This document shows positions 1 through 64,000 of a stretch of 64,000 nucleotides of DNA, in pieces. The notes under the pieces were generated by a model that did not search any database, had not been told where the DNA came from, and saw only the letters and a program-made list of their open reading frames with translations. The translations under genes and the position numbers were made by a program. Source of the stretch: Litoreibacter janthinus (GTDB lineage: Bacteria; Pseudomonadota; Alphaproteobacteria; Rhodobacterales; Rhodobacteraceae); NCBI RefSeq assembly GCF_900111945.1, contig NZ_FOYO01000001.1:2673751-2737750 (forward strand). Reading direction: 5' to 3'. Every line of letters begins with the position of its first letter. The first letter of the stretch is position 1.

Positions 1-719
1 TTGATCGCCCCGCCCATCGTGTCCGCAGGTTTGCCAAACACATATTTGGGGACAAAATAATAGCCGCGCCGCATCGACAATTCGCACGACACTCCGTGGT
101 GAATGGCATCCACCGCAATGTCGCAGCCAGAGTTGCCCGCCCCCACAATCAGCACGCGCTTTCGTTCGAACTGCTTGGGGGAACGATAGGCGCTGGAATG
201 AATCAACTCGCCATCAAATGCGCCATTGAAGTCTGGCATATTGGGTTCTGACAAAGTGCCGTTGGCGATCAAAACCCCCGCAAAGACGGCAGATTGCGTT
301 GCACCATCACAGTCCCAAGTGACGCGCCAGCCGTCACCGCTATCCCCAAGCGGCTCAGCGGACAGGATTTTTGCGCCAAAGGTATAGTGCTCATAAAGGC
401 CAAATTCCTTTGCGAACCCTCGAAAGTAATCGCGTAATTCGCGGTGCGACGGGTATTCGGCGACACTGTCATCCATCGGATAATCGGCGAATTCTGTCAT
501 GGTTTTGGACGAGATCAGGTGCGCGGTGTCATACATTGTGGACAGCGGCGCATCTATATCCCACAGCCCACCCACATCGCTGTGTAGCTCGAACCCGTGA
601 AACGCGATGCCTTGCTCTGCAAGGTTCTTTGCCATCGCTAGGCCCATCGGGCCCGCTCCGATCAGCGCATAGGAATTTTCTGTCCCCGTCAGCACTGCCG
701 GGACCTTCGCCTGTGTCAT
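1..719 (-). CDS. Flavin-containing monooxygenase (partial, C-terminus off the window)
   Basis: The reading frame is open from an ATG at 719 to the window edge, so the last residues are missing. About 239 residues are visible. An FAD-binding Rossmann motif GAGPMG lies at residues 21-26 and an NADPH-binding motif GAGNSG at 193-198. Between them is FxGxxxHxxxY (F168, G170, H174, Y178), the signature of flavin monooxygenases; Baeyer-Villiger enzymes end this motif in W. The enzyme would oxygenate a soft nucleophile (N or S) in the cytoplasm; the substrate cannot be told from sequence. It is divergent from a TetR regulator with a palindrome between them, so it is probably that regulator's target. 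Confidence 0.85.
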   Translation of the reverse strand, partial: MTQAKVPAVLTGTENSYALIGAGPMGLAMAKNLAEQGIAFHGFELHSDVGGLWDIDAPLSTMYDTAHLISSKTMTEFADYPMDDSVAEYPSHRELRDYFRGFAKEFGLYEHYTFGAKILSAEPLGDSGDGWRVTWDCDGATQSAVFAGVLIANGTLSEPNMPDFNGAFDGELIHSSAYRSPKQFERKRVLIVGAGNSGCDIAVDAIHHGVSCELSMRRGYYFVPKYVFGKPADTMGGAI

Positions 720-747
720 GGAAATGTCTCCTCCGTCGCAAATTAAA

Positions 748-763
748 TTGAACGATCGTTCAA
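748..763. promoter_or_regulatory. TetR-type operator palindrome
   Basis: TTGAACGATCGTTCAA is a perfect 16-bp palindrome in the 77-bp gap between the divergent monooxygenase and tetR genes. Its position and symmetry fit an operator for the adjacent TetR regulator, controlling both itself and the monooxygenase. The assignment to this regulator is inferred. Confidence 0.7.
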
Positions 764-796
764 ACTAAGGCAAGATGTATTTTGAAAGGACGTGAA

Positions 797-1468
797 GTGA
801 ATGAATTAGAAAGAAAAAGAGCGCCGTCCAAACGGTCCTTGGCCACCCGTCAGCGGATATTCGACGCCGCCGAGCAGTTGTTTGCAGAGCGGGGATTCGA
901 GGGCGCATCGATCCGCGATATTGCGAAAGCAGCCGATGTGCAGACCGCTCTGGTGAACCACCACGGCGGCCCGAAGGAAGTGTTTTTCGAGGCCATTGTC
1001 GCCCGCCGCGCCCAACCATTGGCCGTGTTGAGACAAGAGCAACTCACTCTGATTGCACCGACCTTATCGACCGTCTCTGATGACGCTGCCTTGAGCGCCA
1101 TTCTAACTGCATTTATCGGGCCGTTCTTGCATCTTGCTGAGGATGATCTGGGCTGGCGGGCCTATGCACGGCTTGTGGCGCAAATCTCCTCCGATGTGCG
1201 ATGGTCGGATTTGGCCGCGACCTATTTCGATCCTACGGCGCAGCATTTCTTGGTAGCGCTACAATCCCGTTTTCCGGATGCGCAGCCCTTGGCCATTTCT
1301 CAGGGATTTGTCTACACGGTCTCCTCGATGCTGGCCCTGTCAACGTCGCGCTGGCGCATCGCCGCGCTTGCAGGGCAACCCGCACAAGGCGGCGCGCACG
1401 TTGGGCTAGACGGCTTAGTCACATACGCAGCCGCGGGCTACATGGCTCTCTTGTCGAACGCCAGCTAA
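797..1468 (+). CDS. TetR family transcriptional regulator
   Basis: The protein has 223 residues. The N-terminal helix-turn-helix is typical of TetR: TRQRIFDAAEQLFAERGFEG, then IRDIAKAADV. The C-terminal ligand domain has no recognisable specificity. I place the start at the GTG at 797 because AAGGA lies at 786-790, six bases upstream; an in-frame TTG at 782 would overlap that ribosome binding site. The HTH has NHHGGPKEVFF where the usual text is YYHFGSKEGL, so the recognition region is slightly atypical. It is divergent from the flavin monooxygenase and probably represses it. Confidence 0.85.
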   Translation: MNELERKRAPSKRSLATRQRIFDAAEQLFAERGFEGASIRDIAKAADVQTALVNHHGGPKEVFFEAIVARRAQPLAVLRQEQLTLIAPTLSTVSDDAALSAILTAFIGPFLHLAEDDLGWRAYARLVAQISSDVRWSDLAATYFDPTAQHFLVALQSRFPDAQPLAISQGFVYTVSSMLALSTSRWRIAALAGQPAQGGAHVGLDGLVTYAAAGYMALLSNAS

Positions 1469-1516
1469 GGCGCGTCGTATGTTGGTCGCACTTTAATGGC
1501 TGCAACGACGCGACCC

Positions 1517-2143
1517 TTAACGCTCCATCGCGCCCTTGCCCGCAAGTATTTTGTCACGAAACTTCTCGATCCGGGCCACGCGGGTCGCGGATGTCTTGGC
1601 CTGATTGAGGTTGAACATGTAGCTCTTCTGCCGACCCGGTGTCAGGGCGTGAAACGCGTCAGCCAACTCCGGATCATCGTCCAGCGCCGCGCTCAGCTCA
1701 TCGGGCATATCGCTCTTGCGGTCGACTTTCGGTGGTTTCGTCCCTGCCTCGGCATGAGCCATCAACTGCCCCAGATATGACCGGATCACCGGTTCCATGA
1801 TGCTAACCTGTGCAAAATCCCTAAAGCGGATTGTTCCGGGCGTCTGACTGTTCGGTCCCAGCTTCTCCAACACGCCTTCGGTGTCTTTCAGAAGTCCAGG
1901 GTTCATGAAGCTAAGCCTGAAATCGCCCTTGAAGGCGCCGAGGATCGCGATGTTGCGGTCAGCGTGCATATAGGTGGGGTGCGCCCACTTCACAGTTTCT
2001 ACCAACCCCATATCAAGGCAAATGCGGCGCAGATCGCGCAGCCCGTCGACCCACCGCTGCACTGAACATTGCGGCGTGTCGAAGCGGCCGCACCGACCAC
2101 ACCCCTTGGTAAAGAAATCATCCGCGTCGGTGATCATCGCCAT
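1517..2143 (-). CDS. YdeI/OmdA-family protein (DUF1801 fold)
   Basis: The protein has 208 residues. The first part, around WVDGLRDLRRICLDMGLVET, matches the DUF1801 (YdhG/YdeI) fold. The C-terminal part, with the basic EKFRDKILAGKG ending, matches the bacteriocin-protection YdeI/OmdA family. The biochemical role of this family is not established. I chose the ATG at 2143 because AGGAG sits nine bases upstream; an in-frame GTG at 2164 lies before that site. A Cys cluster (CGRC) near the N-terminus is unusual and could bind a metal. Confidence 0.7.
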   Translation of the reverse strand: MAMITDADDFFTKGCGRCGRFDTPQCSVQRWVDGLRDLRRICLDMGLVETVKWAHPTYMHADRNIAILGAFKGDFRLSFMNPGLLKDTEGVLEKLGPNSQTPGTIRFRDFAQVSIMEPVIRSYLGQLMAHAEAGTKPPKVDRKSDMPDELSAALDDDPELADAFHALTPGRQKSYMFNLNQAKTSATRVARIEKFRDKILAGKGAMER

Positions 2144-2475
2144 CCCCAGTCGCTCCTTTCGCACCCGAGCCGCACCCTCTGAGGCACATTACTCCCCTTG
2201 GCCGAGCGCGCGAATGATTTCATTGAGTGTGATCGCGCGGCGGAACCGTTTTTTTGTGCGGGAACGCAAGCTCCCGAACTTGATTTGGAATGCCTGAGTA
2301 TCGCGCACAGCCGTTCATACTATATCCACTTCCAAGGCTTTTCACTTGATACGACAAGTCTCGCGAGACTCGATGCGCCAGCCAAAGAGTGTACTGGAAG
2401 TCGGCCAACCAGGGCGGCTTTGAGAAATAGGGCTTTGGGCGTAGACTCGTTCCAAACACTTATCCGGAGCGTGTC
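2144..2475. other. Intergenic stretch, no supported gene
   Basis: Open frames exist on both strands here, but they lack ribosome binding sites, domain resemblance or conserved-looking composition. A divergent promoter region for the YdeI-like and PPOX genes must lie here. I cannot pick out a convincing -35/-10 pair. Confidence 0.4.
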
Positions 2476-3105
2476 GTGCTGAAAATTGATGAACAGATCG
2501 AGACCGTCGAACGCCTCAGGGAGCTATTGCCAACCGAGGGTTTCACCAACACTTTCCTCAAGGTGAGTGACCGCTTGAATGACGTGGCCCGAAAATTCAT
2601 CGAACTTGCGCCATTTGTTATTGTGGCCACCAAAGCAACCGACGGCCTCATCGATGTGTCGCCCAAGGGCGACCCGGCAGGGTTTGTAGAGGTTTACGAC
2701 GACAAGACGCTTATCATCCCCGATAGGCTTGGCAACCATCGGGTCGACGGGTTTCAAAACCTTTTGGAAGACCCCAATGTGGCGCTATTGTTCATCGTGC
2801 CCGGCCATGGAGACACACTCCGAATTGCTGGAAAGGCCCGCATCGTGAAGGACGCAGCCATTAGCAAAAGGCATGCGGTAAACGGAAAAGAGCCATTGCT
2901 CGCCTTGGTGATCGAAGTCGAAGAAGCCTTCATGCATTGCTCGAAGTCTTTCATCCGCTCTCGATTGTGGCATCCGGATCATTGGCCCCCGCGGAAGTCT
3001 GCGCCGACGCTTGCAGAGTGGGTAATTGAGACGGTTGATAGAGAGCAAACGCTCGACGACGTTCAGGAAGATCACTCTGCCGATGAAGGCGCTCGCCTAT
3101 ACTGA
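2476..3105 (+). CDS. Pyridoxamine 5'-phosphate oxidase-fold protein
   Basis: The protein has 209 residues. The segment FVIVATKATDGLIDVSPKGD followed by DRLGNHRVDGFQNLLEDPNVALLF is the split-barrel FMN-binding pattern of the PPOX family subgroup represented by MSMEG_1061. These proteins usually bind FMN, F420 or heme and act on small molecules, so this is not the vitamin B6 enzyme itself. The GTG start at 2476 has CCGGAG at 2464-2469. It stands alone, convergent with the luxR gene downstream. The substrate is unknown. Confidence 0.8.
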   Translation: MLKIDEQIETVERLRELLPTEGFTNTFLKVSDRLNDVARKFIELAPFVIVATKATDGLIDVSPKGDPAGFVEVYDDKTLIIPDRLGNHRVDGFQNLLEDPNVALLFIVPGHGDTLRIAGKARIVKDAAISKRHAVNGKEPLLALVIEVEEAFMHCSKSFIRSRLWHPDHWPPRKSAPTLAEWVIETVDREQTLDDVQEDHSADEGARLY

Positions 3106-3253
3106 ATAATGGTATTTAGCTTTCCGGTGCTGCGGAACTTTGCTGCGTGAATGGTAAGTTCTTTCAGAACCTCAAGAGCGCTTGAACAGCTCCGCCTCGC
3201 TCGTAAGAACAAACCACCACTTTGCCCCAAACGCCTCCTACGCCGACCGTCTG

Positions 3254-3865
3254 CTAGAGCAGCTTCTTTCGTATCGCCTCTGCGACAGCCTGAGCTGCGG
3301 TTTTGGCTCCAAGCGCAATACGCGCCCGTCTCAGGCGATCCTTGATCGTAGAGATCGGGACACCCGTTTGCTCTGCGAAATCCTTGAGAGTCTCGCCTTG
3401 TGACAAGGCCCACAAAACGTCCCGTTCGGTAGGCTTCAATAAGGCGATCGTGCCCCCTTCCAAAACCGCCTTGTCTAACAGGCCTTTGCATAAATCGATC
3501 TCTGCGTCCGTGTACTCTCGGTCGGCGCGCGCCACTGACAGAATAGAGAACCGTCCGTTCTCTAGTCGCGAAGTGACAACACCGAAATTCAGCCCATACT
3601 CTTTTGATTTTTCAAGGACCCCGTGGAAGTCGTTTATTCTGATTTCCGACCAGCGTTTGGAACCGCTGTTCAGGACCGACCACAGAAAGACCGGGTCGCC
3701 CATTGCATAGCCGCCTTTGACGTAAACCTTGACCCACGCCTCTGGCATACCTTCGACGAAGTCGCTGACCGCATCAGTGATGCTTGCATTTCGAACGACC
3801 CTAAACCCTGATGGTGCAAGGTTTTTTATGTCACGCAAGAGTGCATCGCTAAATCCCGAACTCAT
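3254..3865 (-). CDS. LuxR-type quorum-sensing regulator (solo)
   Basis: The protein has 203 residues. The N-terminal autoinducer domain keeps W44, Y48, D57, P58 and W72 with exactly the spacing of the invariant W57, Y61, D70, P71 and W85 of LuxR/TraR, so the acyl-homoserine-lactone pocket appears intact. The C-terminal LuxR helix-turn-helix spans about residues 143-200 (E147 and G157 conserved). No luxI synthase is in the window, so it is a solo here. A perfect lux-box palindrome lies just upstream, between it and the divergent SDR gene. It probably controls itself and the SDR/SRPBCC pair in response to an AHL. Confidence 0.9.
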   Translation of the reverse strand: MSSGFSDALLRDIKNLAPSGFRVVRNASITDAVSDFVEGMPEAWVKVYVKGGYAMGDPVFLWSVLNSGSKRWSEIRINDFHGVLEKSKEYGLNFGVVTSRLENGRFSILSVARADREYTDAEIDLCKGLLDKAVLEGGTIALLKPTERDVLWALSQGETLKDFAEQTGVPISTIKDRLRRARIALGAKTAAQAVAEAIRKKLL

Positions 3866-3880
3866 CCGCGCCCTCTTTAA

Positions 3881-3900
3881 AACTGTACGATCGTACAGTT
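3881..3900. promoter_or_regulatory. lux box, perfect 20-bp palindrome
   Basis: AACTGTACGATCGTACAGTT is fully symmetric and keeps the CTGTA...TACAG arms of the classical Vibrio fischeri lux box. It lies 15 bp upstream of the luxR start and 84 bp upstream of the SDR start, so it can serve either or both promoters. Confidence 0.8.
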
Positions 3901-3984
3901 CTGAAAATGAGGCGTGAAGTAAAGCTCAAAGTCTAGATAGATTAGCAGGCGAATCTTTACGTAGGGGAAGCCAGGAGTAGTCCC

Positions 3985-4890
3985 ATGTCATCCATTCAAT
4001 CCCAGTTCCTCGATCTTACGGCGCATAACACCTGCTATGACGCAATCGATCCGCAAGTGGCGCTCAAAGACAGCGCCTCAGATAAAGTCATATTCATCGC
4101 TGGTGCGTCAAAGGGGATCGGTCAGGCCACCGCCACGGCTTTTGCGCAAGCAGGTGCCAAAGCGGTCTACCTCACAGCACGCTCTGAGGAAGCCCTGAAA
4201 GAGACGCAGAACCTTGTGAGGACTGCCAACCCGAACACACGATGCGCTTACGCGGTTTGTGATGTCACGGATGCACGCCAAGTTGAAGCTGCAGTAAAGG
4301 ATTGCGCAGCACAGTTCGGAGCCATCGATGTCGCAGATGCCAACGCGGGATATCTTGGGCCGTGGGTTAAGATCGGTGAAAGCGATCCGGAAGGCTGGTG
4401 GCGCAACTGGGAGGTCAATATGCAGGGCAGCTACCACGTTATCCGCTACACCTTGCCCCATCTGATCGAGAGCGCCAAGACACGGGGCGCCGAGGGCCGC
4501 AGCGGCGGCCATCTTATCCTCATCTCGTCAATCGGTGCGCAGTTTGTAATGCCGGGCGCGTCCGACTACCAAACCTCCAAACATGCTATCAACCGTCTGT
4601 GCGAGTTCGTGCAAAGTGACCACGACGAGGACGGGATCAAGTGCTTTGCTGTCCATCCAGGTGGCGTCGCGACGGATATCGGGCACAGCATGCCCGCCCA
4701 TATGCATGAGTATCTTGTCGACGACCCGAGTTTGGCCGCGAGCTTTGCTGTCTGGCTGAGCACTGGCGACGCGGATTGGGCCAAAGGACGATACCTGAGC
4801 GCCAACTGGGATGTCACAGAGCTTACCGCGCTCAAACCCGAAATATTGCGGGACGACCTGCTGGTGAACCGACTGCGCGCCAAAGCGTAA
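3985..4890 (+). CDS. SDR family NAD(P)-dependent oxidoreductase
   Basis: The protein has 301 residues with a short extra N-terminus before the Rossmann fold. The cofactor motif GASKGIG is at residues 40-46, NAG at 120-122, the catalytic serine around 181-182, and YxxxK at Y195-K199. It is therefore a complete classical short-chain dehydrogenase/reductase. CCAGGAG upstream supports the ATG at 3985. It is first in a pair with a secreted SRPBCC protein and lies downstream of the lux box, so AHL-dependent expression is likely. The substrate is unknown. Confidence 0.88.
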   Translation: MSSIQSQFLDLTAHNTCYDAIDPQVALKDSASDKVIFIAGASKGIGQATATAFAQAGAKAVYLTARSEEALKETQNLVRTANPNTRCAYAVCDVTDARQVEAAVKDCAAQFGAIDVADANAGYLGPWVKIGESDPEGWWRNWEVNMQGSYHVIRYTLPHLIESAKTRGAEGRSGGHLILISSIGAQFVMPGASDYQTSKHAINRLCEFVQSDHDEDGIKCFAVHPGGVATDIGHSMPAHMHEYLVDDPSLAASFAVWLSTGDADWAKGRYLSANWDVTELTALKPEILRDDLLVNRLRAKA

Positions 4891-4930
4891 CACCTCAAAA
4901 CAGCCAATCTCTGAAGTCACAGGAATGAAC

Positions 4931-5527
4931 ATGACACACCCTCGCCTCTCCAAGTCCGCCTGCCTTGTCGCATCCCTTGTCGTAGTTACCAGCGGCACCC
5001 CGATATTTGCCGAAACGTCTGGCCAAGGCGCAGAATTGGCCTGTGATGCCACGATGATGAGCGGCAGCATCGCGCAACTGAACGCGACCCATGCCACTGT
5101 AAATACATCCATCCTAATCGACGCCCCAGCGGCAGATGTTTGGGCCACCCTAACCGATTTCGAGGCTATGGCAGATTGGAGCACGGGCACCTTGCAGGGC
5201 ATGACCGGCGACATCCGAAATGGCGGACGCGTCGTGATCACTTTCCTCTTCGGGGTTGACGAAAATGGCGACCCTGTTGCGAACGAAATTCCGCACACAC
5301 TGATCTATGAAGAGGGCAGCAAAATCGGATGGTCTGATCCATTCCCAGCGGACATCGGGGGTGGGCACGACAATCATTTCTATCAAGTCCAGCCCTGTGA
5401 CGACAGAACGCTGTTCATTCAATCCGACGGCATTGTCGACAACCCTTATGCCGCAAACTTCGTCACCCAACTTTTGCCGATGTATCAATTATTCAATGCA
5501 GAGCTGAAGGCCGCCGCAGAGAAGTAA
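4931..5527 (+). CDS. Secreted SRPBCC (START-like) family protein
   Basis: The protein has 198 residues. A Sec signal peptide covers about the first 27 residues and ends near FAE. The mature part begins with the SRPBCC pattern ILIDAPAADVWATLTDFEAM, a deep hydrophobic-ligand pocket fold. An ATG also exists at 4925, but AGGA at 4921-4924 abuts it, so the ATG at 4931 with six-base spacing is the better start. It follows the SDR gene by 40 bp and is probably co-transcribed under lux-box control. It likely binds or modifies a hydrophobic molecule in the periplasm. Confidence 0.75.
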   Translation: MTHPRLSKSACLVASLVVVTSGTPIFAETSGQGAELACDATMMSGSIAQLNATHATVNTSILIDAPAADVWATLTDFEAMADWSTGTLQGMTGDIRNGGRVVITFLFGVDENGDPVANEIPHTLIYEEGSKIGWSDPFPADIGGGHDNHFYQVQPCDDRTLFIQSDGIVDNPYAANFVTQLLPMYQLFNAELKAAAEK

Positions 5528-5727
5528 CCTGCATCTTGGCGGCCCACGATTGCCTCAGTTTGGTGCAGTCGTGGACGTCGCCTAACGATGACAGATCTGC
5601 TCGCCGCTCTTCAACGCGACGTCGTGACCTTCGGAAGCATCAGTCTTTTCCGTCTGATCGTTCACAAGCATCCACCCGATCCAGCGCTGCGCGCCATACG
5701 GATCAAACTCTACAAAAAAAGGGGTGG
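5528..5727. other. Intergenic stretch before tRNA-Ser
   Basis: There is no supported gene. An 81-codon open frame starting at 5588 runs through the tRNA gene and is rejected. No clear terminator is visible after the SRPBCC gene. Confidence 0.4.
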
Positions 5728-5817
5728 TGGCGGACAGACAGGGATTCGAACCCTGGAGACGGTCTCCCGCCTACACACTTTCCAGGCGTGCGCCTTCGAC
5801 CACTCGGCCACCTGTCC
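5728..5817 (-). tRNA. tRNA-Ser (anticodon GGA)
   Basis: Read on the minus strand the sequence folds as a class II tRNA of 90 nt including an encoded CCA. The acceptor stem is GGACAGG with TCTGTCC (one G-U pair). The anticodon loop CTGGAAA carries GGA, a long variable arm follows, and the T arm is CAGGG-TTCGAAT-CCCTG. The discriminator is G. It decodes UCC/UCU serine codons. Confidence 0.97.
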
Positions 5818-5912
5818 GTGGCGCAGGGTTTAGCCAAAAGCACGGGGGAAGCGCAAGGGGCAAATCGGCTCTTTTCAGATAGATATTAAACCCGTGTCGC
5901 CGCAGGGCCATC

Positions 5913-6626
5913 TTAGCCGTCCAGATGCAGGTGCACCCGTCGGTTATTGCGGCCCTTGTTTTCGATCTTGCCAATGCGCACGCGGCCAATCTCTGACGTG
6001 CGGGCCACATGGGTCCCGCCACAGGGTTGCAAGTCAATCTGCTCCCGCTCGGTTCCGATCCGCACGAGGCGCACGCGCCCTGCCCCTTTGGGCGGCTGCA
6101 CCGACATAGTTTTCACCAACCCGGGGTTCGCCTCCAGCTCTGCGTCGGAAATCCACTGCTCAGTCACGTCTAGATCGCGGGCGATGAGCGCATTCAGCTC
6201 GTCCTCCAGCGCAGCCTTGTCTTCAGGCGGCTCTGGCATATCAAAATCGAGGCGGCCCTTCTCTGCGCCGATCTGACCGCCAGTCACCCCCAAAGGGATC
6301 ACCACAGATAGCAGGTGCAGCGCCGTGTGAATCCGCATATGCGCATGGCGGCGATCCCAGTCGAGCACTTGAGTCACGACCGCATCATGCTCCGGACGTT
6401 CAGCGCCCTCTTCCGGGACCAGAATGACCTGTTCACCGTCGCCTTTGCGCGCATCTATGATACGACAACCACCGCCATCCCATTCCAGCTTACCCGTGTC
6501 TGCGGGCTGCCCGCCCCCTGTGGGGTAGAACAGCGCGCGGTCAAGAACGATACCTTGGCCGGACAGCGCAAGAACGGACCCTTGCGCCTGTTGCATGTAG
6601 GCGTCATCGCGAAACAACAGGCTCAT
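5913..6626 (-). CDS. Alanyl-tRNA editing protein (AlaX family)
   Basis: The protein has 237 residues and corresponds to the free-standing editing domain of alanyl-tRNA synthetase. The zinc/active-site motifs are present: H100xxxH104 (HTALH) and C202GGTH206. AlaX enzymes hydrolyse mischarged Ser- or Gly-tRNA(Ala), clearing translation errors in the cytoplasm. The start overlaps the end of the mechanosensitive channel gene by four bases (ATGA). It is therefore the last gene of the cfa-trgA-trgB-cysK-mscS-alaX operon. Confidence 0.93.
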   Translation of the reverse strand: MSLLFRDDAYMQQAQGSVLALSGQGIVLDRALFYPTGGGQPADTGKLEWDGGGCRIIDARKGDGEQVILVPEEGAERPEHDAVVTQVLDWDRRHAHMRIHTALHLLSVVIPLGVTGGQIGAEKGRLDFDMPEPPEDKAALEDELNALIARDLDVTEQWISDAELEANPGLVKTMSVQPPKGAGRVRLVRIGTEREQIDLQPCGGTHVARTSEIGRVRIGKIENKGRNNRRVHLHLDG

Positions 6627-9049
6627 GCGTCCGGGTCCTTCTTTGTGGTTTTCTTCGCAGCTGGTTTCTCGGCGGGAGGCGGGTTCAGCGCTTCGGGGTT
6701 GCGCAGCCAGACATCGCGTTGGGCAAACGGTATCTCGATCCCTTCCGCAGCAAAGCGGCGTGCGATTTCATGCCTCATCTCCGAGGGCACTTTCACCACG
6801 TAGTTCACATCGCGGATAATGGCGCGCACTTCGAAATCCAGTGAGTCAGCCCCAAATCCCGTAAACAAGACATTCGGTGGCGGGTTCAGGATCACCAAAG
6901 GCTCCGCCTCTGCGATCTCGCGTAAAATCCGCTCAACCTTGCGGGTGTCGGTTCCATAGGCGACCCCTACGGGCAAAATAATCCGCCCTGTCAGGTTGCC
7001 TTTGGTCCAGTTCGTGACCGAGGTGGAGATCAGGTCGGCGTTCGGCACGATAACATCGCGACGATCAAAGGTCTCTACCCGCGTCGCCCGCACCGAAATA
7101 TCGCGCACGACCCCCATGGTGCCGCCGACTTCGATCCAGTCGCCTTCGGAAATCGGTCGCTCGATCAACAGAATGATCCCTGACACGAAGTTCGACACGA
7201 TGGTTTGAAGGCCGAAACCAATACCCACCGACAGCGCACCAGCCACAATTGCTAGCGACGACAGATCAATCCCCGCGCTGGTGATCGCAATCAGCGCCGC
7301 GAGGAAAATCCCGATATAGCCGGTCCCCGCGACCATGGCATTGCGCCCGCCCGTATCAAGCTTGGTCCGTGGCAAAATCTGGCCTCTGAGCGTGCTTTGC
7401 ATCAAGCGGGTCAGGCCATAGCCGAGGATGAATATGATCGCAAACTTCAGGAAATCCACTGGCGAGATACGGCTTTCGCCCAAAGGCACACCTGCGGCCA
7501 CAAGCTTCCACGCCTCGCTCAGGTCGGTGACGCGTGCGCCCCAGATCAAAGCAAGAATTGGCAGCGCACACAGCACAAGGCCAAAGCCGATGAGGACAGG
7601 GATCAGGCCTGTGGAGCCTGCTTCCTCTCCACGGATCATGGCATAGATGTCGCGCACCAGACGTTGAAGGATCGCAACGCCAGCCATCAACGCGAGCGTC
7701 AGATAGGAAGAATAGACCAAGGCGTTTGCAGCAAACGTGTATCCGATCGCTGCAAGCACTGGCCCCAAAATGGCCACGACCCGTGCGCCGCGCCCCAGAT
7801 AGCGAACGACGACGCCAGACGGGGCTTCCGCCGAAGGATTGTCGCCCTCTGCCAGCGCTGCATCCTCGGCCGCTTTGGCTTGTGCGGCTTTGGCCGACGT
7901 CACCATCAGCTGCGCAATGCGGAACAGTATCAACCCAGCCAAAACAATGACTGGCAACCCCAACACGGAGGCGGCTGTTTCGGACATCAACCCTGCGGTC
8001 AGAAGGCCTGTCACCGCCGCGTTCGCCGCAATCAGTAGGCCCCCGAAATTAATCAAGACCCGCATCTGCAGGCTCTGCCCCTCGCTAAGCAAAAGCAGTG
8101 CATGAGGCGGATATGCGGGAGGCGCGATCTGACGGCCAAGCCAGCGGGCGACGTAGATGATGATGACCACAGCGGACAGAATATCAAGCAGCGATGACCC
8201 CGCGAGACCGCTCAACTGGCTCTGATCCGCGGCAGTCAGCAGCAGGATCAGGCCGGTGATGGGCAACACCACAGCGACAAGCGAGATCAGGAAAACGCCG
8301 ACCCTGACACGGGCACGGCTGGAATGGCGACTGCCCCGCAGCGCAGTCAGCCCCCGCTCGACCCACGCACCTCCGCGCAAAACCAGCGCAAGGCCTGCCA
8401 CAAGCAACACCACGATCAGCGGCAGATTGCCTTTCAATTCTTCGGAGCGAAGGGTCGACGCGTAGTTGGTCTTCACCTCGGCCACGACCTTGCCCCAGAC
8501 GTCGGCAAGCGATAGCGCCGCTTCGGGCCAGAGAGCCGGATTCACAGGCGTCGGATTAAGTTCTAGGATCTGGTTGGTTTGCCTGTCCCTGACGATACTA
8601 TCGAGCCGAGAGATCAAACCATCCGCGCGCGTATACGCTTCTTCCGCCCGTCGGATCGGCGCTGTAATCGTTTCAAGCTCTGTATTGAGCTCGTTACGAC
8701 GGTTGGAAATCTCGACCGCTTCAGTTTCGCCGTCAGCGGGGGCGGCCCCAAGCGCTTCGATCTGGCTTTTCAGAGTGGCAATACGGTCTTTGTTGACAGA
8801 CTGGCGGCGCAAAAACAGCTCGCGCCAACTGACCAGCTGTGCACGTAGCGTCTGAAGCCCGTCAAGAGAAGCACGGTTGGCCTCCAAAACGTCATTGGCC
8901 CGCGTCGCGTCCTGCTCCCACGCCTCATAATCCGGCGCGCCTGTCTCTAATGTGACTGCTTGCGCCAAAACGGGGCCATGCCCTGCAACAACGCCGAAAC
9001 ACAACGTCAGCGCAATAAGCAGCGCGCGCAACAAACCAAAACCGGTCAT
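6623..9049 (-). CDS. MscS-type mechanosensitive channel with DUF3772 domain
   Basis: The protein has 808 residues. It has an N-terminal signal peptide (cleavage near LAQA) and a periplasmic coiled-coil/DUF3772 region to about residue 190. Many transmembrane helices follow. The C-terminal MscS core begins with the pore helix rich in Gly and Ala (SLAIVAGALSVGIGFGLQTI), then the beta domain with VPNADLI. The channel opens on hypo-osmotic shock in the inner membrane. It starts directly after the cysK stop with no gap. The C-terminal tail is Lys/Ala/Pro-rich and cytoplasmic. Confidence 0.92.
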   Translation of the reverse strand: MTGFGLLRALLIALTLCFGVVAGHGPVLAQAVTLETGAPDYEAWEQDATRANDVLEANRASLDGLQTLRAQLVSWRELFLRRQSVNKDRIATLKSQIEALGAAPADGETEAVEISNRRNELNTELETITAPIRRAEEAYTRADGLISRLDSIVRDRQTNQILELNPTPVNPALWPEAALSLADVWGKVVAEVKTNYASTLRSEELKGNLPLIVVLLVAGLALVLRGGAWVERGLTALRGSRHSSRARVRVGVFLISLVAVVLPITGLILLLTAADQSQLSGLAGSSLLDILSAVVIIIYVARWLGRQIAPPAYPPHALLLLSEGQSLQMRVLINFGGLLIAANAAVTGLLTAGLMSETAASVLGLPVIVLAGLILFRIAQLMVTSAKAAQAKAAEDAALAEGDNPSAEAPSGVVVRYLGRGARVVAILGPVLAAIGYTFAANALVYSSYLTLALMAGVAILQRLVRDIYAMIRGEEAGSTGLIPVLIGFGLVLCALPILALIWGARVTDLSEAWKLVAAGVPLGESRISPVDFLKFAIIFILGYGLTRLMQSTLRGQILPRTKLDTGGRNAMVAGTGYIGIFLAALIAITSAGIDLSSLAIVAGALSVGIGFGLQTIVSNFVSGIILLIERPISEGDWIEVGGTMGVVRDISVRATRVETFDRRDVIVPNADLISTSVTNWTKGNLTGRIILPVGVAYGTDTRKVERILREIAEAEPLVILNPPPNVLFTGFGADSLDFEVRAIIRDVNYVVKVPSEMRHEIARRFAAEGIEIPFAQRDVWLRNPEALNPPPAEKPAAKKTTKKDPDA

Positions 9050-10078
9050 CTATTCGTAGACGCTTGGCATTAACTGAGGCTCGCGCGCCAGCCACTCAGG
9101 GAATGGCAGGCCCTTTTCTTTCAGGAACTCCGGGTTCCAGAGCTTCGATTGATACCGCGTGCCATAGTCGCAAAGGATCGTCACGATTGTGTGGCCCGGC
9201 CCCATGTCTGTTGCCAGCCGGATCGCGCCCGCAATGTTCACGCCAGAGGATGCGCCAAGGCACAGGCCCTCATGCTCCAGCATGTCGAAGACAATCGGCA
9301 AAGCCTCTTCGTCAGGGATCTGATAATTGTAGTCCGGCGTCAGCCCCTCAAGGTTCTTGGTGATGCGCACCTGACCGATGCCTTCGGCAATCGAGCCGCC
9401 TTCCATGGTCAACTCGCCCTTGGTGTACCAGTCGTAAAGCGCGGCGCCCATCGGGTCGGCCAAACCGATCTTCACACCCTTGGGCTGCAACGCCATGGCG
9501 ATCCCCGCCAAAGTGCCGCCAGAGCCCACAGCGCAGATGAAGCCGTCAACTTTGCCGCCGGTTTGCTCCCAAATCTCAGGGCCAGTCGTTTCGATATGCG
9601 CCTGACGGTTGGCAACATTGTCGAACTGGTTGGCCCAAATGGCCCCGTTCGGTTCCGTCGCGTTCAACTTGTTTGCAAGCCGCTCGGAATAGCGCACGAA
9701 GTTGTTCGGGTTGCGGTAAGGCGCCGCGGGCACCTGCACCAGTTCGGCCCCCGCGAGGCGCAACATGTCTTTCTTTTCTTGGCTCTGCGTCTCTGGGATG
9801 ACGATCACCGTCTTGAACCCCATGGACGCGCCCACCAATGCAAGACCGATGCCCGTGTTGCCCGCCGTGCCTTCAACGATTGTGCCGCCCGGTTTCAGCG
9901 CACCCGAGGCAATGGCCTCGCGAATGATATAAAGCGCGGGGCGATCCTTGACCGATTGGCCGGGGTTCATGAATTCGGCCTTACCGAGGATTTCGCAGCC
10001 CGTTGCCTCGCTGGCCGCGTTCAACCGGATCAGCGGCGTGTTGCCCACCAACTCGACTAGATTCTTTCTGATGGTCAT
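9050..10078 (-). CDS. cysK: Cysteine synthase A (trg-linked cysK)
   Basis: The protein has 342 residues. PLP-dependent O-acetylserine sulfhydrylase makes cysteine from O-acetylserine and sulfide. The PLP lysine is K44 in MNPGQSVKDR. The phosphate/substrate loop reads TAGNTG (71-76), where classical CysK has TSGNTG. The ATG at 10078 is preceded by CAGGAG; a longer in-frame start upstream has no such site. The gene lies directly downstream of trgA-trgB, the same arrangement in which cysK was tied to tellurite resistance in Rhodobacter sphaeroides. cysE, at the other end of the window, makes its substrate. Confidence 0.92.
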   Translation of the reverse strand: MTIRKNLVELVGNTPLIRLNAASEATGCEILGKAEFMNPGQSVKDRPALYIIREAIASGALKPGGTIVEGTAGNTGIGLALVGASMGFKTVIVIPETQSQEKKDMLRLAGAELVQVPAAPYRNPNNFVRYSERLANKLNATEPNGAIWANQFDNVANRQAHIETTGPEIWEQTGGKVDGFICAVGSGGTLAGIAMALQPKGVKIGLADPMGAALYDWYTKGELTMEGGSIAEGIGQVRITKNLEGLTPDYNYQIPDEEALPIVFDMLEHEGLCLGASSGVNIAGAIRLATDMGPGHTIVTILCDYGTRYQSKLWNPEFLKEKGLPFPEWLAREPQLMPSVYE

Positions 10079-10133
10079 CAGCGACAACTCCTGTTCAGCA
10101 CTTAGCCTTTGATAGGCATCGCACGGAGCGAAC

Positions 10134-11270
10134 TCAAGCAGGTGTTGCGTCCGAACGCAGTTGCGTGCGTTCACGTTCCAGACATAGCGCGCAGATCAGC
10201 AACGGCCCGTTTTGGACTTCGCCTCGGCGCACCGCCTCCATCAGCACGTCAAAGCTGATGACAATCGACCGGATGTCTTCCGCCTCCGAGGCCAAACCGC
10301 CATGCCCTGCGGCATCATCGGGCAAATCAGCAAGGCCGATATAGCAATAGAGATACTCGGTGAGCGCCCCTGGTGACGGGTAGAAATTGGCGGCTGGAAG
10401 CAGTTTCGACAGCGCCACGCCGGTTTCTTCAAGCGCCTCACGGCGGGCGGCAGCTTCCGCAGTTTCACCCCCGTCGATCCGGCCCGCAACAGCTTCAAGG
10501 CACCAAGGGTTCAGATCCCCGCGCGCATAGGGCGCTGGACGGAACTGCTCGACCAGCAAAACCGTGTCACGCACCGGATCATAAGGCAGCACCACAACCG
10601 CATCGACCGCCACAAACACGGTCCGGTCAACAACGTTTTCTCCGCCGTCAAATCGGCGGTGGCGCAGCGACAGATCATCAACAGCAAAGAACTTTGAATA
10701 CGGACGATGCCGCGCCTCCAGCACGACGTCCTCACGTGTAAACCCTTGGCGCAATGTGTTTGCCACAGGGTCGGTGACCGCATTCACCCGAGCCTGCGCC
10801 CGAGACCGGATCGGCCCCAGCAGCGGCATCAAGTCCGAAACGGAAACCGCGCCGAACAACCCCATAATCTCGCGTGCAGCCTCCCGCGTCATCGGGCCTT
10901 GAGTGGCCTGCCAGTGCGCTAAACTCCACGGCGTACCGCGCTCATAGAGGTTTTCAGCGGGCCTGTAGAGCCGCGCCGCGCGGCCATCTGCCAGCACAAC
11001 CGGGTCCAAATAATAGCCATACGGCGCTTCGTAGTAATCCAGCCGCGCCACCTGCTCGTCGGTCAGGTTTTGTAACAGCAGCCCTTCCGCCTGATCGCCT
11101 TTGATAGGCAAAAGCAGCGGAAAGGTCTCTCCGGCGGCCGCGAAAACGCCGTGGTCTTGCAACGCCACGGGTTGCGCATCTGCCACAGCGCCTATGACGG
11201 CTTGAAGCAGTTCGGGATCCCTTAGGGTGCCGAAAACAACGATGTCGGTCGGGATATTCGCTTGGCTCAC
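10134..11270 (-). CDS. trgB: TrgB: gamma-glutamylcyclotransferase-like/NUDIX fusion
   Basis: The protein has 378 residues in two parts. Residues about 8-120 are an AIG2/gamma-glutamylcyclotransferase-like domain (VFGTLRDPELL). Residues about 180-365 are a NUDIX hydrolase of the ADP-ribose pyrophosphatase type. The Nudix box is complete: G263, E269, R277, E278, E281, E282, G284. This architecture and its place between trgA and cysK match the tellurite-resistance protein TrgB of Rhodobacter. The molecular link between ADP-ribose hydrolysis and tellurite tolerance is unclear. It lies four bases downstream of trgA. Confidence 0.92.
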   Translation of the reverse strand: MSQANIPTDIVVFGTLRDPELLQAVIGAVADAQPVALQDHGVFAAAGETFPLLLPIKGDQAEGLLLQNLTDEQVARLDYYEAPYGYYLDPVVLADGRAARLYRPAENLYERGTPWSLAHWQATQGPMTREAAREIMGLFGAVSVSDLMPLLGPIRSRAQARVNAVTDPVANTLRQGFTREDVVLEARHRPYSKFFAVDDLSLRHRRFDGGENVVDRTVFVAVDAVVVLPYDPVRDTVLLVEQFRPAPYARGDLNPWCLEAVAGRIDGGETAEAAARREALEETGVALSKLLPAANFYPSPGALTEYLYCYIGLADLPDDAAGHGGLASEAEDIRSIVISFDVLMEAVRRGEVQNGPLLICALCLERERTQLRSDATPA

Positions 11271-11274
11271 GCGA

Positions 11275-11733
11275 TCACTCGAACTTGCGATGCGCCCACT
11301 CGGAGGCGATGCCGCCGAAGAAGCCGCCGATCACCAAAGTCGCCAGTACGAACGGGTTCAGCAAAAGCAAACCGTATTCGAGCATTAACGCAAACACATC
11401 AACCAAGGCTTCCATCGGGCCGTCATATTGCAGGCGGCGCGACTTTTTGATCATCAGAGCGACAGCGAAAATAAACGTGACTGATACCGTAGATAAAACA
11501 ACAACATACAAGCCGTTGTTCATGCTCGCGCCATAGTTTTTACCAACCAGCTTGCCCATCACGCGCCAGCCGACAACCAAAGGAACACCAACACAAACGG
11601 GCAACAACCATTTCAACGGTTGCCCTTCAGGAAGGGTCGGCCGGATGAATTCTGCCACCAAATATCCGGTGACAGCAAAAATGACGCCGGCAACAAGTTT
11701 CGCTGCGGTGGGCATCTTGGCAGTGGTGGTCAT
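11275..11733 (-). CDS. trgA: TrgA family tellurite-resistance membrane protein
   Basis: The protein has 152 residues. It has three to four transmembrane helices (around LVAGVIFAVTGYLVAEFI, LLPVCVGVPLVVGW, LYVVVLSTVSVTFIFAVALM, and a C-terminal one ending GGFFGG). The conserved MPTAAKLVAG opening and the position before trgB and cysK identify it as TrgA. I use the ATG at 11733, eight bases after the cfa stop; an ATG at 11715 is possible. The function in tellurite resistance is genetic knowledge from Rhodobacter; no catalytic motif is visible. Confidence 0.88.
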   Translation of the reverse strand: MTTTAKMPTAAKLVAGVIFAVTGYLVAEFIRPTLPEGQPLKWLLPVCVGVPLVVGWRVMGKLVGKNYGASMNNGLYVVVLSTVSVTFIFAVALMIKKSRRLQYDGPMEALVDVFALMLEYGLLLLNPFVLATLVIGGFFGGIASEWAHRKFE

Positions 11734-11741
11734 TTTAGAAA

Positions 11742-12977
11742 CTACTCGGTTTTTTTCATGGTGATCTGCGTCACATCGCAGTTTCCACTCCAAAACGTAG
11801 CGGCGCAAGAGGTCAGATAGAAATTCCACATATTGCGGAACCGCTGATCAAAGCCCAAAGCCGCGACCTCCTCCCATCTGCCGTTGAATGTGTCGTGCCA
11901 GATCCGCAGGGTTTTCGAGTAGCTTTCTCCAAATTCAATAGATCCGACCAGCTCCAGTCCCGCCCGATCAATCTGTTGTCGCAGAACCGAGGGGCATGGC
12001 AACATACCACCCGGGAAGATGTACTTCTGGATGAAATCCACCTGACGGTTATAGACCTCCCAGCGGCGATCCTCGACTGTGATGATCTGCAAGGTGGCAC
12101 ATTTTCCGGGCTTCAGGCGGTCGCGGATCGTGTCGAAATAGACAGGCCAGTATTTCTCGCCCACAGCTTCAAACATTTCGATAGAGGCAATGCCGTCATA
12201 CTCGCCGCGTTCGTCGCGGTAATCCTGCATCTTGATCTCAACGAGATCACTTAGGCCCGCCTTCGCAACGCGCTCCACTGCGTAATCATGCTGCTCTTGG
12301 CTAATTGTCAGGCCCGTGACCTTGATCCCTTTGCGAGCGGCATGTTCCGCAAATCCGCCCCAGCCGCAGCCAATTTCAAGCACGTGGTCGCCCGCTTGCG
12401 CGCCCATCTGCTCGAGCATCGACGCATACTTGTTCTCTTGGGCCTGCTCGTGGCTTTCATCGCCTTTGAACAATGCTGAGCTATAGCTCATCGTTTTGTC
12501 CAGCCACAGCGCGTAAAACTCGTTTCCCAGATCGTAGTGGTAGGAGATATTCTTGCGCGCTTGGGTTTTGGAATTGCGTTGCATCCAAAAGCGCATTTTC
12601 TCATAGGCCCGCACCAAGCCCAGCCCGGGGAAGCCGTCATAGACCTCCTCGTTATCTGCGTGCATGAGGTCCATGAAGGCCTGCAGGTCCGGTGTCGTCC
12701 ACCAGCCGTCCAGATAGGCATCGCAAAATCCCAAATCCCCTTCGCGGATCAGGCGGGCGAACAGATCATTGTTGTGAATGTCGATCTCGGCACAAATGCC
12801 AGCCTCGCGGCCTTCCGCGCGGAACACCCGTCCATCCGGCAGCTTCATATCCAGCCGCCCCGCCCGCATTTTCTGCGCAGTCGAAAACGCCTGTGCAAAG
12901 TACCGCGGCAGATGACTGTGACCTTGCGTGTGCGTCAGCACCTCTTGGGTCATAACCTCGCCTGTGAGAGCATTCAT
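11742..12977 (-). CDS. cfa: Cyclopropane-fatty-acyl-phospholipid synthase
   Basis: The protein has 411 residues. This SAM-dependent enzyme methylenates unsaturated acyl chains of membrane phospholipids. The segment NISYHYDLGNEFYALWLD is characteristic of the family. The SAM-binding loop LEIGCGWGGF is at residues 200-209. A strong GGGAGG precedes the ATG at 12977. It is the first gene of the leftward operon with trgA-trgB-cysK-mscS-alaX. A short inverted repeat CTAAGA-CAC-TCTTAG lies just upstream (12993-13007). Membrane cyclopropanation fits the stress-resistance theme of the operon. Confidence 0.93.
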   Translation of the reverse strand: MNALTGEVMTQEVLTHTQGHSHLPRYFAQAFSTAQKMRAGRLDMKLPDGRVFRAEGREAGICAEIDIHNNDLFARLIREGDLGFCDAYLDGWWTTPDLQAFMDLMHADNEEVYDGFPGLGLVRAYEKMRFWMQRNSKTQARKNISYHYDLGNEFYALWLDKTMSYSSALFKGDESHEQAQENKYASMLEQMGAQAGDHVLEIGCGWGGFAEHAARKGIKVTGLTISQEQHDYAVERVAKAGLSDLVEIKMQDYRDERGEYDGIASIEMFEAVGEKYWPVYFDTIRDRLKPGKCATLQIITVEDRRWEVYNRQVDFIQKYIFPGGMLPCPSVLRQQIDRAGLELVGSIEFGESYSKTLRIWHDTFNGRWEEVAALGFDQRFRNMWNFYLTSCAATFWSGNCDVTQITMKKTE

Positions 12978-12992
12978 GCCCTGCCTCCCAAA

Positions 12993-13007
12993 CTAAGACA
13001 CTCTTAG
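12993..13007. promoter_or_regulatory. Small inverted repeat upstream of cfa
   Basis: CTAAGA-CAC-TCTTAG lies 16 bp upstream of the cfa start codon, in the only sizeable gap (104 bp) before the six-gene operon. It could be an operator or part of the promoter. The arms are only six bases long, so chance is possible. Confidence 0.3.
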
Positions 13008-13081
13008 AATTTTGACAGATAGCCCGAAATTTCTCAAGTAAAGCAACAGGGTCGTGTTTCTTCGTGAGATTTTACTGCGCT

Positions 13082-14500
13082 CTACTCGTCGCGCTGCTGA
13101 TAGGCGTCCAATGCACGCTGCCGCCCCTCGTCCAAAGCAACAACGGGTTTGGGATAGTCGTCACTGATCGCCATGTTCCACGACTTCGGAATAGCTGCAA
13201 AATAGTCCTCGGCCTCTGCGCCATGATTGGCGAAAAGCTCCCCCAGATATCGCGCGCGGTAACTGCGGTCCTCGTCGAACTTCTCGGCCTGCGTCGCCGG
13301 GTTGAACACCCTGAAATAGGGTGTCGCATCGGGGCCGGATCCCGCAGACCACTGCCATCCCATTGCATTAGAAGCCGGATCCCAGTCGATCAGGCAGTCA
13401 TCGAACCACGCCTGCCCCACTTTCCAATGGGTCATCAAATGTTTGGTCAGGTAAGACGCCACAATCATCCGCCCGCGGTTGTGCATGTAACCGGTGACAT
13501 ACATCTCGCGCATGGCGGCATCGACCAATTGAATGCCCGTGCGCCCCTGTTTCCACGCTTTCACCTCGGCGGCGCGCTCGTCATCTTTCCACGGAAATGC
13601 GTCCCATTCCTCGCGCCAGTTCTGGTCGATAATGCGCGGAGTGTGGTAGGCCAGATGATAGGCAAATTCCCGCCAGACCAGCTCTTTCAGGAAGGTTTCT
13701 GCCCCGGACTTGCCGTCATGCAGTGCCCGCCATCCGGCGTGCCAGCACCGTCGGGGCGAGATTTCGCCATAGGTCAGATTCTCCGACAGCATGGAGGTGC
13801 CGCGCTCCGCCATCTGATCGCGGGCGTCCTTGTATCCGGCAATGCGGTCCCGAATGAACGTGGCCAGCCGGGTAGAGGCTTCCTGCTCCCCGACCGCCAC
13901 ATGCTTGCCGACAATATCCGCGCCGCGATTCATTGCAGCGCCCATTTGCCAATCTTCAATGTCGTCCGAGGCGGGCCATGTGCTGGGCGCGCATAGTTCG
14001 CTCACCGCCGAGATGTCCGCCGCAAGCTCCCGCCCGCGCACGGATTTCCACATCGGGGTGAAGACCTTGTAAAAGCCCCCTGTCTTGGTCTCCACCGACC
14101 AAGGTTGGAACAGCAAATGCCCCCTGAAACTCTGCGCGTCGATCCCGTCATCTTTGAGCGCCTCTTTTACGCCTGTGTCCCGCGCGATCGCGGCAGGGTC
14201 ATAGGCGCGCGACCACCAAACGGCCCCTGCCCCTGTCTGCGCGATCAGATCGCGCAACACGTCCAGCGCCTTGCCACGCCGCAAGATCAGTTTGGAGCCG
14301 ATCCCTTCCAGCGTTCCTGCAAAATGCTCGACCCCGAGACCTAACCGCCATTTGGGCGCGGCGCCGTGGGTCTCAACAACCTCGTCGTGGATGAAAACAG
14401 GAATAACGGGGCGTCCCGTGGCGGCAGCGGCACTCAGGCCTTCATGGTCACCCAGACGCAAGTCACGGCGGAACCAGAACAGAATTGGTGTATCACTCAT
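13082..14500 (-). CDS. phr: Deoxyribodipyrimidine photolyase
   Basis: The protein has 472 residues. The N-terminal antenna domain opens with ILFWFRRDLRLGDHEGL. The C-terminal FAD domain contains GWQWSAGSGPDATPYFRVFN, the class I CPD photolyase signature. It uses blue light to split pyrimidine dimers. Its start overlaps the end of the upstream aminotransferase gene by four bases, so the two are co-transcribed. The nearby cfa gene is a common companion in Rhodobacter oxidative/photo-stress regulons, but I do not see a TGATC-N18-TAAGA RpoE promoter. Confidence 0.95.
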   Translation of the reverse strand: MSDTPILFWFRRDLRLGDHEGLSAAAATGRPVIPVFIHDEVVETHGAAPKWRLGLGVEHFAGTLEGIGSKLILRRGKALDVLRDLIAQTGAGAVWWSRAYDPAAIARDTGVKEALKDDGIDAQSFRGHLLFQPWSVETKTGGFYKVFTPMWKSVRGRELAADISAVSELCAPSTWPASDDIEDWQMGAAMNRGADIVGKHVAVGEQEASTRLATFIRDRIAGYKDARDQMAERGTSMLSENLTYGEISPRRCWHAGWRALHDGKSGAETFLKELVWREFAYHLAYHTPRIIDQNWREEWDAFPWKDDERAAEVKAWKQGRTGIQLVDAAMREMYVTGYMHNRGRMIVASYLTKHLMTHWKVGQAWFDDCLIDWDPASNAMGWQWSAGSGPDATPYFRVFNPATQAEKFDEDRSYRARYLGELFANHGAEAEDYFAAIPKSWNMAISDDYPKPVVALDEGRQRALDAYQQRDE

Positions 14501-15720
14501 AGAACGTGATCTAGCGCCTCAATCAGCCGGTCAACCTCTGCTTTTGAAGTATAGTGCACAAAAGACAAGCGCAGCACGCCAAGATCCATATCCACACCCA
14601 TCGCCCCCAGCGGACGCTGCGCATAGAAATCACCGCCGCCCGCCATGATACCGTGCGGTGCCAATTGCGCTGCGGCCTCTTCGGCGTTCGCTTGCAGCGC
14701 CAGCGCAACGGTCGGTGCTCGTGACGCCGCCTGTTCAGGCCCGATCAAACGGACCGAGTTCTTGGCCGATGCGTAGTCGAGCAGCGGTTGCAGCACCTCA
14801 TGCTCATGGGCTTGCATCAAATCATGCACCGCCGCTCCTTTTACGGATGGTGCAGCGTCTCCGCCGACGTGGTGCGCATAAAGGGCGTCAATGTAATCCG
14901 CCATACCTGCGCTGGCGGCGACTTGCGCATGATCCGGCCCCGCGGGTGTGAAGCGCTTGTAGAGGCTGTCACCGTTGAAATGGTGGCCCTGATTAGGCAG
15001 CTTGAACCCCAGATCGCGGCGGATCACCATGATGCCCTGATGCGGCCCGTAAGTCTTATAGGCCGAGAACAGATAGATATCCGCGCCCAGCTTGCCCACG
15101 TCGGGCAACCCGTGTGGCGCATAGGAGACGCCATCGACGCAGGCGACCGCGCCAGCCTGATGGATGATCTTGCAGATCGCAGCGACATCGTTGATCTCCC
15201 CCACCACATTGGAGCAATGCGGGAATGCCACCACCCGCACTTTGTCGTCTAACAGGTTCGCCAGATCGGCGGGGTCCAGATGCCCTGTCTCGGGATTGAT
15301 CTTCCATTCGCGCATCTCGAATCCGCGCTCTGCCAGTCTGCGCCAAGGGCCGGAATTCGCCTCGTGATCCTGATTGGTCACGATGAACGCATCGCCGGGC
15401 TGCATCCATTGCCCGAAGGCCTGCGCCAGAACGTATGTGTTCTGGGTGGTCGACGGCCCGAAAGACAGCTCGTCCGTATCAACCCCCAGAATGGCCGCCA
15501 GACGGACCCGCGCCTCGTCCATTTCGCTACCACCAAGGGTCGACGCCTCGTAAGGGGCATAGGGCTGCACTTTGCGCTCCGTATAGAACCGGTGCAGCCG
15601 GTCAATAACATGCCGGCAAGTGTAAGAGCCGCCTGCGTTTTCAAAGAAAGCCTGCCCCTTCAACGGGGCAGCGTCGAAAGCCGGGAATTGCGCCCGAACG
15701 AATTCAATATCTAGCTTCAT
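14497..15720 (-). CDS. Cysteine desulfurase-like class V aminotransferase
   Basis: The protein has 407 residues and is a fold-type I PLP enzyme. The Schiff-base lysine lies in SAYKTYGPHQG, and the PLP-phosphate region is in FENAGGS and STTQNTY. The family is usually named cysteine desulfurase-like; it is distinct from IscS/SufS because it lacks their conserved Cys loop. The ATG at 15720 is used; upstream in-frame starts lack family resemblance. It overlaps phr by four bases. The substrate is unknown. An 8-8-8 inverted repeat lies 37 bp upstream. Confidence 0.85.
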   Translation of the reverse strand: MKLDIEFVRAQFPAFDAAPLKGQAFFENAGGSYTCRHVIDRLHRFYTERKVQPYAPYEASTLGGSEMDEARVRLAAILGVDTDELSFGPSTTQNTYVLAQAFGQWMQPGDAFIVTNQDHEANSGPWRRLAERGFEMREWKINPETGHLDPADLANLLDDKVRVVAFPHCSNVVGEINDVAAICKIIHQAGAVACVDGVSYAPHGLPDVGKLGADIYLFSAYKTYGPHQGIMVIRRDLGFKLPNQGHHFNGDSLYKRFTPAGPDHAQVAASAGMADYIDALYAHHVGGDAAPSVKGAAVHDLMQAHEHEVLQPLLDYASAKNSVRLIGPEQAASRAPTVALALQANAEEAAAQLAPHGIMAGGGDFYAQRPLGAMGVDMDLGVLRLSFVHYTSKAEVDRLIEALDHVL

Positions 15721-15756
15721 ATTGCAACATTGGCCTGCCAGTTTTCTAGGTGCAAG

Positions 15757-15780
15757 CGCCCAATCTGTCGTCATTGGGCG
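15757..15780. promoter_or_regulatory. Inverted repeat between aminotransferase and BCCT genes
   Basis: CGCCCAAT-N8-ATTGGGCG has perfect eight-base arms. It lies in the 206-bp divergent gap, 37 bp from the aminotransferase start. The geometry suits a dimeric regulator; the alternative is an RNA hairpin in the aminotransferase leader. Confidence 0.4.
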
Positions 15781-15801
15781 GAATCGCACCGCATTCAGGC
15801 G

Positions 15802-15829
15802 TTGCGACATTCTGTCACCAGCCTAGGCT
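15802..15829 (+). promoter_or_regulatory. Candidate promoter of the BCCT gene
   Basis: TTGCGA and TAGGCT are separated by 16 bp, about 100 bp upstream of the start codon. The same CCTAGGCT -10 region recurs in front of the PotD-like gene at 22948. Confidence 0.4.
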
Positions 15830-15926
15830 CTCGCCATGATCCGTCACAGAAGGACGGAAAGTCGGGGCGCACAAGATCTCTAAGAACAACAGACTGAATG
15901 CCCCGCCCAAAAAAGGACAGGGAAAC

Positions 15927-17750
15927 ATGAGTATCAAACCACCCTTCACCGACTTAGACATCAGGACCGCTGATGGCGGCTTCTACCACGGAAACAGTGT
16001 TCCAATCGCCTTGATCTCCAAAGGGATCATGGTCGCTTTGGTGTTGTGGGCATTGGTCTTTCCGGGCAATGCCAACAGCACGCTTGGCAGTTGGAACAGC
16101 CTCATACTCGCGGGCTTCAACTCATTCTACGTCATAATCACGGGGCTGTTCTTCTTCTTCCTCGCGATCATCGCAATCATTCCGTCAACGGGCAGCCGCG
16201 TCATGGGCGCGCCCGGAGAAAAGCCGGAGTTTTCGAATTTCTCTTGGTTCTCGATGATGTTTGGCGCCGGTCTGGGCGTCGGCCTCATGGTCTTCGCAAC
16301 CGCCGAGCCGCTGGGTCTTTGGGGCTCCAACCCTGTCGTGCTGGCAGGCGACGTTCCGGCCAATTCGGAGGAAGCATTGCAATCGGCTTATCGCTATACG
16401 TTCCTGCACTACGGCTTCCATGCTTGGGCAATCTACGTCATCACCGGGCTGAGCCTTGCCTATTACGCCTACACGCGCGACATGCCATTGACGATCCGCT
16501 CGGCTCTGACACCGTTGTTCGGCAGTGCGATGAACGGTTTCTTGGGCCATGTCGTCGACGTGCTTGGTGTTGTTGCGACGATCCTTGGCGTGTCCGTGAC
16601 GATCGGTTTTGGGGTCAGCCAGTTCATTGACGGGGTCTACGCGATCACCGGAATGGAGTGGATGATGAATATGGAGGGCGACGCCCCAGCACCGGGCAAA
16701 GTTGGCCTAGTCGCTGGCCTTGTCGTGATCATGGCCATGTCGATCATCTCGGCGGTGTCGGGTGTGGGCAAAGGCGTTAAGTATCTTTCCAACCTAAACT
16801 TGGTCCTCTCGTTGATCTTGCTGCTGGTGTTCATCGTGTTCGGATCGTTCACCTTCGCATTGTCGACTTATGGCGCGGCCTTCATCGACTACATCTTGAA
16901 CTTCGTGCAACTGTCCTTCGGCGCCTATGGGCCGCAATCGGCTGAAGCGTTTGCAGCCGCGTTGCCAGACGCCGCCAAACCCCTGGCCGGTGATCTGATG
17001 GCTGGGGCGACGAATGCTTGGGGCTCTTTCGACGGGTTTAAATCCGGCCTTGAAGGGGCTGCGGCAGAGCTGCCAGACGATGTTCTGGCTGCGGCCTATG
17101 AGGCGGGCAACCAAGGTCGCCAGTTCGGCTGGCAATCCGGGTGGTCAACCTTCTATTGGGCTTGGTGGATCGCGTTTTCGCCATTCGTGGGTCTGTTCCT
17201 TGCGCGCATCTCCAAAGGCCGTTCGGTACGTGAGTTCATCATCGGTTGCGTCATCGCGCCGTCGCTGGTGTGCTTTGCATGGATGACCATCCTTGGCGGC
17301 ACTGCGATCGACCTAGAGCTTACAGGTGGCGCAGATGGTGCCATCATCGGAGCCTCCAACACCGCCAAGCTGTTCGTCACACTGAGCGAGATGATCTCCG
17401 GCGGGTTCTTGTCTGCCATCACCATCATGTGTGTGGTTCTGATCATGACCTTCCTCGTGACCTCTGCCGACTCTGGCATCTTGGTGATGAACACCATCAT
17501 GTCCGGCGGCGCACAGGAAACCGGCATCAAGCACCGCATCGTTTGGGGCGTCATCCTGACCTTGGTGATCGGCACATTGCTGCTTGCTGCGGGGGACAAC
17601 AACCCGATGGATGCATTGCGCAACGCGATGATTATCGGCGCGCTTCCGTTTACAATGGTCATGGGGCTAATGATGATCTCGTTGACAAAGGCGCTATACC
17701 GCGACGGCAAGCGCGACAAGTTCGCCGCAGGAAGTCAGCCGGCGGAGTAA
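15927..17750 (+). CDS. BCCT family transporter, probable DMSP/betaine uptake
   Basis: The protein has 607 residues with about 12 transmembrane helices. The BCCT signature GWQSGWSTFYWAWWIAFSPF with FLARISKGRSVREFI is present, and the glycine-rich TM3 stretch reads GAGLGVGLM. The family imports quaternary ammonium or sulfonium zwitterions such as glycine betaine, choline and DMSP across the inner membrane. It is convergent with acuI-dmdA and separated from them by a shared terminator, so import of DMSP for that pathway is the most economical guess. An insertion of about 90 residues (around 330-420) is Ala/Gly-rich. Specificity needs experiment. Confidence 0.88.
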   Translation: MSIKPPFTDLDIRTADGGFYHGNSVPIALISKGIMVALVLWALVFPGNANSTLGSWNSLILAGFNSFYVIITGLFFFFLAIIAIIPSTGSRVMGAPGEKPEFSNFSWFSMMFGAGLGVGLMVFATAEPLGLWGSNPVVLAGDVPANSEEALQSAYRYTFLHYGFHAWAIYVITGLSLAYYAYTRDMPLTIRSALTPLFGSAMNGFLGHVVDVLGVVATILGVSVTIGFGVSQFIDGVYAITGMEWMMNMEGDAPAPGKVGLVAGLVVIMAMSIISAVSGVGKGVKYLSNLNLVLSLILLLVFIVFGSFTFALSTYGAAFIDYILNFVQLSFGAYGPQSAEAFAAALPDAAKPLAGDLMAGATNAWGSFDGFKSGLEGAAAELPDDVLAAAYEAGNQGRQFGWQSGWSTFYWAWWIAFSPFVGLFLARISKGRSVREFIIGCVIAPSLVCFAWMTILGGTAIDLELTGGADGAIIGASNTAKLFVTLSEMISGGFLSAITIMCVVLIMTFLVTSADSGILVMNTIMSGGAQETGIKHRIVWGVILTLVIGTLLLAAGDNNPMDALRNAMIIGALPFTMVMGLMMISLTKALYRDGKRDKFAAGSQPAE

Positions 17751-17773
17751 ACAATCAGACGGCCACAAATAGA

Positions 17774-17800
17774 AACGGCGCCCAGATCGGGCGCCGTTTT
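17774..17800. terminator. Rho-independent terminator between BCCT and acuI
   Basis: AACGGCGCCC, the loop AGATC and GGGCGCCGTT form a perfect ten-base stem followed by TT. On the minus strand only a short run of T follows. It mainly ends the BCCT transcript and may also serve acuI. Confidence 0.8.
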
Positions 17801-17821
17801 GCGTTCTTCGGATGCGGTGGT

Positions 17822-18805
17822 CTACGCGTTGACGTCAACTACAACGCGACCCTTCACCTGCCCCTTGAGGATGTCCTTGCCCAGTTGCGGCAAATCCGAA
17901 AGCGTCGCGGGCTGAACCATGGCCTCCAGCTTGTCCATCGGCAGGTCTTTCGCGATCCGCTGCCACGCCCGCAGGCGGTTGTCATAGGGCTGCATCACGC
18001 TGTCGATCCCCAACAGGTTCACCCCACGCAGCAGGAATGGAATGACCGTCGCAGGCAGGCCAGCCCCGCCCGCGAGACCCACGGCCGAAACGGACGCGCC
18101 GTATTTCATCTGTCCGAGCAACCGCGCCAGCATCTCGCCGCCCACGGCATCGACGCACCCGCCCCAGGTTTCCGCTTCAAGCGGACGTTTGGTGGTCTCG
18201 TTAATCTCGTCACGCGCTACGATCTGTGTCGCGCCGAGACTTTTGAGATAATCCGCTGTTTCTGGCCGCCCCGTCACTGCAGCAACCTCATGGCCAAGAT
18301 TGGCCAAGATGGCCGTCGCCACGGAGCCAACGCCCCCAGCAGCCCCCGTCACCAATACGGGCCCGTCTTTGATGCCGTGATCTTCCAGCGCCATCACCGC
18401 CAACATCGCGGTGAAGCCAGCGGTGCCAACCGCCATGGCCTGACGCGTGTCCAACCCTTTGGGCAATGGCACCAGCCAATCCGCCTTTACGCGGGCCTTC
18501 TGGGAGTAGCCGCCCCAATAGGCCTCGCCCACGCGCCAGCCGGTCAGAACAACCTTGTCGCCGGGCTTGTATCGGTCGTCATCGGACGTCTCAACGGTCC
18601 CCGCAAAGTCGATGCCAGGCACATGAGGATAATTGCGCACCAAGCCACCGCCCGGCCCGATGCACAGACCGTCTTTGTAGTTCACCGTGGAGTATTCCAC
18701 GGCAACAGTAACGTCTCCTTCGGGCAAGCGGTCCTCGCCGATGCTTTGGACGGAGGCGCTGGTTTTGCCCTCTTCATCCTTCTCGACGATCAGTGCGTTA
18801 AACAT
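17822..18805 (-). CDS. acuI: Acryloyl-CoA reductase AcuI
   Basis: The protein has 327 residues and is a medium-chain dehydrogenase/reductase of the YhdH/AcuI type. Conserved segments are STVNYKDGLC, the NADPH-binding GAAGGVGSVA, and SVMQPYDNRLRAW. AcuI reduces toxic acryloyl-CoA to propionyl-CoA, a step needed for DMSP cleavage and acrylate detoxification. It follows dmdA by 12 bp, the dmdA-acuI order known from Ruegeria pomeroyi. Pairing of the demethylation gene with the acrylate branch gene shows that the two DMSP routes are expressed together. Confidence 0.95.
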   Translation of the reverse strand: MFNALIVEKDEEGKTSASVQSIGEDRLPEGDVTVAVEYSTVNYKDGLCIGPGGGLVRNYPHVPGIDFAGTVETSDDDRYKPGDKVVLTGWRVGEAYWGGYSQKARVKADWLVPLPKGLDTRQAMAVGTAGFTAMLAVMALEDHGIKDGPVLVTGAAGGVGSVATAILANLGHEVAAVTGRPETADYLKSLGATQIVARDEINETTKRPLEAETWGGCVDAVGGEMLARLLGQMKYGASVSAVGLAGGAGLPATVIPFLLRGVNLLGIDSVMQPYDNRLRAWQRIAKDLPMDKLEAMVQPATLSDLPQLGKDILKGQVKGRVVVDVNA

Positions 18806-18817
18806 ATGCTCTCTCCA

Positions 18818-19918
18818 TTATATCCAGAATTCTTCGTGAACCGTCGCCATGCGCGGCCCGTCTTGTGTTTCCACCTGTATTTGCGTGCCTTCGTCCCAGT
18901 GGGTCATGCGGACCATGCCGATGGCGACATTGGTGTTGAAATCAGGGCTTTTCGCTGCCGAGGTCACCTGCCCGATCACCTTGTCCTTTGCGGTGATCTT
19001 CCAAAGCCGGTCGCAGGGGGGCAACTCGCCCTCGATGCTGATCGCGCGGATTTGTTTGACAGGCCCCTCTTTGGCCACCCTGAGCAGCGCATCGCGCCCG
19101 ACACAGCCGATCGCCGTCTGCGTTGAACAGAACCGCCCCAAACCACATTCATGCGGGGTGTTGTCGCGTGTCATGTCGTTGCCATAGGACAGCAGCCCGC
19201 CTTCGACCCGCTCGATCAAGTTTGGACAGCCCGCATGGACGTCCAGATCCTTGCCTGCCTCCATCAGCGCGTTCCAAAGCGGCATGCCGTTTTCGGCCCC
19301 TTCGACGTAGATTTCGAATCCGCCTTGCTTGGAGTAACCCGACCGCGCCACGAGCATCTGCTGGCCTTGGAAGTCGAAATAGCCATAGCGGAAAAAGCGC
19401 AGATCTTTGACACCGTCTCCAAAGACCCGCGCCGCCAGTTCATCGGCCTTCGGCCCTTGGATCGCAAGGGGGGAGACATCCGGCTCGTCCACGATCACAT
19501 CTAGATGAAAGGCGTAGGCTATCCCCTTGACCCAAAGCAACATATCGCTGTCGGCAATGGACACCCAATAGCGGTCATCCGACAGCATAAGCGCTACGGG
19601 ATCGTTCAGCATCCCGCCCGTTTCGTCCACTGTGGGCACGTAGTAGCACATGCCCGGCAGCATCCCGCGCAGATCGCGGGGCGTCAGCATTTGCATCAAG
19701 CGGCCCGCATCCGGCCCGCGCAGCTCTACTTGCCTCTCACACGCCACGTCCCAGACCTGAACGGCCGATTTCAGATGGTGGTAATCCTCGACAACCGAAC
19801 GGAACACCGTCGGCAACAGCATATGGTTATAAACCGTGTAACCTTTGACGCCCGCTGCCTCGACCCCGTCAGAGAACGGCGTTCGGCGCACGCGGCGCGA
19901 TGGTGCGATAGTGGCCAT
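18818..19918 (-). CDS. dmdA: Dimethylsulfoniopropionate demethylase DmdA
   Basis: The protein has 366 residues and is GcvT-like. It moves a methyl group from DMSP to tetrahydrofolate, giving 3-methylmercaptopropionate. The opening RVRRTPFSDGVEAAGVKGYT and YNHMLLPTVF, with the acuI neighbour, separate it from glycine-cleavage T protein and sarcosine enzymes. The ATG at 19918 follows GAGGAGGG. It lies two bases after the small Cys-protein gene and is the fifth gene of an operon starting with DUF2182 at 22096. Downstream genes dmdB/C/D are not in the window. Confidence 0.93.
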   Translation of the reverse strand: MATIAPSRRVRRTPFSDGVEAAGVKGYTVYNHMLLPTVFRSVVEDYHHLKSAVQVWDVACERQVELRGPDAGRLMQMLTPRDLRGMLPGMCYYVPTVDETGGMLNDPVALMLSDDRYWVSIADSDMLLWVKGIAYAFHLDVIVDEPDVSPLAIQGPKADELAARVFGDGVKDLRFFRYGYFDFQGQQMLVARSGYSKQGGFEIYVEGAENGMPLWNALMEAGKDLDVHAGCPNLIERVEGGLLSYGNDMTRDNTPHECGLGRFCSTQTAIGCVGRDALLRVAKEGPVKQIRAISIEGELPPCDRLWKITAKDKVIGQVTSAAKSPDFNTNVAIGMVRMTHWDEGTQIQVETQDGPRMATVHEEFWI

Positions 19919-19920
19919 GT

Positions 19921-20175
19921 TCAAAGCCCTCCTCTCAGGCTGCGCTTGCAATCAACGGGTCCTTGGCCCGTGCGACTGAACGCGGTGACGCCGCAAACGG
20001 CACATTGATAGTCTTCCAGCGCCCCTTTGGCGTCGCCCGTTGCTTTCCATTTGCAAGGTTTACGCCTGAACAGGGAGTCGAGCCGAAACGCGACCTCATC
20101 CCCTGCGCGTCGGCGCCCCCAACTCCACCAGACAAAGCCCGCGACTGCCAGCACTGCTGCCAGAACAACTGGCAT
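19921..20175 (-). CDS. Small membrane-anchored Cys-containing protein
   Basis: The protein has 84 residues. One N-terminal transmembrane helix (VVLAAVLAVAGFVWWSW) is followed by a soluble part with CKW and a CAVCG motif, suggesting metal or redox chemistry. The start ATG overlaps the DinB stop by one base and the stop lies two bases before dmdA, so it is translationally linked to both. I do not recognise a named family. Its place suggests an accessory role in the DMSP operon or with the DUF1326/DUF2182 pair. Confidence 0.7.
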   Translation of the reverse strand: MPVVLAAVLAVAGFVWWSWGRRRAGDEVAFRLDSLFRRKPCKWKATGDAKGALEDYQCAVCGVTAFSRTGQGPVDCKRSLRGGL

Positions 20176-20681
20176 CAATCGTCATCCGGCAAAAACACCA
20201 GATCTGTATCACCGGGCGTGTGACCCGCCGCTGTCATCATCGCGTGGATCTGCCCGCGATGATGGGTCTGGTGGTTGAAGAAATGCGACACACACATGGC
20301 TACCGGCTTGCTGATTTCGCGATCAGCCACAACCGAATGATAGGTCAAAGGGCCAATCAGGCTGACCTGAGACAGCCCCGCCACCCACCGGTTGATATGT
20401 GCATCGGTGCGCATTCGGTCATCGAAGTAAAGTTGCAAGTTGTCATGTAGTTGCGCGCTTTCCGCAGCGGTTTCACGAGGCGCGAACCCACCATCAAAGC
20501 GCGACATCCAAAGCCGGTCCGCCCACAGCAAATGGTTCGCCGTCCCGAAGATCGAGCCAAAGAACGCCTTGCGGTCCCGCGTCAGATCTGCGGGCTTAAG
20601 GGATTTCATCACATCCATCTGCCCGCGGTTCTGCCACGCATTGTAGCGGGCCATCATGCGGCAATATTCAACAGTAATCAT
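20175..20681 (-). CDS. DinB family protein (four-helix metal-binding fold)
   Basis: The protein has 168 residues. The pattern YNAWQNRGQMD near the start, GTANHLLWADRLWM, and HFFNHQTHHRGQIH near the end supplies the three metal-binding histidines of the DinB/YfiT superfamily. Members are often thiol-dependent S-transferases or hydrolases (mycothiol or bacillithiol enzymes in other bacteria); substrates in Proteobacteria are mostly unknown. The ATG at 20681 overlaps the DUF1326 stop by four bases. A thiol-linked role would fit next to a sulfonium-degrading enzyme. Confidence 0.88.
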   Translation of the reverse strand: MITVEYCRMMARYNAWQNRGQMDVMKSLKPADLTRDRKAFFGSIFGTANHLLWADRLWMSRFDGGFAPRETAAESAQLHDNLQLYFDDRMRTDAHINRWVAGLSQVSLIGPLTYHSVVADREISKPVAMCVSHFFNHQTHHRGQIHAMMTAAGHTPGDTDLVFLPDDD

Positions 20682-21319
20682 TTTGGCGCAGGCCCTCCCC
20701 AATCGATCTGGCAAATCTCGGCGGAGCGACCGTCAAAGTCCCAGACGCGTCCGTAAGCCCGCACTTTGCCTTTGTTTGCAGTCGCCACGGTGATGTCCGG
20801 CCCCATCCAGTATTCGGTGTTGGTGATCACCATGTCCTTGCCGTCTTTGCCGGACACGGGCACAACTTCGCCTTGGATCTTCTTGCCAACCATCAGGCGG
20901 CGCGCGTTGCCTTCAGTGGTGAAGGACACCGGCGCGCGCTCGGCCCCAAGGAACTCCCCGACCAACATGCTGAACAGGCCGGTTGTGCCACGTGCGGCCC
21001 CCGATAAAATCGCGACCAGACCGTCATAAGCCGCCTCGGACACCTGATCGTCGATGTAGGCCGCAGCTTTCCAGTTGCCGCGCCCCATGTTGCCAGGAAT
21101 GTCCATCAACATGCCAACAGCCGTGCCGGACAGGTCTTCGTCGCCGTAATGGCCTTCGTCGATGCGAATGCCCAACCACGCCTGGCAATAGCCCTCGGTG
21201 GGCGGATGTTTGCCCAGCGACACGACGCAGGGGCAAAACACCGTGCAGTTACAGTTGAGAATAAGCTCGCCCTTGATGTTCCACGGAACAGTCCCAAGCT
21301 CTTGCGCGTCTAACGCCAT
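20678..21319 (-). CDS. DUF1326 domain protein
   Basis: The protein has 213 residues. The conserved start WNIKGELILNCNCTVFCPCV carries the CxCxxxCPC cysteine cluster typical of DUF1326, likely a metal site. The rest is the beta-rich DUF1326 domain with the terminal ICQIDWGG. The family has no established activity. It commonly pairs with DUF2182, which is the gene 15 bp upstream here. It overlaps dinB by four bases. Confidence 0.88.
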   Translation of the reverse strand: MALDAQELGTVPWNIKGELILNCNCTVFCPCVVSLGKHPPTEGYCQAWLGIRIDEGHYGDEDLSGTAVGMLMDIPGNMGRGNWKAAAYIDDQVSEAAYDGLVAILSGAARGTTGLFSMLVGEFLGAERAPVSFTTEGNARRLMVGKKIQGEVVPVSGKDGKDMVITNTEYWMGPDITVATANKGKVRAYGRVWDFDGRSAEICQIDWGGPAPK

Positions 21320-21334
21320 GGTAGTTTCCTTCCC

Positions 21335-22096
21335 TTAAATCGCAGTCATGAGAGTCCACGCCCCTGCCATCAGCAAGAGCCCCCCCAGTGGTTTCGTTAT
21401 ATAGCGCCCCAGATCAGGCAGTTTTTCAACCACCATGATCAGTGTCGCGAGCCCCATGAAGCCGACGCTCATCACGCCGCCGACAAAGGCCAAAAGCATC
21501 AACGCCCAGCAGCATCCCAGACAGACCAAGCCCAAACGCACGCCATTCCGCCACGGGCCTTCGTCAAAATGCTGCATGAAAAAGGTCATCGGTTGGCGAC
21601 ATTTGCTCAGGCAAGCCTCTTTCAGGGTCGAGAACTGGTACAGCCCCGCCATAACAAGCAAAGCGCCGGACAACACGCCGGACAGACTGTCGCCGAATGT
21701 TCCGATCAATCCCGCCTGAAACAGCGCCATTTGCAGCCCTGCCGCAAGGATCGAAAAGCCGAACCAGACGGCCAGATAGCCCGACACCAAAGTCCCGAAA
21801 TGCGCGCGGTCACTCACATGGGTCAGATCGTCATAAGTCGCCAAGGCAGGCAAGATTGTGGGGGCCATCATCGCTGCGGACATCAAACACCACATCAAGA
21901 TCATGCGCAGGAAGCCAGCCGCATCAGGCGTAATGGTGCAAAGCGCGATCCAGAAATCACGGCCATAGACTTGTTCGAGCAGACGCATCTCGGCGGGCAC
22001 GGACATCGCATAAAGCGCAGCCCAAGAGGCCAGTATAAGTCCAAAGAGCACGAGCCAGTGCGCTCCAGACATTGCTCTGATCCTATCTGACCACAT
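21335..22096 (-). CDS. DUF2182 integral membrane protein
   Basis: The protein has 253 residues with six to seven transmembrane helices. The features MWCLMSAAMMAPT, the EACLSKCRQP loop and GLVCLGCCWALM match DUF2182, predicted metal-binding membrane proteins. It is the first gene of the operon leading to dmdA-acuI and is divergent from a GntR regulator. The gap between the two starts is 82 bp and contains the operator. The function is unknown; the Cys and Met richness suggests metal or thiol handling. Confidence 0.85.
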   Translation of the reverse strand: MWSDRIRAMSGAHWLVLFGLILASWAALYAMSVPAEMRLLEQVYGRDFWIALCTITPDAAGFLRMILMWCLMSAAMMAPTILPALATYDDLTHVSDRAHFGTLVSGYLAVWFGFSILAAGLQMALFQAGLIGTFGDSLSGVLSGALLVMAGLYQFSTLKEACLSKCRQPMTFFMQHFDEGPWRNGVRLGLVCLGCCWALMLLAFVGGVMSVGFMGLATLIMVVEKLPDLGRYITKPLGGLLLMAGAWTLMTAI

Positions 22097-22133
22097 GCGC
22101 GTTGCGACTCCCCCACGACCTGTTAGGTTAAGG

Positions 22134-22157
22134 TGTCAGACTTTTATATGTCTGACA
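22134..22157. promoter_or_regulatory. GntR operator, 8-8-8 inverted repeat
   Basis: TGTCAGAC-N8-GTCTGACA has perfect eight-base arms around an AT-rich core containing TTTATAT. It lies between the divergent DUF2182...dmdA-acuI operon and the gntR gene, 21 bp from the gntR ATG. It is almost certainly the binding site of the adjacent regulator and covers promoter sequence for one or both genes. Confidence 0.75.
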
Positions 22158-22178
22158 ATTGAATTTGACGCGAGACAG

Positions 22179-22907
22179 ATGAAAAACCCTTCTACTCCAC
22201 AAGGCGATCTATCCGCCCAGATCGCAGGCTCCATCCGCGACGCCATTATCGCGGGCGAGTTGATCGTAGACGCCCGCCTCCCCTCCGAGGCGGAGCTTGC
22301 AGAACAGTTCAACGTCTCCCGCCCCACCGTGCGCGAGGCGCTGAAGCGGCTGGCCGCACAAGCATTGATCCGCACGCAGCGTGGCGCGACGGGTGGCGCC
22401 TTCGTCAACCATCTGACCTACCCCGACGCCTATGCACAGCAGATCACCACCTCGACACTTCTTTTGTCGATGAATGAGGTGTCCTTTGCCACCGCCTGTG
22501 AAGCTCGGTTCGCGCTGGAACGGGCCTGCACCCTTCTGTCCGCCGAACGTCGCAGCGCCGACCATCTGGCCACCATGCGTGCCGAGATATTCCGCCAGTC
22601 CCAACCCGGCCTCAGCGACGAGGCGTTTTGCGCCTCCGATGTCGCCTTCCACCGTGCACTAGTCGACGGTGCGCAGAATCCTGTGATGTCCTACCAGTTG
22701 GCCGGCGCTGTCGAGGCGATGCAACCCTTGATGAACATGATCACTTTCACAGCAAGATCGCGCGAACGGATCGTCGCTCTGCACGGCCAAATCGCCGATG
22801 CGCTGGAAGCCCAGAACGCCGCCCAAGCCGACGCGGCCCTGCTGGCGCTGGAGACCTACACCATTTCGCTTGCGAAGGATGTGATGGACGCCCGGGCCCA
22901 CCGATAA
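22179..22907 (+). CDS. GntR/FadR (FCD) family regulator, probable DMSP operon regulator
   Basis: The protein has 242 residues. The N-terminal winged helix-turn-helix (LPSEAELAEQFNVSRPTVRE) is followed by an FCD ligand domain. Metal-binding candidates are the D and H in SDVAFHRALVD and the His near ALHGQIADAL. The ATG at 22179 lies just past the operator; longer in-frame starts would place coding sequence over it. It is divergent from the operon that ends in dmdA-acuI. In Ruegeria a GntR-type gene also adjoins dmdA, which supports a DMSP- or acrylate-responsive role here. Confidence 0.87.
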   Translation: MKNPSTPQGDLSAQIAGSIRDAIIAGELIVDARLPSEAELAEQFNVSRPTVREALKRLAAQALIRTQRGATGGAFVNHLTYPDAYAQQITTSTLLLSMNEVSFATACEARFALERACTLLSAERRSADHLATMRAEIFRQSQPGLSDEAFCASDVAFHRALVDGAQNPVMSYQLAGAVEAMQPLMNMITFTARSRERIVALHGQIADALEAQNAAQADAALLALETYTISLAKDVMDARAHR

Positions 22908-22924
22908 TGCGGTGAGTTTACCGC

Positions 22925-22953
22925 TTGCCGCCCCTCGATAGCTCGCCTAGGCT
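22925..22953 (+). promoter_or_regulatory. Candidate promoter of the PotD-like gene
   Basis: TTGCCG and TAGGCT are separated by 17 bp and end 43 bp upstream of the start codon. The -10 region CCTAGGCT is shared with the BCCT promoter candidate at 15824. Confidence 0.45.
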
Positions 22954-22996
22954 CCGATCCCAGTATCGCCTTTATCCATCTGGGAGACTTCAACAA

Positions 22997-24046
22997 ATGA
23001 ACCGCCTGACCAAACTGCTGGGCACCGCAGCCCTTACCTTGGCCTCAACCGCAGCTTTCGCTGCCGACCCTGACCTTTTGGTCTTTGACTGGTCCGGCTT
23101 CGAGGAAGAAGGCTTCTTTATCAATTACGCTGCAAAGCACGGCTCCGGCCCGACCTACGCGTTCTTCGGTGAGGAGGAAGAAGCTTTTCAGAAACTGCGC
23201 TCCGGCTTTAAGGCAGACATCGCACATCCATGCTCCCAGTCCATCGAGAAATGGTTTCAGGCTGGCCTGCTGGAACCTTGGGACATTTCCAAAGTGCCAA
23301 GCTACGCGACACTGGCAGAGAACTACCGGACCGATCCGACATTCGTCCGCGACGGTGCCGTCTATTTCATTCCGACCGATCTGGGCATGACGGGCATTGC
23401 CTACAACGCCGATGAGATCAAACCAGAGCAGGTCGCCTCGCTCGAAGTCTTTACCGACCCTGAAATGTCTGGACGCACCTCGCTGCCGGATAACGTCGAG
23501 GATTCCTACGCGCTGGCCTATCTCGCGACCGGCACTTCTGACTGGACCAAAGCCACGGAGGAAGATTTCAAGAAAGCCTCCGAATGGTTGCGCAAGGCCC
23601 ATGCAAACGCCCGCGCCTATTGGGCAGACGGTGCAGAGCTGGCTCAGCTTATGGCTACCGGCGAAGTGCTGATTGCTTGGTCGTGGAACGAAACGCCGGT
23701 GCAAATGGTCGGCGACGGCTACAATATCGGGTTCGAGCGTCAGGCCAAAGAAGGCTCGTCCGCTTGGTTCTGTGGCTACGTGAACCTCAAAGACGGTCCC
23801 GGCTCCGAAGAGAAAGCCCATGATTTCATCGAGAGCTTCCTGTCGCAGGAAACAGCCGACTACATCGTCAACGAATGGGGCTACGGTCACTCCAACACCA
23901 CCGCGATGGGCAGCTTCAGCGAAGAAACCCTGACCGAAGTGGGACTGAACCAGATCACTGCCCCGCAGCTGCAACAGCTGCCGATGGACATTTCTCTGCG
24001 TGAAATGATGATCAAGGAATTCGAGCGCATCAAAGCCGGTTTCTAA
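22997..24046 (+). CDS. PotD-like polyamine ABC substrate-binding protein
   Basis: The protein has 349 residues. A Sec signal peptide ends after AFA at residue 22. The mature domain is the periplasmic binding protein type 2 fold of spermidine/putrescine carriers (LLVFDWSGFEEEGFFINYAA, then LPDNVEDSYALAYL). Members bind polyamines or related cations. No permease or ATPase gene follows; the next gene is convergent and unrelated. It is therefore an orphan binding protein here and must work with a transporter encoded elsewhere. The GGGAGA site supports the ATG at 22997. Confidence 0.85.
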   Translation: MNRLTKLLGTAALTLASTAAFAADPDLLVFDWSGFEEEGFFINYAAKHGSGPTYAFFGEEEEAFQKLRSGFKADIAHPCSQSIEKWFQAGLLEPWDISKVPSYATLAENYRTDPTFVRDGAVYFIPTDLGMTGIAYNADEIKPEQVASLEVFTDPEMSGRTSLPDNVEDSYALAYLATGTSDWTKATEEDFKKASEWLRKAHANARAYWADGAELAQLMATGEVLIAWSWNETPVQMVGDGYNIGFERQAKEGSSAWFCGYVNLKDGPGSEEKAHDFIESFLSQETADYIVNEWGYGHSNTTAMGSFSEETLTEVGLNQITAPQLQQLPMDISLREMMIKEFERIKAGF

Positions 24047-24061
24047 GCCGTTTCAAGACCT

Positions 24062-24092
24062 CGGAGCGTGGCTGTGCAAGCATGGCCCGCTC
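24062..24092 (+). terminator. Hairpin after the PotD-like gene
   Basis: GGAGCG and CGCTCC arms, with further GGC/GCC pairing inside, lie 16 bp after the stop, followed by TTCTTG rather than a full T run. It is a weak intrinsic terminator candidate. Confidence 0.4.
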
Positions 24093-24103
24093 CTTCTTGT
24101 GCC

Positions 24104-26131
24104 CTAAAACAGTATGTCGTCGCCCGAAAAGCCCGTGCTGCTGTCATGGCCCTGCAAAACGATCTGACTGCCATCGGGCATGGTCAATTGCACAAACCCC
24201 TCCGCAGTGAACCCGACGCTTAAGGCTGAGGCATCCGTCGCGTAGCCCGTCAGGTCGACCTTGTCGACGCGGCTGACGAAATCCGTGATGACATCATGGC
24301 CCGACCCGGGCGCAAAGATGAAATGGTCCGCACCGCCGCCGCCCGTTAGAACATCGTCACCCGCTCCGCCAACCAGATTGTCGGACGTGTGAAGCCCTTC
24401 CAAAAGGTCGTCGCCTGGCGTCCCGACGATGTCCAAGCCACTTTCCAACTCGCCCTCGTAGAACATGATGTCCGTCTCGTCGTTGAACTGGCTTCCAGAG
24501 GTAACGCCACGCAGCAGCACCTCGTCGCCCTGCCCGACCAGCAAGATCAACTCGCCTTCGGCCGACATCCGATATCCCAATTCGGCGCGGCGGATGCCAA
24601 GATAGCTCAGGTCCAGCACGTCTTCACCGGTCATGAAGTCTTCGATCACGGTCAACGGGCTGTTCGGCATAATCACAAAGCGGTCGTTGCCCGCCCCACC
24701 CGTGAGGCTGTCCTGCCCCCCATGGCCGATGAGCAGATCGTTGGTGTCACCGCCGACCAACACATCATCAAGAACGTTGCCCGCCACGACCTGCCACTCA
24801 AGATCAGACGGCGATGCGATCATCGCGCTCAGCGTGGCGCCCGTGTAGACATAGGCAGCCCCCGCCGACTCCAGATCGCCGACATCGGTGAACGGCGCAC
24901 CGACGATCATGTCGCCAAGCCCGTCGCCGTCGATGTCGCCTGCGCTCCAGACGGAAAAACCGAAGGCGCTGCCTTGGTCCGGGCTCTCCAAGATCAAAGC
25001 GGGATCTTCGGACAACCCGTCCGCCGCGCCCAAATAGACATAAATCCGGCCGGAAAACGACGACGCCCCCGGTGCTCCGACCGCAAAGTCGTCAAACCCG
25101 TCGCCGTTGATGTCGCCCAGTCCCGTGACGTAATTGCCGAAGAACGACAGAGTGTGTTCCCCACGTAGCACCAGCGCTGGCTCCTCAAGCAACCCGTCGG
25201 CAGAGCCGAAGAAGACCATTGCCGCGCCGGATTTCGCGATACCGCTAGGGTCATCTGCCAGCCGTGCGCCCGCAATCACGTCGTCGAACCCGTCCCCGTT
25301 TATGTCACCGGCGGAGGCAAAGCTGCGTCCCAGATCAGCACCACGGTCGCCCATATCCCATGTCCAGTCAGGCGTGGTGTTCAATCCGTTCTCACCGCCG
25401 TAATAGACAAACAACCGCCCTTCCGGCCCTTCGCCTGCATCAAACTTCGGTGCGCCGGCGATTACGTCTGCGTAGCCATCGCCATTGATGTCGCCACCCG
25501 CCCCCGCAGCCCAGCCAAGCCCGGCCCCGACGCCTCCGCCAAGTCCGACCCAATCGTGATGATTTGATGGCCCATCGACGCCACCTGAATACAGGATAAT
25601 CCCGCCTTCATTCTCGAACATGATGTCGTGGAAGTAGCCTCCGACCAGCAAATCGTCGAACCCGTCCCCGTCAGTATCCCCGACGCCGCCCACAGCCCGC
25701 GCGAACCGGTCGCCAAATTGCGGCGAGGTCACCGACCAGTCAGGCGTGGCCGATGGCCCATTTACGCCACCAAAGAACACATAAGCAGAGCCCGGAACCA
25801 TGTCTGAGGGTCGATTGGAAAAGGTCGGTGCACCGACAACAATGTCATCAAAGCCGTCACCATTCAGATCACCCGCCGAGCGGACGGAGCGTCCGAAATT
25901 GGCAAGTGGCATGTCGTGTTGATAGTGCCAGTCAGGCGTTTCGGACAGCCCGTCAGCGCTGCCGAAAAAAACGTAAGCCCCGCCGGGCGCACCTGCGGCC
26001 CCTTCCTGATAGGCGCCCACAACCACGTCGTCATAGCCGTCGCCGTTCACATCTCCAGCGGTTGCAACTTCAATCCCTAATTCGTCGGTGCTGGCCTGTC
26101 CTGTAAAGGCCCAATCCGGCTGAACAATCAC
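24104..26131 (-). CDS. FG-GAP beta-propeller/RTX calcium-binding exoprotein
   Basis: The protein has 675 residues. Seven copies of a G-D-x-N-G-D-G-x-D-D-x-x-V-G-A motif, spaced about 55-65 residues over residues 20-440, predict a seven-bladed integrin-like propeller with Ca sites. The C-terminal part has two RTX clusters (GGAGNDRF near 480 and GGAGDDVLTGG near 600). There is no N-terminal signal peptide, consistent with type I secretion through a C-terminal signal. The GTG start at 26131 has GGAGGG five bases upstream. No ABC/MFP exporter genes are adjacent. It is probably a secreted or surface adhesin-like protein. Confidence 0.85.
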   Translation of the reverse strand: MIVQPDWAFTGQASTDELGIEVATAGDVNGDGYDDVVVGAYQEGAAGAPGGAYVFFGSADGLSETPDWHYQHDMPLANFGRSVRSAGDLNGDGFDDIVVGAPTFSNRPSDMVPGSAYVFFGGVNGPSATPDWSVTSPQFGDRFARAVGGVGDTDGDGFDDLLVGGYFHDIMFENEGGIILYSGGVDGPSNHHDWVGLGGGVGAGLGWAAGAGGDINGDGYADVIAGAPKFDAGEGPEGRLFVYYGGENGLNTTPDWTWDMGDRGADLGRSFASAGDINGDGFDDVIAGARLADDPSGIAKSGAAMVFFGSADGLLEEPALVLRGEHTLSFFGNYVTGLGDINGDGFDDFAVGAPGASSFSGRIYVYLGAADGLSEDPALILESPDQGSAFGFSVWSAGDIDGDGLGDMIVGAPFTDVGDLESAGAAYVYTGATLSAMIASPSDLEWQVVAGNVLDDVLVGGDTNDLLIGHGGQDSLTGGAGNDRFVIMPNSPLTVIEDFMTGEDVLDLSYLGIRRAELGYRMSAEGELILLVGQGDEVLLRGVTSGSQFNDETDIMFYEGELESGLDIVGTPGDDLLEGLHTSDNLVGGAGDDVLTGGGGADHFIFAPGSGHDVITDFVSRVDKVDLTGYATDASALSVGFTAEGFVQLTMPDGSQIVLQGHDSSTGFSGDDILF

Positions 26132-26257
26132 TGCAACCCTCCAAAAGCTTAAAAAACCGTTAACTATTGGATCAGCATTCCCGCACTTGGCCTTCAAAAC
26201 AAGGAAAAATTTAAGAAGTGCGGAACGAGGGTGGTTTCAAAGACTTAGGATGAGCAA

Positions 26258-26286
26258 TTGCAACCGCAGCCTGTCCCTCCTATATA
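26258..26286 (+). promoter_or_regulatory. Sigma-70-type promoter of tmRNA
   Basis: TTGCAA, a 17-bp spacer and TATATA lie just upstream of the tmRNA acceptor piece. The match and spacing are good for a strong housekeeping promoter. Confidence 0.65.
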
Positions 26287-26291
26287 TTAGA

Positions 26292-26600
26292 GGTCCTTCG
26301 GGACTATGGACATAAACGCGCTCGTAATAAGCGGATCGGACCCGGGGGCGGTACCCGGCGACTCCACCAACACTCCCTCGTTTGGGGATCATGGGGTCGA
26401 AATAGGATCGACGAACGTCTAAAGGGGTAAGCTTTGTCTCGGTGAGTTACCACCGTTATCGGTACATTCAAGCTAGTTGCAAACGACAACAAAGCTCCAA
26501 TGGCGATGGCTGCGTAAGCAGTCGGAACTATTGAAAACTTAAGCCCTTAGGCCTAGCAGCTTAAGGCGGGGTTTGCAGGTACCTGGCAACAGAAACCTGC
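26292..26600 (+). ncRNA. ssrA: tmRNA, circularly permuted two-piece form
   Basis: The acceptor piece comes first and ends with the encoded CCA at 26367-26369. The coding piece starts at 26393. Its 5' end GGGGTCG pairs over seven bases with CGACTCC at 26359-26365, rebuilding the acceptor stem; the 23 nt between (26370-26392) would be cut out. The D-loop-like GGATCGACG follows. The tag frame runs from the resume GCA at 26479 to TAA at 26515 and encodes ANDNKAPMAMAA. A CTTAAGC/GCTTAAG stem follows the tag. The outer ends are approximate. It rescues stalled ribosomes with SmpB. Confidence 0.93.
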
Positions 26601-26608
26601 GCTTACCC

Positions 26609-27283
26609 TCACACCTGAAACGCCTTGCGAAACGCGCCCTCGCCGATGCCGGTAAAGCGCACGATGCGTGTCCCTGTTGGCCGCACGGCCCAGCCTTGCG
26701 CGAAGGTGAAATCCAGAATGCCCCGTCCCAGACGCCCAGCCAGATGCGACCGCCGCGCCGACCAGTCGAGGCAGGATTTACACTCGGGACTGCGCGACAT
26801 TTGGTTCAGTTCGACGCCAAGTGCAGTCATCTCTGCCCGCCCAGCCTCGCTGAGCGTGATACCATCGCCCTCCCCCGTCAGAACGCCGCGCGCGCGCAGG
26901 CCGTCGTAAAGCATTACGCCAACCTCGCCCGCCAGATGGTTGTAGCACACCCGCGCGCGGCGCAGCTCTGGATCGCGCGGGCCGGTGCGGGTGCGCAACT
27001 GTCCTTTGGCCGCCGCCAACCCCATCAAGGCTTCCAGCACCCCCGCCACATCCGTATCGGCAAGCCGGAAGTAATGATGCCGCCCTTGGCGCTCCCGTGC
27101 GATCAATCCGCCCTCTTCCAGACGCGTCAGATGGCCCGACGCAGTTTGCATGGTTACCCCCGCTTCAGATGCCAACTCGCCCGCCGTCAGGGCTTTGCCA
27201 CTCATCAAGGCGGCGAGCATGTTGGCGCGACCGGGATCTCCGATCAAGCTGGCGATACGGGCAATGTCGGGGCCGTCTTTCAT
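26609..27283 (-). CDS. ArsR/SmtB-type HTH regulator of the chromate cluster
   Basis: The protein has 224 residues. The N-terminal winged helix (ASLIGDPGRANMLAALMSGK, then ELASEAGVTMQTASGHL) is ArsR-like. A long C-terminal extension holds the pattern ECKSCLDWSARRSHLAGRLG. CxxC near residue 175 and single Cys/His residues could sense metal or oxidant. The ATG at 27283 is used. It is divergent from the NIPSNAP-ABM-ChrB-ChrA genes. Two copies of one inverted repeat lie between them, one close to its own start, so self-repression plus control of the operon is likely. Confidence 0.85.
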   Translation of the reverse strand: MKDGPDIARIASLIGDPGRANMLAALMSGKALTAGELASEAGVTMQTASGHLTRLEEGGLIARERQGRHHYFRLADTDVAGVLEALMGLAAAKGQLRTRTGPRDPELRRARVCYNHLAGEVGVMLYDGLRARGVLTGEGDGITLSEAGRAEMTALGVELNQMSRSPECKSCLDWSARRSHLAGRLGRGILDFTFAQGWAVRPTGTRIVRFTGIGEGAFRKAFQV

Positions 27284-27298
27284 AATGCGCACTCCATA

Positions 27299-27316
27299 GT
27301 TCGGGACAGACCGAAC
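27299..27316. promoter_or_regulatory. ArsR-type operator 1
   Basis: GTTCGG-N6-CCGAAC is a perfect inverted repeat 15 bp upstream of the regulator start. It has the same 6-6-6 architecture as the copy at 27344. Confidence 0.6.
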
Positions 27317-27343
27317 CATGAGCAACAGAGATTTGCAAGTACA

Positions 27344-27361
27344 GTTCGGCCTGTAACGAAC
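27344..27361. promoter_or_regulatory. ArsR-type operator 2
   Basis: GTTCGG-N6-ACGAAC is a second copy, centred 45 bp from operator 1. One flanking base on each side (A...T) extends the symmetry. It lies 53 bp before the NIPSNAP start, in promoter range. Confidence 0.6.
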
Positions 27362-27414
27362 TATCCAAGCACACCGAACAGCTATGAAGGGTCAGCACCA
27401 AAGGAGACACCCCC

Positions 27415-27738
27415 ATGCTGACTTGCTTCATCCGCTACCAGATCGACCCCACCAAACGCGCCCAATTCGAGCAGTATGCCCGCAATTGGGGCCAAGCCAT
27501 CCCGCGCAACGGGGCGGACCTGATCGGGTATTACGCACCTCACGAAGGCTCCTCCACGCTGGCTTATGGGGTCTACAACATCCCGTCCTTGGCTGAATAC
27601 GAGGCCTACCGCGCGAGGCTTGCCGCCGATCCCTTGGGCCGTGAGAACTATGAGTTCGCCCAATCCGAAAAGTTTATCTTGCGCGAGGACCGCACCTTCC
27701 TGAAGCTGGCCAGCACACCCCATGGGAGCCGCACATGA
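27415..27738 (+). CDS. NIPSNAP family protein
   Basis: The protein has 107 residues and is a dimeric ferredoxin-like alpha+beta barrel of the NIPSNAP family ([20 protein letters not shown], then RDRTFLK-like ending). CAAAGGAG lies ahead of the ATG. It overlaps the next gene by four bases and is the first gene of the putative chromate operon. The biochemical role of bacterial NIPSNAP proteins is unsettled. Pairing with a second small barrel protein (ABM) suggests they act together, perhaps on a reactive metabolite. Confidence 0.85.
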
Positions 27739-28097
27739 TCGCCGTCATCTTCGAAGTCACCCCCGCCGAGGGCAAGAAAGACGCCTATTTGGACATCGCC
27801 GCGGGCCTGCGGCCGCTGCTGGAGGAGGTAGACGGGTTCATATCTGTCGAACGGTTCCAGTCCATCACCGATCCAAGCAAAATGCTGTCCCTCAGCTTCT
27901 TTCGCGACGAAGAGGCTTTGGCAAACTGGCGGTCACTGGCGGAACACCGCGCGGCGCAAAACGCAGGCCGTAGTGGCATCTTCGAGAACTACCGACTGCG
28001 CATCGGGTCTGTCATCCGAGATTACGGGCTGGACGAGCGGCGCGATCAGGCTCCCGCCGACAGCAACGCGGCGCATGGATGCCCTTACCGCCCTTGA
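27735..28097 (+). CDS. Antibiotic biosynthesis monooxygenase (ABM) domain protein
   Basis: The protein has 120 residues. The ABM fold is seen in [20 protein letters not shown], with the central [16 protein letters not shown] and [12 protein letters not shown]. Family members are cofactor-free oxygenases, heme-degrading enzymes or quinol oxygenases. The start overlaps NIPSNAP by four bases. A longer C-terminal tail (about 25 residues after [10 protein letters not shown]) is unstructured-looking. In the chromate context a role in redox or quinone chemistry is possible. Confidence 0.85.
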
Positions 28098-28143
28098 CGG
28101 CTTTCGAGCTGCAAGGCACTCTGGCCGCATGGGGACCCCGCGA

Positions 28144-28200
28144 CACCCCGTGAGGCGACAGCCGAAAGTTCGCACCCTTTTGCCACGAAAACACGGGGTG
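28144..28200 (+). promoter_or_regulatory. Inverted repeat covering the chrB ribosome-binding region
   Basis: CACCCCGTG (28144-28152) and CACGGGGTG (28192-28200) are perfect nine-base arms with a 39-nt loop. The second arm contains the GGGGTG that would serve as ribosome binding site for the ATG at 28208. Pairing would hide it, so a translational switch or operon attenuator is possible. Confidence 0.4.
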
Positions 28201-28207
28201 CTTTACC

Positions 28208-28993
28208 ATGGCTGGCTTTACAGAAATTACTCCCACCGCATTGATGCGCCTGATCGGCACGCCCGAGGCGCCGACCCTTCTGGACGTCTGCATCGACGCT
28301 GATTTTGCCGAGGATCCGCGTCTGATCCCCACAGCGCAACGGTGGCCACATACGCAAATCGACCAATTTACGGGCGATGGTCCTGTGGTCGTTGTCTGTC
28401 AGAAAGGCCGGAAGCTCAGCCATGGCGCGGCGGCACTTTTGCGCGCCAAGGGCCTTCAAGCCGAAGCCCTTGAGGGGGGCAATGTCGCGTGGCGCGACGC
28501 AGGATTGCCGTTGATCCCCGCCGCCGCCATCCCCGCGCCCCTATGGGTCACGCGTCACCGCCCGAAGATCGACCGCATCGCCTGCCCATGGCTGATCCGG
28601 CGGTTTGTAGACCCAATGGCGCAGTTTCTGTTTGTGCCGCCCGCCGAGGTGCTCAACGTCGCCGAAAAATTCGATGCAACACCGTTCGATGTCGATGGTG
28701 TTGCGTTTTCCCATGAGGGCGAGCGGTGCACCTTTGACACCATGCTCACCACCTTCAAGCTCGACACGCCACCACTGCAAACCATGGCAACCGTCATCCG
28801 CGCGGCGGATACCAATCGCCACGACCTCGCGCCGGAGGCTGCGGGCCTGCTGGCCCTATCGGTGGGGTTGTCACGGCAATATAGAGACGACACCGCGCAA
28901 CTGGAGACAGGCATGGCACTCTATGACGCGCTCTACCGCTGGGCGCGGGATGGACAAGGCGAAGGGCATGACTGGCCCGGAGCGGGCGCATGA
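28208..28993 (+). CDS. chrB: Rhodanese-ChrB chromate resistance protein
   Basis: The protein has 261 residues. Residues about 5-100 form a rhodanese-like domain, with CQKGRKLSHGAA as the active-site loop and its Cys present. Residues about 110-250 match the ChrB C-terminal domain, seen in HRPKIDRIACPWLIRRFVDP and FSHEGERCTFDTML. ChrB proteins regulate or assist chromate efflux. This version has rhodanese in place of the DNA-binding half, so regulation probably falls to the ArsR protein. It overlaps chrA by four bases. Confidence 0.88.
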   Translation: MAGFTEITPTALMRLIGTPEAPTLLDVCIDADFAEDPRLIPTAQRWPHTQIDQFTGDGPVVVVCQKGRKLSHGAAALLRAKGLQAEALEGGNVAWRDAGLPLIPAAAIPAPLWVTRHRPKIDRIACPWLIRRFVDPMAQFLFVPPAEVLNVAEKFDATPFDVDGVAFSHEGERCTFDTMLTTFKLDTPPLQTMATVIRAADTNRHDLAPEAAGLLALSVGLSRQYRDDTAQLETGMALYDALYRWARDGQGEGHDWPGAGA

Positions 28994-30195
28994 CAACGCT
29001 GGCCGAAATGACCCGCGTGTTCGGGCGCATAGGGGTGCTGTCCTTTGGTGGCCCTGCCGCGCAGATTGCGTTGATGCACAAGGAACTGGTGGAAGACCGC
29101 GCTTGGCTGACCGAGGCGCAATTCCTGCGCGCGCTGTCCTTTTGCATGTTGTTGCCTGGGCCGGAGGCGATGCAACTTGCCACCTATTCCGGCTGGCGGA
29201 TGCGCGGGGTGACCGGCGGGCTTTTAGCTGGGCTGTTGTTTGTCGTGCCTGGCGCCTTGGTGATCATGGCACTGGCCTTGGCTTATGGGGTCTATGGCCA
29301 GCTTCCGCTTGTGCAGTCGCTGTTCATCGGCGTGAAAGCCTGCGTCGTCGTGATCGTGATCCAAGCCCTTATCAAGGTCGCGAAGAAGGCCCTGAACGGC
29401 CTGATCCACTACATGATCGCAGCCGCCAGCTTTCTGGCGTTGTTCGCGCTTAACGCGCCCTTCCCGCTGGTCATTTTGGTTGCCGCTGCCATTGGAGCCC
29501 TTGCCCTAAAGGGAGAAGCGGAAGGCGGAGCCCCTGCCCCGAAAGCCTCTGCCAGCGACACGCTCAAGACCGTGGCGCTTTGGCTGGTGATCTGGTTTGC
29601 GCCTGTTGTGCTGCTGGCGCTGACCGCGCCCGCCATCTTGGTGGAGATGGCGCTGTTTTTCTCGACCCTAGCGGTCGTAACTTTTGGCGGGGCCTATGCG
29701 GTGCTGGCCTATATGACGCAAGCGGTCGTCGGAGAGTTCGGCTGGCTGACCACGGCGCAAATGGTAGATGCTTTGGGGCTGGCAGAGACCACCCCCGGCC
29801 CGTTGATCCTCGTGACGCAATTCGTGGCCATGGTCGCTGGCTTCAAGGCAGGCGGTGTGGCGCTGGCGTTGATCGCGGGATTGGTGACGTTGTGGGTGAC
29901 CTTCGCGCCGTGCTTTTTGTGGATCTTCGCGGGTGCCCCTTATATTGACCGCCTCGCCCATATGCCGCGCCTGTCGGGAGCGCTGAGCGCGATCACAGCC
30001 GCCGTGGTCGGTGTCATCGCCAATCTGGGGCTATGGTTCGCTGGAGCTGTGTTTCTTGAGACAAGCACACCGCAGCCAATTCCGATCACAATTGCGCTGG
30101 TCGCCGCCGCTCTGCTGCTTTGGCGCAAATGGGATATGCTCGTGGTTTTGCCCGTTTGCGCGGCACTTGGCTTGGTTTTGAACGGGCTGGTTTGA
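28990..30195 (+). CDS. chrA: Chromate efflux transporter ChrA
   Basis: The protein has 401 residues with about 12 transmembrane helices in two homologous halves. Each half carries the CHR-family pattern: VFGRIGVLSFGGPAAQIALM in the first and ATVTFGGAYAVLAYM-like in the second, with LPGPEAMQLATYSGWRM and ETTPGPLILVTQF. ChrA exports chromate from the cytoplasm. It is last in the NIPSNAP-ABM-chrB-chrA operon and overlaps chrB by four bases. Confidence 0.94.
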   Translation: MTTLAEMTRVFGRIGVLSFGGPAAQIALMHKELVEDRAWLTEAQFLRALSFCMLLPGPEAMQLATYSGWRMRGVTGGLLAGLLFVVPGALVIMALALAYGVYGQLPLVQSLFIGVKACVVVIVIQALIKVAKKALNGLIHYMIAAASFLALFALNAPFPLVILVAAAIGALALKGEAEGGAPAPKASASDTLKTVALWLVIWFAPVVLLALTAPAILVEMALFFSTLAVVTFGGAYAVLAYMTQAVVGEFGWLTTAQMVDALGLAETTPGPLILVTQFVAMVAGFKAGGVALALIAGLVTLWVTFAPCFLWIFAGAPYIDRLAHMPRLSGALSAITAAVVGVIANLGLWFAGAVFLETSTPQPIPITIALVAAALLLWRKWDMLVVLPVCAALGLVLNGLV

Positions 30196-30265
30196 GTCCC
30201 CCTTTCCCTTCCCTGCGAATCCGCGCATGGTAGGTTCCGAGGTCAAACCAGAGGGCTAAGACGAC

Positions 30266-30781
30266 ATGTCCGACACAATCGACTATGGCAATAAGATGCA
30301 TCGCGCGATGCGCGGCTTGATTGCTGAGGTGTTGGAAGATGTCGGGGCAAATGGGCTGCCGGGCGACCATCATTTCTTCATTACCTTCGACACGCGTCAC
30401 CCCGATGTTGAAATGGCAGATTGGCTATTCGACCGCTACCCGTCGGAGATGACGATCGTGGTGCAGCACTGGTTCGACAATCTGATCGTGGCCCCGGACG
30501 GCTTCCAGATCACCCTGAATTTCGGCGACAATCCCGAACCATTGGCGATCCCGTTTGATGCCATCCGAACCTTCGTGGACCCGTCTGTGGAATTCGGCCT
30601 GCGGTTCGAAAGCCAAGACGATGAGGACGAAGAGCACGAGGTGGTAGAGCTACCGGATGTCGACCTCGCAGAGGCGCTTGATCTGGACAAGGCCGAAGAG
30701 CCTGTCAGCAAGCATGACCACGCAAAAAGCGCGGCAAAAGAAGCAGAAGTCGTCTCGCTCGACGCTTTTCGCAAGCCTTGA
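30266..30781 (+). CDS. sspB: ClpXP adaptor protein SspB (alphaproteobacterial type)
   Basis: The protein has 171 residues. The core (residues about 5-115) has the SspB fold, with VVQHWFDNLIV and FRFESQ-like strands. An acidic linker (DDEDEEHEVVELPD) is followed by a C-terminal tail ending SLDAFRKP that would dock on ClpX. It delivers ssrA-tagged proteins to ClpXP. The tmRNA that adds the tag is encoded 4 kb away, tag ANDNKAPMAMAA. GCTAAGACGAC precedes the ATG, with no strong ribosome binding site. Confidence 0.92.
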   Translation: MSDTIDYGNKMHRAMRGLIAEVLEDVGANGLPGDHHFFITFDTRHPDVEMADWLFDRYPSEMTIVVQHWFDNLIVAPDGFQITLNFGDNPEPLAIPFDAIRTFVDPSVEFGLRFESQDDEDEEHEVVELPDVDLAEALDLDKAEEPVSKHDHAKSAAKEAEVVSLDAFRKP

Positions 30782-30786
30782 GCGCC

Positions 30787-30800
30787 TGTTAGCGCAACCT
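30787..30800. promoter_or_regulatory. CceR/PckR-like half-conserved box upstream of fumC
   Basis: TGTTAGCGCAACCT shares its first 11 bases with the fba box at 54241 and keeps the TGTTA arm and CG centre of the gap operators; the right arm is degenerate. It lies 16 bp upstream of the fumC -35, a position suited to activation. Confidence 0.4.
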
Positions 30801-30815
30801 TACGTCATCCGCTAA

Positions 30816-30844
30816 TTGTCAAGTCGCCCGCACCCCGCTACATC
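30816..30844 (+). promoter_or_regulatory. fumC promoter
   Basis: TTGTCA, a 17-bp spacer and TACATC lie 34 bp upstream of the fumC start codon. The match to sigma-70 consensus is good. Confidence 0.55.
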
Positions 30845-30877
30845 GGGGCCAAACTTGCATTTGGAAGGACGACCCTC

Positions 30878-32269
30878 ATGACCGCGACCCGCACCGAGAC
30901 CGACAGCTTTGGCCCCCTAGAGGTCCCTGCCGACAAATACTGGGGCGCGCAAACGCAACGCTCAATCATGAATTTTCCAATTGGCTGGGAGCGACAGCCG
31001 GTTGCCATCGTCCGCGCGCTTGGTGTGATCAAGAAAGCCGCCGCCGCAGTCAACCTTGAGTTCGGGGATCTGGATGCCGATCTGGCGCCCGCAATCCAGC
31101 AGGCCGCCCAAGAGGTGATCGACGGCAAGTTCGACGATAACTTCCCGCTGGTTGTCTGGCAGACGGGGTCCGGCACACAATCCAACATGAACTCCAACGA
31201 GGTGATCTCGAACCGCGCGATCGAAATTCTGGGTGGCGTGATGGGCTCCAAATCCCCCGTCCACCCGAACGACCACTGCAACATGGGCCAGTCGTCCAAC
31301 GACACCTTTCCGACTGCGATGCACGTCGGGATCGGCATGGTTGCCCGTGACACGCTGCTGCCCGGCCTGCGCAAACTGCACGCCGCACTCGAAGCGAAAT
31401 CCGTAGAGTTCAAAGACATCATCAAGATCGGCCGCACGCACACCCAAGATGCGACGCCATTGACGCTGGGCCAAGAGTTCGGTGGCTATGCGCACCAAAT
31501 GAAAAAAGGCATCGAGCGGGTCGAAGCCTGCCTGCCTGACATCTACGAGCTGGCCCAAGGCGGCACGGCAGTTGGCACCGGCCTTAACACCCGTAAAGGC
31601 TTTGCCGAGAAAGTCGCGGCAGAGATCGCCGCCATCACCGGCCTGCCCTTCGTCACCGCGCCAAACAAGTTTGAAGCGTTGGCCGCGCATGACGCAATGG
31701 TCATGTTCTCCGGCGCCTTGAAAACCGTCGCCGCGTCGATGTTCAAGATCGCCAACGACATGCGTTTGCTGGGTTCCGGCCCGCGTTCGGGCTTGGGCGA
31801 GTTGATCCTGCCGGAAAACGAGCCTGGGTCCTCCATCATGCCGGGCAAAGTGAACCCGACGCAGGCAGAAGCGCTGACCATGGTCTGCGCCCACGTCATG
31901 GGCAACGACGCAGCCGTGGGCTTCGCTGGCTCTCAGGGCCATTTTGAGCTAAACGTCTACAACCCGATGATGAGCTACAATGTCATCCAGTCCATGCAAC
32001 TGCTTGGCGACGCCGCTGGCAGCTTCACCGACAACATGGTGGTTGGCACGCAGGCCAATGTGGAACGGATCGACAAGCTGATGAAAGAGTCACTGATGCT
32101 GGTGACCGCGCTGGCCCCCACCATCGGCTACGACAACGCAACAAAAGTCGCCAAAACCGCCCATAAGAACGGCACGACCCTCAAGGAAGAGGCGATTGCA
32201 CTTGGGTTGGTTGATGCGGAAACCTTCGACCGCGTGGTGCGGCCTGAAGATATGATTGGACCAAAATGA
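30878..32269 (+). CDS. fumC: Class II fumarate hydratase
   Basis: The protein has 463 residues. It interconverts fumarate and malate in the TCA cycle. The superfamily signature [13 protein letters not shown] is present, as are [14 protein letters not shown] and the substrate segment [14 protein letters not shown]. Length is normal for FumC. GGAAGGACGACC precedes the ATG. The stop overlaps the DUF4169 start (ATGA). A CceR-like box and a sigma-70 promoter lie upstream. Confidence 0.97.
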
Positions 32270-32439
32270 AAGCCAAGAACCTGAGCAAGGCTCGCAAGGA
32301 ACGCACACGCGCCGACAAACGGGCGCAGGGCGATGCCAATGCTCTCAAATTCGGGCGCACCAAAGAGCAAAAGCAGGCTGACATGAAAGCGCAGCTTGCC
32401 GCTCGCACCAAGCTCGACGGCCATAAGCTGGACAAGTGA
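32266..32439 (+). CDS. DUF4169 family small basic protein
   Basis: The protein has 57 residues: [18 protein letters not shown] and onward, ending GHKLDK. It is Lys/Arg-rich and helical, the pattern of DUF4169, which in Rhodobacterales follows fumC. The ATG overlaps the fumC stop and its TGA overlaps the next start, so it is translationally coupled on both sides. Function unknown; the charge suggests nucleic-acid or ribosome contact. Confidence 0.85.
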
Positions 32440-32651
32440 GCAGACCTAAGAAACGCTCTCTGACCCTCAAGGGGCACCGCACGTCGGTGTCCCTTGAGGA
32501 CGAATTCTGGGCCGAGTTCCGCCGGATTGCGGCGCAGGACGGCCGGCCAATCAACGACCTCGCGGCACAGATTGATCGCGAACGCGGGACAGATATCGGC
32601 CTCGCTTCAGCCATCCGCCTTTTCGTTTTGCGCGACCTGACAACGCCCTAG
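32436..32651 (+). CDS. Ribbon-helix-helix domain protein
   Basis: The protein has 71 residues with a GTG start overlapping the DUF4169 stop by four bases. It contains a ribbon-helix-helix fold (HRTSVSLEDEFWAEFRRIAA, then INDLAAQIDRERG). Such proteins bind DNA as dimers. It completes the coupled fumC-DUF4169-RHH operon. The regulatory target is unknown; its own operon is the simplest guess. Confidence 0.82.
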   Translation: MSRPKKRSLTLKGHRTSVSLEDEFWAEFRRIAAQDGRPINDLAAQIDRERGTDIGLASAIRLFVLRDLTTP

Positions 32652-32926
32652 GCCGCGCGGTTCAGCCCTGCCAAAGCAGCAACACGAACGGGTCGCAGCG
32701 GGACCACGTTCTTTTTCGCGGGCGTGGACTTCAAGGTCTTCATCGCCGTGAGGTCTGATTTGAACAGCTGCATCAATTCATCTCGGCCAAGCCTGTCCTC
32801 CGCGACTGGTGCGTGATCCACAGTGGATCTTCGGCCTAGCGCTGGCACGGCAATGCGAATGCGGGGCAGTGTCATCGCACCAAACAGCTGTCTGGCGGTC
32901 GTTGCGAATTTATCAAAGGTCATCAT
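32648..32926 (-). CDS. Hypothetical protein
   Basis: The protein has 92 residues. It is rich in Arg, Ala and Pro, with a middle segment RDELMQLFKSDLTAMKTLKS that looks helical. I recognise no family. GAAAGGGA lies upstream of the ATG pair. The stop overlaps the end of the convergent ribbon-helix-helix gene by four bases. The composition looks like a real small cytoplasmic protein, but confidence is limited. Confidence 0.45.
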   Translation of the reverse strand: MMTFDKFATTARQLFGAMTLPRIRIAVPALGRRSTVDHAPVAEDRLGRDELMQLFKSDLTAMKTLKSTPAKKNVVPLRPVRVAALAGLNRAA

Positions 32927-33215
32927 GGCAGCATCCCTTTCGATCAGTGATGCAAATGTCGGCCATTGCCTGTGTGGCTTTCAGGGGGAACAGCAACCCG
33001 AATTCCCCCAAATGCCCAGCTGGCAAAAACGAGAGATCGGTATGTCTATGTAAAAGAAAGATTTATTTGACGTCGGCGGATCGATATGCGCCACTTATGA
33101 CGCCGCGTCACATGCCAAATGCTGTCAAATCCGACACTTGGATCGAACCCGCTCCGAGAACCAATGCCGTTGAGGCTACGTTATTTGTTTCCACTTTGGC
33201 GACAATTCGGCAGCC

Positions 33216-33695
33216 TTAATCCTGACGTCGCCGTCCGCGCCATCGACCGAAAATGAACCAGAAAGACAGCAACACCAGCCCCGCGCCGATCAAAGTGAAG
33301 GTCCACAAGAGGATCGACAGACCGAAATGCCGCTTGAACGGAAGCTCAATGGCGATCGACTGATCCTCTGCCCTCCAAAGAACCGTGACCCTGTCGCCTT
33401 TGCGGAAGTTGTAATGGCTGGAGCCGGTCTCGACGTTCATCTCGCGCTGCACACCGCCGGGATCGGTGAACTCTACACGGGGCGTAAAGGTAAGGTAGGT
33501 ATCTCTGGGCGACACTCGATGGCTGCGGGTCTCCACAACACGCCCGGGCACAGGATCGCCCACCGAGGTCAGATGCCAGAACACACGGTCAGCATTGCCC
33601 ATCCCTAGGAACACGAGCCCCAGAGCAAAGCAGATCGCAATCACGCCCCAAGGCGGGACGTATTCTTTGCGGTAATCCGAAGGGTCATCATTCAT
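33216..33695 (-). CDS. DUF3592 domain membrane protein
   Basis: The protein has 159 residues. Two transmembrane helices (about 18-36 and 128-150) flank a periplasmic beta domain with GRVVETRSHRV, YNFRKGDRVTVLW, the DUF3592 pattern. The C-terminus is Arg-rich and cytoplasmic. Its start lies inside the last codons of the P450 gene (8-base overlap), so it is co-expressed with it. Function unknown. Confidence 0.82.
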   Translation of the reverse strand: MNDDPSDYRKEYVPPWGVIAICFALGLVFLGMGNADRVFWHLTSVGDPVPGRVVETRSHRVSPRDTYLTFTPRVEFTDPGGVQREMNVETGSSHYNFRKGDRVTVLWRAEDQSIAIELPFKRHFGLSILLWTFTLIGAGLVLLSFWFIFGRWRGRRRQD

Positions 33696-35040
33696 CGCGC
33701 GCTCTCTTTGTCAGGTTTAACCATATTCCGTCTTTTGAGCGCACGGTCAAATGCGCGACGGGAACCGGGGTGCGGTCGGTGGTCTCGAACCGGAAAGTGC
33801 GCACCAGCATAGATAGCAACAACGGCCCCTCGACCATCGCGAAGCCCGCTCCTGTGCAAACACGTGGCCCGCTGGAGAACGGTATGAACGCCTCGCGCAT
33901 ACATTGTTTTCCGTTCTCTGTTGCCCATCGTGCGGGATCGAACCCGTCGGGGTTGTCCCACAGGCGTTCGTGACGATGCAGGTGCCACGGCGAGATCACC
34001 ACCTGCGCCCCGGGCTTGATCGCGCGGTCACGGAACGTTTCGGGACATGTGCTCTCGCGCACCATCATCGGCACCGGTGGATAAAGCCGCAGGGCCTCAC
34101 GGAACACATCACGCGAGACCCGCAGCTTGGACATGACTTTGAAATCACACCCTTCATCCAAGGCTTTGGCCTCGTCCGCCAGCTTGTCCTGCCATTCGGG
34201 GAACAGCGCCAAAAGATAGAGCGTCCATGCAAGGGCGGACGCGCTGGTCTCGTGCCCTGCGAGGAAGAAGATCGCCACTTGGTCGACCATTTCTTCCGTT
34301 GTGAAAGTCTCGCCGGTTTTGGGGTCGGCGGTCGTCATGATCTTGGTCGCCAGATCATCGGGCGCGGTGCCGTCTTTGATCTGCACCATGCGCGTTTCGG
34401 TCAGCTGCGTGATCAGCGCACGGATAGAGCGCGCGGTGTCTTTCGTGCGCTTTCGAAACAGACGTGGCATCCATCTGGGGCCTTTGACAAAGGCGGCAAG
34501 GTTCAGAATGGGTTGCGTGCGCTGGTAGTCGCGAAACTCGGTGAACACGGCCTGCGCAATGCGGTCTTCGATCGGAATAGAAAAGAGCGTACGGAAGATC
34601 ACATCGGCGGCGGCAAAGCTCGTGACTTCCTCGACCTCTTGGATTCCCTCGCCCAAGCGCGCAGTGGCCGCCTGCCCCGCATCCCACATGGCAGGAAACG
34701 TGTCGCGCAGACGCCCTCCCTCAAAGGACGGATCAATGATGCGGCGCTGCCGTTCCCACGTCTCGCCATTGGTCAGAAAGACAGAATTGCCGAGCAGCGG
34801 TCTTAGCCCGGCGCCAATGCGGTCGGATTTCGGGAAGTCCCGCGGACGCTCGTTTAAGACCGTCTTCACCAGTGACGGCTGGTTGATCATGTAGCTGCGA
34901 AAGAAGGGCGTTTTGAACTCAGCCATCCACGCGCGATACAATTTCGCGGGCTGTGCTGACAGAATGTCCTGCCGGAACAGCCGCACATACTTTAGCAGCG
35001 AAACCTTTTCGGGGCGTGATGGCGGTTTGGGAGGGATCAT
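33688..35040 (-). CDS. Cytochrome P450
   Basis: The protein has 450 residues. The heme-binding loop FSSGPRVCTGAGFA carries the thiolate Cys395. The I-helix oxygen-activation motif is AGHETSA (about 265), the ExxR motif is in FREALRLYP, and the PERF-like region is DPARW. The sequence resembles the CYP4-like/CYP102-like bacterial group acting on fatty or terpenoid substrates; I cannot name the substrate. No ferredoxin or reductase is adjacent. It overlaps the upstream membrane hydrolase by four bases. Confidence 0.93.
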   Translation of the reverse strand: MIPPKPPSRPEKVSLLKYVRLFRQDILSAQPAKLYRAWMAEFKTPFFRSYMINQPSLVKTVLNERPRDFPKSDRIGAGLRPLLGNSVFLTNGETWERQRRIIDPSFEGGRLRDTFPAMWDAGQAATARLGEGIQEVEEVTSFAAADVIFRTLFSIPIEDRIAQAVFTEFRDYQRTQPILNLAAFVKGPRWMPRLFRKRTKDTARSIRALITQLTETRMVQIKDGTAPDDLATKIMTTADPKTGETFTTEEMVDQVAIFFLAGHETSASALAWTLYLLALFPEWQDKLADEAKALDEGCDFKVMSKLRVSRDVFREALRLYPPVPMMVRESTCPETFRDRAIKPGAQVVISPWHLHRHERLWDNPDGFDPARWATENGKQCMREAFIPFSSGPRVCTGAGFAMVEGPLLLSMLVRTFRFETTDRTPVPVAHLTVRSKDGIWLNLTKRARDE

Positions 35041-36317
35041 GTCATGGACGTGTAGCCGGAGGCAGGCACATCGATGCGCGACCGCGACTGCGGGCGATCA
35101 TGATAGCGATCATAGAGCGTCAACGGTCCTGCCGTGATCTGGAAGTAATCGTAGTCTTTAGGCCGGTCAAAGGCGCAAAGATACTGGAAATGCAGCCGGA
35201 AGAAGCGCCAGCGCAACTCCGCCCACCGCTCAGGGCTGAGGCTTTGTGTGAAGGCGGCAGAAAACACCAGCGGCCATTTCTTACCCTTAGGCTCAACGCC
35301 GCTCACGGATACCGGATCGCACAGCGCAAAGGCGCAGCCATCCCCCGGCGCAGTGACATCAATCCATGTAAGCGCATCGCTGGACGACAAGAAGTGTAAG
35401 TCGCCACGCAATCGATCCGCCTTGGGCAGGAAGGAGACCATCGGCACCACCTGCCCTAAACTCAGAAATGCCAGTTTCGGCCCGTTTGCAGGCACGCCGC
35501 CCTCGCGGATCAAGTCAGCGAGGATCGACACCGCCAAATGCGCGCCGGAAGAATGGCCCACAACCAGAACTTCGTCCACGTCGTCTTGCAAAGCCGCTGC
35601 GATGACGTCGACAAATTCCGCCATGCGCTCTTCCAGTGCGGGCGGGTTGGCCCCCATCCAGCGGGCGGAATAGGCGTAATCATGCATCAGATAGTACGCG
35701 TAGATTTTACCGTCTTTGGATTTGAACCATCGCAGGATCAACACCACGATGGACAACGTCAGCGCCCAGCCCAAGGCTTCGAATATCCACACATAATGGC
35801 CGGATATCAACGGGCCGAAAACCCAGCGAAGCAGCCGCTCGCCGCCCCATTCCAAAACCCGTCCCGCGACGCGGCCCAGCACCCATGCCACCAGCAGTTG
35901 CAATAGCAACATGCCAATGGGATACAGCGCCGCGATGATTGGCCCTTTGCGCAGGCGCATCAGCCGGAACAGAGCCCCTGTCGAGATATAAGCAAACGCT
36001 GTGCGCAGAAGCTGCAAGTAGGTTGCTGGGATGGAATTCGACATTGAACTGCGCACGATGTCAGACCACACCAACACATCGACCTGCGCGTTGGTGCGCT
36101 TCCCGTCGATCTCTGATGCGGCATACCAGCCGTAGATTTCTTCACCTGTTTTCGGTTTTAGATCAACCTGATAACCGCTGATCTTCGCCTGCTCCGCGCC
36201 CTCTTTCCGGTAAAGCTCTCGGTAGCGGCGGGGATGAATGGGATCATAGCCGGGGATGTAAAACACCCGCCGTCTTTGCACGCTTTGTGCCTGCTTGTGA
36301 TCTGCCACCTCATTCAT
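35037..36317 (-). CDS. Membrane-inserted alpha/beta-hydrolase-like protein
   Basis: The protein has 426 residues. Residues 17-25 (RVFYIPGYD) give a hydrolase oxyanion strand. GHSSG at 254-258 is a nucleophile elbow with Ser257 or Ser256. Two transmembrane helices at about 125-150 and 175-197 sit between them, an unusual insertion into the hydrolase fold. It may be a lipid-acting esterase at the inner membrane. The end overlaps the P450 start by four bases, so the pair could hydrolyse and oxidise one lipid-like substrate. Confidence 0.65.
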   Translation of the reverse strand: MNEVADHKQAQSVQRRRVFYIPGYDPIHPRRYRELYRKEGAEQAKISGYQVDLKPKTGEEIYGWYAASEIDGKRTNAQVDVLVWSDIVRSSMSNSIPATYLQLLRTAFAYISTGALFRLMRLRKGPIIAALYPIGMLLLQLLVAWVLGRVAGRVLEWGGERLLRWVFGPLISGHYVWIFEALGWALTLSIVVLILRWFKSKDGKIYAYYLMHDYAYSARWMGANPPALEERMAEFVDVIAAALQDDVDEVLVVGHSSGAHLAVSILADLIREGGVPANGPKLAFLSLGQVVPMVSFLPKADRLRGDLHFLSSSDALTWIDVTAPGDGCAFALCDPVSVSGVEPKGKKWPLVFSAAFTQSLSPERWAELRWRFFRLHFQYLCAFDRPKDYDYFQITAGPLTLYDRYHDRPQSRSRIDVPASGYTSMT

Positions 36318-36399
36318 TGCCGCACGTTAGCCCGCGTTTTGGGCAAAAGTAAGAACCGTGCACGTGGACAAGCACAGTCGTGTCCCCTAGATCACTACT

Positions 36400-36627
36400 A
36401 TGGATTTTGACGCTGAACTTGACGCTTTGGGGCTGCTTTGCCCCCTGCCGGTGCTGAAGGCACGCAAGCGGTTGCAGGCCTTGTCTTCGGGGCAGGTTTT
36501 GCGCGTATTGGCTGACGATCCGGCAGCCCTGATCGACATGCCACATTTCTGCGCCGAAGCCGGCCATGAACTGGTGTCAGTGGCCGACGCAGACGCGCAT
36601 CAAATCTACCATTTGCGCAAGGGCTAA
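36400..36627 (+). CDS. TusA-family sulfur carrier protein
   Basis: The protein has 75 residues. The active Cys lies in LCPLPVLKARKRL, the CPxP motif of TusA/SirA proteins that carry persulfide sulfur for tRNA thiolation or other sulfur routes. The C-terminal sheet has the usual ADDPAALIDMPHFC pattern. It is convergent with the large iorAB-like gene five bases away, so each runs into the other's terminator zone. It is monocistronic. Confidence 0.9.
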   Translation: MDFDAELDALGLLCPLPVLKARKRLQALSSGQVLRVLADDPAALIDMPHFCAEAGHELVSVADADAHQIYHLRKG

Positions 36628-36632
36628 CGCGC

Positions 36633-39600
36633 TTACTGTGCCGCCATTGACGGCTCTGCCGCGTTCAAGGCCGCCAGCAATTCTTCCCGCCGTTTCGCCG
36701 CTTTCTTTTCGTTGGCATCCTTCACCGGTCCGAAACCGCGAATTTGCAGCGGCAATTCCGCCAGAGCGATAGCTGCTTCACGGTTGGAGGCGGCAAGGAT
36801 CTTAGGTAAATCAGCCTCATATTGCTTGATCAACGCGCGCTCCGTCTTGCGCTCGGCGCTATAGCCAAACGGATCGAACGGAGTGCCACGCAGGCCTTTC
36901 ATCTTCGCCAGAATCCGGAACGCGCGGACCATCCAAGGGCCGTATTCCCGTTTGATCGGGCGGCCGTTCGCACCCATCTTCGACAAGATCGGAGGAGCGA
37001 GGTGGTAGGTGAGCTTCAAGTCACCATCAAACGCCTCACGGGCCTTCGCCTCGGTCTCCAGGTGCAGGCGCGCGACTTCGTATTCATCCTTGTAGCTCAA
37101 GAGCTTGTGGTAGCCTTTTGCTACGGCTTCCTTCAGCGCTGGATCGTCGATTTTGGTTAAAGCGTTCTCATACCGTTTTGCCAGACGGCCAGACTGATAG
37201 GCCTGCAAATGCCTGCTACGAAACGCTATTTTGTCATCCAACGACTTGGGCAGGCCCAAAACCTTGTTTTCAGTGTAGCTTGCCGCATCTTGCGGGTGCT
37301 CAGCGGCCCAGCGGCCAAGCTCGAACGCACGTTTGTTGCGCTCTGGCGCGGCACCGTTCAACTCGATCGCCTGCATCAGCGCGTCATGGCTGATCGGAAG
37401 CAAACCACGCTGCCACGCCGCCCCGAAGATCATCATGTTGGAGTAAATGCTGTCGCCCATCAGCACACGGGCGAGTTCCGACGCATCAAAGAACTGCACC
37501 TCATCTTGTAGCCGCGCCTGAAGTGAAAGCTGTAGACGATCCGAGGGTATCTTGAACTCTGTGTCACGGGTGAAATCGCCTGTGACGATCTCATGATTGT
37601 TCACGACAGCGCCGGTGCGATTGGTCGTCATCAGCCCCATGGTTTTGGCCCCAGCCGTCACCACCAAATCACCGCCAATGACAGCGTCAGCCTCGCCTGT
37701 GGCGACGCGGATCGCGCTGATGTCTTCGGGAGCATTCGCAAGGCGGCAATGGATATGAACCGCGCCGCCCTTCTGCGCGAGCCCCGCCATTTCCATCATC
37801 CCCGCGCCTTTTCCGTCGATATGAGCCGCCATCGCCAAAACAGCACCGATGGTTACGACGCCCGTGCCGCCGACACCTGTGATCACAACGTTATGGGTGC
37901 CTGCGATCACCGGAAGCGTTGGTGAGGGAAGATCGGGTAGATCCACCTCTGCGGTGGCTTGTTTCTTTAATTGCGCGCCTTCCACCGTCACGAAGGACGG
38001 GCAGAAGCCGTTCACGCAGGAGAAGTCCTTGTTGCAGGAGGACTGGTCAATGGCGCGTTTACGGCCAAGCTCTGTCTCTGCCGGAATGATCGAAACGCAG
38101 TTGGATTGAACGCCGCAATCGCCACAGCCCTCGCAAACATCCGTGTTGATGAATACGCGCTTGTCTGGGTCGGGAAACAGACCACGCTTGCGGCGGCGAC
38201 GCTTCTCGGCGGCGCAGGTTTGAATGTAAACAATGGCAGATACACCTTTGACCTTGCTCAGTTTTTCCTGAACAACGGGCATCTGGTCGCGCTCAAAACG
38301 CTCCACGTCGGACGGGAATTGCGAGAAGTCGACATCTTCCTTCTCGTCATAGACCACCACCAAATCCTTGATGCCCATCGCGCGCAGTTCAGCCACGATG
38401 CGCGGGGCATCCAGCCCGCCATCATTGCCTTGCCCGCCGGTCATCGCCACGGCGTCATTATAGAGGACTTTATAAGTGATGTTGGTGCCCGCCGCGACGG
38501 CCGCGCGGATGGCCTGAATGCCGGAGTGGTTATAGGTCCCGTCGCCAATGTTCTGAAAAACGTGATCACGGGTGCTGAATGGCGCTTCGCCAATCCAGTT
38601 TGCGCCCTCGCCGCCCATCTGAGTGAAACCGACGGTCTCCCGATCCATCCATTGCACCATGTAGTGACACCCGATCCCCGCATAGGCGCGAGAGCCTTCG
38701 GGCACCTTGGTCGAGGAGTTATGCGGGCAGCCGGAGCAGAAATACGGCAGGCGCGCCGCGATGTCCTGAGCATTGTCGGACCGCCGTGCCTCTGCCAGCT
38801 TCGCCAAGCCAGCCTCGATCCGGTCGGTGCGGCGCCCCTCTTCGATCAGGATACCTCCGATTTTTTCGGCAATATCAATGGGATCAAGCGCTGCGCGCGT
38901 CGGGAACAACTCCATCCGGCGTCCATGTTCCCAAGTATCACCCTTGTGCCAGCCATAGACGCGCTGGCCGTGGTGATCGTCAAACAGCGCCTCTTTGACC
39001 TGCACCTCGATCAGCTTGCGCTTTTCCTCGACGACGATGATCAAATCCAGTTCTTCCGCGAAATCGTGGAAGCTGTCCATGTCCAGCGGCCAGACCTGTC
39101 CGACTTTGTAGGTGGTGATGCCAAGCCGCTCGGCCTCGGCTGCGTCGATGCCGAGCAGCGACAGCGCGTGGACCAGATCAAGGTAGTTCTTGCCGGCAGC
39201 CACAAAGCCAATCTTCGCGCCGGGCTTTCCCCAAACACGTTTGTCGATTTTATTCGCCTTTGCAAAGGCTTCCGCTGCAAACCTGCGGTGATCAATCACG
39301 CGCGCCTCTTGCAGCTGCGGCGTATCAACCAGCCGGATATTCAGCCCGCCTTCAGGCATATCAAACTCTGGCGTGATGAATTGCATCCGGTCGGGACGAC
39401 CATCGACGACGGACGTAACCTCGATCGTGTCTTTCATGGTCTTAAGCCCGACCCACAGGCCGGAGAACCGCGACAGGGCCCAGCCATACATGCCGTAGTC
39501 AAGTATTTCCTGCACACCTGCTGGCGACAGAACCGGCATATAGGCATCAACCATTGCCCAGTCGGATTGGTGCAACGTGGTCGAGGATTCACCCGTATGG

Positions 39601-40040
39601 TCATCCCCCATCGCCATCAGCACCCCCCCATTGGGGGACGTGCCCGCCATATTGGCGTGGCGCATCACGTCGCCGGATCGGTCCACACCCGGGCCTTTGC
39701 CGTACCAAAGGCCAAAGACGCCGTCATATCGCCCCTCGCCCCGCAGTTCCGCCTGCTGGGAGCCCCAGATCGCGGTCGCGGCCAGGTCTTCGTTCAGACC
39801 AAGTTGAAACTTGATATCGGCAGGCCCAAGCACTTTGGCGGCTTTGGTCATCTGCATGTCGACCGCGCCCAAAGGCGAGCCGCGATACCCCGTAACGAAT
39901 CCGGCGGTGTTCAGCCCTGCCGCGGCGTCCCGCGCCTTTTGCATCAGCATCAAACGCACAAGCGCCTGAGTGCCGTTCAGGAGAACTGGTGACTTCTCAA
40001 GGTCATACCGGTCATTCAGTGAAATAGATTGATCGCCCAT
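36633..40040 (-). CDS. Indolepyruvate:ferredoxin oxidoreductase, fused alpha-beta form
   Basis: The protein has 1135 residues and joins the IorA and IorB parts in one chain. The N-terminal pyruvate-ferredoxin oxidoreductase domain is followed by a TPP-binding region (GDGTYNHSG, then NDAVAMTGGQ near 540). A ferredoxin-like cluster follows with CEGCGDCGVQSNC and a second Cys set ending FCPSF. The gamma domain (VVITGVGGTGVVTIG) and a C-terminal DUF6537-type region complete it. It oxidatively decarboxylates aryl-pyruvates to acyl-CoA. The ATG at 40040 has GGGAGG before it. Confidence 0.93.
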   Translation of the reverse strand: MGDQSISLNDRYDLEKSPVLLNGTQALVRLMLMQKARDAAAGLNTAGFVTGYRGSPLGAVDMQMTKAAKVLGPADIKFQLGLNEDLAATAIWGSQQAELRGEGRYDGVFGLWYGKGPGVDRSGDVMRHANMAGTSPNGGVLMAMGDDHTGESSTTLHQSDWAMVDAYMPVLSPAGVQEILDYGMYGWALSRFSGLWVGLKTMKDTIEVTSVVDGRPDRMQFITPEFDMPEGGLNIRLVDTPQLQEARVIDHRRFAAEAFAKANKIDKRVWGKPGAKIGFVAAGKNYLDLVHALSLLGIDAAEAERLGITTYKVGQVWPLDMDSFHDFAEELDLIIVVEEKRKLIEVQVKEALFDDHHGQRVYGWHKGDTWEHGRRMELFPTRAALDPIDIAEKIGGILIEEGRRTDRIEAGLAKLAEARRSDNAQDIAARLPYFCSGCPHNSSTKVPEGSRAYAGIGCHYMVQWMDRETVGFTQMGGEGANWIGEAPFSTRDHVFQNIGDGTYNHSGIQAIRAAVAAGTNITYKVLYNDAVAMTGGQGNDGGLDAPRIVAELRAMGIKDLVVVYDEKEDVDFSQFPSDVERFERDQMPVVQEKLSKVKGVSAIVYIQTCAAEKRRRRKRGLFPDPDKRVFINTDVCEGCGDCGVQSNCVSIIPAETELGRKRAIDQSSCNKDFSCVNGFCPSFVTVEGAQLKKQATAEVDLPDLPSPTLPVIAGTHNVVITGVGGTGVVTIGAVLAMAAHIDGKGAGMMEMAGLAQKGGAVHIHCRLANAPEDISAIRVATGEADAVIGGDLVVTAGAKTMGLMTTNRTGAVVNNHEIVTGDFTRDTEFKIPSDRLQLSLQARLQDEVQFFDASELARVLMGDSIYSNMMIFGAAWQRGLLPISHDALMQAIELNGAAPERNKRAFELGRWAAEHPQDAASYTENKVLGLPKSLDDKIAFRSRHLQAYQSGRLAKRYENALTKIDDPALKEAVAKGYHKLLSYKDEYEVARLHLETEAKAREAFDGDLKLTYHLAPPILSKMGANGRPIKREYGPWMVRAFRILAKMKGLRGTPFDPFGYSAERKTERALIKQYEADLPKILAASNREAAIALAELPLQIRGFGPVKDANEKKAAKRREELLAALNAAEPSMAAQ

Positions 40041-40189
40041 GCCGCGCCTCCCAGTGCTCAGGTTATTCGCATTATAGGTCACAAAAGCTGACCTATCAAA
40101 TGATTTTTCCAAATGATCTCTTTTCGGTTTAGCCCCCGACAGGTTACATGGGCGAAATCGAACGCGTTATGATAGAAAGTGGGTCCTTT

Positions 40190-41095
40190 ATGGATTGGGA
40201 CAAGTTGAGAATTTTTCATGCGGTTGCTGATGCGGGCAGCCTGACACATGCGGGCGACACCCTACACCTATCACAATCCGCCGTGTCGCGGCAGGTGCGC
40301 GCGTTGGAAGACTCTCTTAACACCACCCTGTTCCACCGCCATGCGCGCGGCCTGATCCTGACGGAGCAAGGCGAGTTGCTGTTTGACGCGACCCGCGCCA
40401 TGACCAAGCGCCTTGATGCTGCATCGGCCCGCATTCGAGACAGCGAAGAAGAAGTGTTCGGCGAACTGCGCGTGACCACAACCATCGGCTTCGGCTCGCT
40501 TTGGCTGGCTCCGCGCTTGTCGAGTTTCTATGCCAACTATCCCGATCTGAATATCGACCTGATGCTGGACGAGCGCGTGCTGGATTTGCCCATGCGCGAA
40601 GCAGATGTTGCGATCCGAATGAAAGAGCCGTCGCAGGCTGATCTGGTGCGCAAACGGCTGATGTCGGTTCGGATGCGCCTTTATGCGTCGCGTCACTATC
40701 TGACCACGCACGATATTCCGCAAACCATGGAAGACCTGCAGAACCACCGCCTGATCTGCCAAAACGTCAATTCCGAGCAGGTTTCAGCTGGTGCGACTTT
40801 GGTGCGCGAACTGATCAGCTACGACCTGCCCAATCTTTTAACGGTGAACAACTATTTTGGCTGTCTTCAAGCGGTGCGCAACGATCTGGGCGTGGGCGTC
40901 CTGCCGGATTACGTGGCAATCGACGACCCGGAACTGGTGCGTGTGCTGCCGGAAGTCGAATCGAACGCCGTGCCGGTTTTCCTCGCCTTTCCCGAAGAAC
41001 TCCGGCAGTCCAAACGCATTTCGGCCTTCCGCGACTTCGTCGTTGAGCAGATCAGTGAACAGAAGAAACGCGTGCAAATGTCTGAAAAGGATTAA
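40190..41095 (+). CDS. LysR family transcriptional regulator
   Basis: The protein has 301 residues from the ATG at 40190, where the conserved opening MDWDKLRIFHAVADAGSLT begins; an in-frame ATG at 40148 would add 14 residues. The N-terminal HTH (LSQSAVSRQVRALE) is followed by a LysR substrate-binding domain. It is divergent from the iorAB-like gene with about 150 bp between, so control of that gene is possible. The HTH region is the type highly conserved across Rhodobacteraceae. Confidence 0.88.
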   Translation: MDWDKLRIFHAVADAGSLTHAGDTLHLSQSAVSRQVRALEDSLNTTLFHRHARGLILTEQGELLFDATRAMTKRLDAASARIRDSEEEVFGELRVTTTIGFGSLWLAPRLSSFYANYPDLNIDLMLDERVLDLPMREADVAIRMKEPSQADLVRKRLMSVRMRLYASRHYLTTHDIPQTMEDLQNHRLICQNVNSEQVSAGATLVRELISYDLPNLLTVNNYFGCLQAVRNDLGVGVLPDYVAIDDPELVRVLPEVESNAVPVFLAFPEELRQSKRISAFRDFVVEQISEQKKRVQMSEKD

Positions 41096-41107
41096 TTTAG
41101 GGGTTGA

Positions 41108-41124
41108 TATGCGCTGAGCGCATA
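41108..41124. repeat. Small inverted repeat after the LysR gene
   Basis: TATGCGC-TGA-GCGCATA has perfect seven-base arms and lies 13 bp past the LysR stop. It may be a weak hairpin in the 3' end or an operator. Confidence 0.35.
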
Positions 41125-41232
41125 CCGGTTATGCTTTAAAAACTGCCTATTTTTCTTGATCCAAGCGGTCTGGATGCCTACTTCACAGTCATCGGGAGAC
41201 ATTATGTGTTTCCCACCTCCCTGTTGGACTTC

Positions 41233-41261
41233 GGCCGAGCTTTATGCTCGGCCTTTTTTTT
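41233..41261 (+). terminator. Strong Rho-independent terminator
   Basis: GGCCGAGC, loop TTTAT and GCTCGGCC form a perfect eight-base stem followed by eight T. Confidence 0.92.
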
Positions 41262-41321
41262 GGGCAATTAGGTTTTAGCTTGCCCTTGTGGTATTCTTTT
41301 TCCCGATATCAGGAGATTCAA

Positions 41322-41687
41322 ATGTTACTCGTTGTATTCGGTTTGGACGGCATCACACCTTGGGTCGTGCTTATCCTGATGCTCGTCTTACTTGCGATCG
41401 GGGTTATGGAGTATCTAGGCGCGTTCAATCGCTTTTCTCCGAAACAGCAGGTCGACACAGCTATCGGCTACCAAGAATTGTCGGGCATGGCCGGAAAAAA
41501 CCCCAGCCAGGATGAGGTGTCGCGCCAAGTCGCAGCTTTGAAATTGTCGAAAGAAGAAGCGCAACTCCTTTTTAATGTCTTCAACAGTCAGGAAAAAGCC
41601 AATGGCGGGCGAAATTCAGCGGCGTGGCGACAGAAAGTCATAATTGCCCTGCAAGCTTGGATCGCGTCCCTGACGAAAGAAGAATAG
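41322..41687 (+). CDS. Hypothetical protein with N-terminal transmembrane helix
   Basis: The protein has 121 residues. One transmembrane helix lies at about 8-30 (WVVLILMLVLLAIGVMEYLG). The soluble remainder is helical, with LKLSKEEAQLLFNVFNSQEK and WRQKVIIALQAWIASL. CAGGAG nine bases before the ATG at 41322 fixes the start; a longer frame upstream would run through the terminator. I recognise no family. It lies 75 bp upstream of purL but has no evident link to it. Confidence 0.65.
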   Translation: MLLVVFGLDGITPWVVLILMLVLLAIGVMEYLGAFNRFSPKQQVDTAIGYQELSGMAGKNPSQDEVSRQVAALKLSKEEAQLLFNVFNSQEKANGGRNSAAWRQKVIIALQAWIASLTKEE

Positions 41688-41762
41688 CCCATCCCCCCTT
41701 CCCCCTGCGGCCCCTGTGCAATATGAGGTGCGCAAGCAGAACTGATCTGGGGAATTCACGGA

Positions 41763-43922
<2,160 letters not shown>

Positions 43923-43994
43923 ACGTGGGTTGTCACCCACCGAACGGCTGCCTACCTTCATAACGAACGAACCTCACAGGAGCCCCGTGCGCCC

Positions 43995-44219
43995 ATGCAA
44001 CCCAAAGATATCGAGGATTTGATCCGCGTCGCGTTCCCCAATGCTAAAATCGCCGTTGAGGGCGATGATGGCGCGCATTTCTCGGCGCTCGTGGTGGATG
44101 AAAGCTTCAAAGGTCAGAACCGCGTGCAACAACAGCGCGCGGTCATGGCCTCAGTAAAAGACAAAGTGGACAGCGGCGAATTGCACGCGCTGGCCCTGAC
44201 AACAAAAGCACCGGAGTAA
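43995..44219 (+). CDS. BolA family protein
   Basis: The protein has 74 residues with the BolA/IbaG fold and the conserved VVDESFKGQNRVQQQRAVMA helix. Its His (GDDGAHFSA) is a cluster-ligand candidate. BolA pairs with CGFS glutaredoxins to bind a [2Fe-2S] cluster; the very next gene, three bases later, encodes such a glutaredoxin. CAGGAG lies 12 bases before the ATG. Confidence 0.92.
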   Translation: MQPKDIEDLIRVAFPNAKIAVEGDDGAHFSALVVDESFKGQNRVQQQRAVMASVKDKVDSGELHALALTTKAPE

Positions 44220-44222
44220 GTG

Positions 44223-44585
44223 ATGACTGACGCAAACACCCAGATCAAAGAAACCGTGGACAGCAACGATGTTGTCTTGTTCATGAAAGGCACGTCTCAG
44301 ATGCCGCAATGTGGCTTTTCGTCCAAAGTGGCGGGCGTTCTGAACTACATGGGCGTCGACTACAAGGACGTGAACGTGCTGGCCGATGACGCAATCCGGT
44401 CCGGCATCAAGGAATTCTCGGATTGGCCGACGATCCCGCAGCTTTACGTCAAAGGCGAATTCGTCGGCGGCTGCGATATCATCACCGAGATGACGCTGTC
44501 CGGCGAGTTGGATACCCTGCTTGAGCAAAACGGTGTTAGCTTCGACAAGGACGCGGCCAACAAGATCCGCGAACATAACAGCTAA
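44223..44585 (+). CDS. grxD: Monothiol glutaredoxin Grx4 family
   Basis: The protein has 120 residues. The active site is CGFS at residues 30-33. Glutathione-binding features are K22, WPTIPQLY with its cis-Pro, and GGCD. It carries and transfers [2Fe-2S] clusters with BolA. The ATG at 44223 is preferred over a GTG at 44220. It is followed 12 bases later by a related but degenerate copy. Confidence 0.95.
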
Positions 44586-44597
44586 AGGGCCAAGATC

Positions 44598-44963
44598 ATG
44601 AGCGATGAGATTGAAGAATACCTGAATGATATCTTCTCTGAGCATCGCGTGGTCTTGTTCATGAATGGCGGGGTTCAAGCCCCGACGGACGCGGAGTCGA
44701 TGATGGCGCGCGACATTCTTGGCGCGTTGAAAATTGATTTCCATCCCGTCGATGTCAGCCGCGATCCGCGCTTGCTTGCCGCTGTTCAGCAACGTTCGGA
44801 CTGGCAACAAGTGGCGCAGTTTTTCATCGATGGCCAGTTCATCTGTGACAGCTACAACCTGACGCCCGCGCTGAAGTCCAAACAGCTGGACAAAATCCTG
44901 ACCTCGAAAAAGGTTCCTTTTGACGAGGCCGTGGCCCAGCAGTTCCGCGACATGAACCCTTAG
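44598..44963 (+). CDS. Degenerate glutaredoxin-like protein, active site lost
   Basis: The protein has 121 residues and aligns end to end with the preceding GrxD ([68 protein letters not shown]). CGFS is replaced by DAES (31-34), the cis-Pro segment TIP by QVA, and the GG of GGCD is gone. It can bind neither glutathione nor a cluster in the usual way. It looks like a tandem duplicate kept for another job, perhaps as a partner of GrxD or BolA. The reading frame and ribosome spacing are intact, so it is not a pseudogene. Confidence 0.8.
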   Translation: MSDEIEEYLNDIFSEHRVVLFMNGGVQAPTDAESMMARDILGALKIDFHPVDVSRDPRLLAAVQQRSDWQQVAQFFIDGQFICDSYNLTPALKSKQLDKILTSKKVPFDEAVAQQFRDMNP

Positions 44964-44978
44964 GGTGACGCCGTCCAC

Positions 44979-45020
44979 AAAAAAGCCCGGCTGAAGACCT
45001 CTTCTGCCGGGCTTTTTTTG
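44979..45020. terminator. Bidirectional terminator between grx-like gene and tkt
   Basis: AAAAGCCCGGC and GCCGGGCTTTT pair over 11 bases around a 14-nt loop, with A and T runs outside. It ends the bolA-grx transcript and the convergent tkt transcript. Confidence 0.92.
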
Positions 45021-45035
45021 TTTTAGGTTAGCCCC

Positions 45036-47051
45036 TTAGAGAAGGCTCTTTACCTTATCGGCCACGGCCTGCGCTGTGATTCCGAAATGCTCGTAAAGGG
45101 TTTCAGCTGGTGCAGAGGCGCCGAAGCCCTCCATCCCGACAAAGCCACCCTTGTCGCGCTTGCCGCGCTCGCCAAAGAGCCAGCGATCCCAGCCAAAGCC
45201 AACAGCGGCCTCAACGGCAACCCGCACCGGCCCTGCTGGCAGAATTTTGCGGCGGTAGCTTTCGTCTTGCTGATCGAACAATTCCCAGCATGGCATGGAA
45301 ACGACGCGAGTGCCGATGCCCTCTGCCTCAAGCAAATCGCGGGCAGCCAAAGCGATTTCCACTTCAGAGCCGGTTGCCATAAGGATCGCCTGTCGCTTGC
45401 TTTCGGCCTCCGCCAGAACATAGGCCCCCATGGAGGTCTGGTTCTTCAGCGTGTGATCTGTGCGCACGGTTGGCAGGTTCTGACGTGACAGCGCCATGAC
45501 CGTTGGCGTTGATTTTGACGCCAATGCAAGCTCCCAAGCTTCCGCCGTCTCAACGGCATCCGCCGGGCGGATCACGTTCAGGTTTGGTGTCGCGCGCAAC
45601 ATGGCAAGATGCTCGACCGGTTGGTGGGTCGGGCCGTCTTCACCAAGACCGATGCTGTCATGAGTCATTACGTATGTAACCGGGACGCCCATCAGCGCGG
45701 ACAAGCGGATTGCCCCGCGCGCATAGTCAGTGAAACACATGAATGTTCCGCCGTAAGCCTTTGTTCCGCCATGCAAAGCCATGCCGTTCATCGCCGCAGC
45801 CATGCCATGCTCACGGATGCCGTAATACATGTAGCGGCCCTTGCGGTTGTCGGGGCCAAACACGCCCATATCCGATGTGAGCGTGTTGTTGGAACCTGTC
45901 AGGTCAGCCGAGCCGCCAAAGGTTTCGCCCATGATCGGGTTGATAACCTCCAACGCCATTTCGGATGCTTTACGCGTGGCAACCTTGGGCTGGCTTTCAC
46001 TGATCTGTTTTTTCAGCGCTTTGATCGTCGCGGACAGCTTTTTGGGCACATCCCCTGCGTAGCAACGGGCGAATTCCTTTTGCTTGGAGCCGGACACCTC
46101 AAGCAAACGGGCTTCCCAAGCCTGACGCTCTGACGCGCCGCGCTTGCCGATGGCTTCCCATTGCGATTTGACGTCGTCAGGGATTTCAAACGGACCGTAA
46201 GACCAGCCGTAAGCCTCTTTGGTGTCGCGGATCAGGTCTGCGGAGGTCAGGGCACCGTGGCCTTTGGACGTGTCCTGGGCCGAAGAGCCAAGCGCGATAT
46301 GGGTTTTACACGCGATCATAGACGGCTTTTTGGTCTTCTTGGCTTTCTCGATGGCCGCATCGATTTGCTCTGGGTCGTGACCGTCGATCTCCTGCACATG
46401 CCAGCCAGACGCCTTGAAACGCTGGACTTGGTCGGTGCGGTCGGACAGCTCTACCGTGCCGTCGATGGTGATGTTGTTGTTGTCCCAGAGCACGATCAAG
46501 TGACCGAGTTCGTGACGGCCAGCAATGCCGATCGCCTCTTGGCTGACGCCCTCCATCAGGCACCCGTCGCCCGCGATGCAGTAGGTGTAGTGGTCAACCA
46601 GCTTCTTGCCGAAACGAGCGCGCTGGTTTTCTTCTGCCAAGGCAAAACCCACAGCGTTGGCGATACCTTGCCCAAGTGGGCCAGTGGTTGTTTCAATGCC
46701 TTTGGCGTGGCCGTATTCAGGGTGGCCTGCGGTGATCGCGCCCAGCTGGCGGAAGTTTTTGACCTGTTCCAGCGTCATGTCGGAATAGCCGGTGAGGTGC
46801 AGCAGCGAATAGATCAACATGGAGCCGTGGCCCGCCGACAGGATGAAGCGGTCCCGGTCAGGCCAATCAGGGGCGGAGGCGTCGAATTTCAGGTGCTTTT
46901 CGTAAAGAACCGTCGCAACGTCGGCCATGCCCATCGGCATACCAGAGTGGCCGGAATTTGCCGCAGCAACAGCGTCCAGCGTCAGAGTACGGATGGCGGC
47001 AGCGCGCATCCAGTGTTCGGGGTGGGCTTTGCGCAAAGCAGCAATATCCAA
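45036..47051 (-). CDS. tkt: Transketolase
   Basis: The protein has 671 residues when started at the TTG at 47051, where AAGGA lies eight bases upstream; longer frames upstream have no matching family sequence. The TPP motif is [15 protein letters not shown] with [10 protein letters not shown]. The substrate-side motifs [10 protein letters not shown] and [14 protein letters not shown] are present. It moves two-carbon units in the pentose phosphate pathway (or Calvin cycle). It sits near the glycolysis block but on the opposite strand. Confidence 0.95.
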
Positions 47052-47213
47052 AGGCCTGATCCTTATTTGGCGGTATATGTCGAAGGCGGTGATACCAGCG
47101 TTCACGCGAAGTTCAAGACTTGGAAGCCACCCCTTCGCCGCTTGATCCACCGAAAGAGGAGGCATTCACCGCAATCTGTGGTTAAAATCAAGCCTGTGAG
47201 GCACGGAGTTGAT

Positions 47214-47227
47214 TCGTAGCGGTAAAA
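47214..47227. promoter_or_regulatory. Weak CceR-like box in the tkt/zapA divergent gap
   Basis: TCGTAGCGGTAAAA shares the central TAGCGGTAA with the gap2 operator at 51129. The outer bases differ, so it is a weak candidate. Confidence 0.22.
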
Positions 47228-47264
47228 ACCGCCTTCTGACGCTCCTACGAGACGAGGGACCCAT

Positions 47265-47714
47265 ATGACTGATGTCACCGAGCTAGAGCAGCGCATTATC
47301 ACTGCGTTGGACCGAATTGCGTATAGCGCCGACCAGATCGCCAGCGCACCCGCAGCACCTGATGCCGATCTGGTTGAAGAGCTGGAAATCGAGCGCGACA
47401 CCAATGCGCGGCTGGTGGAAGCGGGCCAACAAAGCCTAGCTCGTATGGAACGGCTTGAAACCCGTGTGGCCCGCCTGACGGACAGGCTGGAATTCCTTGA
47501 TGCCGAGAACAAGCGCCTTCAGGCTGTTATGGGAGCGCTGCGCGAAACCAACAAGCAGTTGCGCACCGCCAATGCCGAACACCAAGGGGCCGATACCGCG
47601 ATCAACACTGCGCTTGAAACCGAGAACGCCGCCCTGCACGCCGCCCGCGCCGCCGATCTGGCGGAGATGGAAGAAATTCTGAGCGACATCGCCCCACTGG
47701 TTAAGGAAGGATAA
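47265..47714 (+). CDS. Coiled-coil protein upstream of zapA
   Basis: The protein has 149 residues. It is almost entirely predicted coiled coil (residues about 45-110 with regular Leu/Ala heptads: RMERLETRVARLTDRLEFLD). The last 20 residues, DLAEMEEILSDIAPLVKEG, are acidic. It precedes zapA by three bases, so it probably belongs to the cell-division context. I know no named family. Confidence 0.72.
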   Translation: MTDVTELEQRIITALDRIAYSADQIASAPAAPDADLVEELEIERDTNARLVEAGQQSLARMERLETRVARLTDRLEFLDAENKRLQAVMGALRETNKQLRTANAEHQGADTAINTALETENAALHAARAADLAEMEEILSDIAPLVKEG

Positions 47715-47717
47715 GCT

Positions 47718-48101
47718 ATGCCGGAGATTAACATTGAGATCGGCGGCCGGACATTCCAAGTCGCCTGCCAGACTGGCGAAGAGCATTTCTTGCAGACCGC
47801 CGCCAAACTTCTAGATAACGAAGCCAGCGTGCTGGCCGAACAGATCGGACGGATGCCCGAGACGCGGATGCTGTTGATGGCGGGTCTGATGCTGGCCGAC
47901 AAGACCGCCGGTCTTGAAGAGGATCTCAGCGCCGCCGAAGACCGTCTGGACAAGATGCGCCGCGAGTTGGAAAGCGTGAAATCAACCCCTGTGCAGACAG
48001 TAGAAGTGCCCGTAGTGCCTGCTTCTGTCACCGATACGTTGGCAGAGCTGGCTGCGCGATCCGAAGCTCTGGCAGAGTCGCTGGAAGCCAAACGCGCCTG
48101 A
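47718..48101 (+). CDS. zapA: Cell division protein ZapA
   Basis: The protein has 127 residues. The N-terminal globular part INIEIGGRTFQVACQTGEE is the ZapA signature and is followed by an antiparallel coiled coil (residues about 65-85). ZapA bundles FtsZ filaments at midcell. It ends at 48101, just before a terminator. The usual 6S RNA that often follows zapA is not seen here; only 126 bp separate it from the next start codon. Confidence 0.9.
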   Translation: MPEINIEIGGRTFQVACQTGEEHFLQTAAKLLDNEASVLAEQIGRMPETRMLLMAGLMLADKTAGLEEDLSAAEDRLDKMRRELESVKSTPVQTVEVPVVPASVTDTLAELAARSEALAESLEAKRA

Positions 48102-48110
48102 CCGATGCGG

Positions 48111-48136
48111 GCGGTCACGGATACGTGACCGCTTTT
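48111..48136 (+). terminator. Terminator after zapA
   Basis: GCGGTCACG, loop GATA and CGTGACCGC form a perfect nine-base stem followed by four T. Confidence 0.9.
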
Positions 48137-48227
48137 CCGCAGGTGGCATGAAACTCTTATAACGCAGTGCTCGTGTGTTCTTGCATGACCGGACAGTTCG
48201 TCTGGCTCTTTGCAAAGGACAACACTA

Positions 48228-48776
48228 ATGATCAAGCACTTCATCGCAGCCACCACAGCCACCCTTGCCCTGACAGCAACAGCCTTCGCTGCGAACCCAG
48301 ATGTGGGCGGCGCTCCGATGTTCGAGAGCAAGAATATCGTCGAGAACGCAGTGAACTCCGCCGATCACACAACGCTGGTCGCCGCCGTCAAGGCCGCAGG
48401 CTTGGTTGACACCCTAGCCAGCCCTGGGCCGTTCACCGTGTTCGCGCCAGTCAATTCTGCCTTCGACGCCCTGCCAGCTGGCACCGTCGAAACCCTGCTG
48501 CAGCCCGAAAACAAAGCCACTCTCACCAAAGTGCTGACAGCCCATGTCGTGGCCGGCAAGATGTCGGGCGCCGATCTGGTCGCCAAGGCGAAAGCCTCCG
48601 ACAGCGGGTTTTACCAGTTCCTGACAGTGTCCGGCGACACGCTGTCGGCCACAGTGAAGGGCGGCAAACTCTATATCGTTGACGAAAGCGGCAACGGCGC
48701 TGGCGTGGTCATCCCTGACGTGAACCAGTCGAACGGCGTTATCCACGTGGTAAACTCGGTACTCGTGCCGAAATAA
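48228..48776 (+). CDS. Secreted fasciclin domain protein
   Basis: The protein has 182 residues. A Sec signal peptide ends after TAFA at residue 21. The fasciclin (FAS1) domain is complete: DHTTLVAAVKAAGLVDTL, then GPFTVFAPVNSAFDALP (H1 motif) and GVIHVVNSVLVP (H2 motif). FAS1 domains mediate adhesion or binding in the periplasm or at the surface. GCAAAGGA precedes the ATG at 48228. A strong hairpin (48791-48812) follows the stop. Confidence 0.92.
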   Translation: MIKHFIAATTATLALTATAFAANPDVGGAPMFESKNIVENAVNSADHTTLVAAVKAAGLVDTLASPGPFTVFAPVNSAFDALPAGTVETLLQPENKATLTKVLTAHVVAGKMSGADLVAKAKASDSGFYQFLTVSGDTLSATVKGGKLYIVDESGNGAGVVIPDVNQSNGVIHVVNSVLVPK

Positions 48777-48790
48777 TTGCAACGATCTAC

Positions 48791-48812
48791 GGGTGGCCCG
48801 GTCGGGCCACCC
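48791..48812. terminator. GC-rich hairpin after the fasciclin gene
   Basis: GGGTGGCCC-GGTC-GGGCCACCC is a perfect nine-base stem. It is followed by TCCCCC rather than T, so it may act as an RNA-stabilising or partial-termination element ahead of msrB. Confidence 0.5.
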
Positions 48813-48847
48813 TCCCCCACATTCAGCCATCCGAGGAGTTCTAAACC

Positions 48848-49321
48848 ATGCCATCCCAGACCCGCCGACTTTTTTTGCTCAGCGCGACTGCTGCCATCTG
48901 CGTTTCCCGTACAGGTCATGCGGCAGGAGGAAATTTCGAGATCACTCGGACCGAGGCGGAATGGCGGGCCATGCTGAGCGACACCCAGTATCTGGTCATG
49001 CGAAAGGAAAAGACCGAGAAGCCCTATTTCAGCCCCCTCAACGACGAAAAACGCGCTGGAACCTATATCTGTCGTGGCTGCAATTTGCCGCTTTATTCCT
49101 CGCAAACCAAGTTCGATTCTGGCACCGGCTGGCCCAGCTTCACGGCATCGCTGAAGAACGCAGTGGCCACCAAACCTGACAACAACCTATTCACGTCGCG
49201 CACCGAGGTTCATTGCCGTCGGTGTGGCAGTCATTTGGGCCACATTTTCGATGACGGCCCCGCGCCCACCGGCAAACGTCACTGCCTCAACGGCTCGAGC
49301 CTGATCTTCCGCACGGGGTGA
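48848..49321 (+). CDS. msrB: Exported peptide-methionine (R)-S-oxide reductase
   Basis: The protein has 157 residues. An N-terminal export signal contains TRRLFLLSA, a Tat-like RR motif, and ends near GHA. The MsrB fold follows with zinc ligands CRGC and CRRC, GTGWPSF, and the catalytic Cys146 in KRHCLNG. It reduces methionine-R-sulfoxide; export implies repair of periplasmic proteins. GAGGAG precedes the ATG by nine bases. It follows the secreted fasciclin protein by 71 bp. Confidence 0.92.
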   Translation: MPSQTRRLFLLSATAAICVSRTGHAAGGNFEITRTEAEWRAMLSDTQYLVMRKEKTEKPYFSPLNDEKRAGTYICRGCNLPLYSSQTKFDSGTGWPSFTASLKNAVATKPDNNLFTSRTEVHCRRCGSHLGHIFDDGPAPTGKRHCLNGSSLIFRTG

Positions 49322-49357
49322 GTCGGTCTCGGACGCCTCTTGCAAAGCGTTCCAATT

Positions 49358-49371
49358 CGTTAACGCTAACA
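49358..49371. promoter_or_regulatory. CceR/PckR-like operator 1 upstream of gap1
   Basis: CGTTAACGCTAACA differs from operator 2 at one base. It is centred 52 bp from operator 2, close to five helical turns, so both can be bound on one DNA face. Confidence 0.6.
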
Positions 49372-49409
49372 CGGAAACTGCGGCATTCTGCGCATGCGAA
49401 TTGTTTACC

Positions 49410-49423
49410 TGTTAACGCTAACA
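49410..49423. promoter_or_regulatory. CceR/PckR-like operator 2 upstream of gap1
   Basis: TGTTAACGCTAACA has symmetric TGTTA/TAACA arms with a CG centre, the form of LacI-family carbon regulators such as CceR and PckR. It lies 94 bp upstream of the start codon, upstream of the possible -10 TATACC at 49472. Confidence 0.65.
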
Positions 49424-49517
49424 GCCTCATTTTTCAGCAAAATCTGCCTATCCAGACTGGGTCTCGCACCTTATACCCCGTGACTAGATTGAACGGAGCG
49501 TAAAGGGACCAGTGACC

Positions 49518-50516
49518 ATGACCACCACCGTAGCTATCAACGGGTTTGGCCGTATCGGCCGTTGCACATTGGCCCATATCGCTGAAAGCGCGCGCAACGA
49601 TGTTCAAGTCGTCGCCATCAACGCCACCGGTCCTATCGAGACCAACGCCCACCTGCTGAAATACGACAGTGTCCACGGTCGCTTTGGCCAAGAGGTTCGC
49701 GTCGACGGTGACACGATGGATATCGGCCGCGGTCCAATGAAGGTTTTCTCGACCTACAACCCCGAAGAACTGGACTGGAGCGGCGTAGACGTGGTTCTGG
49801 AATGCACCGGCAAGTTCAACTCCAAAGAGCAATCCGAAGTGCACCTGTCGCGCGGCGCCAAGCGCGTGTTGATCTCGGCCCCTGCCAGTAACGTGGATCG
49901 CACCATTGTCTACGGCGTGAACCACCGTGACCTTTTGCCGGAGCACAAAGTGATCTCCAACGGGTCTTGCACCACCAACTGCCTCGCCCCCTTGGCAAAA
50001 GTCCTGAACGACACCATCGGCATCGAGCGCGGCATCATGACGACGATCCACAGCTACACAGGCGACCAGCCAACGCTGGACCGTCGCCACTCTGACCTGT
50101 ATCGCGCCCGCGCAGCGGCCATGGCGATGATCCCGACTTCTACCGGTGCCGCCAAAGCCTTGGGTGAAGTTCTTCCAGAGCTGGCAGGCAAGCTGGACGG
50201 CACCGCGATGCGCGTCCCTACGCCCAATGTCTCCGCCGTCGACCTCACGTTCGAGGCGTCCAAGGACGTGACCGTCGAAGACGTGAACGAAGTGGTGCGC
50301 GAAGCCGCTGCTGGCCACATGGGCGCCGTGCTGAGCTACGACCCAGAGCAGAAAGTTTCCATCGACTTTAACCACACCAATTACTCCTCCATCTTCGCGC
50401 CAGACCAGACAAAGGTTGTCGGCGGTCGCACGGTTCGGGTATTGGCTTGGTATGACAACGAATGGGGCTTTTCCTGCCGCATGGCCGACGTGGCCTCTGC
50501 AATGGGACGCCTCTGA
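49518..50516 (+). CDS. gap: Glyceraldehyde-3-phosphate dehydrogenase, type 1 copy A
   Basis: The protein has 332 residues. The catalytic Cys lies in SNGSCTTNC. The NAD-binding GFGRIGR is at residues 9-15. At position 36, where NAD-specific enzymes have an Asp that binds the adenosine ribose (IND), this copy has Ala (INA), as in NADP-using gluconeogenic GapB proteins. It therefore may prefer NADPH. Two LacI-type boxes lie upstream in an activating position. It is paired with a second gap 660 bp downstream. Confidence 0.93.
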   Translation: MTTTVAINGFGRIGRCTLAHIAESARNDVQVVAINATGPIETNAHLLKYDSVHGRFGQEVRVDGDTMDIGRGPMKVFSTYNPEELDWSGVDVVLECTGKFNSKEQSEVHLSRGAKRVLISAPASNVDRTIVYGVNHRDLLPEHKVISNGSCTTNCLAPLAKVLNDTIGIERGIMTTIHSYTGDQPTLDRRHSDLYRARAAAMAMIPTSTGAAKALGEVLPELAGKLDGTAMRVPTPNVSAVDLTFEASKDVTVEDVNEVVREAAAGHMGAVLSYDPEQKVSIDFNHTNYSSIFAPDQTKVVGGRTVRVLAWYDNEWGFSCRMADVASAMGRL

Positions 50517-50540
50517 CACCTCAGAGGGCCCGCGCCTTAC

Positions 50541-50684
50541 ATGACCAACAAGATTGCCATAATTCTGGCGCTTCTGATCGGCGGCATTCTTGCCGCTGAT
50601 CTTTTCGTTTTCGGCTGGGATTTGCACATCTTCCTGGGCAAGAAACTCATGGTCCTGACCGAGTATATGGCGTTCTGGCGGTAA
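50541..50684 (+). CDS. Small membrane protein between gap genes
   Basis: The protein has 47 residues. It begins MTNKIAIILALLIGG, a single transmembrane helix with cytoplasmic start, then a soluble part ending MAFWR. The start lies 24 bp after gap copy A. Its intact frame and position suggest a conserved small protein co-transcribed with gap. No function is known. Confidence 0.65.
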   Translation: MTNKIAIILALLIGGILAADLFVFGWDLHIFLGKKLMVLTEYMAFWR

Positions 50685-50726
50685 GTGGTGGCCGGGCTGC
50701 CGGAGACGGCTTTGGTGATCGAGAAA

Positions 50727-50939
50727 CTAGGCCCCCTTCGCTGTCTTGAAAAGTCGGCGCGCCTTCCCTCCCAGCTCTTCCGCAAGGTCACGCGGTGACC
50801 GTCCAAACTCGGACAGGCCAGAAACATCGCGACTATTCAAAGTCACGCGTGCTTCTCCCATCCCCTCGGGAAAAAGGGGGTCTGAGCAGGAGGCCAGCAT
50901 AACTTCTAGAGATTCTCTCGTTTTTGGCTTCTTGAGCAT
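50727..50939 (-). CDS. Small ankyrin-like remnant protein
   Basis: The protein has 70 residues from the ATG at 50939, with AGGA nine bases upstream. The first half (MLKKPKTRESLEVMLASC) resembles an ankyrin-repeat cap and the last part (SEFGRSPRDLAEELGGKARR) resembles a final ankyrin helix pair. The middle repeats seem to be missing. It may be a deleted form of a longer ankyrin protein or a short independent protein. An extended frame up to 51152 would run through the gap2 promoter and operator. Confidence 0.4.
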   Translation of the reverse strand: MLKKPKTRESLEVMLASCSDPLFPEGMGEARVTLNSRDVSGLSEFGRSPRDLAEELGGKARRLFKTAKGA

Positions 50940-51128
50940 TCTGAGGAATCCTAGATGTATGTTACGATATGTCGAAGACCGCCTTACTGTTAAACAAACA
51001 CGTTGGTAATTTGATGACAATAAGCGCAAGCCCCGCAAGGCCCGACCGCCAATTCCCCCTCGAAAATCCTTCTCCCCTCCTGCTTCATGTGAACGACCCA
51101 AAGCTTGACCTTTGCCCCAAAATGTAAT

Positions 51129-51142
51129 TGTTAGCGGTAACA
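51129..51142. promoter_or_regulatory. CceR/PckR-like operator over the gap2 promoter
   Basis: TGTTAGCGGTAACA has perfect TGTTA/TAACA arms. It overlaps the likely -10 (TTGTTA, 17 bp after TTGACC at 51105), so binding would block transcription. It lies 35 bp before the start codon. Confidence 0.65.
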
Positions 51143-51176
51143 GTTTCTCCAATCTCCCATCAGGAGGGTTTCCCCC

Positions 51177-52181
51177 ATGTCAGTTAAAGTAGCCATCAAC
51201 GGTTTTGGCCGGATCGGGCGTAACGTCTTGCGCGCTATTGTTGAAAGCGGCCGCACCGATATCGAAGTTGTCGCAATCAATGATTTGGGGCCGGTCGAGA
51301 CCAACGCCCACCTGCTGCAATATGATAGCGTTCATGGTCGCTTCCCTCAGGAAGTCACCGTACGCGGCGACACGATTGACGTCGGCCGTGGCCCGATCAC
51401 TGTGACCGCTCTTCGCAATCCTGCGGACCTGCCATGGGCCGACGTGGATATCGTCTTGGAATGCACCGGTATCTTTACTTCTAAAGAAGCCTGCCAAGCA
51501 CATCTGGAAAACGGCTCTTCGCGTGTTCTGATCTCTGCCCCCGGCAAGGATGCAGATAAAACCATCGTTTACGGTGTGAACCACGACACTCTGACGTCGA
51601 ACGATATCGTTGTCTCCAACGCGTCCTGCACCACCAACTGCCTGTCGCCCGTTGCCCATGTGCTGCAAGACAATATCGGCATCGTCAAAGGCTTCATGAC
51701 CACTATTCACAGCTATACAGGCGACCAGCCGACGTTGGACACAATGCACAAAGACCTGTACCGCGCCCGCGCGGCGGCTTTGTCGATGATCCCGACCTCT
51801 ACCGGAGCGGCCAAAGCTGTTGGTCTGGTTCTGCCCGAACTTGACGGCAAGCTGGACGGTGTGGCGATCCGCGTCCCGACACCGAACGTGTCCGTCGTCG
51901 ATCTGACATTTGAGGCAGCTCGTGCCACCACTGTCGAAGAGATCAACGAGTTAATGTCAGCCGCCGCTGCCAACGGCCCTTTGAAGGGCATTCTCGGCTA
52001 CACTGACAAGAAGCTGGTCAGCTCCGACTTCAACCATGATCCACGCTCTTCCATTTTCGCGGCAGATCAAACCAAAGTTATGGATGGCACCATGGTCCGC
52101 ATCCTGACTTGGTATGACAACGAATGGGGCTTCTCCAACCGTATGGCTGACACGGCTGTTGCAATGGGCAAGCTGATCTAA
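51177..52181 (+). CDS. gap: Glyceraldehyde-3-phosphate dehydrogenase, type 1 copy B
   Basis: The protein has 334 residues. The catalytic Cys lies in SNASCTTNC and GFGRIGR is at 9-15. Position 36 is Asp (IND), the NAD-type residue, so this copy is probably the glycolytic one. CAGGAGGG precedes the ATG. The operator over its promoter implies repression, in contrast to copy A. pgk follows 94 bp downstream, separated by a CG-rich hairpin at 52225-52251. Confidence 0.95.
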
Positions 52182-52224
52182 GGTCGGATTTGTTTCCCCT
52201 TACCTATCACATGACTAGATCACG

Positions 52225-52251
52225 CGGCCCGCTCCTTATAGAAGCGGGCCG
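52225..52251 (+). terminator. Hairpin between gap2 and pgk
   Basis: CGGCCCGCT and AGCGGGCCG pair over nine bases around a nine-nt loop. No T run follows, so it may only attenuate read-through or protect the gap2 3' end. Confidence 0.5.
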
Positions 52252-52275
52252 TAGGCATTTATGGAGACGGCACTG

Positions 52276-53454
52276 ATGGCTTGGAAAACTCTCGACGATA
52301 TGGATCTGAACGGCAAACGCGTGCTGATCCGCGTGGATATCAACGTGCCGATGGAGGATGGACGTGTCACCGACACGACCCGGATCGACCGTATCGTGCC
52401 AACAGTGCAGGATGTTCTGGCCGCTGGCGGCAAGCCGATCCTGATGGCCCATTACGGCCGCCCGAAGGGCAAGGTCGTCCCCGAGATGTCGCTGAGCCAC
52501 GTCGCCCCTACCCTGTCCGACATTCTGGGCCAACCTGTCATCTTTATCGACGGCAATTACGGCGAGCGCGTCGCGGCAATGAAGCCCGGCGAAATCGCGT
52601 TGCTGGAAAACCTGCGCTTCAATCCGGGCGAAGAGGCCAATGACGCGAGCTTCGCGCAGCGCCTTGCCGGTCTGGGCGACGTCTATGTAAATGACGCGTT
52701 TTCAGCGGCACACCGCGCCCACGCCTCGACCGAAGCGCTTGCAAAGCTGCTGCCAGCCTGTGCTGGCCGCCTGATGCAGGCCGAACTGAGCGCTCTGGAA
52801 GGTGCTTTGGCCACGCCCAAGCGCCCCGTCTGCGCTGTTGTTGGCGGTGCGAAGGTATCGACCAAGCTGGACTTGTTGGGCAATCTCGTCAGCAAGGTGA
52901 ACCATCTGGTGATCGGTGGCGGCATGGCGAACACCTTTCTTGCCGCGCAAGGGATCGATGTCGGAAAATCCCTTTGCGAACATGATCTGGCCGACACCGC
53001 GCGCGACATCCTCGCCAAGGCCGACGCCGCCGAGTGCAAAATTCACCTGCCGACTGACATCGTCGTCGCCCGCGAATTCAAAGCTGGCGCGGATCACCAA
53101 ATCCTGCCCGTTGACCAATGCCCCGCCGATGCGATGATCCTTGATGCAGGCCCCGACACCGTGGCGGCGTTGGAGCAGGTCTTTAGCGACAGCAACACGC
53201 TGATCTGGAATGGCCCTTTGGGTGCGTTCGAAATCCAGCCTTTCAACGCGGCAACCAACGCCGCGGCCCGCAAGGCGGCGGACCTGACCCGCGCTGGCAA
53301 ACTGATCTCGGTTGCTGGCGGTGGCGATACCGTGGCTGCGCTCAACGGCGCGGATGCGGCAGCGGATTTCACCTACATCTCGACCGCAGGTGGGGCGTTT
53401 CTCGAATGGATGGAAGGCAAAACCCTTCCCGGCGTAGCGGCATTAGAGGGATAA
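52276..53454 (+). CDS. pgk: Phosphoglycerate kinase
   Basis: The protein has 392 residues. [15 protein letters not shown], the hinge-region [12 protein letters not shown], and the nucleotide loop GGGDTVAAL are present. It makes ATP from 1,3-bisphosphoglycerate. I use the ATG at 52276 ([14 protein letters not shown]), with GGAGACGG in the preceding codons; an ATG at 52261 would add five residues. The SDR gene follows after three bases. Confidence 0.96.
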
Positions 53455-53457
53455 CCG

Positions 53458-54228
53458 ATGGGCTATGTGCTGATCACCGGAGCATCTGAGGGGATCGGCA
53501 AAGCCATCGCCCGCCGCGCAGCTCAGGACGGGTGCGACTTGATCCTGAGTGCGCGCTCCAAAGACAAGCTGAACGCATTGGCCGGCGAGCTGCTACAAGC
53601 AGGCCGCGAAGTGCATGTCATCGTGGCGGACCTGAACGATCCCCATGGCGCGAAAAGCCTTTGGGCCGAAGCACGCCAGATAGGCCAGATCGAGGTTCTG
53701 GTGAACAACGCTGGGCTTGCGATCAACGGCCCCTTCTCCACGACCGACACGGCACGTGAAGAGGCATCGTCGCAGGTCAACATGATCGCGCCGACGCAGT
53801 TGATGAAAGCCGCTGTTCAGCACATGGTCGCCAACGGCGCGGGCAAAATCCTGAATGTGTCCTCGACTGCCGCGTTCATGCCCGGCCCGCAAATGGCCGT
53901 CTATCACGCCAGCAAGTCCTATGTTTTGTCGCTGTCTGAGGCTGTTGCGCAAGAATTGGCGGGCAGCGGTGTCACCATAACGGCCCTTTGCCCTGGCCCG
54001 ACAAAGACCGAGTTTTTCCGTGACGCTGACATGAAAGACGTTCGATTGCTTAAGCTGGGGCTAATGATGAGCGCGGAGTCCGTGGCAGACGCAGGCTGGG
54101 CCGGTATGGTGCGCGGCAAGCGGGTGGTCGTCCCGGGGTTGTCCAATAAAGTATTCTCGATCCTACCGCGTTTTCTACCAGGACGCGTTTTAACGTGGGT
54201 AGTGGCCCAGTTTTACGTGCGATCTTGA
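53458..54228 (+). CDS. SDR family oxidoreductase
   Basis: The protein has 256 residues. The cofactor motif GASEGIG is at residues 7-13. NNAG and YHASKSY (Y and K of YxxxK) are present, so it is a complete classical SDR. The C-terminal hydrophobic stretch (ILPRFLPGRVLTWVVAQF) may contact membrane. It follows pgk by three bases and is co-transcribed with it, but its substrate is unknown. Confidence 0.9.
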   Translation: MGYVLITGASEGIGKAIARRAAQDGCDLILSARSKDKLNALAGELLQAGREVHVIVADLNDPHGAKSLWAEARQIGQIEVLVNNAGLAINGPFSTTDTAREEASSQVNMIAPTQLMKAAVQHMVANGAGKILNVSSTAAFMPGPQMAVYHASKSYVLSLSEAVAQELAGSGVTITALCPGPTKTEFFRDADMKDVRLLKLGLMMSAESVADAGWAGMVRGKRVVVPGLSNKVFSILPRFLPGRVLTWVVAQFYVRS

Positions 54229-54240
54229 TTGGTTGCGCCA

Positions 54241-54254
54241 TGTTAGCGCAAGCA
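54241..54254. promoter_or_regulatory. CceR/PckR-like box upstream of fba
   Basis: TGTTAGCGCAAGCA has the intact TGTTA arm and GCGC centre; the right arm is degenerate. It lies directly upstream of the -35 of the fba promoter, an activating position, as at fumC. Confidence 0.45.
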
Positions 54255-54257
54255 TGA

Positions 54258-54286
54258 TTGCAACGTAATCGAGCCTCCCCTAGAGA
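54258..54286 (+). promoter_or_regulatory. fba promoter
   Basis: TTGCAA, a 17-bp spacer and TAGAGA lie 35 bp before the fba start codon. Confidence 0.55.
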
Positions 54287-54320
54287 TTGCTCAACTTAGC
54301 GCATCCAAGGCGAGGACCAC

Positions 54321-55214
54321 ATGTCGAATTCCGAACAGCTCGAACAAATCCGTAACGGCAATGGCTTTATCGCCGCCTTGGACCAAAGCGGCGGGTCGAC
54401 CCCAAAGGCCTTGCGGCTTTATGGCGTCGAGGAAGACGCTTACGCCAATGACGAAGAGATGTTCGACCAAATCCATCAGATGCGCACGCGGATCGTGAAG
54501 GCCCCTGCATTTAATGGAAAGAAGGTCATTGGAGCGATCCTGTTCGAGAAAACCATGGACCGCGAAATGGACGGCGTGCCTTCAGGTCAGTTTATCTGGG
54601 AAGACAGCGGCGTGGTCCCGTTCCTCAAGATCGACAAAGGGCTCGAAGCCGAAGCAGACGGCGTGCAGTTGATGAAACATATTGGCGGATTGGACGCACT
54701 TCTGAAGCGTGGCCGCGACAAAGGTATGTTTGGCACCAAGATGCGCTCTGTCATCTCTGCCGCGTCGGAAACCGGTATCGCCGCCATTGCAGCACAGCAA
54801 TTCGACGTGGGTCGCCAAGTTTTGGGCTACGGCCTTGTTCCAATTATCGAGCCGGAGGTCACGATCTCTATCACCGATAAGGCCAAAGCAGAGGCGATCC
54901 TGTTGGCTGAGTTGACCAAACAGCTGGATGCTCTGCCCGAAGGCAAAGACGTCATGCTGAAGCTGACCTTGCCAGAAGTCGCGAACCTTTATGCGCCACT
55001 CGTTAGCCACCCCCGCGTGATGCGCGTTGTGGCATTGTCTGGTGGCTACTCACGCGAGGAAGCCAACAACCGCCTGTCGCAAAACGCCGGTGTCATTGCC
55101 AGTTTCTCGCGCGCTTTGACGGAAGGGCTTTCGGCCCAGCAAAGCGATGCAGAGTTCAACGAGATGATCGCAGGCACGATCGACAGCATCTATGACGCAT
55201 CTGTCGCGGGATAA
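54321..55214 (+). CDS. fba: Class I fructose-bisphosphate aldolase
   Basis: The protein has 297 residues, the short class I (Schiff-base) aldolase found in Proteobacteria. GFIAALDQSGGSTPKAL opens the barrel, the catalytic Lys is in KLTLP, and SGGYSREEANN forms the phosphate-binding end. It cleaves fructose 1,6-bisphosphate. It has its own promoter and CceR-like box. A hairpin after the stop (about 55225-55258, CCCCAA/TTGGGG) may end the transcript. Confidence 0.95.
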   Translation: MSNSEQLEQIRNGNGFIAALDQSGGSTPKALRLYGVEEDAYANDEEMFDQIHQMRTRIVKAPAFNGKKVIGAILFEKTMDREMDGVPSGQFIWEDSGVVPFLKIDKGLEAEADGVQLMKHIGGLDALLKRGRDKGMFGTKMRSVISAASETGIAAIAAQQFDVGRQVLGYGLVPIIEPEVTISITDKAKAEAILLAELTKQLDALPEGKDVMLKLTLPEVANLYAPLVSHPRVMRVVALSGGYSREEANNRLSQNAGVIASFSRALTEGLSAQQSDAEFNEMIAGTIDSIYDASVAG

Positions 55215-55329
55215 TTGCCGAAAACCCCAATAAAAATTGCGTTTTTTGCAATTTGGGGATTCACAAACCGAATCGCATGTGCGAGTCATGAAGGGCAGCG
55301 TCCAGTAAGAGACGCGCCTGAGGCTTAAC

Positions 55330-55632
55330 ATGACCAACCCGCGCACCGCTTTCGGTATTACACCATTGCTGATTTTCTCACTTCTCTTCCTGATGGGGGC
55401 GTATTTCGTGTTCGCCGCGGTTCAGGGCGACTACGGCATTTTTCGTCGCGTGCAAGTCGAAGCCGAGATAGAAACCTTGCGCACCGAATTGGACACTTTG
55501 GAAGCCGAGGTTGCCGACATGCGCAACAAAACGCGCCGACTCTCTGACACCTATCTGGATTTGGATCTTTTGGACATGCAGGCCCGCTCCACGCTTGGGC
55601 TGATGCGTTCCGACGAGATTCTTCTGCGCTAA
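55330..55632 (+). CDS. FtsB/DivIC family septum formation initiator
   Basis: The protein has 100 residues. A transmembrane helix lies at about 10-30 (PLLIFSLLFLMGAYFVFAAV), followed by a periplasmic coiled coil (VEAEIETLRTELDTLEAEVADMRN) and a conserved LDLLDMQARSTLGLMRSDE. FtsB acts with FtsL and FtsQ at the divisome. It lies between fba and pdhA, the usual alphaproteobacterial position ahead of the pyruvate dehydrogenase genes. Confidence 0.88.
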   Translation: MTNPRTAFGITPLLIFSLLFLMGAYFVFAAVQGDYGIFRRVQVEAEIETLRTELDTLEAEVADMRNKTRRLSDTYLDLDLLDMQARSTLGLMRSDEILLR

Positions 55633-55735
55633 GCACTTATAACAAAAATATTTTTCGGCCCATGCTCGTGCCTCAGGGAAATTTACCTTGCGGCAATTAA
55701 AGAGGGGTGATCTTTCCAAAAAGCTCTGGTAAAAG

Positions 55736-55755
55736 ATAGTTTAACGTTAAACTAT
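55736..55755. promoter_or_regulatory. Perfect 20-bp palindrome upstream of pdhA
   Basis: ATAGTTTAACGTTAAACTAT is fully symmetric. It lies 36 bp before the pdhA start codon, in promoter territory, and differs from the CceR-type boxes. A dedicated regulator of pyruvate dehydrogenase is the likely binder; which one is not evident. Confidence 0.6.
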
Positions 55756-55791
55756 ACCCTTTTGCGCTTACACTCTGGGAGGACTGCCAGC

Positions 55792-56793
55792 ATGGCTGCC
55801 AAGAAAACCACCAAGAAAGCGAATGTCTCGAAGGAAGAGCTTCTTAGCTACTACCGTGACATGCTTTTGATCCGCCGTTTCGAAGAAAAAGCAGGCCAGC
55901 TTTACGGCATGGGCCTCATCGGCGGGTTCTGCCACCTCTATATCGGCCAAGAGGCTGTTGTGGTTGGATTGGAAGCAGCGACCAAAGAGGGCGACAAGCG
56001 CATTACCTCCTACCGCGACCACGGCCATATGCTGGCCTGTGGGATGGACCCGAAAGGCGTCATGGCAGAGCTGACCGGCCGCGAAGGCGGCTACTCCAAA
56101 GGTAAGGGCGGCTCGATGCACATGTTCTCCAAGGAGAAGCATTTCTACGGCGGCCACGGGATTGTAGCAGCACAGGTTCCGCTCGGCGCGGGCTTGGCCT
56201 TCTCTGACAAATACAAAGGGAACGACAACGTAACCTTTACTTATTTCGGCGACGGCGCGGCGAACCAAGGTCAGGTCTACGAAGCCTTCAACATGGCAGC
56301 ACTGTGGGACTTGCCAGTGATTTTCGTGATCGAGAATAACCAATATGCCATGGGCACGGCGATGGCCCGCTCCACGTCTTCCCCCGACATTTACACACGC
56401 GGCGCGGCTTTCGGCATCAAAGGCGAAGCGGTCGATGGGATGGACGTACTTGCGGTCAAAGAAGCGTCCGAAAAAGCCGTCGCGCACTGCCGCGCAGGTA
56501 AAGGCCCCTACATTCTGGAAGTCAAAACATACCGCTACCGTGGTCACTCCATGTCTGATCCGGCAAAATACCGGACCCGTGAAGAAGTTCAGAAAATGCG
56601 CGACGAACGTGATTGCATCGAGCAAGTGCGCGACATGCTGCTGACCGGCAAGCATGCGTCCGACGATGATTTGAAAGCGATCGACAAAGAAATCAAAGCC
56701 ATCGTCAACGAGGCCGCTGAGTTCTCTAAAGAGAGCCCGGAGCCAAGCTTGGACGAGCTTTACACCGACATTTACATGGAAGCGGAGGCTTAA
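55792..56793 (+). CDS. pdhA: Pyruvate dehydrogenase E1 alpha subunit
   Basis: The protein has 333 residues. The TPP motif is GDGAANQGQVYEAFNMAALW with ENNQYAMGT. The phosphorylation-loop-like YRYRGHSMSDPAKYR is present. With PdhB it decarboxylates pyruvate. The ATG at 55792 (MAAKKTTKKAN) has GGGAGG nine bases upstream. The palindrome upstream marks the promoter of the pdhA-B-C operon; pdhB follows after three bases. Confidence 0.97.
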   Translation: MAAKKTTKKANVSKEELLSYYRDMLLIRRFEEKAGQLYGMGLIGGFCHLYIGQEAVVVGLEAATKEGDKRITSYRDHGHMLACGMDPKGVMAELTGREGGYSKGKGGSMHMFSKEKHFYGGHGIVAAQVPLGAGLAFSDKYKGNDNVTFTYFGDGAANQGQVYEAFNMAALWDLPVIFVIENNQYAMGTAMARSTSSPDIYTRGAAFGIKGEAVDGMDVLAVKEASEKAVAHCRAGKGPYILEVKTYRYRGHSMSDPAKYRTREEVQKMRDERDCIEQVRDMLLTGKHASDDDLKAIDKEIKAIVNEAAEFSKESPEPSLDELYTDIYMEAEA

Positions 56794-56796
56794 GAC

Positions 56797-58170
56797 ATGG
56801 CGACCGAAATTCTAATGCCCGCCCTCTCCCCCACCATGGAAGAAGGCACACTTGCAAAATGGCTGGTCAAGGAGGGCGACACGGTCTCCTCCGGCGACAT
56901 CATGGCCGAAATCGAAACTGACAAAGCCACGATGGAATTTGAAGCCGTCGACGAAGGAGTTGTCGGCAAAATCCTAGTCGCCGAAGGCACCGAGGGCGTC
57001 AAAGTGAACACGCCTATCGCCATTCTGGTGGAAGAAGGCGAAAGCGCCGACGATCTTCAAGCCTCGTCCGGCGGCGGGTCAAGCGATGCTGGCGACAAGG
57101 CCCCGATCGACGAACCAGTTGCCGCCAATCCTGGCGCACCTGTTGCCGTGGTCGTCCCGGCTGAAACAGAAATTCCTGAAGGCACTGAAATGAAGCCCAC
57201 CACGGTCCGCGAGGCGTTACGCGACGCCATGGCCGAGGAAATGCGCCGCAGCGAAGACGTGTTCTTGATGGGTGAAGAAGTCGCCGAGTATCAAGGCGCT
57301 TACAAAATCTCCCAAGGTCTGCTGGACGAATTCGGCGCCAAGCGGGTCATCGATACGCCGATCACCGAGCACGGCTTTGCCGGCATCGCGACGGGAGCCG
57401 CCTTTGGTGGTTTGAACCCGATCGTGGAGTTCATGACCTTCAACTTCGCCATGCAGGCCATTGACCACATCATCAACTCCGCTGCGAAGACGCTATATAT
57501 GTCCGGCGGCCAAATGGGATGCCCAATTGTGTTCCGTGGCCCCAACGGTGCAGCAGCACGCGTCGGCGCACAACACTCGCAAGACTACGCTGCTTGGTAT
57601 AGCCAAATTCCAGGCTTGAAAGTTGTCATGCCCTACTCCGCAGCCGACGCCAAAGGTCTGCTGAAATCGGCGATCCGCGATCCGAACCCGGTGATCTTCC
57701 TCGAAAACGAGATCCTTTACGGTCAGAGCTTCGACGTGCCGGTGATGGACGACTATACCGTTCCCTTCGGCAAAGCCAAAATCTGGCGCGAAGGCACAGA
57801 TGTTACCATTGTCAGCTTCGGCATCGGGATGAGGTATGCGCTGGAAGCTGCTGATAAGCTTGCAGAAGACGGCATCAGCGCAGAAGTTCTGGACCTGCGC
57901 ACGCTGCGTCCGATGGACACCGGTGCGATCATCGAAAGCGTCAAGAAAACCAACCGCTGCGTGACAGTCGAGGAAGGCTTCCCCGTGTGTTCCATCGGCA
58001 GCTATATCAGCTCGGTCCTGATGCAAGAGGCGTTCGACTACCTCGACGCGCCTGTGATCAATTGCACCGGCAAGGATGTCCCGATGCCTTACGCTGCAAA
58101 CCTCGAAAAGCTGGCGCTGACGACGACCAAAGAGGTCATCGACGCCGTCAAAGCTGTCACCTACCGTTAA
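56797..58170 (+). CDS. pdhB: Pyruvate dehydrogenase E1 beta with N-terminal lipoyl domain
   Basis: The protein has 457 residues. Residues 1-80 are a lipoyl domain, with the lipoylated Lys in [10 protein letters not shown] flexible Ala/Pro/Gly linker (about 85-125) follows. The E1-beta transketolase-type domain ([20 protein letters not shown], then [14 protein letters not shown]) occupies the rest. The extra lipoyl domain is the alphaproteobacterial form of E1 beta. It is nearly identical to the lipoyl domain of PdhC. Confidence 0.96.
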
Positions 58171-58182
58171 GGAGCGCAGATC

Positions 58183-59481
58183 ATGCCCATCGAAATTCTC
58201 ATGCCCGCGCTTTCCCCGACCATGGAAGAAGGCACACTGGCCAAATGGCTGGTTAAAGAAGGCGACACGGTTAACTCCGGCGACATCATGGCCGAGATCG
58301 AAACCGACAAGGCGACCATGGAATTTGAGGCCGTCGACGAAGGCGTCGTTGGCAAAATCCTGATTGCCGAAGGCACAGATGGCGTCAAAGTGAATACGCC
58401 AATCGCTGTGTTGTTGGAAGATGGCGAGAGCGCCGACGATATCGGCTCGTCCTCCTCTGCGGCACCTGCCGAAGCCCCTGCAGCGGCGCCCAAAGCTGCA
58501 CAAGCAGCCGCACCGGCAGCATCCTCTGCGCCCGCTGCCCCTGCCCGCGCCGACGGCGACCGCGTTTTTGCCTCCCCTCTGGCACGCCGTATCGCCGCCG
58601 ACAAAGGGATTGATCTTGCTGGCGTAAAGGGCTCGGGTCCGAAAGGCCGCATCGTCAAAGCCGACGTCGAGAACGCGAACGCAGCCCCCAAAGCAGCTCC
58701 GGCCACCGCTGCGCCGTCAGCAGCGCCCGCTGGCGCCGCAATGGCCTCAGGTCCGACAACTGATCAAGTACGCAAGATGTACGAGGGCCGCGAATACGAG
58801 GAACAGCCACTCGACGGGATGCGCAAAACTATTGCAGCGCGCCTTACAGAAGCGAAGCAGTCGGTGCCGCATTTCTACCTGCGTCGCGACATCCAACTGG
58901 ATTCCTTGCTCAAGTTCCGCTCTACGCTGAACAAAACGCTGGAGCCTCGCGGCATCAAACTGTCCGTTAACGACTTCATCATCAAAGCGTGCGCTCTGGC
59001 GTTGCAACAGGTGCCGGATGCGAACGCTGTCTGGGCCGGTGATCGGACGCTTAGCCTGAAGCCATCGGACGTTGCCGTCGCTGTGGCAATCGAGGGCGGC
59101 CTATTTACGCCTGTGCTCAAAGACGCCGAGATGAAGTCCCTATCGGCTTTGTCGACCGAGATGAAAGACCTTGCAGCCCGCGCCCGCGACCGCAAACTTG
59201 CGCCGCACGAATACCAAGGCGGCAGCTTCGCAATCTCCAACCTGGGCATGTTCGGTATCGACAATTTCGACGCCATCATTAACCCGCCGCATGCCGCGAT
59301 CTTGGCAGTTGGAGCTGGTGCGAAGAAGCCTGTTGTTGGCGATGACGGAGAGCTGAAAGTCGCAACTGTGATGTCCACCACGCTCAGCGTCGATCACCGT
59401 GTGATTGACGGCGCGCTCGGGGCCAATTTGCTCAACGCGATCAAGGATAACCTTGAGAACCCGATGGGCATGCTCGCATAA
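58183..59481 (+). CDS. pdhC: Dihydrolipoamide acetyltransferase (E2)
   Basis: The protein has 432 residues. A lipoyl domain (residues 1-80, Lys in ETDKATMEF), Ala/Pro-rich linker, peripheral-subunit-binding domain ([17 protein letters not shown]) and catalytic domain ([16 protein letters not shown], with the active His) are in order. It transfers acetyl groups to CoA and forms the core of the complex. The E3 (lpd) gene is not next to it; a strong terminator follows at 59501. Confidence 0.96.
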
Positions 59482-59500
59482 TCAAGTACTCATATGAACG

Positions 59501-59533
59501 AAAAAGGCCGGATCGAGGGATCCGGCCTTTTTT
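59501..59533. terminator. Bidirectional terminator between pdhC and cysE
   Basis: AAAGGCCGGAT and ATCCGGCCTTT pair over 11 bases around CGAGGG, with A and T runs outside. It closes both convergent transcripts. Confidence 0.93.
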
Positions 59534-59550
59534 GCTTTAAGTCTTTAAGA

Positions 59551-60360
59551 TTAGCTCTTTCGGCCGAGTATCTGATCCATAGAAATCGACGGCTGTGCAC
59601 AGCCCGCCTCGCCCACGATCTTGGCAGGAACGCCAGCTACGGTTTTCATAGGCGGCACTGCCTCCAGCACAACCGAACCAGCAGCAATCCGCGAGCAGTG
59701 GCCGACTATGATATTGCCAAGCACCTTGGCACCCGCTCCAATCAACACCCCGTTCTCGATCTTGGGATGTCTGTCATCATGCTCTTTACCGGTCCCGCCC
59801 AGCGTGACCGAGTGCAACATTGATACGTTGTCACCCACCACAGCCGTCTCGCCAATCACAATGGAGTGGGCATGGTCAATCATAATGCCTTTGCCAATCT
59901 TGGCGGCAGGGTGAATGTCTACGCCAAATGCCTCGGATGTTCGCATCTGGACAAAATAGGCCATGTCTTTGCGCCCTTGATGCCAAAGCCAGTGACCAAT
60001 GCGGTAGGCCTGAATGGCTTGGAACCCCTTGAAGAATAAAACAGGCTGAATGAACCGGTCGCAAGCAGGGTCACGATCGTAAACTGCAACGATATCGGCC
60101 CGTGCGGCCTCGCCCAGCCAGGGCTCTACGGCATAGGCTTCATCCGCGATCTCACGCAGGATTTGCTCTGACATTTCAGGGGATGCGAGTTTCTGCGAAA
60201 AGCGATACGCAAGGGCTGCTTCCAGCTTTTTGTGATGTAAAACAGAGCCGTGGACAAGCCCCCCTAAAAGCGGCTCCGCCGTGATGGCAGTGCGTGCTTC
60301 ATCCGTGATCTGGGCCCAGACCGGGTCAACCTCGGCCAGCTTCGGGTTGGAATGTGCCAT
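59551..60360 (-). CDS. cysE: Serine O-acetyltransferase
   Basis: The protein has 269 residues. An N-terminal helical domain precedes the left-handed beta-helix (DIHPAAKIGKGIMIDHAHSI, then VTLGGTGKEHDDRHPKI). It makes O-acetylserine, the substrate of CysK. The C-terminus ends SISMDQILGRKS; whether the last residues dock in CysK is not clear because the terminal Ile is absent. In Rhodobacterales a cysE gene often adjoins the GTA cluster, as here. Confidence 0.95.
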   Translation of the reverse strand: MAHSNPKLAEVDPVWAQITDEARTAITAEPLLGGLVHGSVLHHKKLEAALAYRFSQKLASPEMSEQILREIADEAYAVEPWLGEAARADIVAVYDRDPACDRFIQPVLFFKGFQAIQAYRIGHWLWHQGRKDMAYFVQMRTSEAFGVDIHPAAKIGKGIMIDHAHSIVIGETAVVGDNVSMLHSVTLGGTGKEHDDRHPKIENGVLIGAGAKVLGNIIVGHCSRIAAGSVVLEAVPPMKTVAGVPAKIVGEAGCAQPSISMDQILGRKS

Positions 60361-60466
60361 CAGTTATCCTTTCAGGTGTCACTGCTTCCTTACACTACAT
60401 AGGCAAAATCTGGCAATTCCAATCCCGTGTCACGCGCAAAAGCGTGATCTCGCCCATCACGGCTGG

Positions 60467-61177
60467 TTAGGCGCGCGGCAAATCAAACCGAAGCAGATGC
60501 ACCGCAAGCCGAACTGTGCCCCCAGCAAAATCCCCGCCATTCGCCGTAAGTTTAAGCTGCGTGTTGCTAAAATAGGCCTGTGGCTGCCCTGTTATCCCGC
60601 GCAGCCAAGACCCCGCGCCTATGCCAAGGCCGCTTCCGTAGCGCGTATCGGAGACATCCACTCCTAACGACCAATCGTTCAAAGTTCCTGTTATCGGCGC
60701 GACGACCAACCCAGTAATCGCAAGCACGACAGAGCCGTTTGGAATAACAAAACCCGTAAGGGCGTTAGCTCCGGCACCAATATCAAAGTCGAATTCGACA
60801 GTTTCGGCCCGCATCGAGGCACCAAAGGGCGATGATGACAGCACGTTATCCTGCCATTCAATGCCGTCGAAACTAACCCTGACCGCTTCATCAGCCACGT
60901 AAAGGCGCCACCCGACCAGCGGCGTCAGGAACTCCCATCCGCCGTTCAGGAAGAACGCAAGATTACCGTCTTCATTGTCCCAAGCATTCACCCCGCCCGC
61001 CGGAACGAGATAACAATCCCCTTCCTCGGCCAAGGCGGGCGGCGTTGCCAAGGACCGGCTGAGCACGCTAAGTTGCAGTGCCGCGTCAATCCTTGCCAGC
61101 GCCTCGTTCACGGTTACATGCTTCTGAGCCTGTGATGCCGCAAGCAAAGGAAGCTTCAGAGTTGTTGTTTCAGCCAT
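60467..61177 (-). CDS. DUF2793 GTA/phage-type tail-associated protein
   Basis: The protein has 236 residues from the ATG at 61177. The opening LKLPLLAASQAQKHVTVNEALARIDAAL is the DUF2793 signature, found next to GTA and phage tail genes. The rest is a beta-rich, fibre-like domain (WLRGITGQPQAYFSNTQLKL). Its start overlaps the stop of the fusion gene by eight bases. It probably decorates the tail fibre; with the tail genes absent its use is unclear. Confidence 0.85.
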   Translation of the reverse strand: MAETTTLKLPLLAASQAQKHVTVNEALARIDAALQLSVLSRSLATPPALAEEGDCYLVPAGGVNAWDNEDGNLAFFLNGGWEFLTPLVGWRLYVADEAVRVSFDGIEWQDNVLSSSPFGASMRAETVEFDFDIGAGANALTGFVIPNGSVVLAITGLVVAPITGTLNDWSLGVDVSDTRYGSGLGIGAGSWLRGITGQPQAYFSNTQLKLTANGGDFAGGTVRLAVHLLRFDLPRA

Positions 61178-63674
61178 TGATTTCGATCCTTGAGAATAAT
61201 CCCGGTCCAAAGCGCAACGACACTTGCGCTACTTCGATGTCATAGGGGCCTGTCAGCCCGTCGGCGGCTTGCGCTGCGCTTGAATAGATCCAAGATGGGG
61301 TGGCCGTTTCGATCTCTCGCTTGACGCTTCCGCCTTGGCTTATCCGTACGAGATAGCGCTCGACTTCTTCACCCAATGGAACTTCCACCGAAGCCCAACT
61401 ATCTCCGTCGATCCGCGTGCGGCGGATCCAGCTTAGGGCCAGATCGCTGCCAGTGTTGTGGGCCTTGAGCCGCGTCGGCGCGTACGGTCGCAATCCAATC
61501 CCCTGAAATGCCTCGACATAATATCTGTAGGACGGGTCATCGTACGGCCGAAGCGAGGGGCCAATCCGGTAATGCCGCGCCAACCCACGATTGGATAGTT
61601 GCGCTGTAATTTGGGCTGGCCCGCCATCAAGCATCACAATCCGGCTACCTGCGGGCCAAAGCTCTGGTATCAGACCGTCGCTCCCCGCCTGCCCCCGCAA
61701 CAGATCCGACAGGTCGAACATGTCTGTGCCAACAAGGTTTGCTTGAGCGAACTGGATGATCTCCCAATTATCTGACGAGCCGTCACCGATCGCCGCAACA
61801 TTGGTCCCGTTCAGAACTGCCTCTCGGGTAACGGAGCTCAATGGAGCTCCCGAAATCTTGACCCTCAGTGGTTCTCCCCGTTGCCAGATACCTGCTTTCG
61901 CCGCCAAAAGGGGAGTCTCCAACACCCCAATCCTCGAGGGCTGCTCGATCACCGAGTTTAGGTCGTAGCCGCTATCCTCTGACGAGCCATAGACAGCAAC
62001 GCCGCCCGGCCAAGGTCGTGCGAACGCTGCCACATATGGGGCATGCGCAACCTCGTCCCCTTTAAGAAGCGGCAGGTCCATGAACTGAGCCACCACCGGA
62101 ACAGGCACCGCAAAGGGGCGCACCTCGCCGACTGTCTCGACTGCTTCGCTTGGTGTGTAAATGTGGCGCTCCACCCGCACTGCCTCAATCCGGCGCGCAC
62201 CGCGATCCTCTATCCGGTCAACACGGTACAATGTCGTGTCACCCCGCGCATCCGTGAGCTCTGCCAGGTCGCCTGCCCTCAGATCGCTGCGAGAGGGTGG
62301 CAAAGAAAAGCTGACCGCATCCCGTGAAACCCGGGCTTCCGACAACCAACGCTCGGCAATTGTGGTCGCCTCCGCTTCGGTTAGCGCCAGCGGTAATTCG
62401 TTCTGGGTTACGTCAGATGTGCCATCATGGGGGAACCGAGCGTCTGCAATACGCGCGACAAACTCACCTTCGGCCTCGACATAGCCAAGACGCACTTCTC
62501 CCACGACCTCTGCCATTGGCGCGCGAACCTTCTCAAGCGTGGCGTCCCCGGAATTGACCACCAACTCCGCATCGCTCACGCCATGTTCGCTCGCATCCTT
62601 TCGGGTTTGAAACACAATCTTGCCGCCGCGTTCGATCGCATCGAAACCCAGCGCGATCATCAACGGCTGCAATGCCGCGCGGGGTGTATCGAAATCGGCG
62701 ACGCTAAAACCGCGCACGATGCCATGAAGGTTGGTCGCGTCATAATCTATGAAGCTGACACTTTCACAGATTTCACCAACGACATGCGCCAACGGCATCA
62801 CAGAGGTCCGACCGGTCAGCCAATGCCCCGTCACGTGATTTTGCCCGTCACTCCAAATCGAAAGATCGCTTGGAAAATTCGGCCAAGGTCGCGCATCCCA
62901 CGCCCAAACGAAAGCCCGCGACATGTCCACCATCGGGCCGTCGTAAAGAGAGCTCTCGGGATTGTTCTCGGATTCACCAAAAAAGCCGTAATAGGCGCGC
63001 AAGTACTGCATTTGAACATAGTCATCCCGCTTGCCGCTTGAGAAATGCGGGATCGCGCTTTCGCTAGATTTCGGATCTAGAAACTTGTTCGGCTCGTTCG
63101 GAGCTTTGTTGATTGCGGCGCAGCCAATCTCATCCACCCAAGCCGCGTCAAACTGCGGGCCGCGCATATGCTCAGGCGAGGACGCGCTATGCGCCTCCGC
63201 GACAGCTCCGTTCGGCCACACAAGGCGACGCCGTGTCGCTTGCCATTCAGGGCGCCGATCAGGGGGCGAGCATGCCAGTATCCCGCTGTCGCCAAAAATC
63301 ATCACGTCCCTTACTTGGTCAAACGTCTCGCCCACCAACGCCACGCGCCGCGCACGGCCCGCGTCACCGGGCATGTTGCCTTCGACCATCATCCGCACCC
63401 ATTCGGCGCCGGCACGTGTCTTACCCGCGCCGCGCCCGCCCATAATCACCCAAGATCGCCAATCGACTTGCGGTGGCAGCTGATGCGGATGGGCCCAAAA
63501 GTCGAACAGGAACGGCAGAGCCGACATTTCCTGCTCGCTCAACCCGTCAAGAAAGGCGTCCTGCACCGCTCGCGGCGCGGATGCTATCAAGGCGGCGCCT
63601 GATCTCAATTCGGGCTGCTCCAAGGTCGAGGGCGTATTCTCCAGCTCGACCGGCACGCTTTCTGCGGTGTTCAT
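61170..63674 (-). CDS. Fusion of GTA large terminase ATPase half with GTA tail/host-specificity protein
   Basis: The protein has 834 residues from two GTA genes. Residues about 30-182 match the N-terminal ATPase of the GTA large terminase: Walker A GGRGAGKT (79-86), CSPPDRRPEW (135-144), Walker B ending WVDE (179-182). From about residue 183 the chain continues as the GTA gene-15 type protein, starting in its TIM-barrel-like domain (NKFLDPKSSESAIPHFSSG) and running to its C-terminus. The terminase nuclease domain and the g15 N-terminus are missing. The junction is near 63129. The frame is open throughout; the start codon is uncertain because it overlaps the small-terminase gene by 128 bp. Confidence 0.88.
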   Translation of the reverse strand: MNTAESVPVELENTPSTLEQPELRSGAALIASAPRAVQDAFLDGLSEQEMSALPFLFDFWAHPHQLPPQVDWRSWVIMGGRGAGKTRAGAEWVRMMVEGNMPGDAGRARRVALVGETFDQVRDVMIFGDSGILACSPPDRRPEWQATRRRLVWPNGAVAEAHSASSPEHMRGPQFDAAWVDEIGCAAINKAPNEPNKFLDPKSSESAIPHFSSGKRDDYVQMQYLRAYYGFFGESENNPESSLYDGPMVDMSRAFVWAWDARPWPNFPSDLSIWSDGQNHVTGHWLTGRTSVMPLAHVVGEICESVSFIDYDATNLHGIVRGFSVADFDTPRAALQPLMIALGFDAIERGGKIVFQTRKDASEHGVSDAELVVNSGDATLEKVRAPMAEVVGEVRLGYVEAEGEFVARIADARFPHDGTSDVTQNELPLALTEAEATTIAERWLSEARVSRDAVSFSLPPSRSDLRAGDLAELTDARGDTTLYRVDRIEDRGARRIEAVRVERHIYTPSEAVETVGEVRPFAVPVPVVAQFMDLPLLKGDEVAHAPYVAAFARPWPGGVAVYGSSEDSGYDLNSVIEQPSRIGVLETPLLAAKAGIWQRGEPLRVKISGAPLSSVTREAVLNGTNVAAIGDGSSDNWEIIQFAQANLVGTDMFDLSDLLRGQAGSDGLIPELWPAGSRIVMLDGGPAQITAQLSNRGLARHYRIGPSLRPYDDPSYRYYVEAFQGIGLRPYAPTRLKAHNTGSDLALSWIRRTRIDGDSWASVEVPLGEEVERYLVRISQGGSVKREIETATPSWIYSSAAQAADGLTGPYDIEVAQVSLRFGPGLFSRIEING

Positions 63675-63903
63675 CCAGTTTTCCTTCTGCGTCTCTACTC
63701 GTGTTCAACAGATGCTGAAGATCCGTCTTCAGCTTTGCTTTCAGGGTTGAAGGAACCGATTGGTCTGTACGCACACGCCGCCATTCCCGTCTGACTTCCA
63801 TCGTCAGGTCATGGGCCATGATCGTTAGGTCCTCCAAAATCTCGTCTACAGTCTTCGTCACCAATGTGTCCGGCGAGCCGGGTGAATCAGGGGTCTCTGT
63901 CAT
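63547..63903 (-). CDS. GTA small terminase-like protein (g1 type)
   Basis: The protein has 118 residues. It is helical and charged (TVDEILEDLTIMAHDLTMEV, then LLNTSRDAEGKLDEHRRKR), matching the small first gene of Rhodobacterales GTA clusters, which encodes the DNA-binding small terminase. CAGGAGGCCCC precedes the ATG. It overlaps the start of the fusion gene. The end of the chain is basic. It should be complete. Confidence 0.8.
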   Translation of the reverse strand: MTETPDSPGSPDTLVTKTVDEILEDLTIMAHDLTMEVRREWRRVRTDQSVPSTLKAKLKTDLQHLLNTSRDAEGKLDEHRRKRAGRAGEYALDLGAARIEIRRRLDSIRAASGAGRLS

Positions 63904-63963
63904 GGGGCCTCCTGCGTCCCTCGCCAGCGGCGGGGAGGCTCAGTCTAGGGACGGAAAAACAAA

Positions 63964-63999
63964 AAAGCGGCCTTGGATCCTCGTGACCCGAGCCGCTTT
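63964..63999 (-). terminator. Terminator of a gene entering from the right
   Basis: On the minus strand AAAGCGGC and GCCGCTTT pair around a 20-nt loop, followed by a run of T. It ends transcription of a gene beyond the window edge and separates it from the GTA remnant. Confidence 0.75.
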
Positions 64000-64000
64000 C

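Follow-up and report, generated by a model that had tools for sequence, protein, structure and literature searches.

Analysis of the GTA locus of Litoreibacter janthinus revealed a remnant of an RcGTA-like cluster, in which a GTA-type terL and a GTA-type g15, at the conserved fabF-mltG-[GTA]-cysE locus, are joined in frame into one chimeric gene. An earlier, sequence-only reading of this DNA had described the fusion as a single event; it is no one-off, and the identical join recurs in dozens of lineages whose DNA differs. Such an apparently identical cut across many relatives, with one fused gene left each time, suggests a directed or favoured loss and not a random one. It is possible rather than probable that the Alphaproteobacteria carry a repeatable GTA off-state, a codon-exact deletion reached time after time, in two orders, by a specific mechanism or through an advantage of the chimera; if this is true, fused and intact cells would be non-producer and producer morphs coexisting within species.

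The last minus-strand genes of the window (the whole stretch of 64,000 nucleotides that was analysed) are the 118-aa ORF, the 834-aa chimera ORF and the DUF2793 gene (Table 1). The locus lies between fabF/mltG and cysE/pyruvate dehydrogenase genes, flank names that are presumed here from similarity, in the same place as the intact cluster of relatives. The chimera ORF has no internal stop over its entire length. Pfam analysis placed Terminase_6N on chimera residues 77-183 (profile 2-105 of 215), GTA_TIM on residues 173-268 (profile 204-299 of 299), Phage-tail_3 on residues 330-490 and Rcc01698_C on residues 581-680, and chimera residues 172-832 aligned with residues 643-1302 of the RcGTA megatron chain 6tba_8A, which has 1304 residues. 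The terminase part showed 85-89% identity with residues 1-184 of intact TerL from six genomes of the genus. In an alignment with own-clade TerL and g15 DNA, terL accounted for residues 1-182 and g15 for the sequence from residue 183; the crossover falls after the D codon and before the residue that follows E, and E182 is encoded at 63131-63129. The earlier reading had correctly placed an in-frame TerL-to-g15 deletion fusion at this codon, and its further assignments were borne out as well: Walker A (G79-T86) and W179-x-D181-E182 occupy invariant alignment columns, and the C-terminal 650 or so residues of g15 begin inside the TIM domain, as the GTA_TIM match shows. The alignment of 70 rows contains 69 distinct proteins, since P0046 was entered twice.

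Table 1. Features at the chimera locus, in positions of the window
Feature	Position	Strand	Evidence
Chimeric gene, TerL ATPase half and megatron/g15 C-terminal half, 834 aa	61170..63674	-	ORF, Pfam, 6tba_8A alignment
Terminase part (residues 1-182), which holds Walker A and Walker B	63129..63674	-	Pfam Terminase_6N
Walker A GGRGAGKT, residues 79-86	63417..63440	-	Invariant columns, 70-row alignment
Join W-V-D-E-I-G-C, residues 179-185	63120..63140	-	Alignment with own-clade TerL and g15 DNA
Megatron part, residues 183-834: remaining peripheral/TIM, central and fiber-binding domains	61173..63128	-	Pfam, 6tba_8A
118-aa ORF, probable GTA small terminase (g1), overlaps chimera start	63547..63903	-	Position as g1 beside terL
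DUF2793 protein, overlaps chimera end; follows g15 in intact relatives	60467..61210	-	Pfam, locus comparison

The chimera retains the Walker A and Walker B residues of the terminase ATPase. A full-length TerL with its nuclease domain is absent, as TerL stops at residue 182-184, and the full-length megatron (g15) is also absent, with only the part matching RcGTA 643-1302 left. According to the RcGTA domain borders in the available part of PMC7296036, which were used for the chimera, its g15 has lost the N-terminus that forms the pore, together with the adhesin-like domain. The 118-aa ORF gave no Pfam match and is called small terminase by its position; a related ORF lies upstream of terL in intact relatives. 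For RcGTA, PMC6854486 describes binding of gp1 to the ATPase domain of TerL (L27-V258). An Rfam scan of 59000-64000 gave no match.

The extent of the loss was evident from the intact relative G001, in which the two joined W codons are separated by 11,337 bp (about 11.3 kb); in intact relatives, portal, protease, capsid and tail genes stand between them. The whole genome of L. janthinus (G000) contained a single match to the chimera and no match to GTA capsid. The intervening head-tail genes are gone, as had been claimed, and a second intact cluster in the same strain, for which the genome was searched, is ruled out. The GTA capsid was also missing from nine of ten fused genomes tested, the tenth having one prophage-like match of 35%, while it was found in all four intact genomes tested. 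Since capsid and most head-tail genes are absent, a fused cell cannot build GTA particles. The capsid match of G015 (L088), the intact sister of fused G018, contains an in-frame TGA in an otherwise complete cluster, which may reflect an extended query start or an early loss of function.

Among the 21 genomes of the genus, the exact join (W-x-D-E/x-G-C, the slash marking the join) was present in three, the window's own included, and the genus search recovered full-length fusions in G016 (72% identical) and G018 (60%). The family search, covering 394 genomes, showed at least 14 full-length fusions among the matches listed, again including the window's own, and with the frameshifted G091 and G373 the exact join is present in at least 16 of the 394. 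In Ruegeria, 10 of 54 genomes carried the fusion, one with an internal TGA, and in a third genus 4 of 19. The junction pattern was also scanned over a species-level collection with one genome per species, where it occurred in 74 contigs, all 74 with terL before and g15 after the identical join. Most of these are Rhodobacterales; nine belong to Hyphomicrobiales (Devosia, Mesorhizobium, Chelativorans, Aminobacter, Phyllobacterium and UBA3584), two further contigs group with Devosia, and the Hyphomicrobiales fusions have g15-C identities of about 31-36%. A protein database search with the whole chimera showed the fusion architecture in 111 of the 120 best clusters, in a list where length favours fusions; with the g15 part alone as query (P0161), 40 of the best 120 were fused and 69 intact, the other 11 being undecided. 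The junction pattern had no match in viral contigs. In L284 (G091; L178, L290 and L291 aside), the exact join is followed by a frameshift at about residue 900 of g15, which exemplifies decay, and in L126 (G457) the fused frame is open far upstream of the terL start, over 1310 codons, probably as a mere open frame in high-GC DNA.

That the fusion is an assembly or sequencing artefact, named earlier as the main alternative, has become extremely improbable: the identical codon join is found in isolates as well as in metagenome-assembled genomes whose DNA is unrelated, and in near-complete assemblies of one contig (G493) or three contigs (G140 and G016). Assembly error was rejected on these grounds.

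The precision of the cut was examined in 16 fused loci, in all of which terL ends at reference residue 184-185 and g15 starts at 659. The DNA of the fused gene corresponds to own-clade terL up to and including the codons for D and E, and to own-clade g15 thereafter. The residue after E tracks the local g15: it is F in L121, beside the F-type intact G266, G420 and G372, and Y in G484, G493 and G498, beside the Y-type G492 and G485. Across the fused set this residue is Y, F, I or M, with the g15 start codon unchanged. The DNA common to both sides of the join is at most GARYTGG (7-8 bp), and about GAR in the Y and F types. Regarding other deletions of the cluster, approximately 17 sampled genomes were found, with scattered breakpoints and mostly out of frame (G002, G023, G231, G356, G430, G455, G458, G461, G476 and others). 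These retain the cluster ends just as the exact fusion does, while their breakpoints vary between genomes: portal::g15 in G002 and G430, TerL 371::g15 329 in G023, TerL 290::g15 1098 in G112 and capsid::g15 934 in G461. A different in-frame chimera occurs in G455 (L226), TerL 149::g15 1233, which keeps the last 86 g15 residues. The g15-side alignment ends near 930-938 in G433, G461 and G081, a possible weaker recurrence, and the exact join outnumbers every other individual breakpoint. In L285 (G066), whose terL lies near locus 5009-5545 (minus strand), the break falls within a few bases of W-x-x-E and is followed by non-g15 sequence; this may be a separate deletion or a hint of a break-prone terL side.

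Recombination at short similarity had been proposed as the origin of the join. In G001, G013 and G015, the number of direct-repeat segments scoring 9 or more was 4,935-7,012 each, none of them at the join. When similarity conserved over 28 intact genomes was ranked, 81-162 of about 4.8 million comparison windows of 24-36 nt beat the join, as did 3,702 at 12 nt, and for most window sizes the join was among the best few hundred. The proposal is therefore weakly supported: the join does rank well, yet a homology hotspot was rejected, with thousands of better direct repeats per cluster and the join high in rank, not first. The similarity of the DNA at the join is weak and insufficient to account for the identical cut, and since other similarities in the cluster exceed that of the join, homology leaves the precision unexplained. 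A sequence- or structure-directed break with a high deletion rate would explain why one site pair recurs while other deletions scatter, and the terL end of the deletion in G066, within a few bases of the join site, would fit such a break. This explanation is nevertheless improbable, given that the shared DNA does not exceed 7-8 bp and is shorter in the Y, F and M types, that neither a recombinase nor a repeat was found, and that G066 is a single case among about 17 others.

In the g15-C tree of the genus and its relatives, G000 grouped with the intact genomes G001 and G009 (100/94), and the partner of G018 was intact G015 (100/100). In the host mltG tree, G018 and G015 formed a pair (100/100), G000 fell with G001, G002 and G013, and G016 stood outside. 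From these placements, at least two and probably three fusion events would have occurred within the genus. In Ruegeria, the fused genomes G435, G457 and G479 paired with intact G431, G454 and G439/G464, respectively, with agreement between both halves, and fused P0036 shared 97% identity with intact G437 in each half. On 258 rows, and with fusion assumed to be irreversible, at least 41 origins were counted when a support of 0.95 was required and 68 when the full tree was used; at equal costs, 36 changes were needed, compared to a mean of 55.8 and a lowest value of 50 in 200 label shuffles. A less biased set of 113 rows, from which seven undecided rows had been dropped beforehand, gave 31 origins for 40 fused rows under the same assumption of irreversibility, and 26 changes at equal costs, compared to a shuffled mean of 33.0 and a lowest value of 26 in 200 shuffles. 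Since these counts lie at or below the lowest of the shuffles, some clade signal is indicated, which in the 113 rows is weak, yet present. Judged from the trees, the fusion arose many times or flips often.

The identical join and its near-random scatter would also be accounted for, without a hotspot, if a very small number of old deletion alleles, perhaps a single one, persisted as a producer/non-producer polymorphism and moved between genomes by homologous recombination via the terL and g15 arms, with subsequent exchange with intact copies giving the flanks their local appearance; this reading as a whole is considered unlikely, though well short of negligible. Exchange of terL between species was seen in intact Ruegeria, where G449 and G454 share 94% of terL-N DNA as against 71% of g15-C. 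In addition, fused P0126 best matches its intact sister P0162 beyond about 90 residues and not near the join, and G435 and G431 differ at all five third positions beside the join. In contrast, divergence near the join was not generally raised, and mosaics were no commoner among the fused rows (13/135) than among the intact ones (16/92). Import of the junction from elsewhere was accordingly rejected, as the systematic tests were negative, with P0126 and perhaps G435 being suggestive. The Hyphomicrobiales join, at the g15-C identities given above, is too distant for recombination, so several origins would be needed in any case.

Both halves of the fused genes remain constrained. The dN/dS between fused and sister intact copies was 0.025-0.081, where intact pairs fall as well; of the 11 comparisons made, some had saturated synonymous distances. 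Walker A (GGRG[AS]GKT) was conserved in 176 of 178 fused rows. Among the 74 junction contigs, 45 frames were fully open, nine were broken and 20 were open until the end of the sequence, and an ORF stood at the small-terminase position in 59 of the 60 contigs having enough upstream DNA. An old and useless chimera would be littered with stops, and the chimera is therefore young each time, refreshed, or useful. L, S, M or G preceded D-E in 15 of 178 fused rows and in none of 64 intact rows, samples that differ in taxa; this hints at a changed constraint, in a comparison confounded by taxon sampling. No fused-specific constraint shift was found in g15-C. The D of W-x-D-E is no independent finding in the 157 proteins classed as fused, because it served to class them; among 15 proteins outside these 157, the terminase domain was present in P0091 only, joined elsewhere. 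P0091 (1272 aa) has terL joined further along, past L-A-K-W, and g15 retains its own W-F-T-E, a rare alternative fusion.

The AlphaFold model, built from 70 fused rows, had a mean pLDDT of 75.9, with values below 50 at residues 52-84 (Walker A) and 182-222, patchy values up to about 290 and mostly 80-95 beyond. Foldseek matched the chimera model to phage tail-tip proteins, among them the megatrons of RcGTA and R4C. The model does not predict a folded join, and a requirement of fold as the cause of the exact cut is not supported.

These data bear on the idea that the chimera is useful and that selection repeatedly fixes the deletion that makes the fused protein, for example as a decoy in, or a block to, the assembly of phage or GTA, in which the ATP-binding stub would meet the small terminase and the megatron half would hold the fibers. 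Such selection would account for both precision and open frames: the join retains the D-E of Walker B, the g15 start codon is the same even where Y, F, I or M follows E and the shared DNA is reduced to about GAR, and the exact join is commoner than any other single breakpoint. The retention of Walker A and of the ORF at the small-terminase position would fit as well, as would the altered residues before D-E, with the difference in taxa noted above. Nevertheless, a useful chimera is rather unlikely, considering the low pLDDT around Walker A and the join, the finding of no fused-specific shift in the constraint on g15-C, the nine broken frames, and a weak clade signal that speaks against long-lived fused lineages.

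The reading preferred here, at somewhat less than an even chance, is that the locus is a precise, recurrent and fast-turnover GTA-null allele. One precise deletion (11.3 kb in G001) would remove the DNA from the Walker B of terL to the similar W-x-x-E of g15, leaving the small terminase, the chimera and the host flanks in place. The exact deletion would arise, or be re-acquired, repeatedly, and its fast turnover against the intact cluster would leave fused and intact copies mixed at the tips of the species-level trees. Each fused copy would be young or continually refreshed, so that both halves retain the constraint of working GTA genes. The exact cut itself might reflect the W-x-x-E similarity, weak but conserved, together with a filter that lets in-frame products pass, and the spread of the short allele may be aided by recombination. 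The selected chimera and the recombining old allele come close behind this fast-turnover null allele.

It is an open question whether, and in what way, GTA production is maintained or lost; models predict non-producers. The fusion offers a molecularly defined and easily screened null allele, met repeatedly with one junction, whose frequency in strain collections and metagenomes could be scored. Should selection on the chimera be the source of its precision, the allele would be a striking convergent gene fusion; should the source be a directed break or an old allele, it would show how such clusters get switched off.

No published description of a terL-g15 fusion was found in the literature covered, to which subscription papers do not belong. 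The literature covered includes PMC6209664, PMC7296036 and PMC6854486, and the available part of PMC7947584 makes no mention of fusion, truncation or deletion. When compared to the RcGTA-type head-tail cluster of Rhodobacter capsulatus and relatives, the chimera locus is of the same type, with the small terminase position, TerL and the megatron, and differs in having no portal-to-g14 genes, no nuclease half of TerL and no N-terminal half of the megatron, so it is not a particle-producing GTA. According to the available part of PMC10883770, pseudogenised or incomplete GTA clusters mark non-producers (“cheaters”), and incomplete clusters were set aside. GTA production is likewise lost in scattered lineages among the clusters described there; that part of the study treats pseudogenes and whole loss, whereas the present locus is a recurrent, exact in-frame chimera, which is not mentioned in it.
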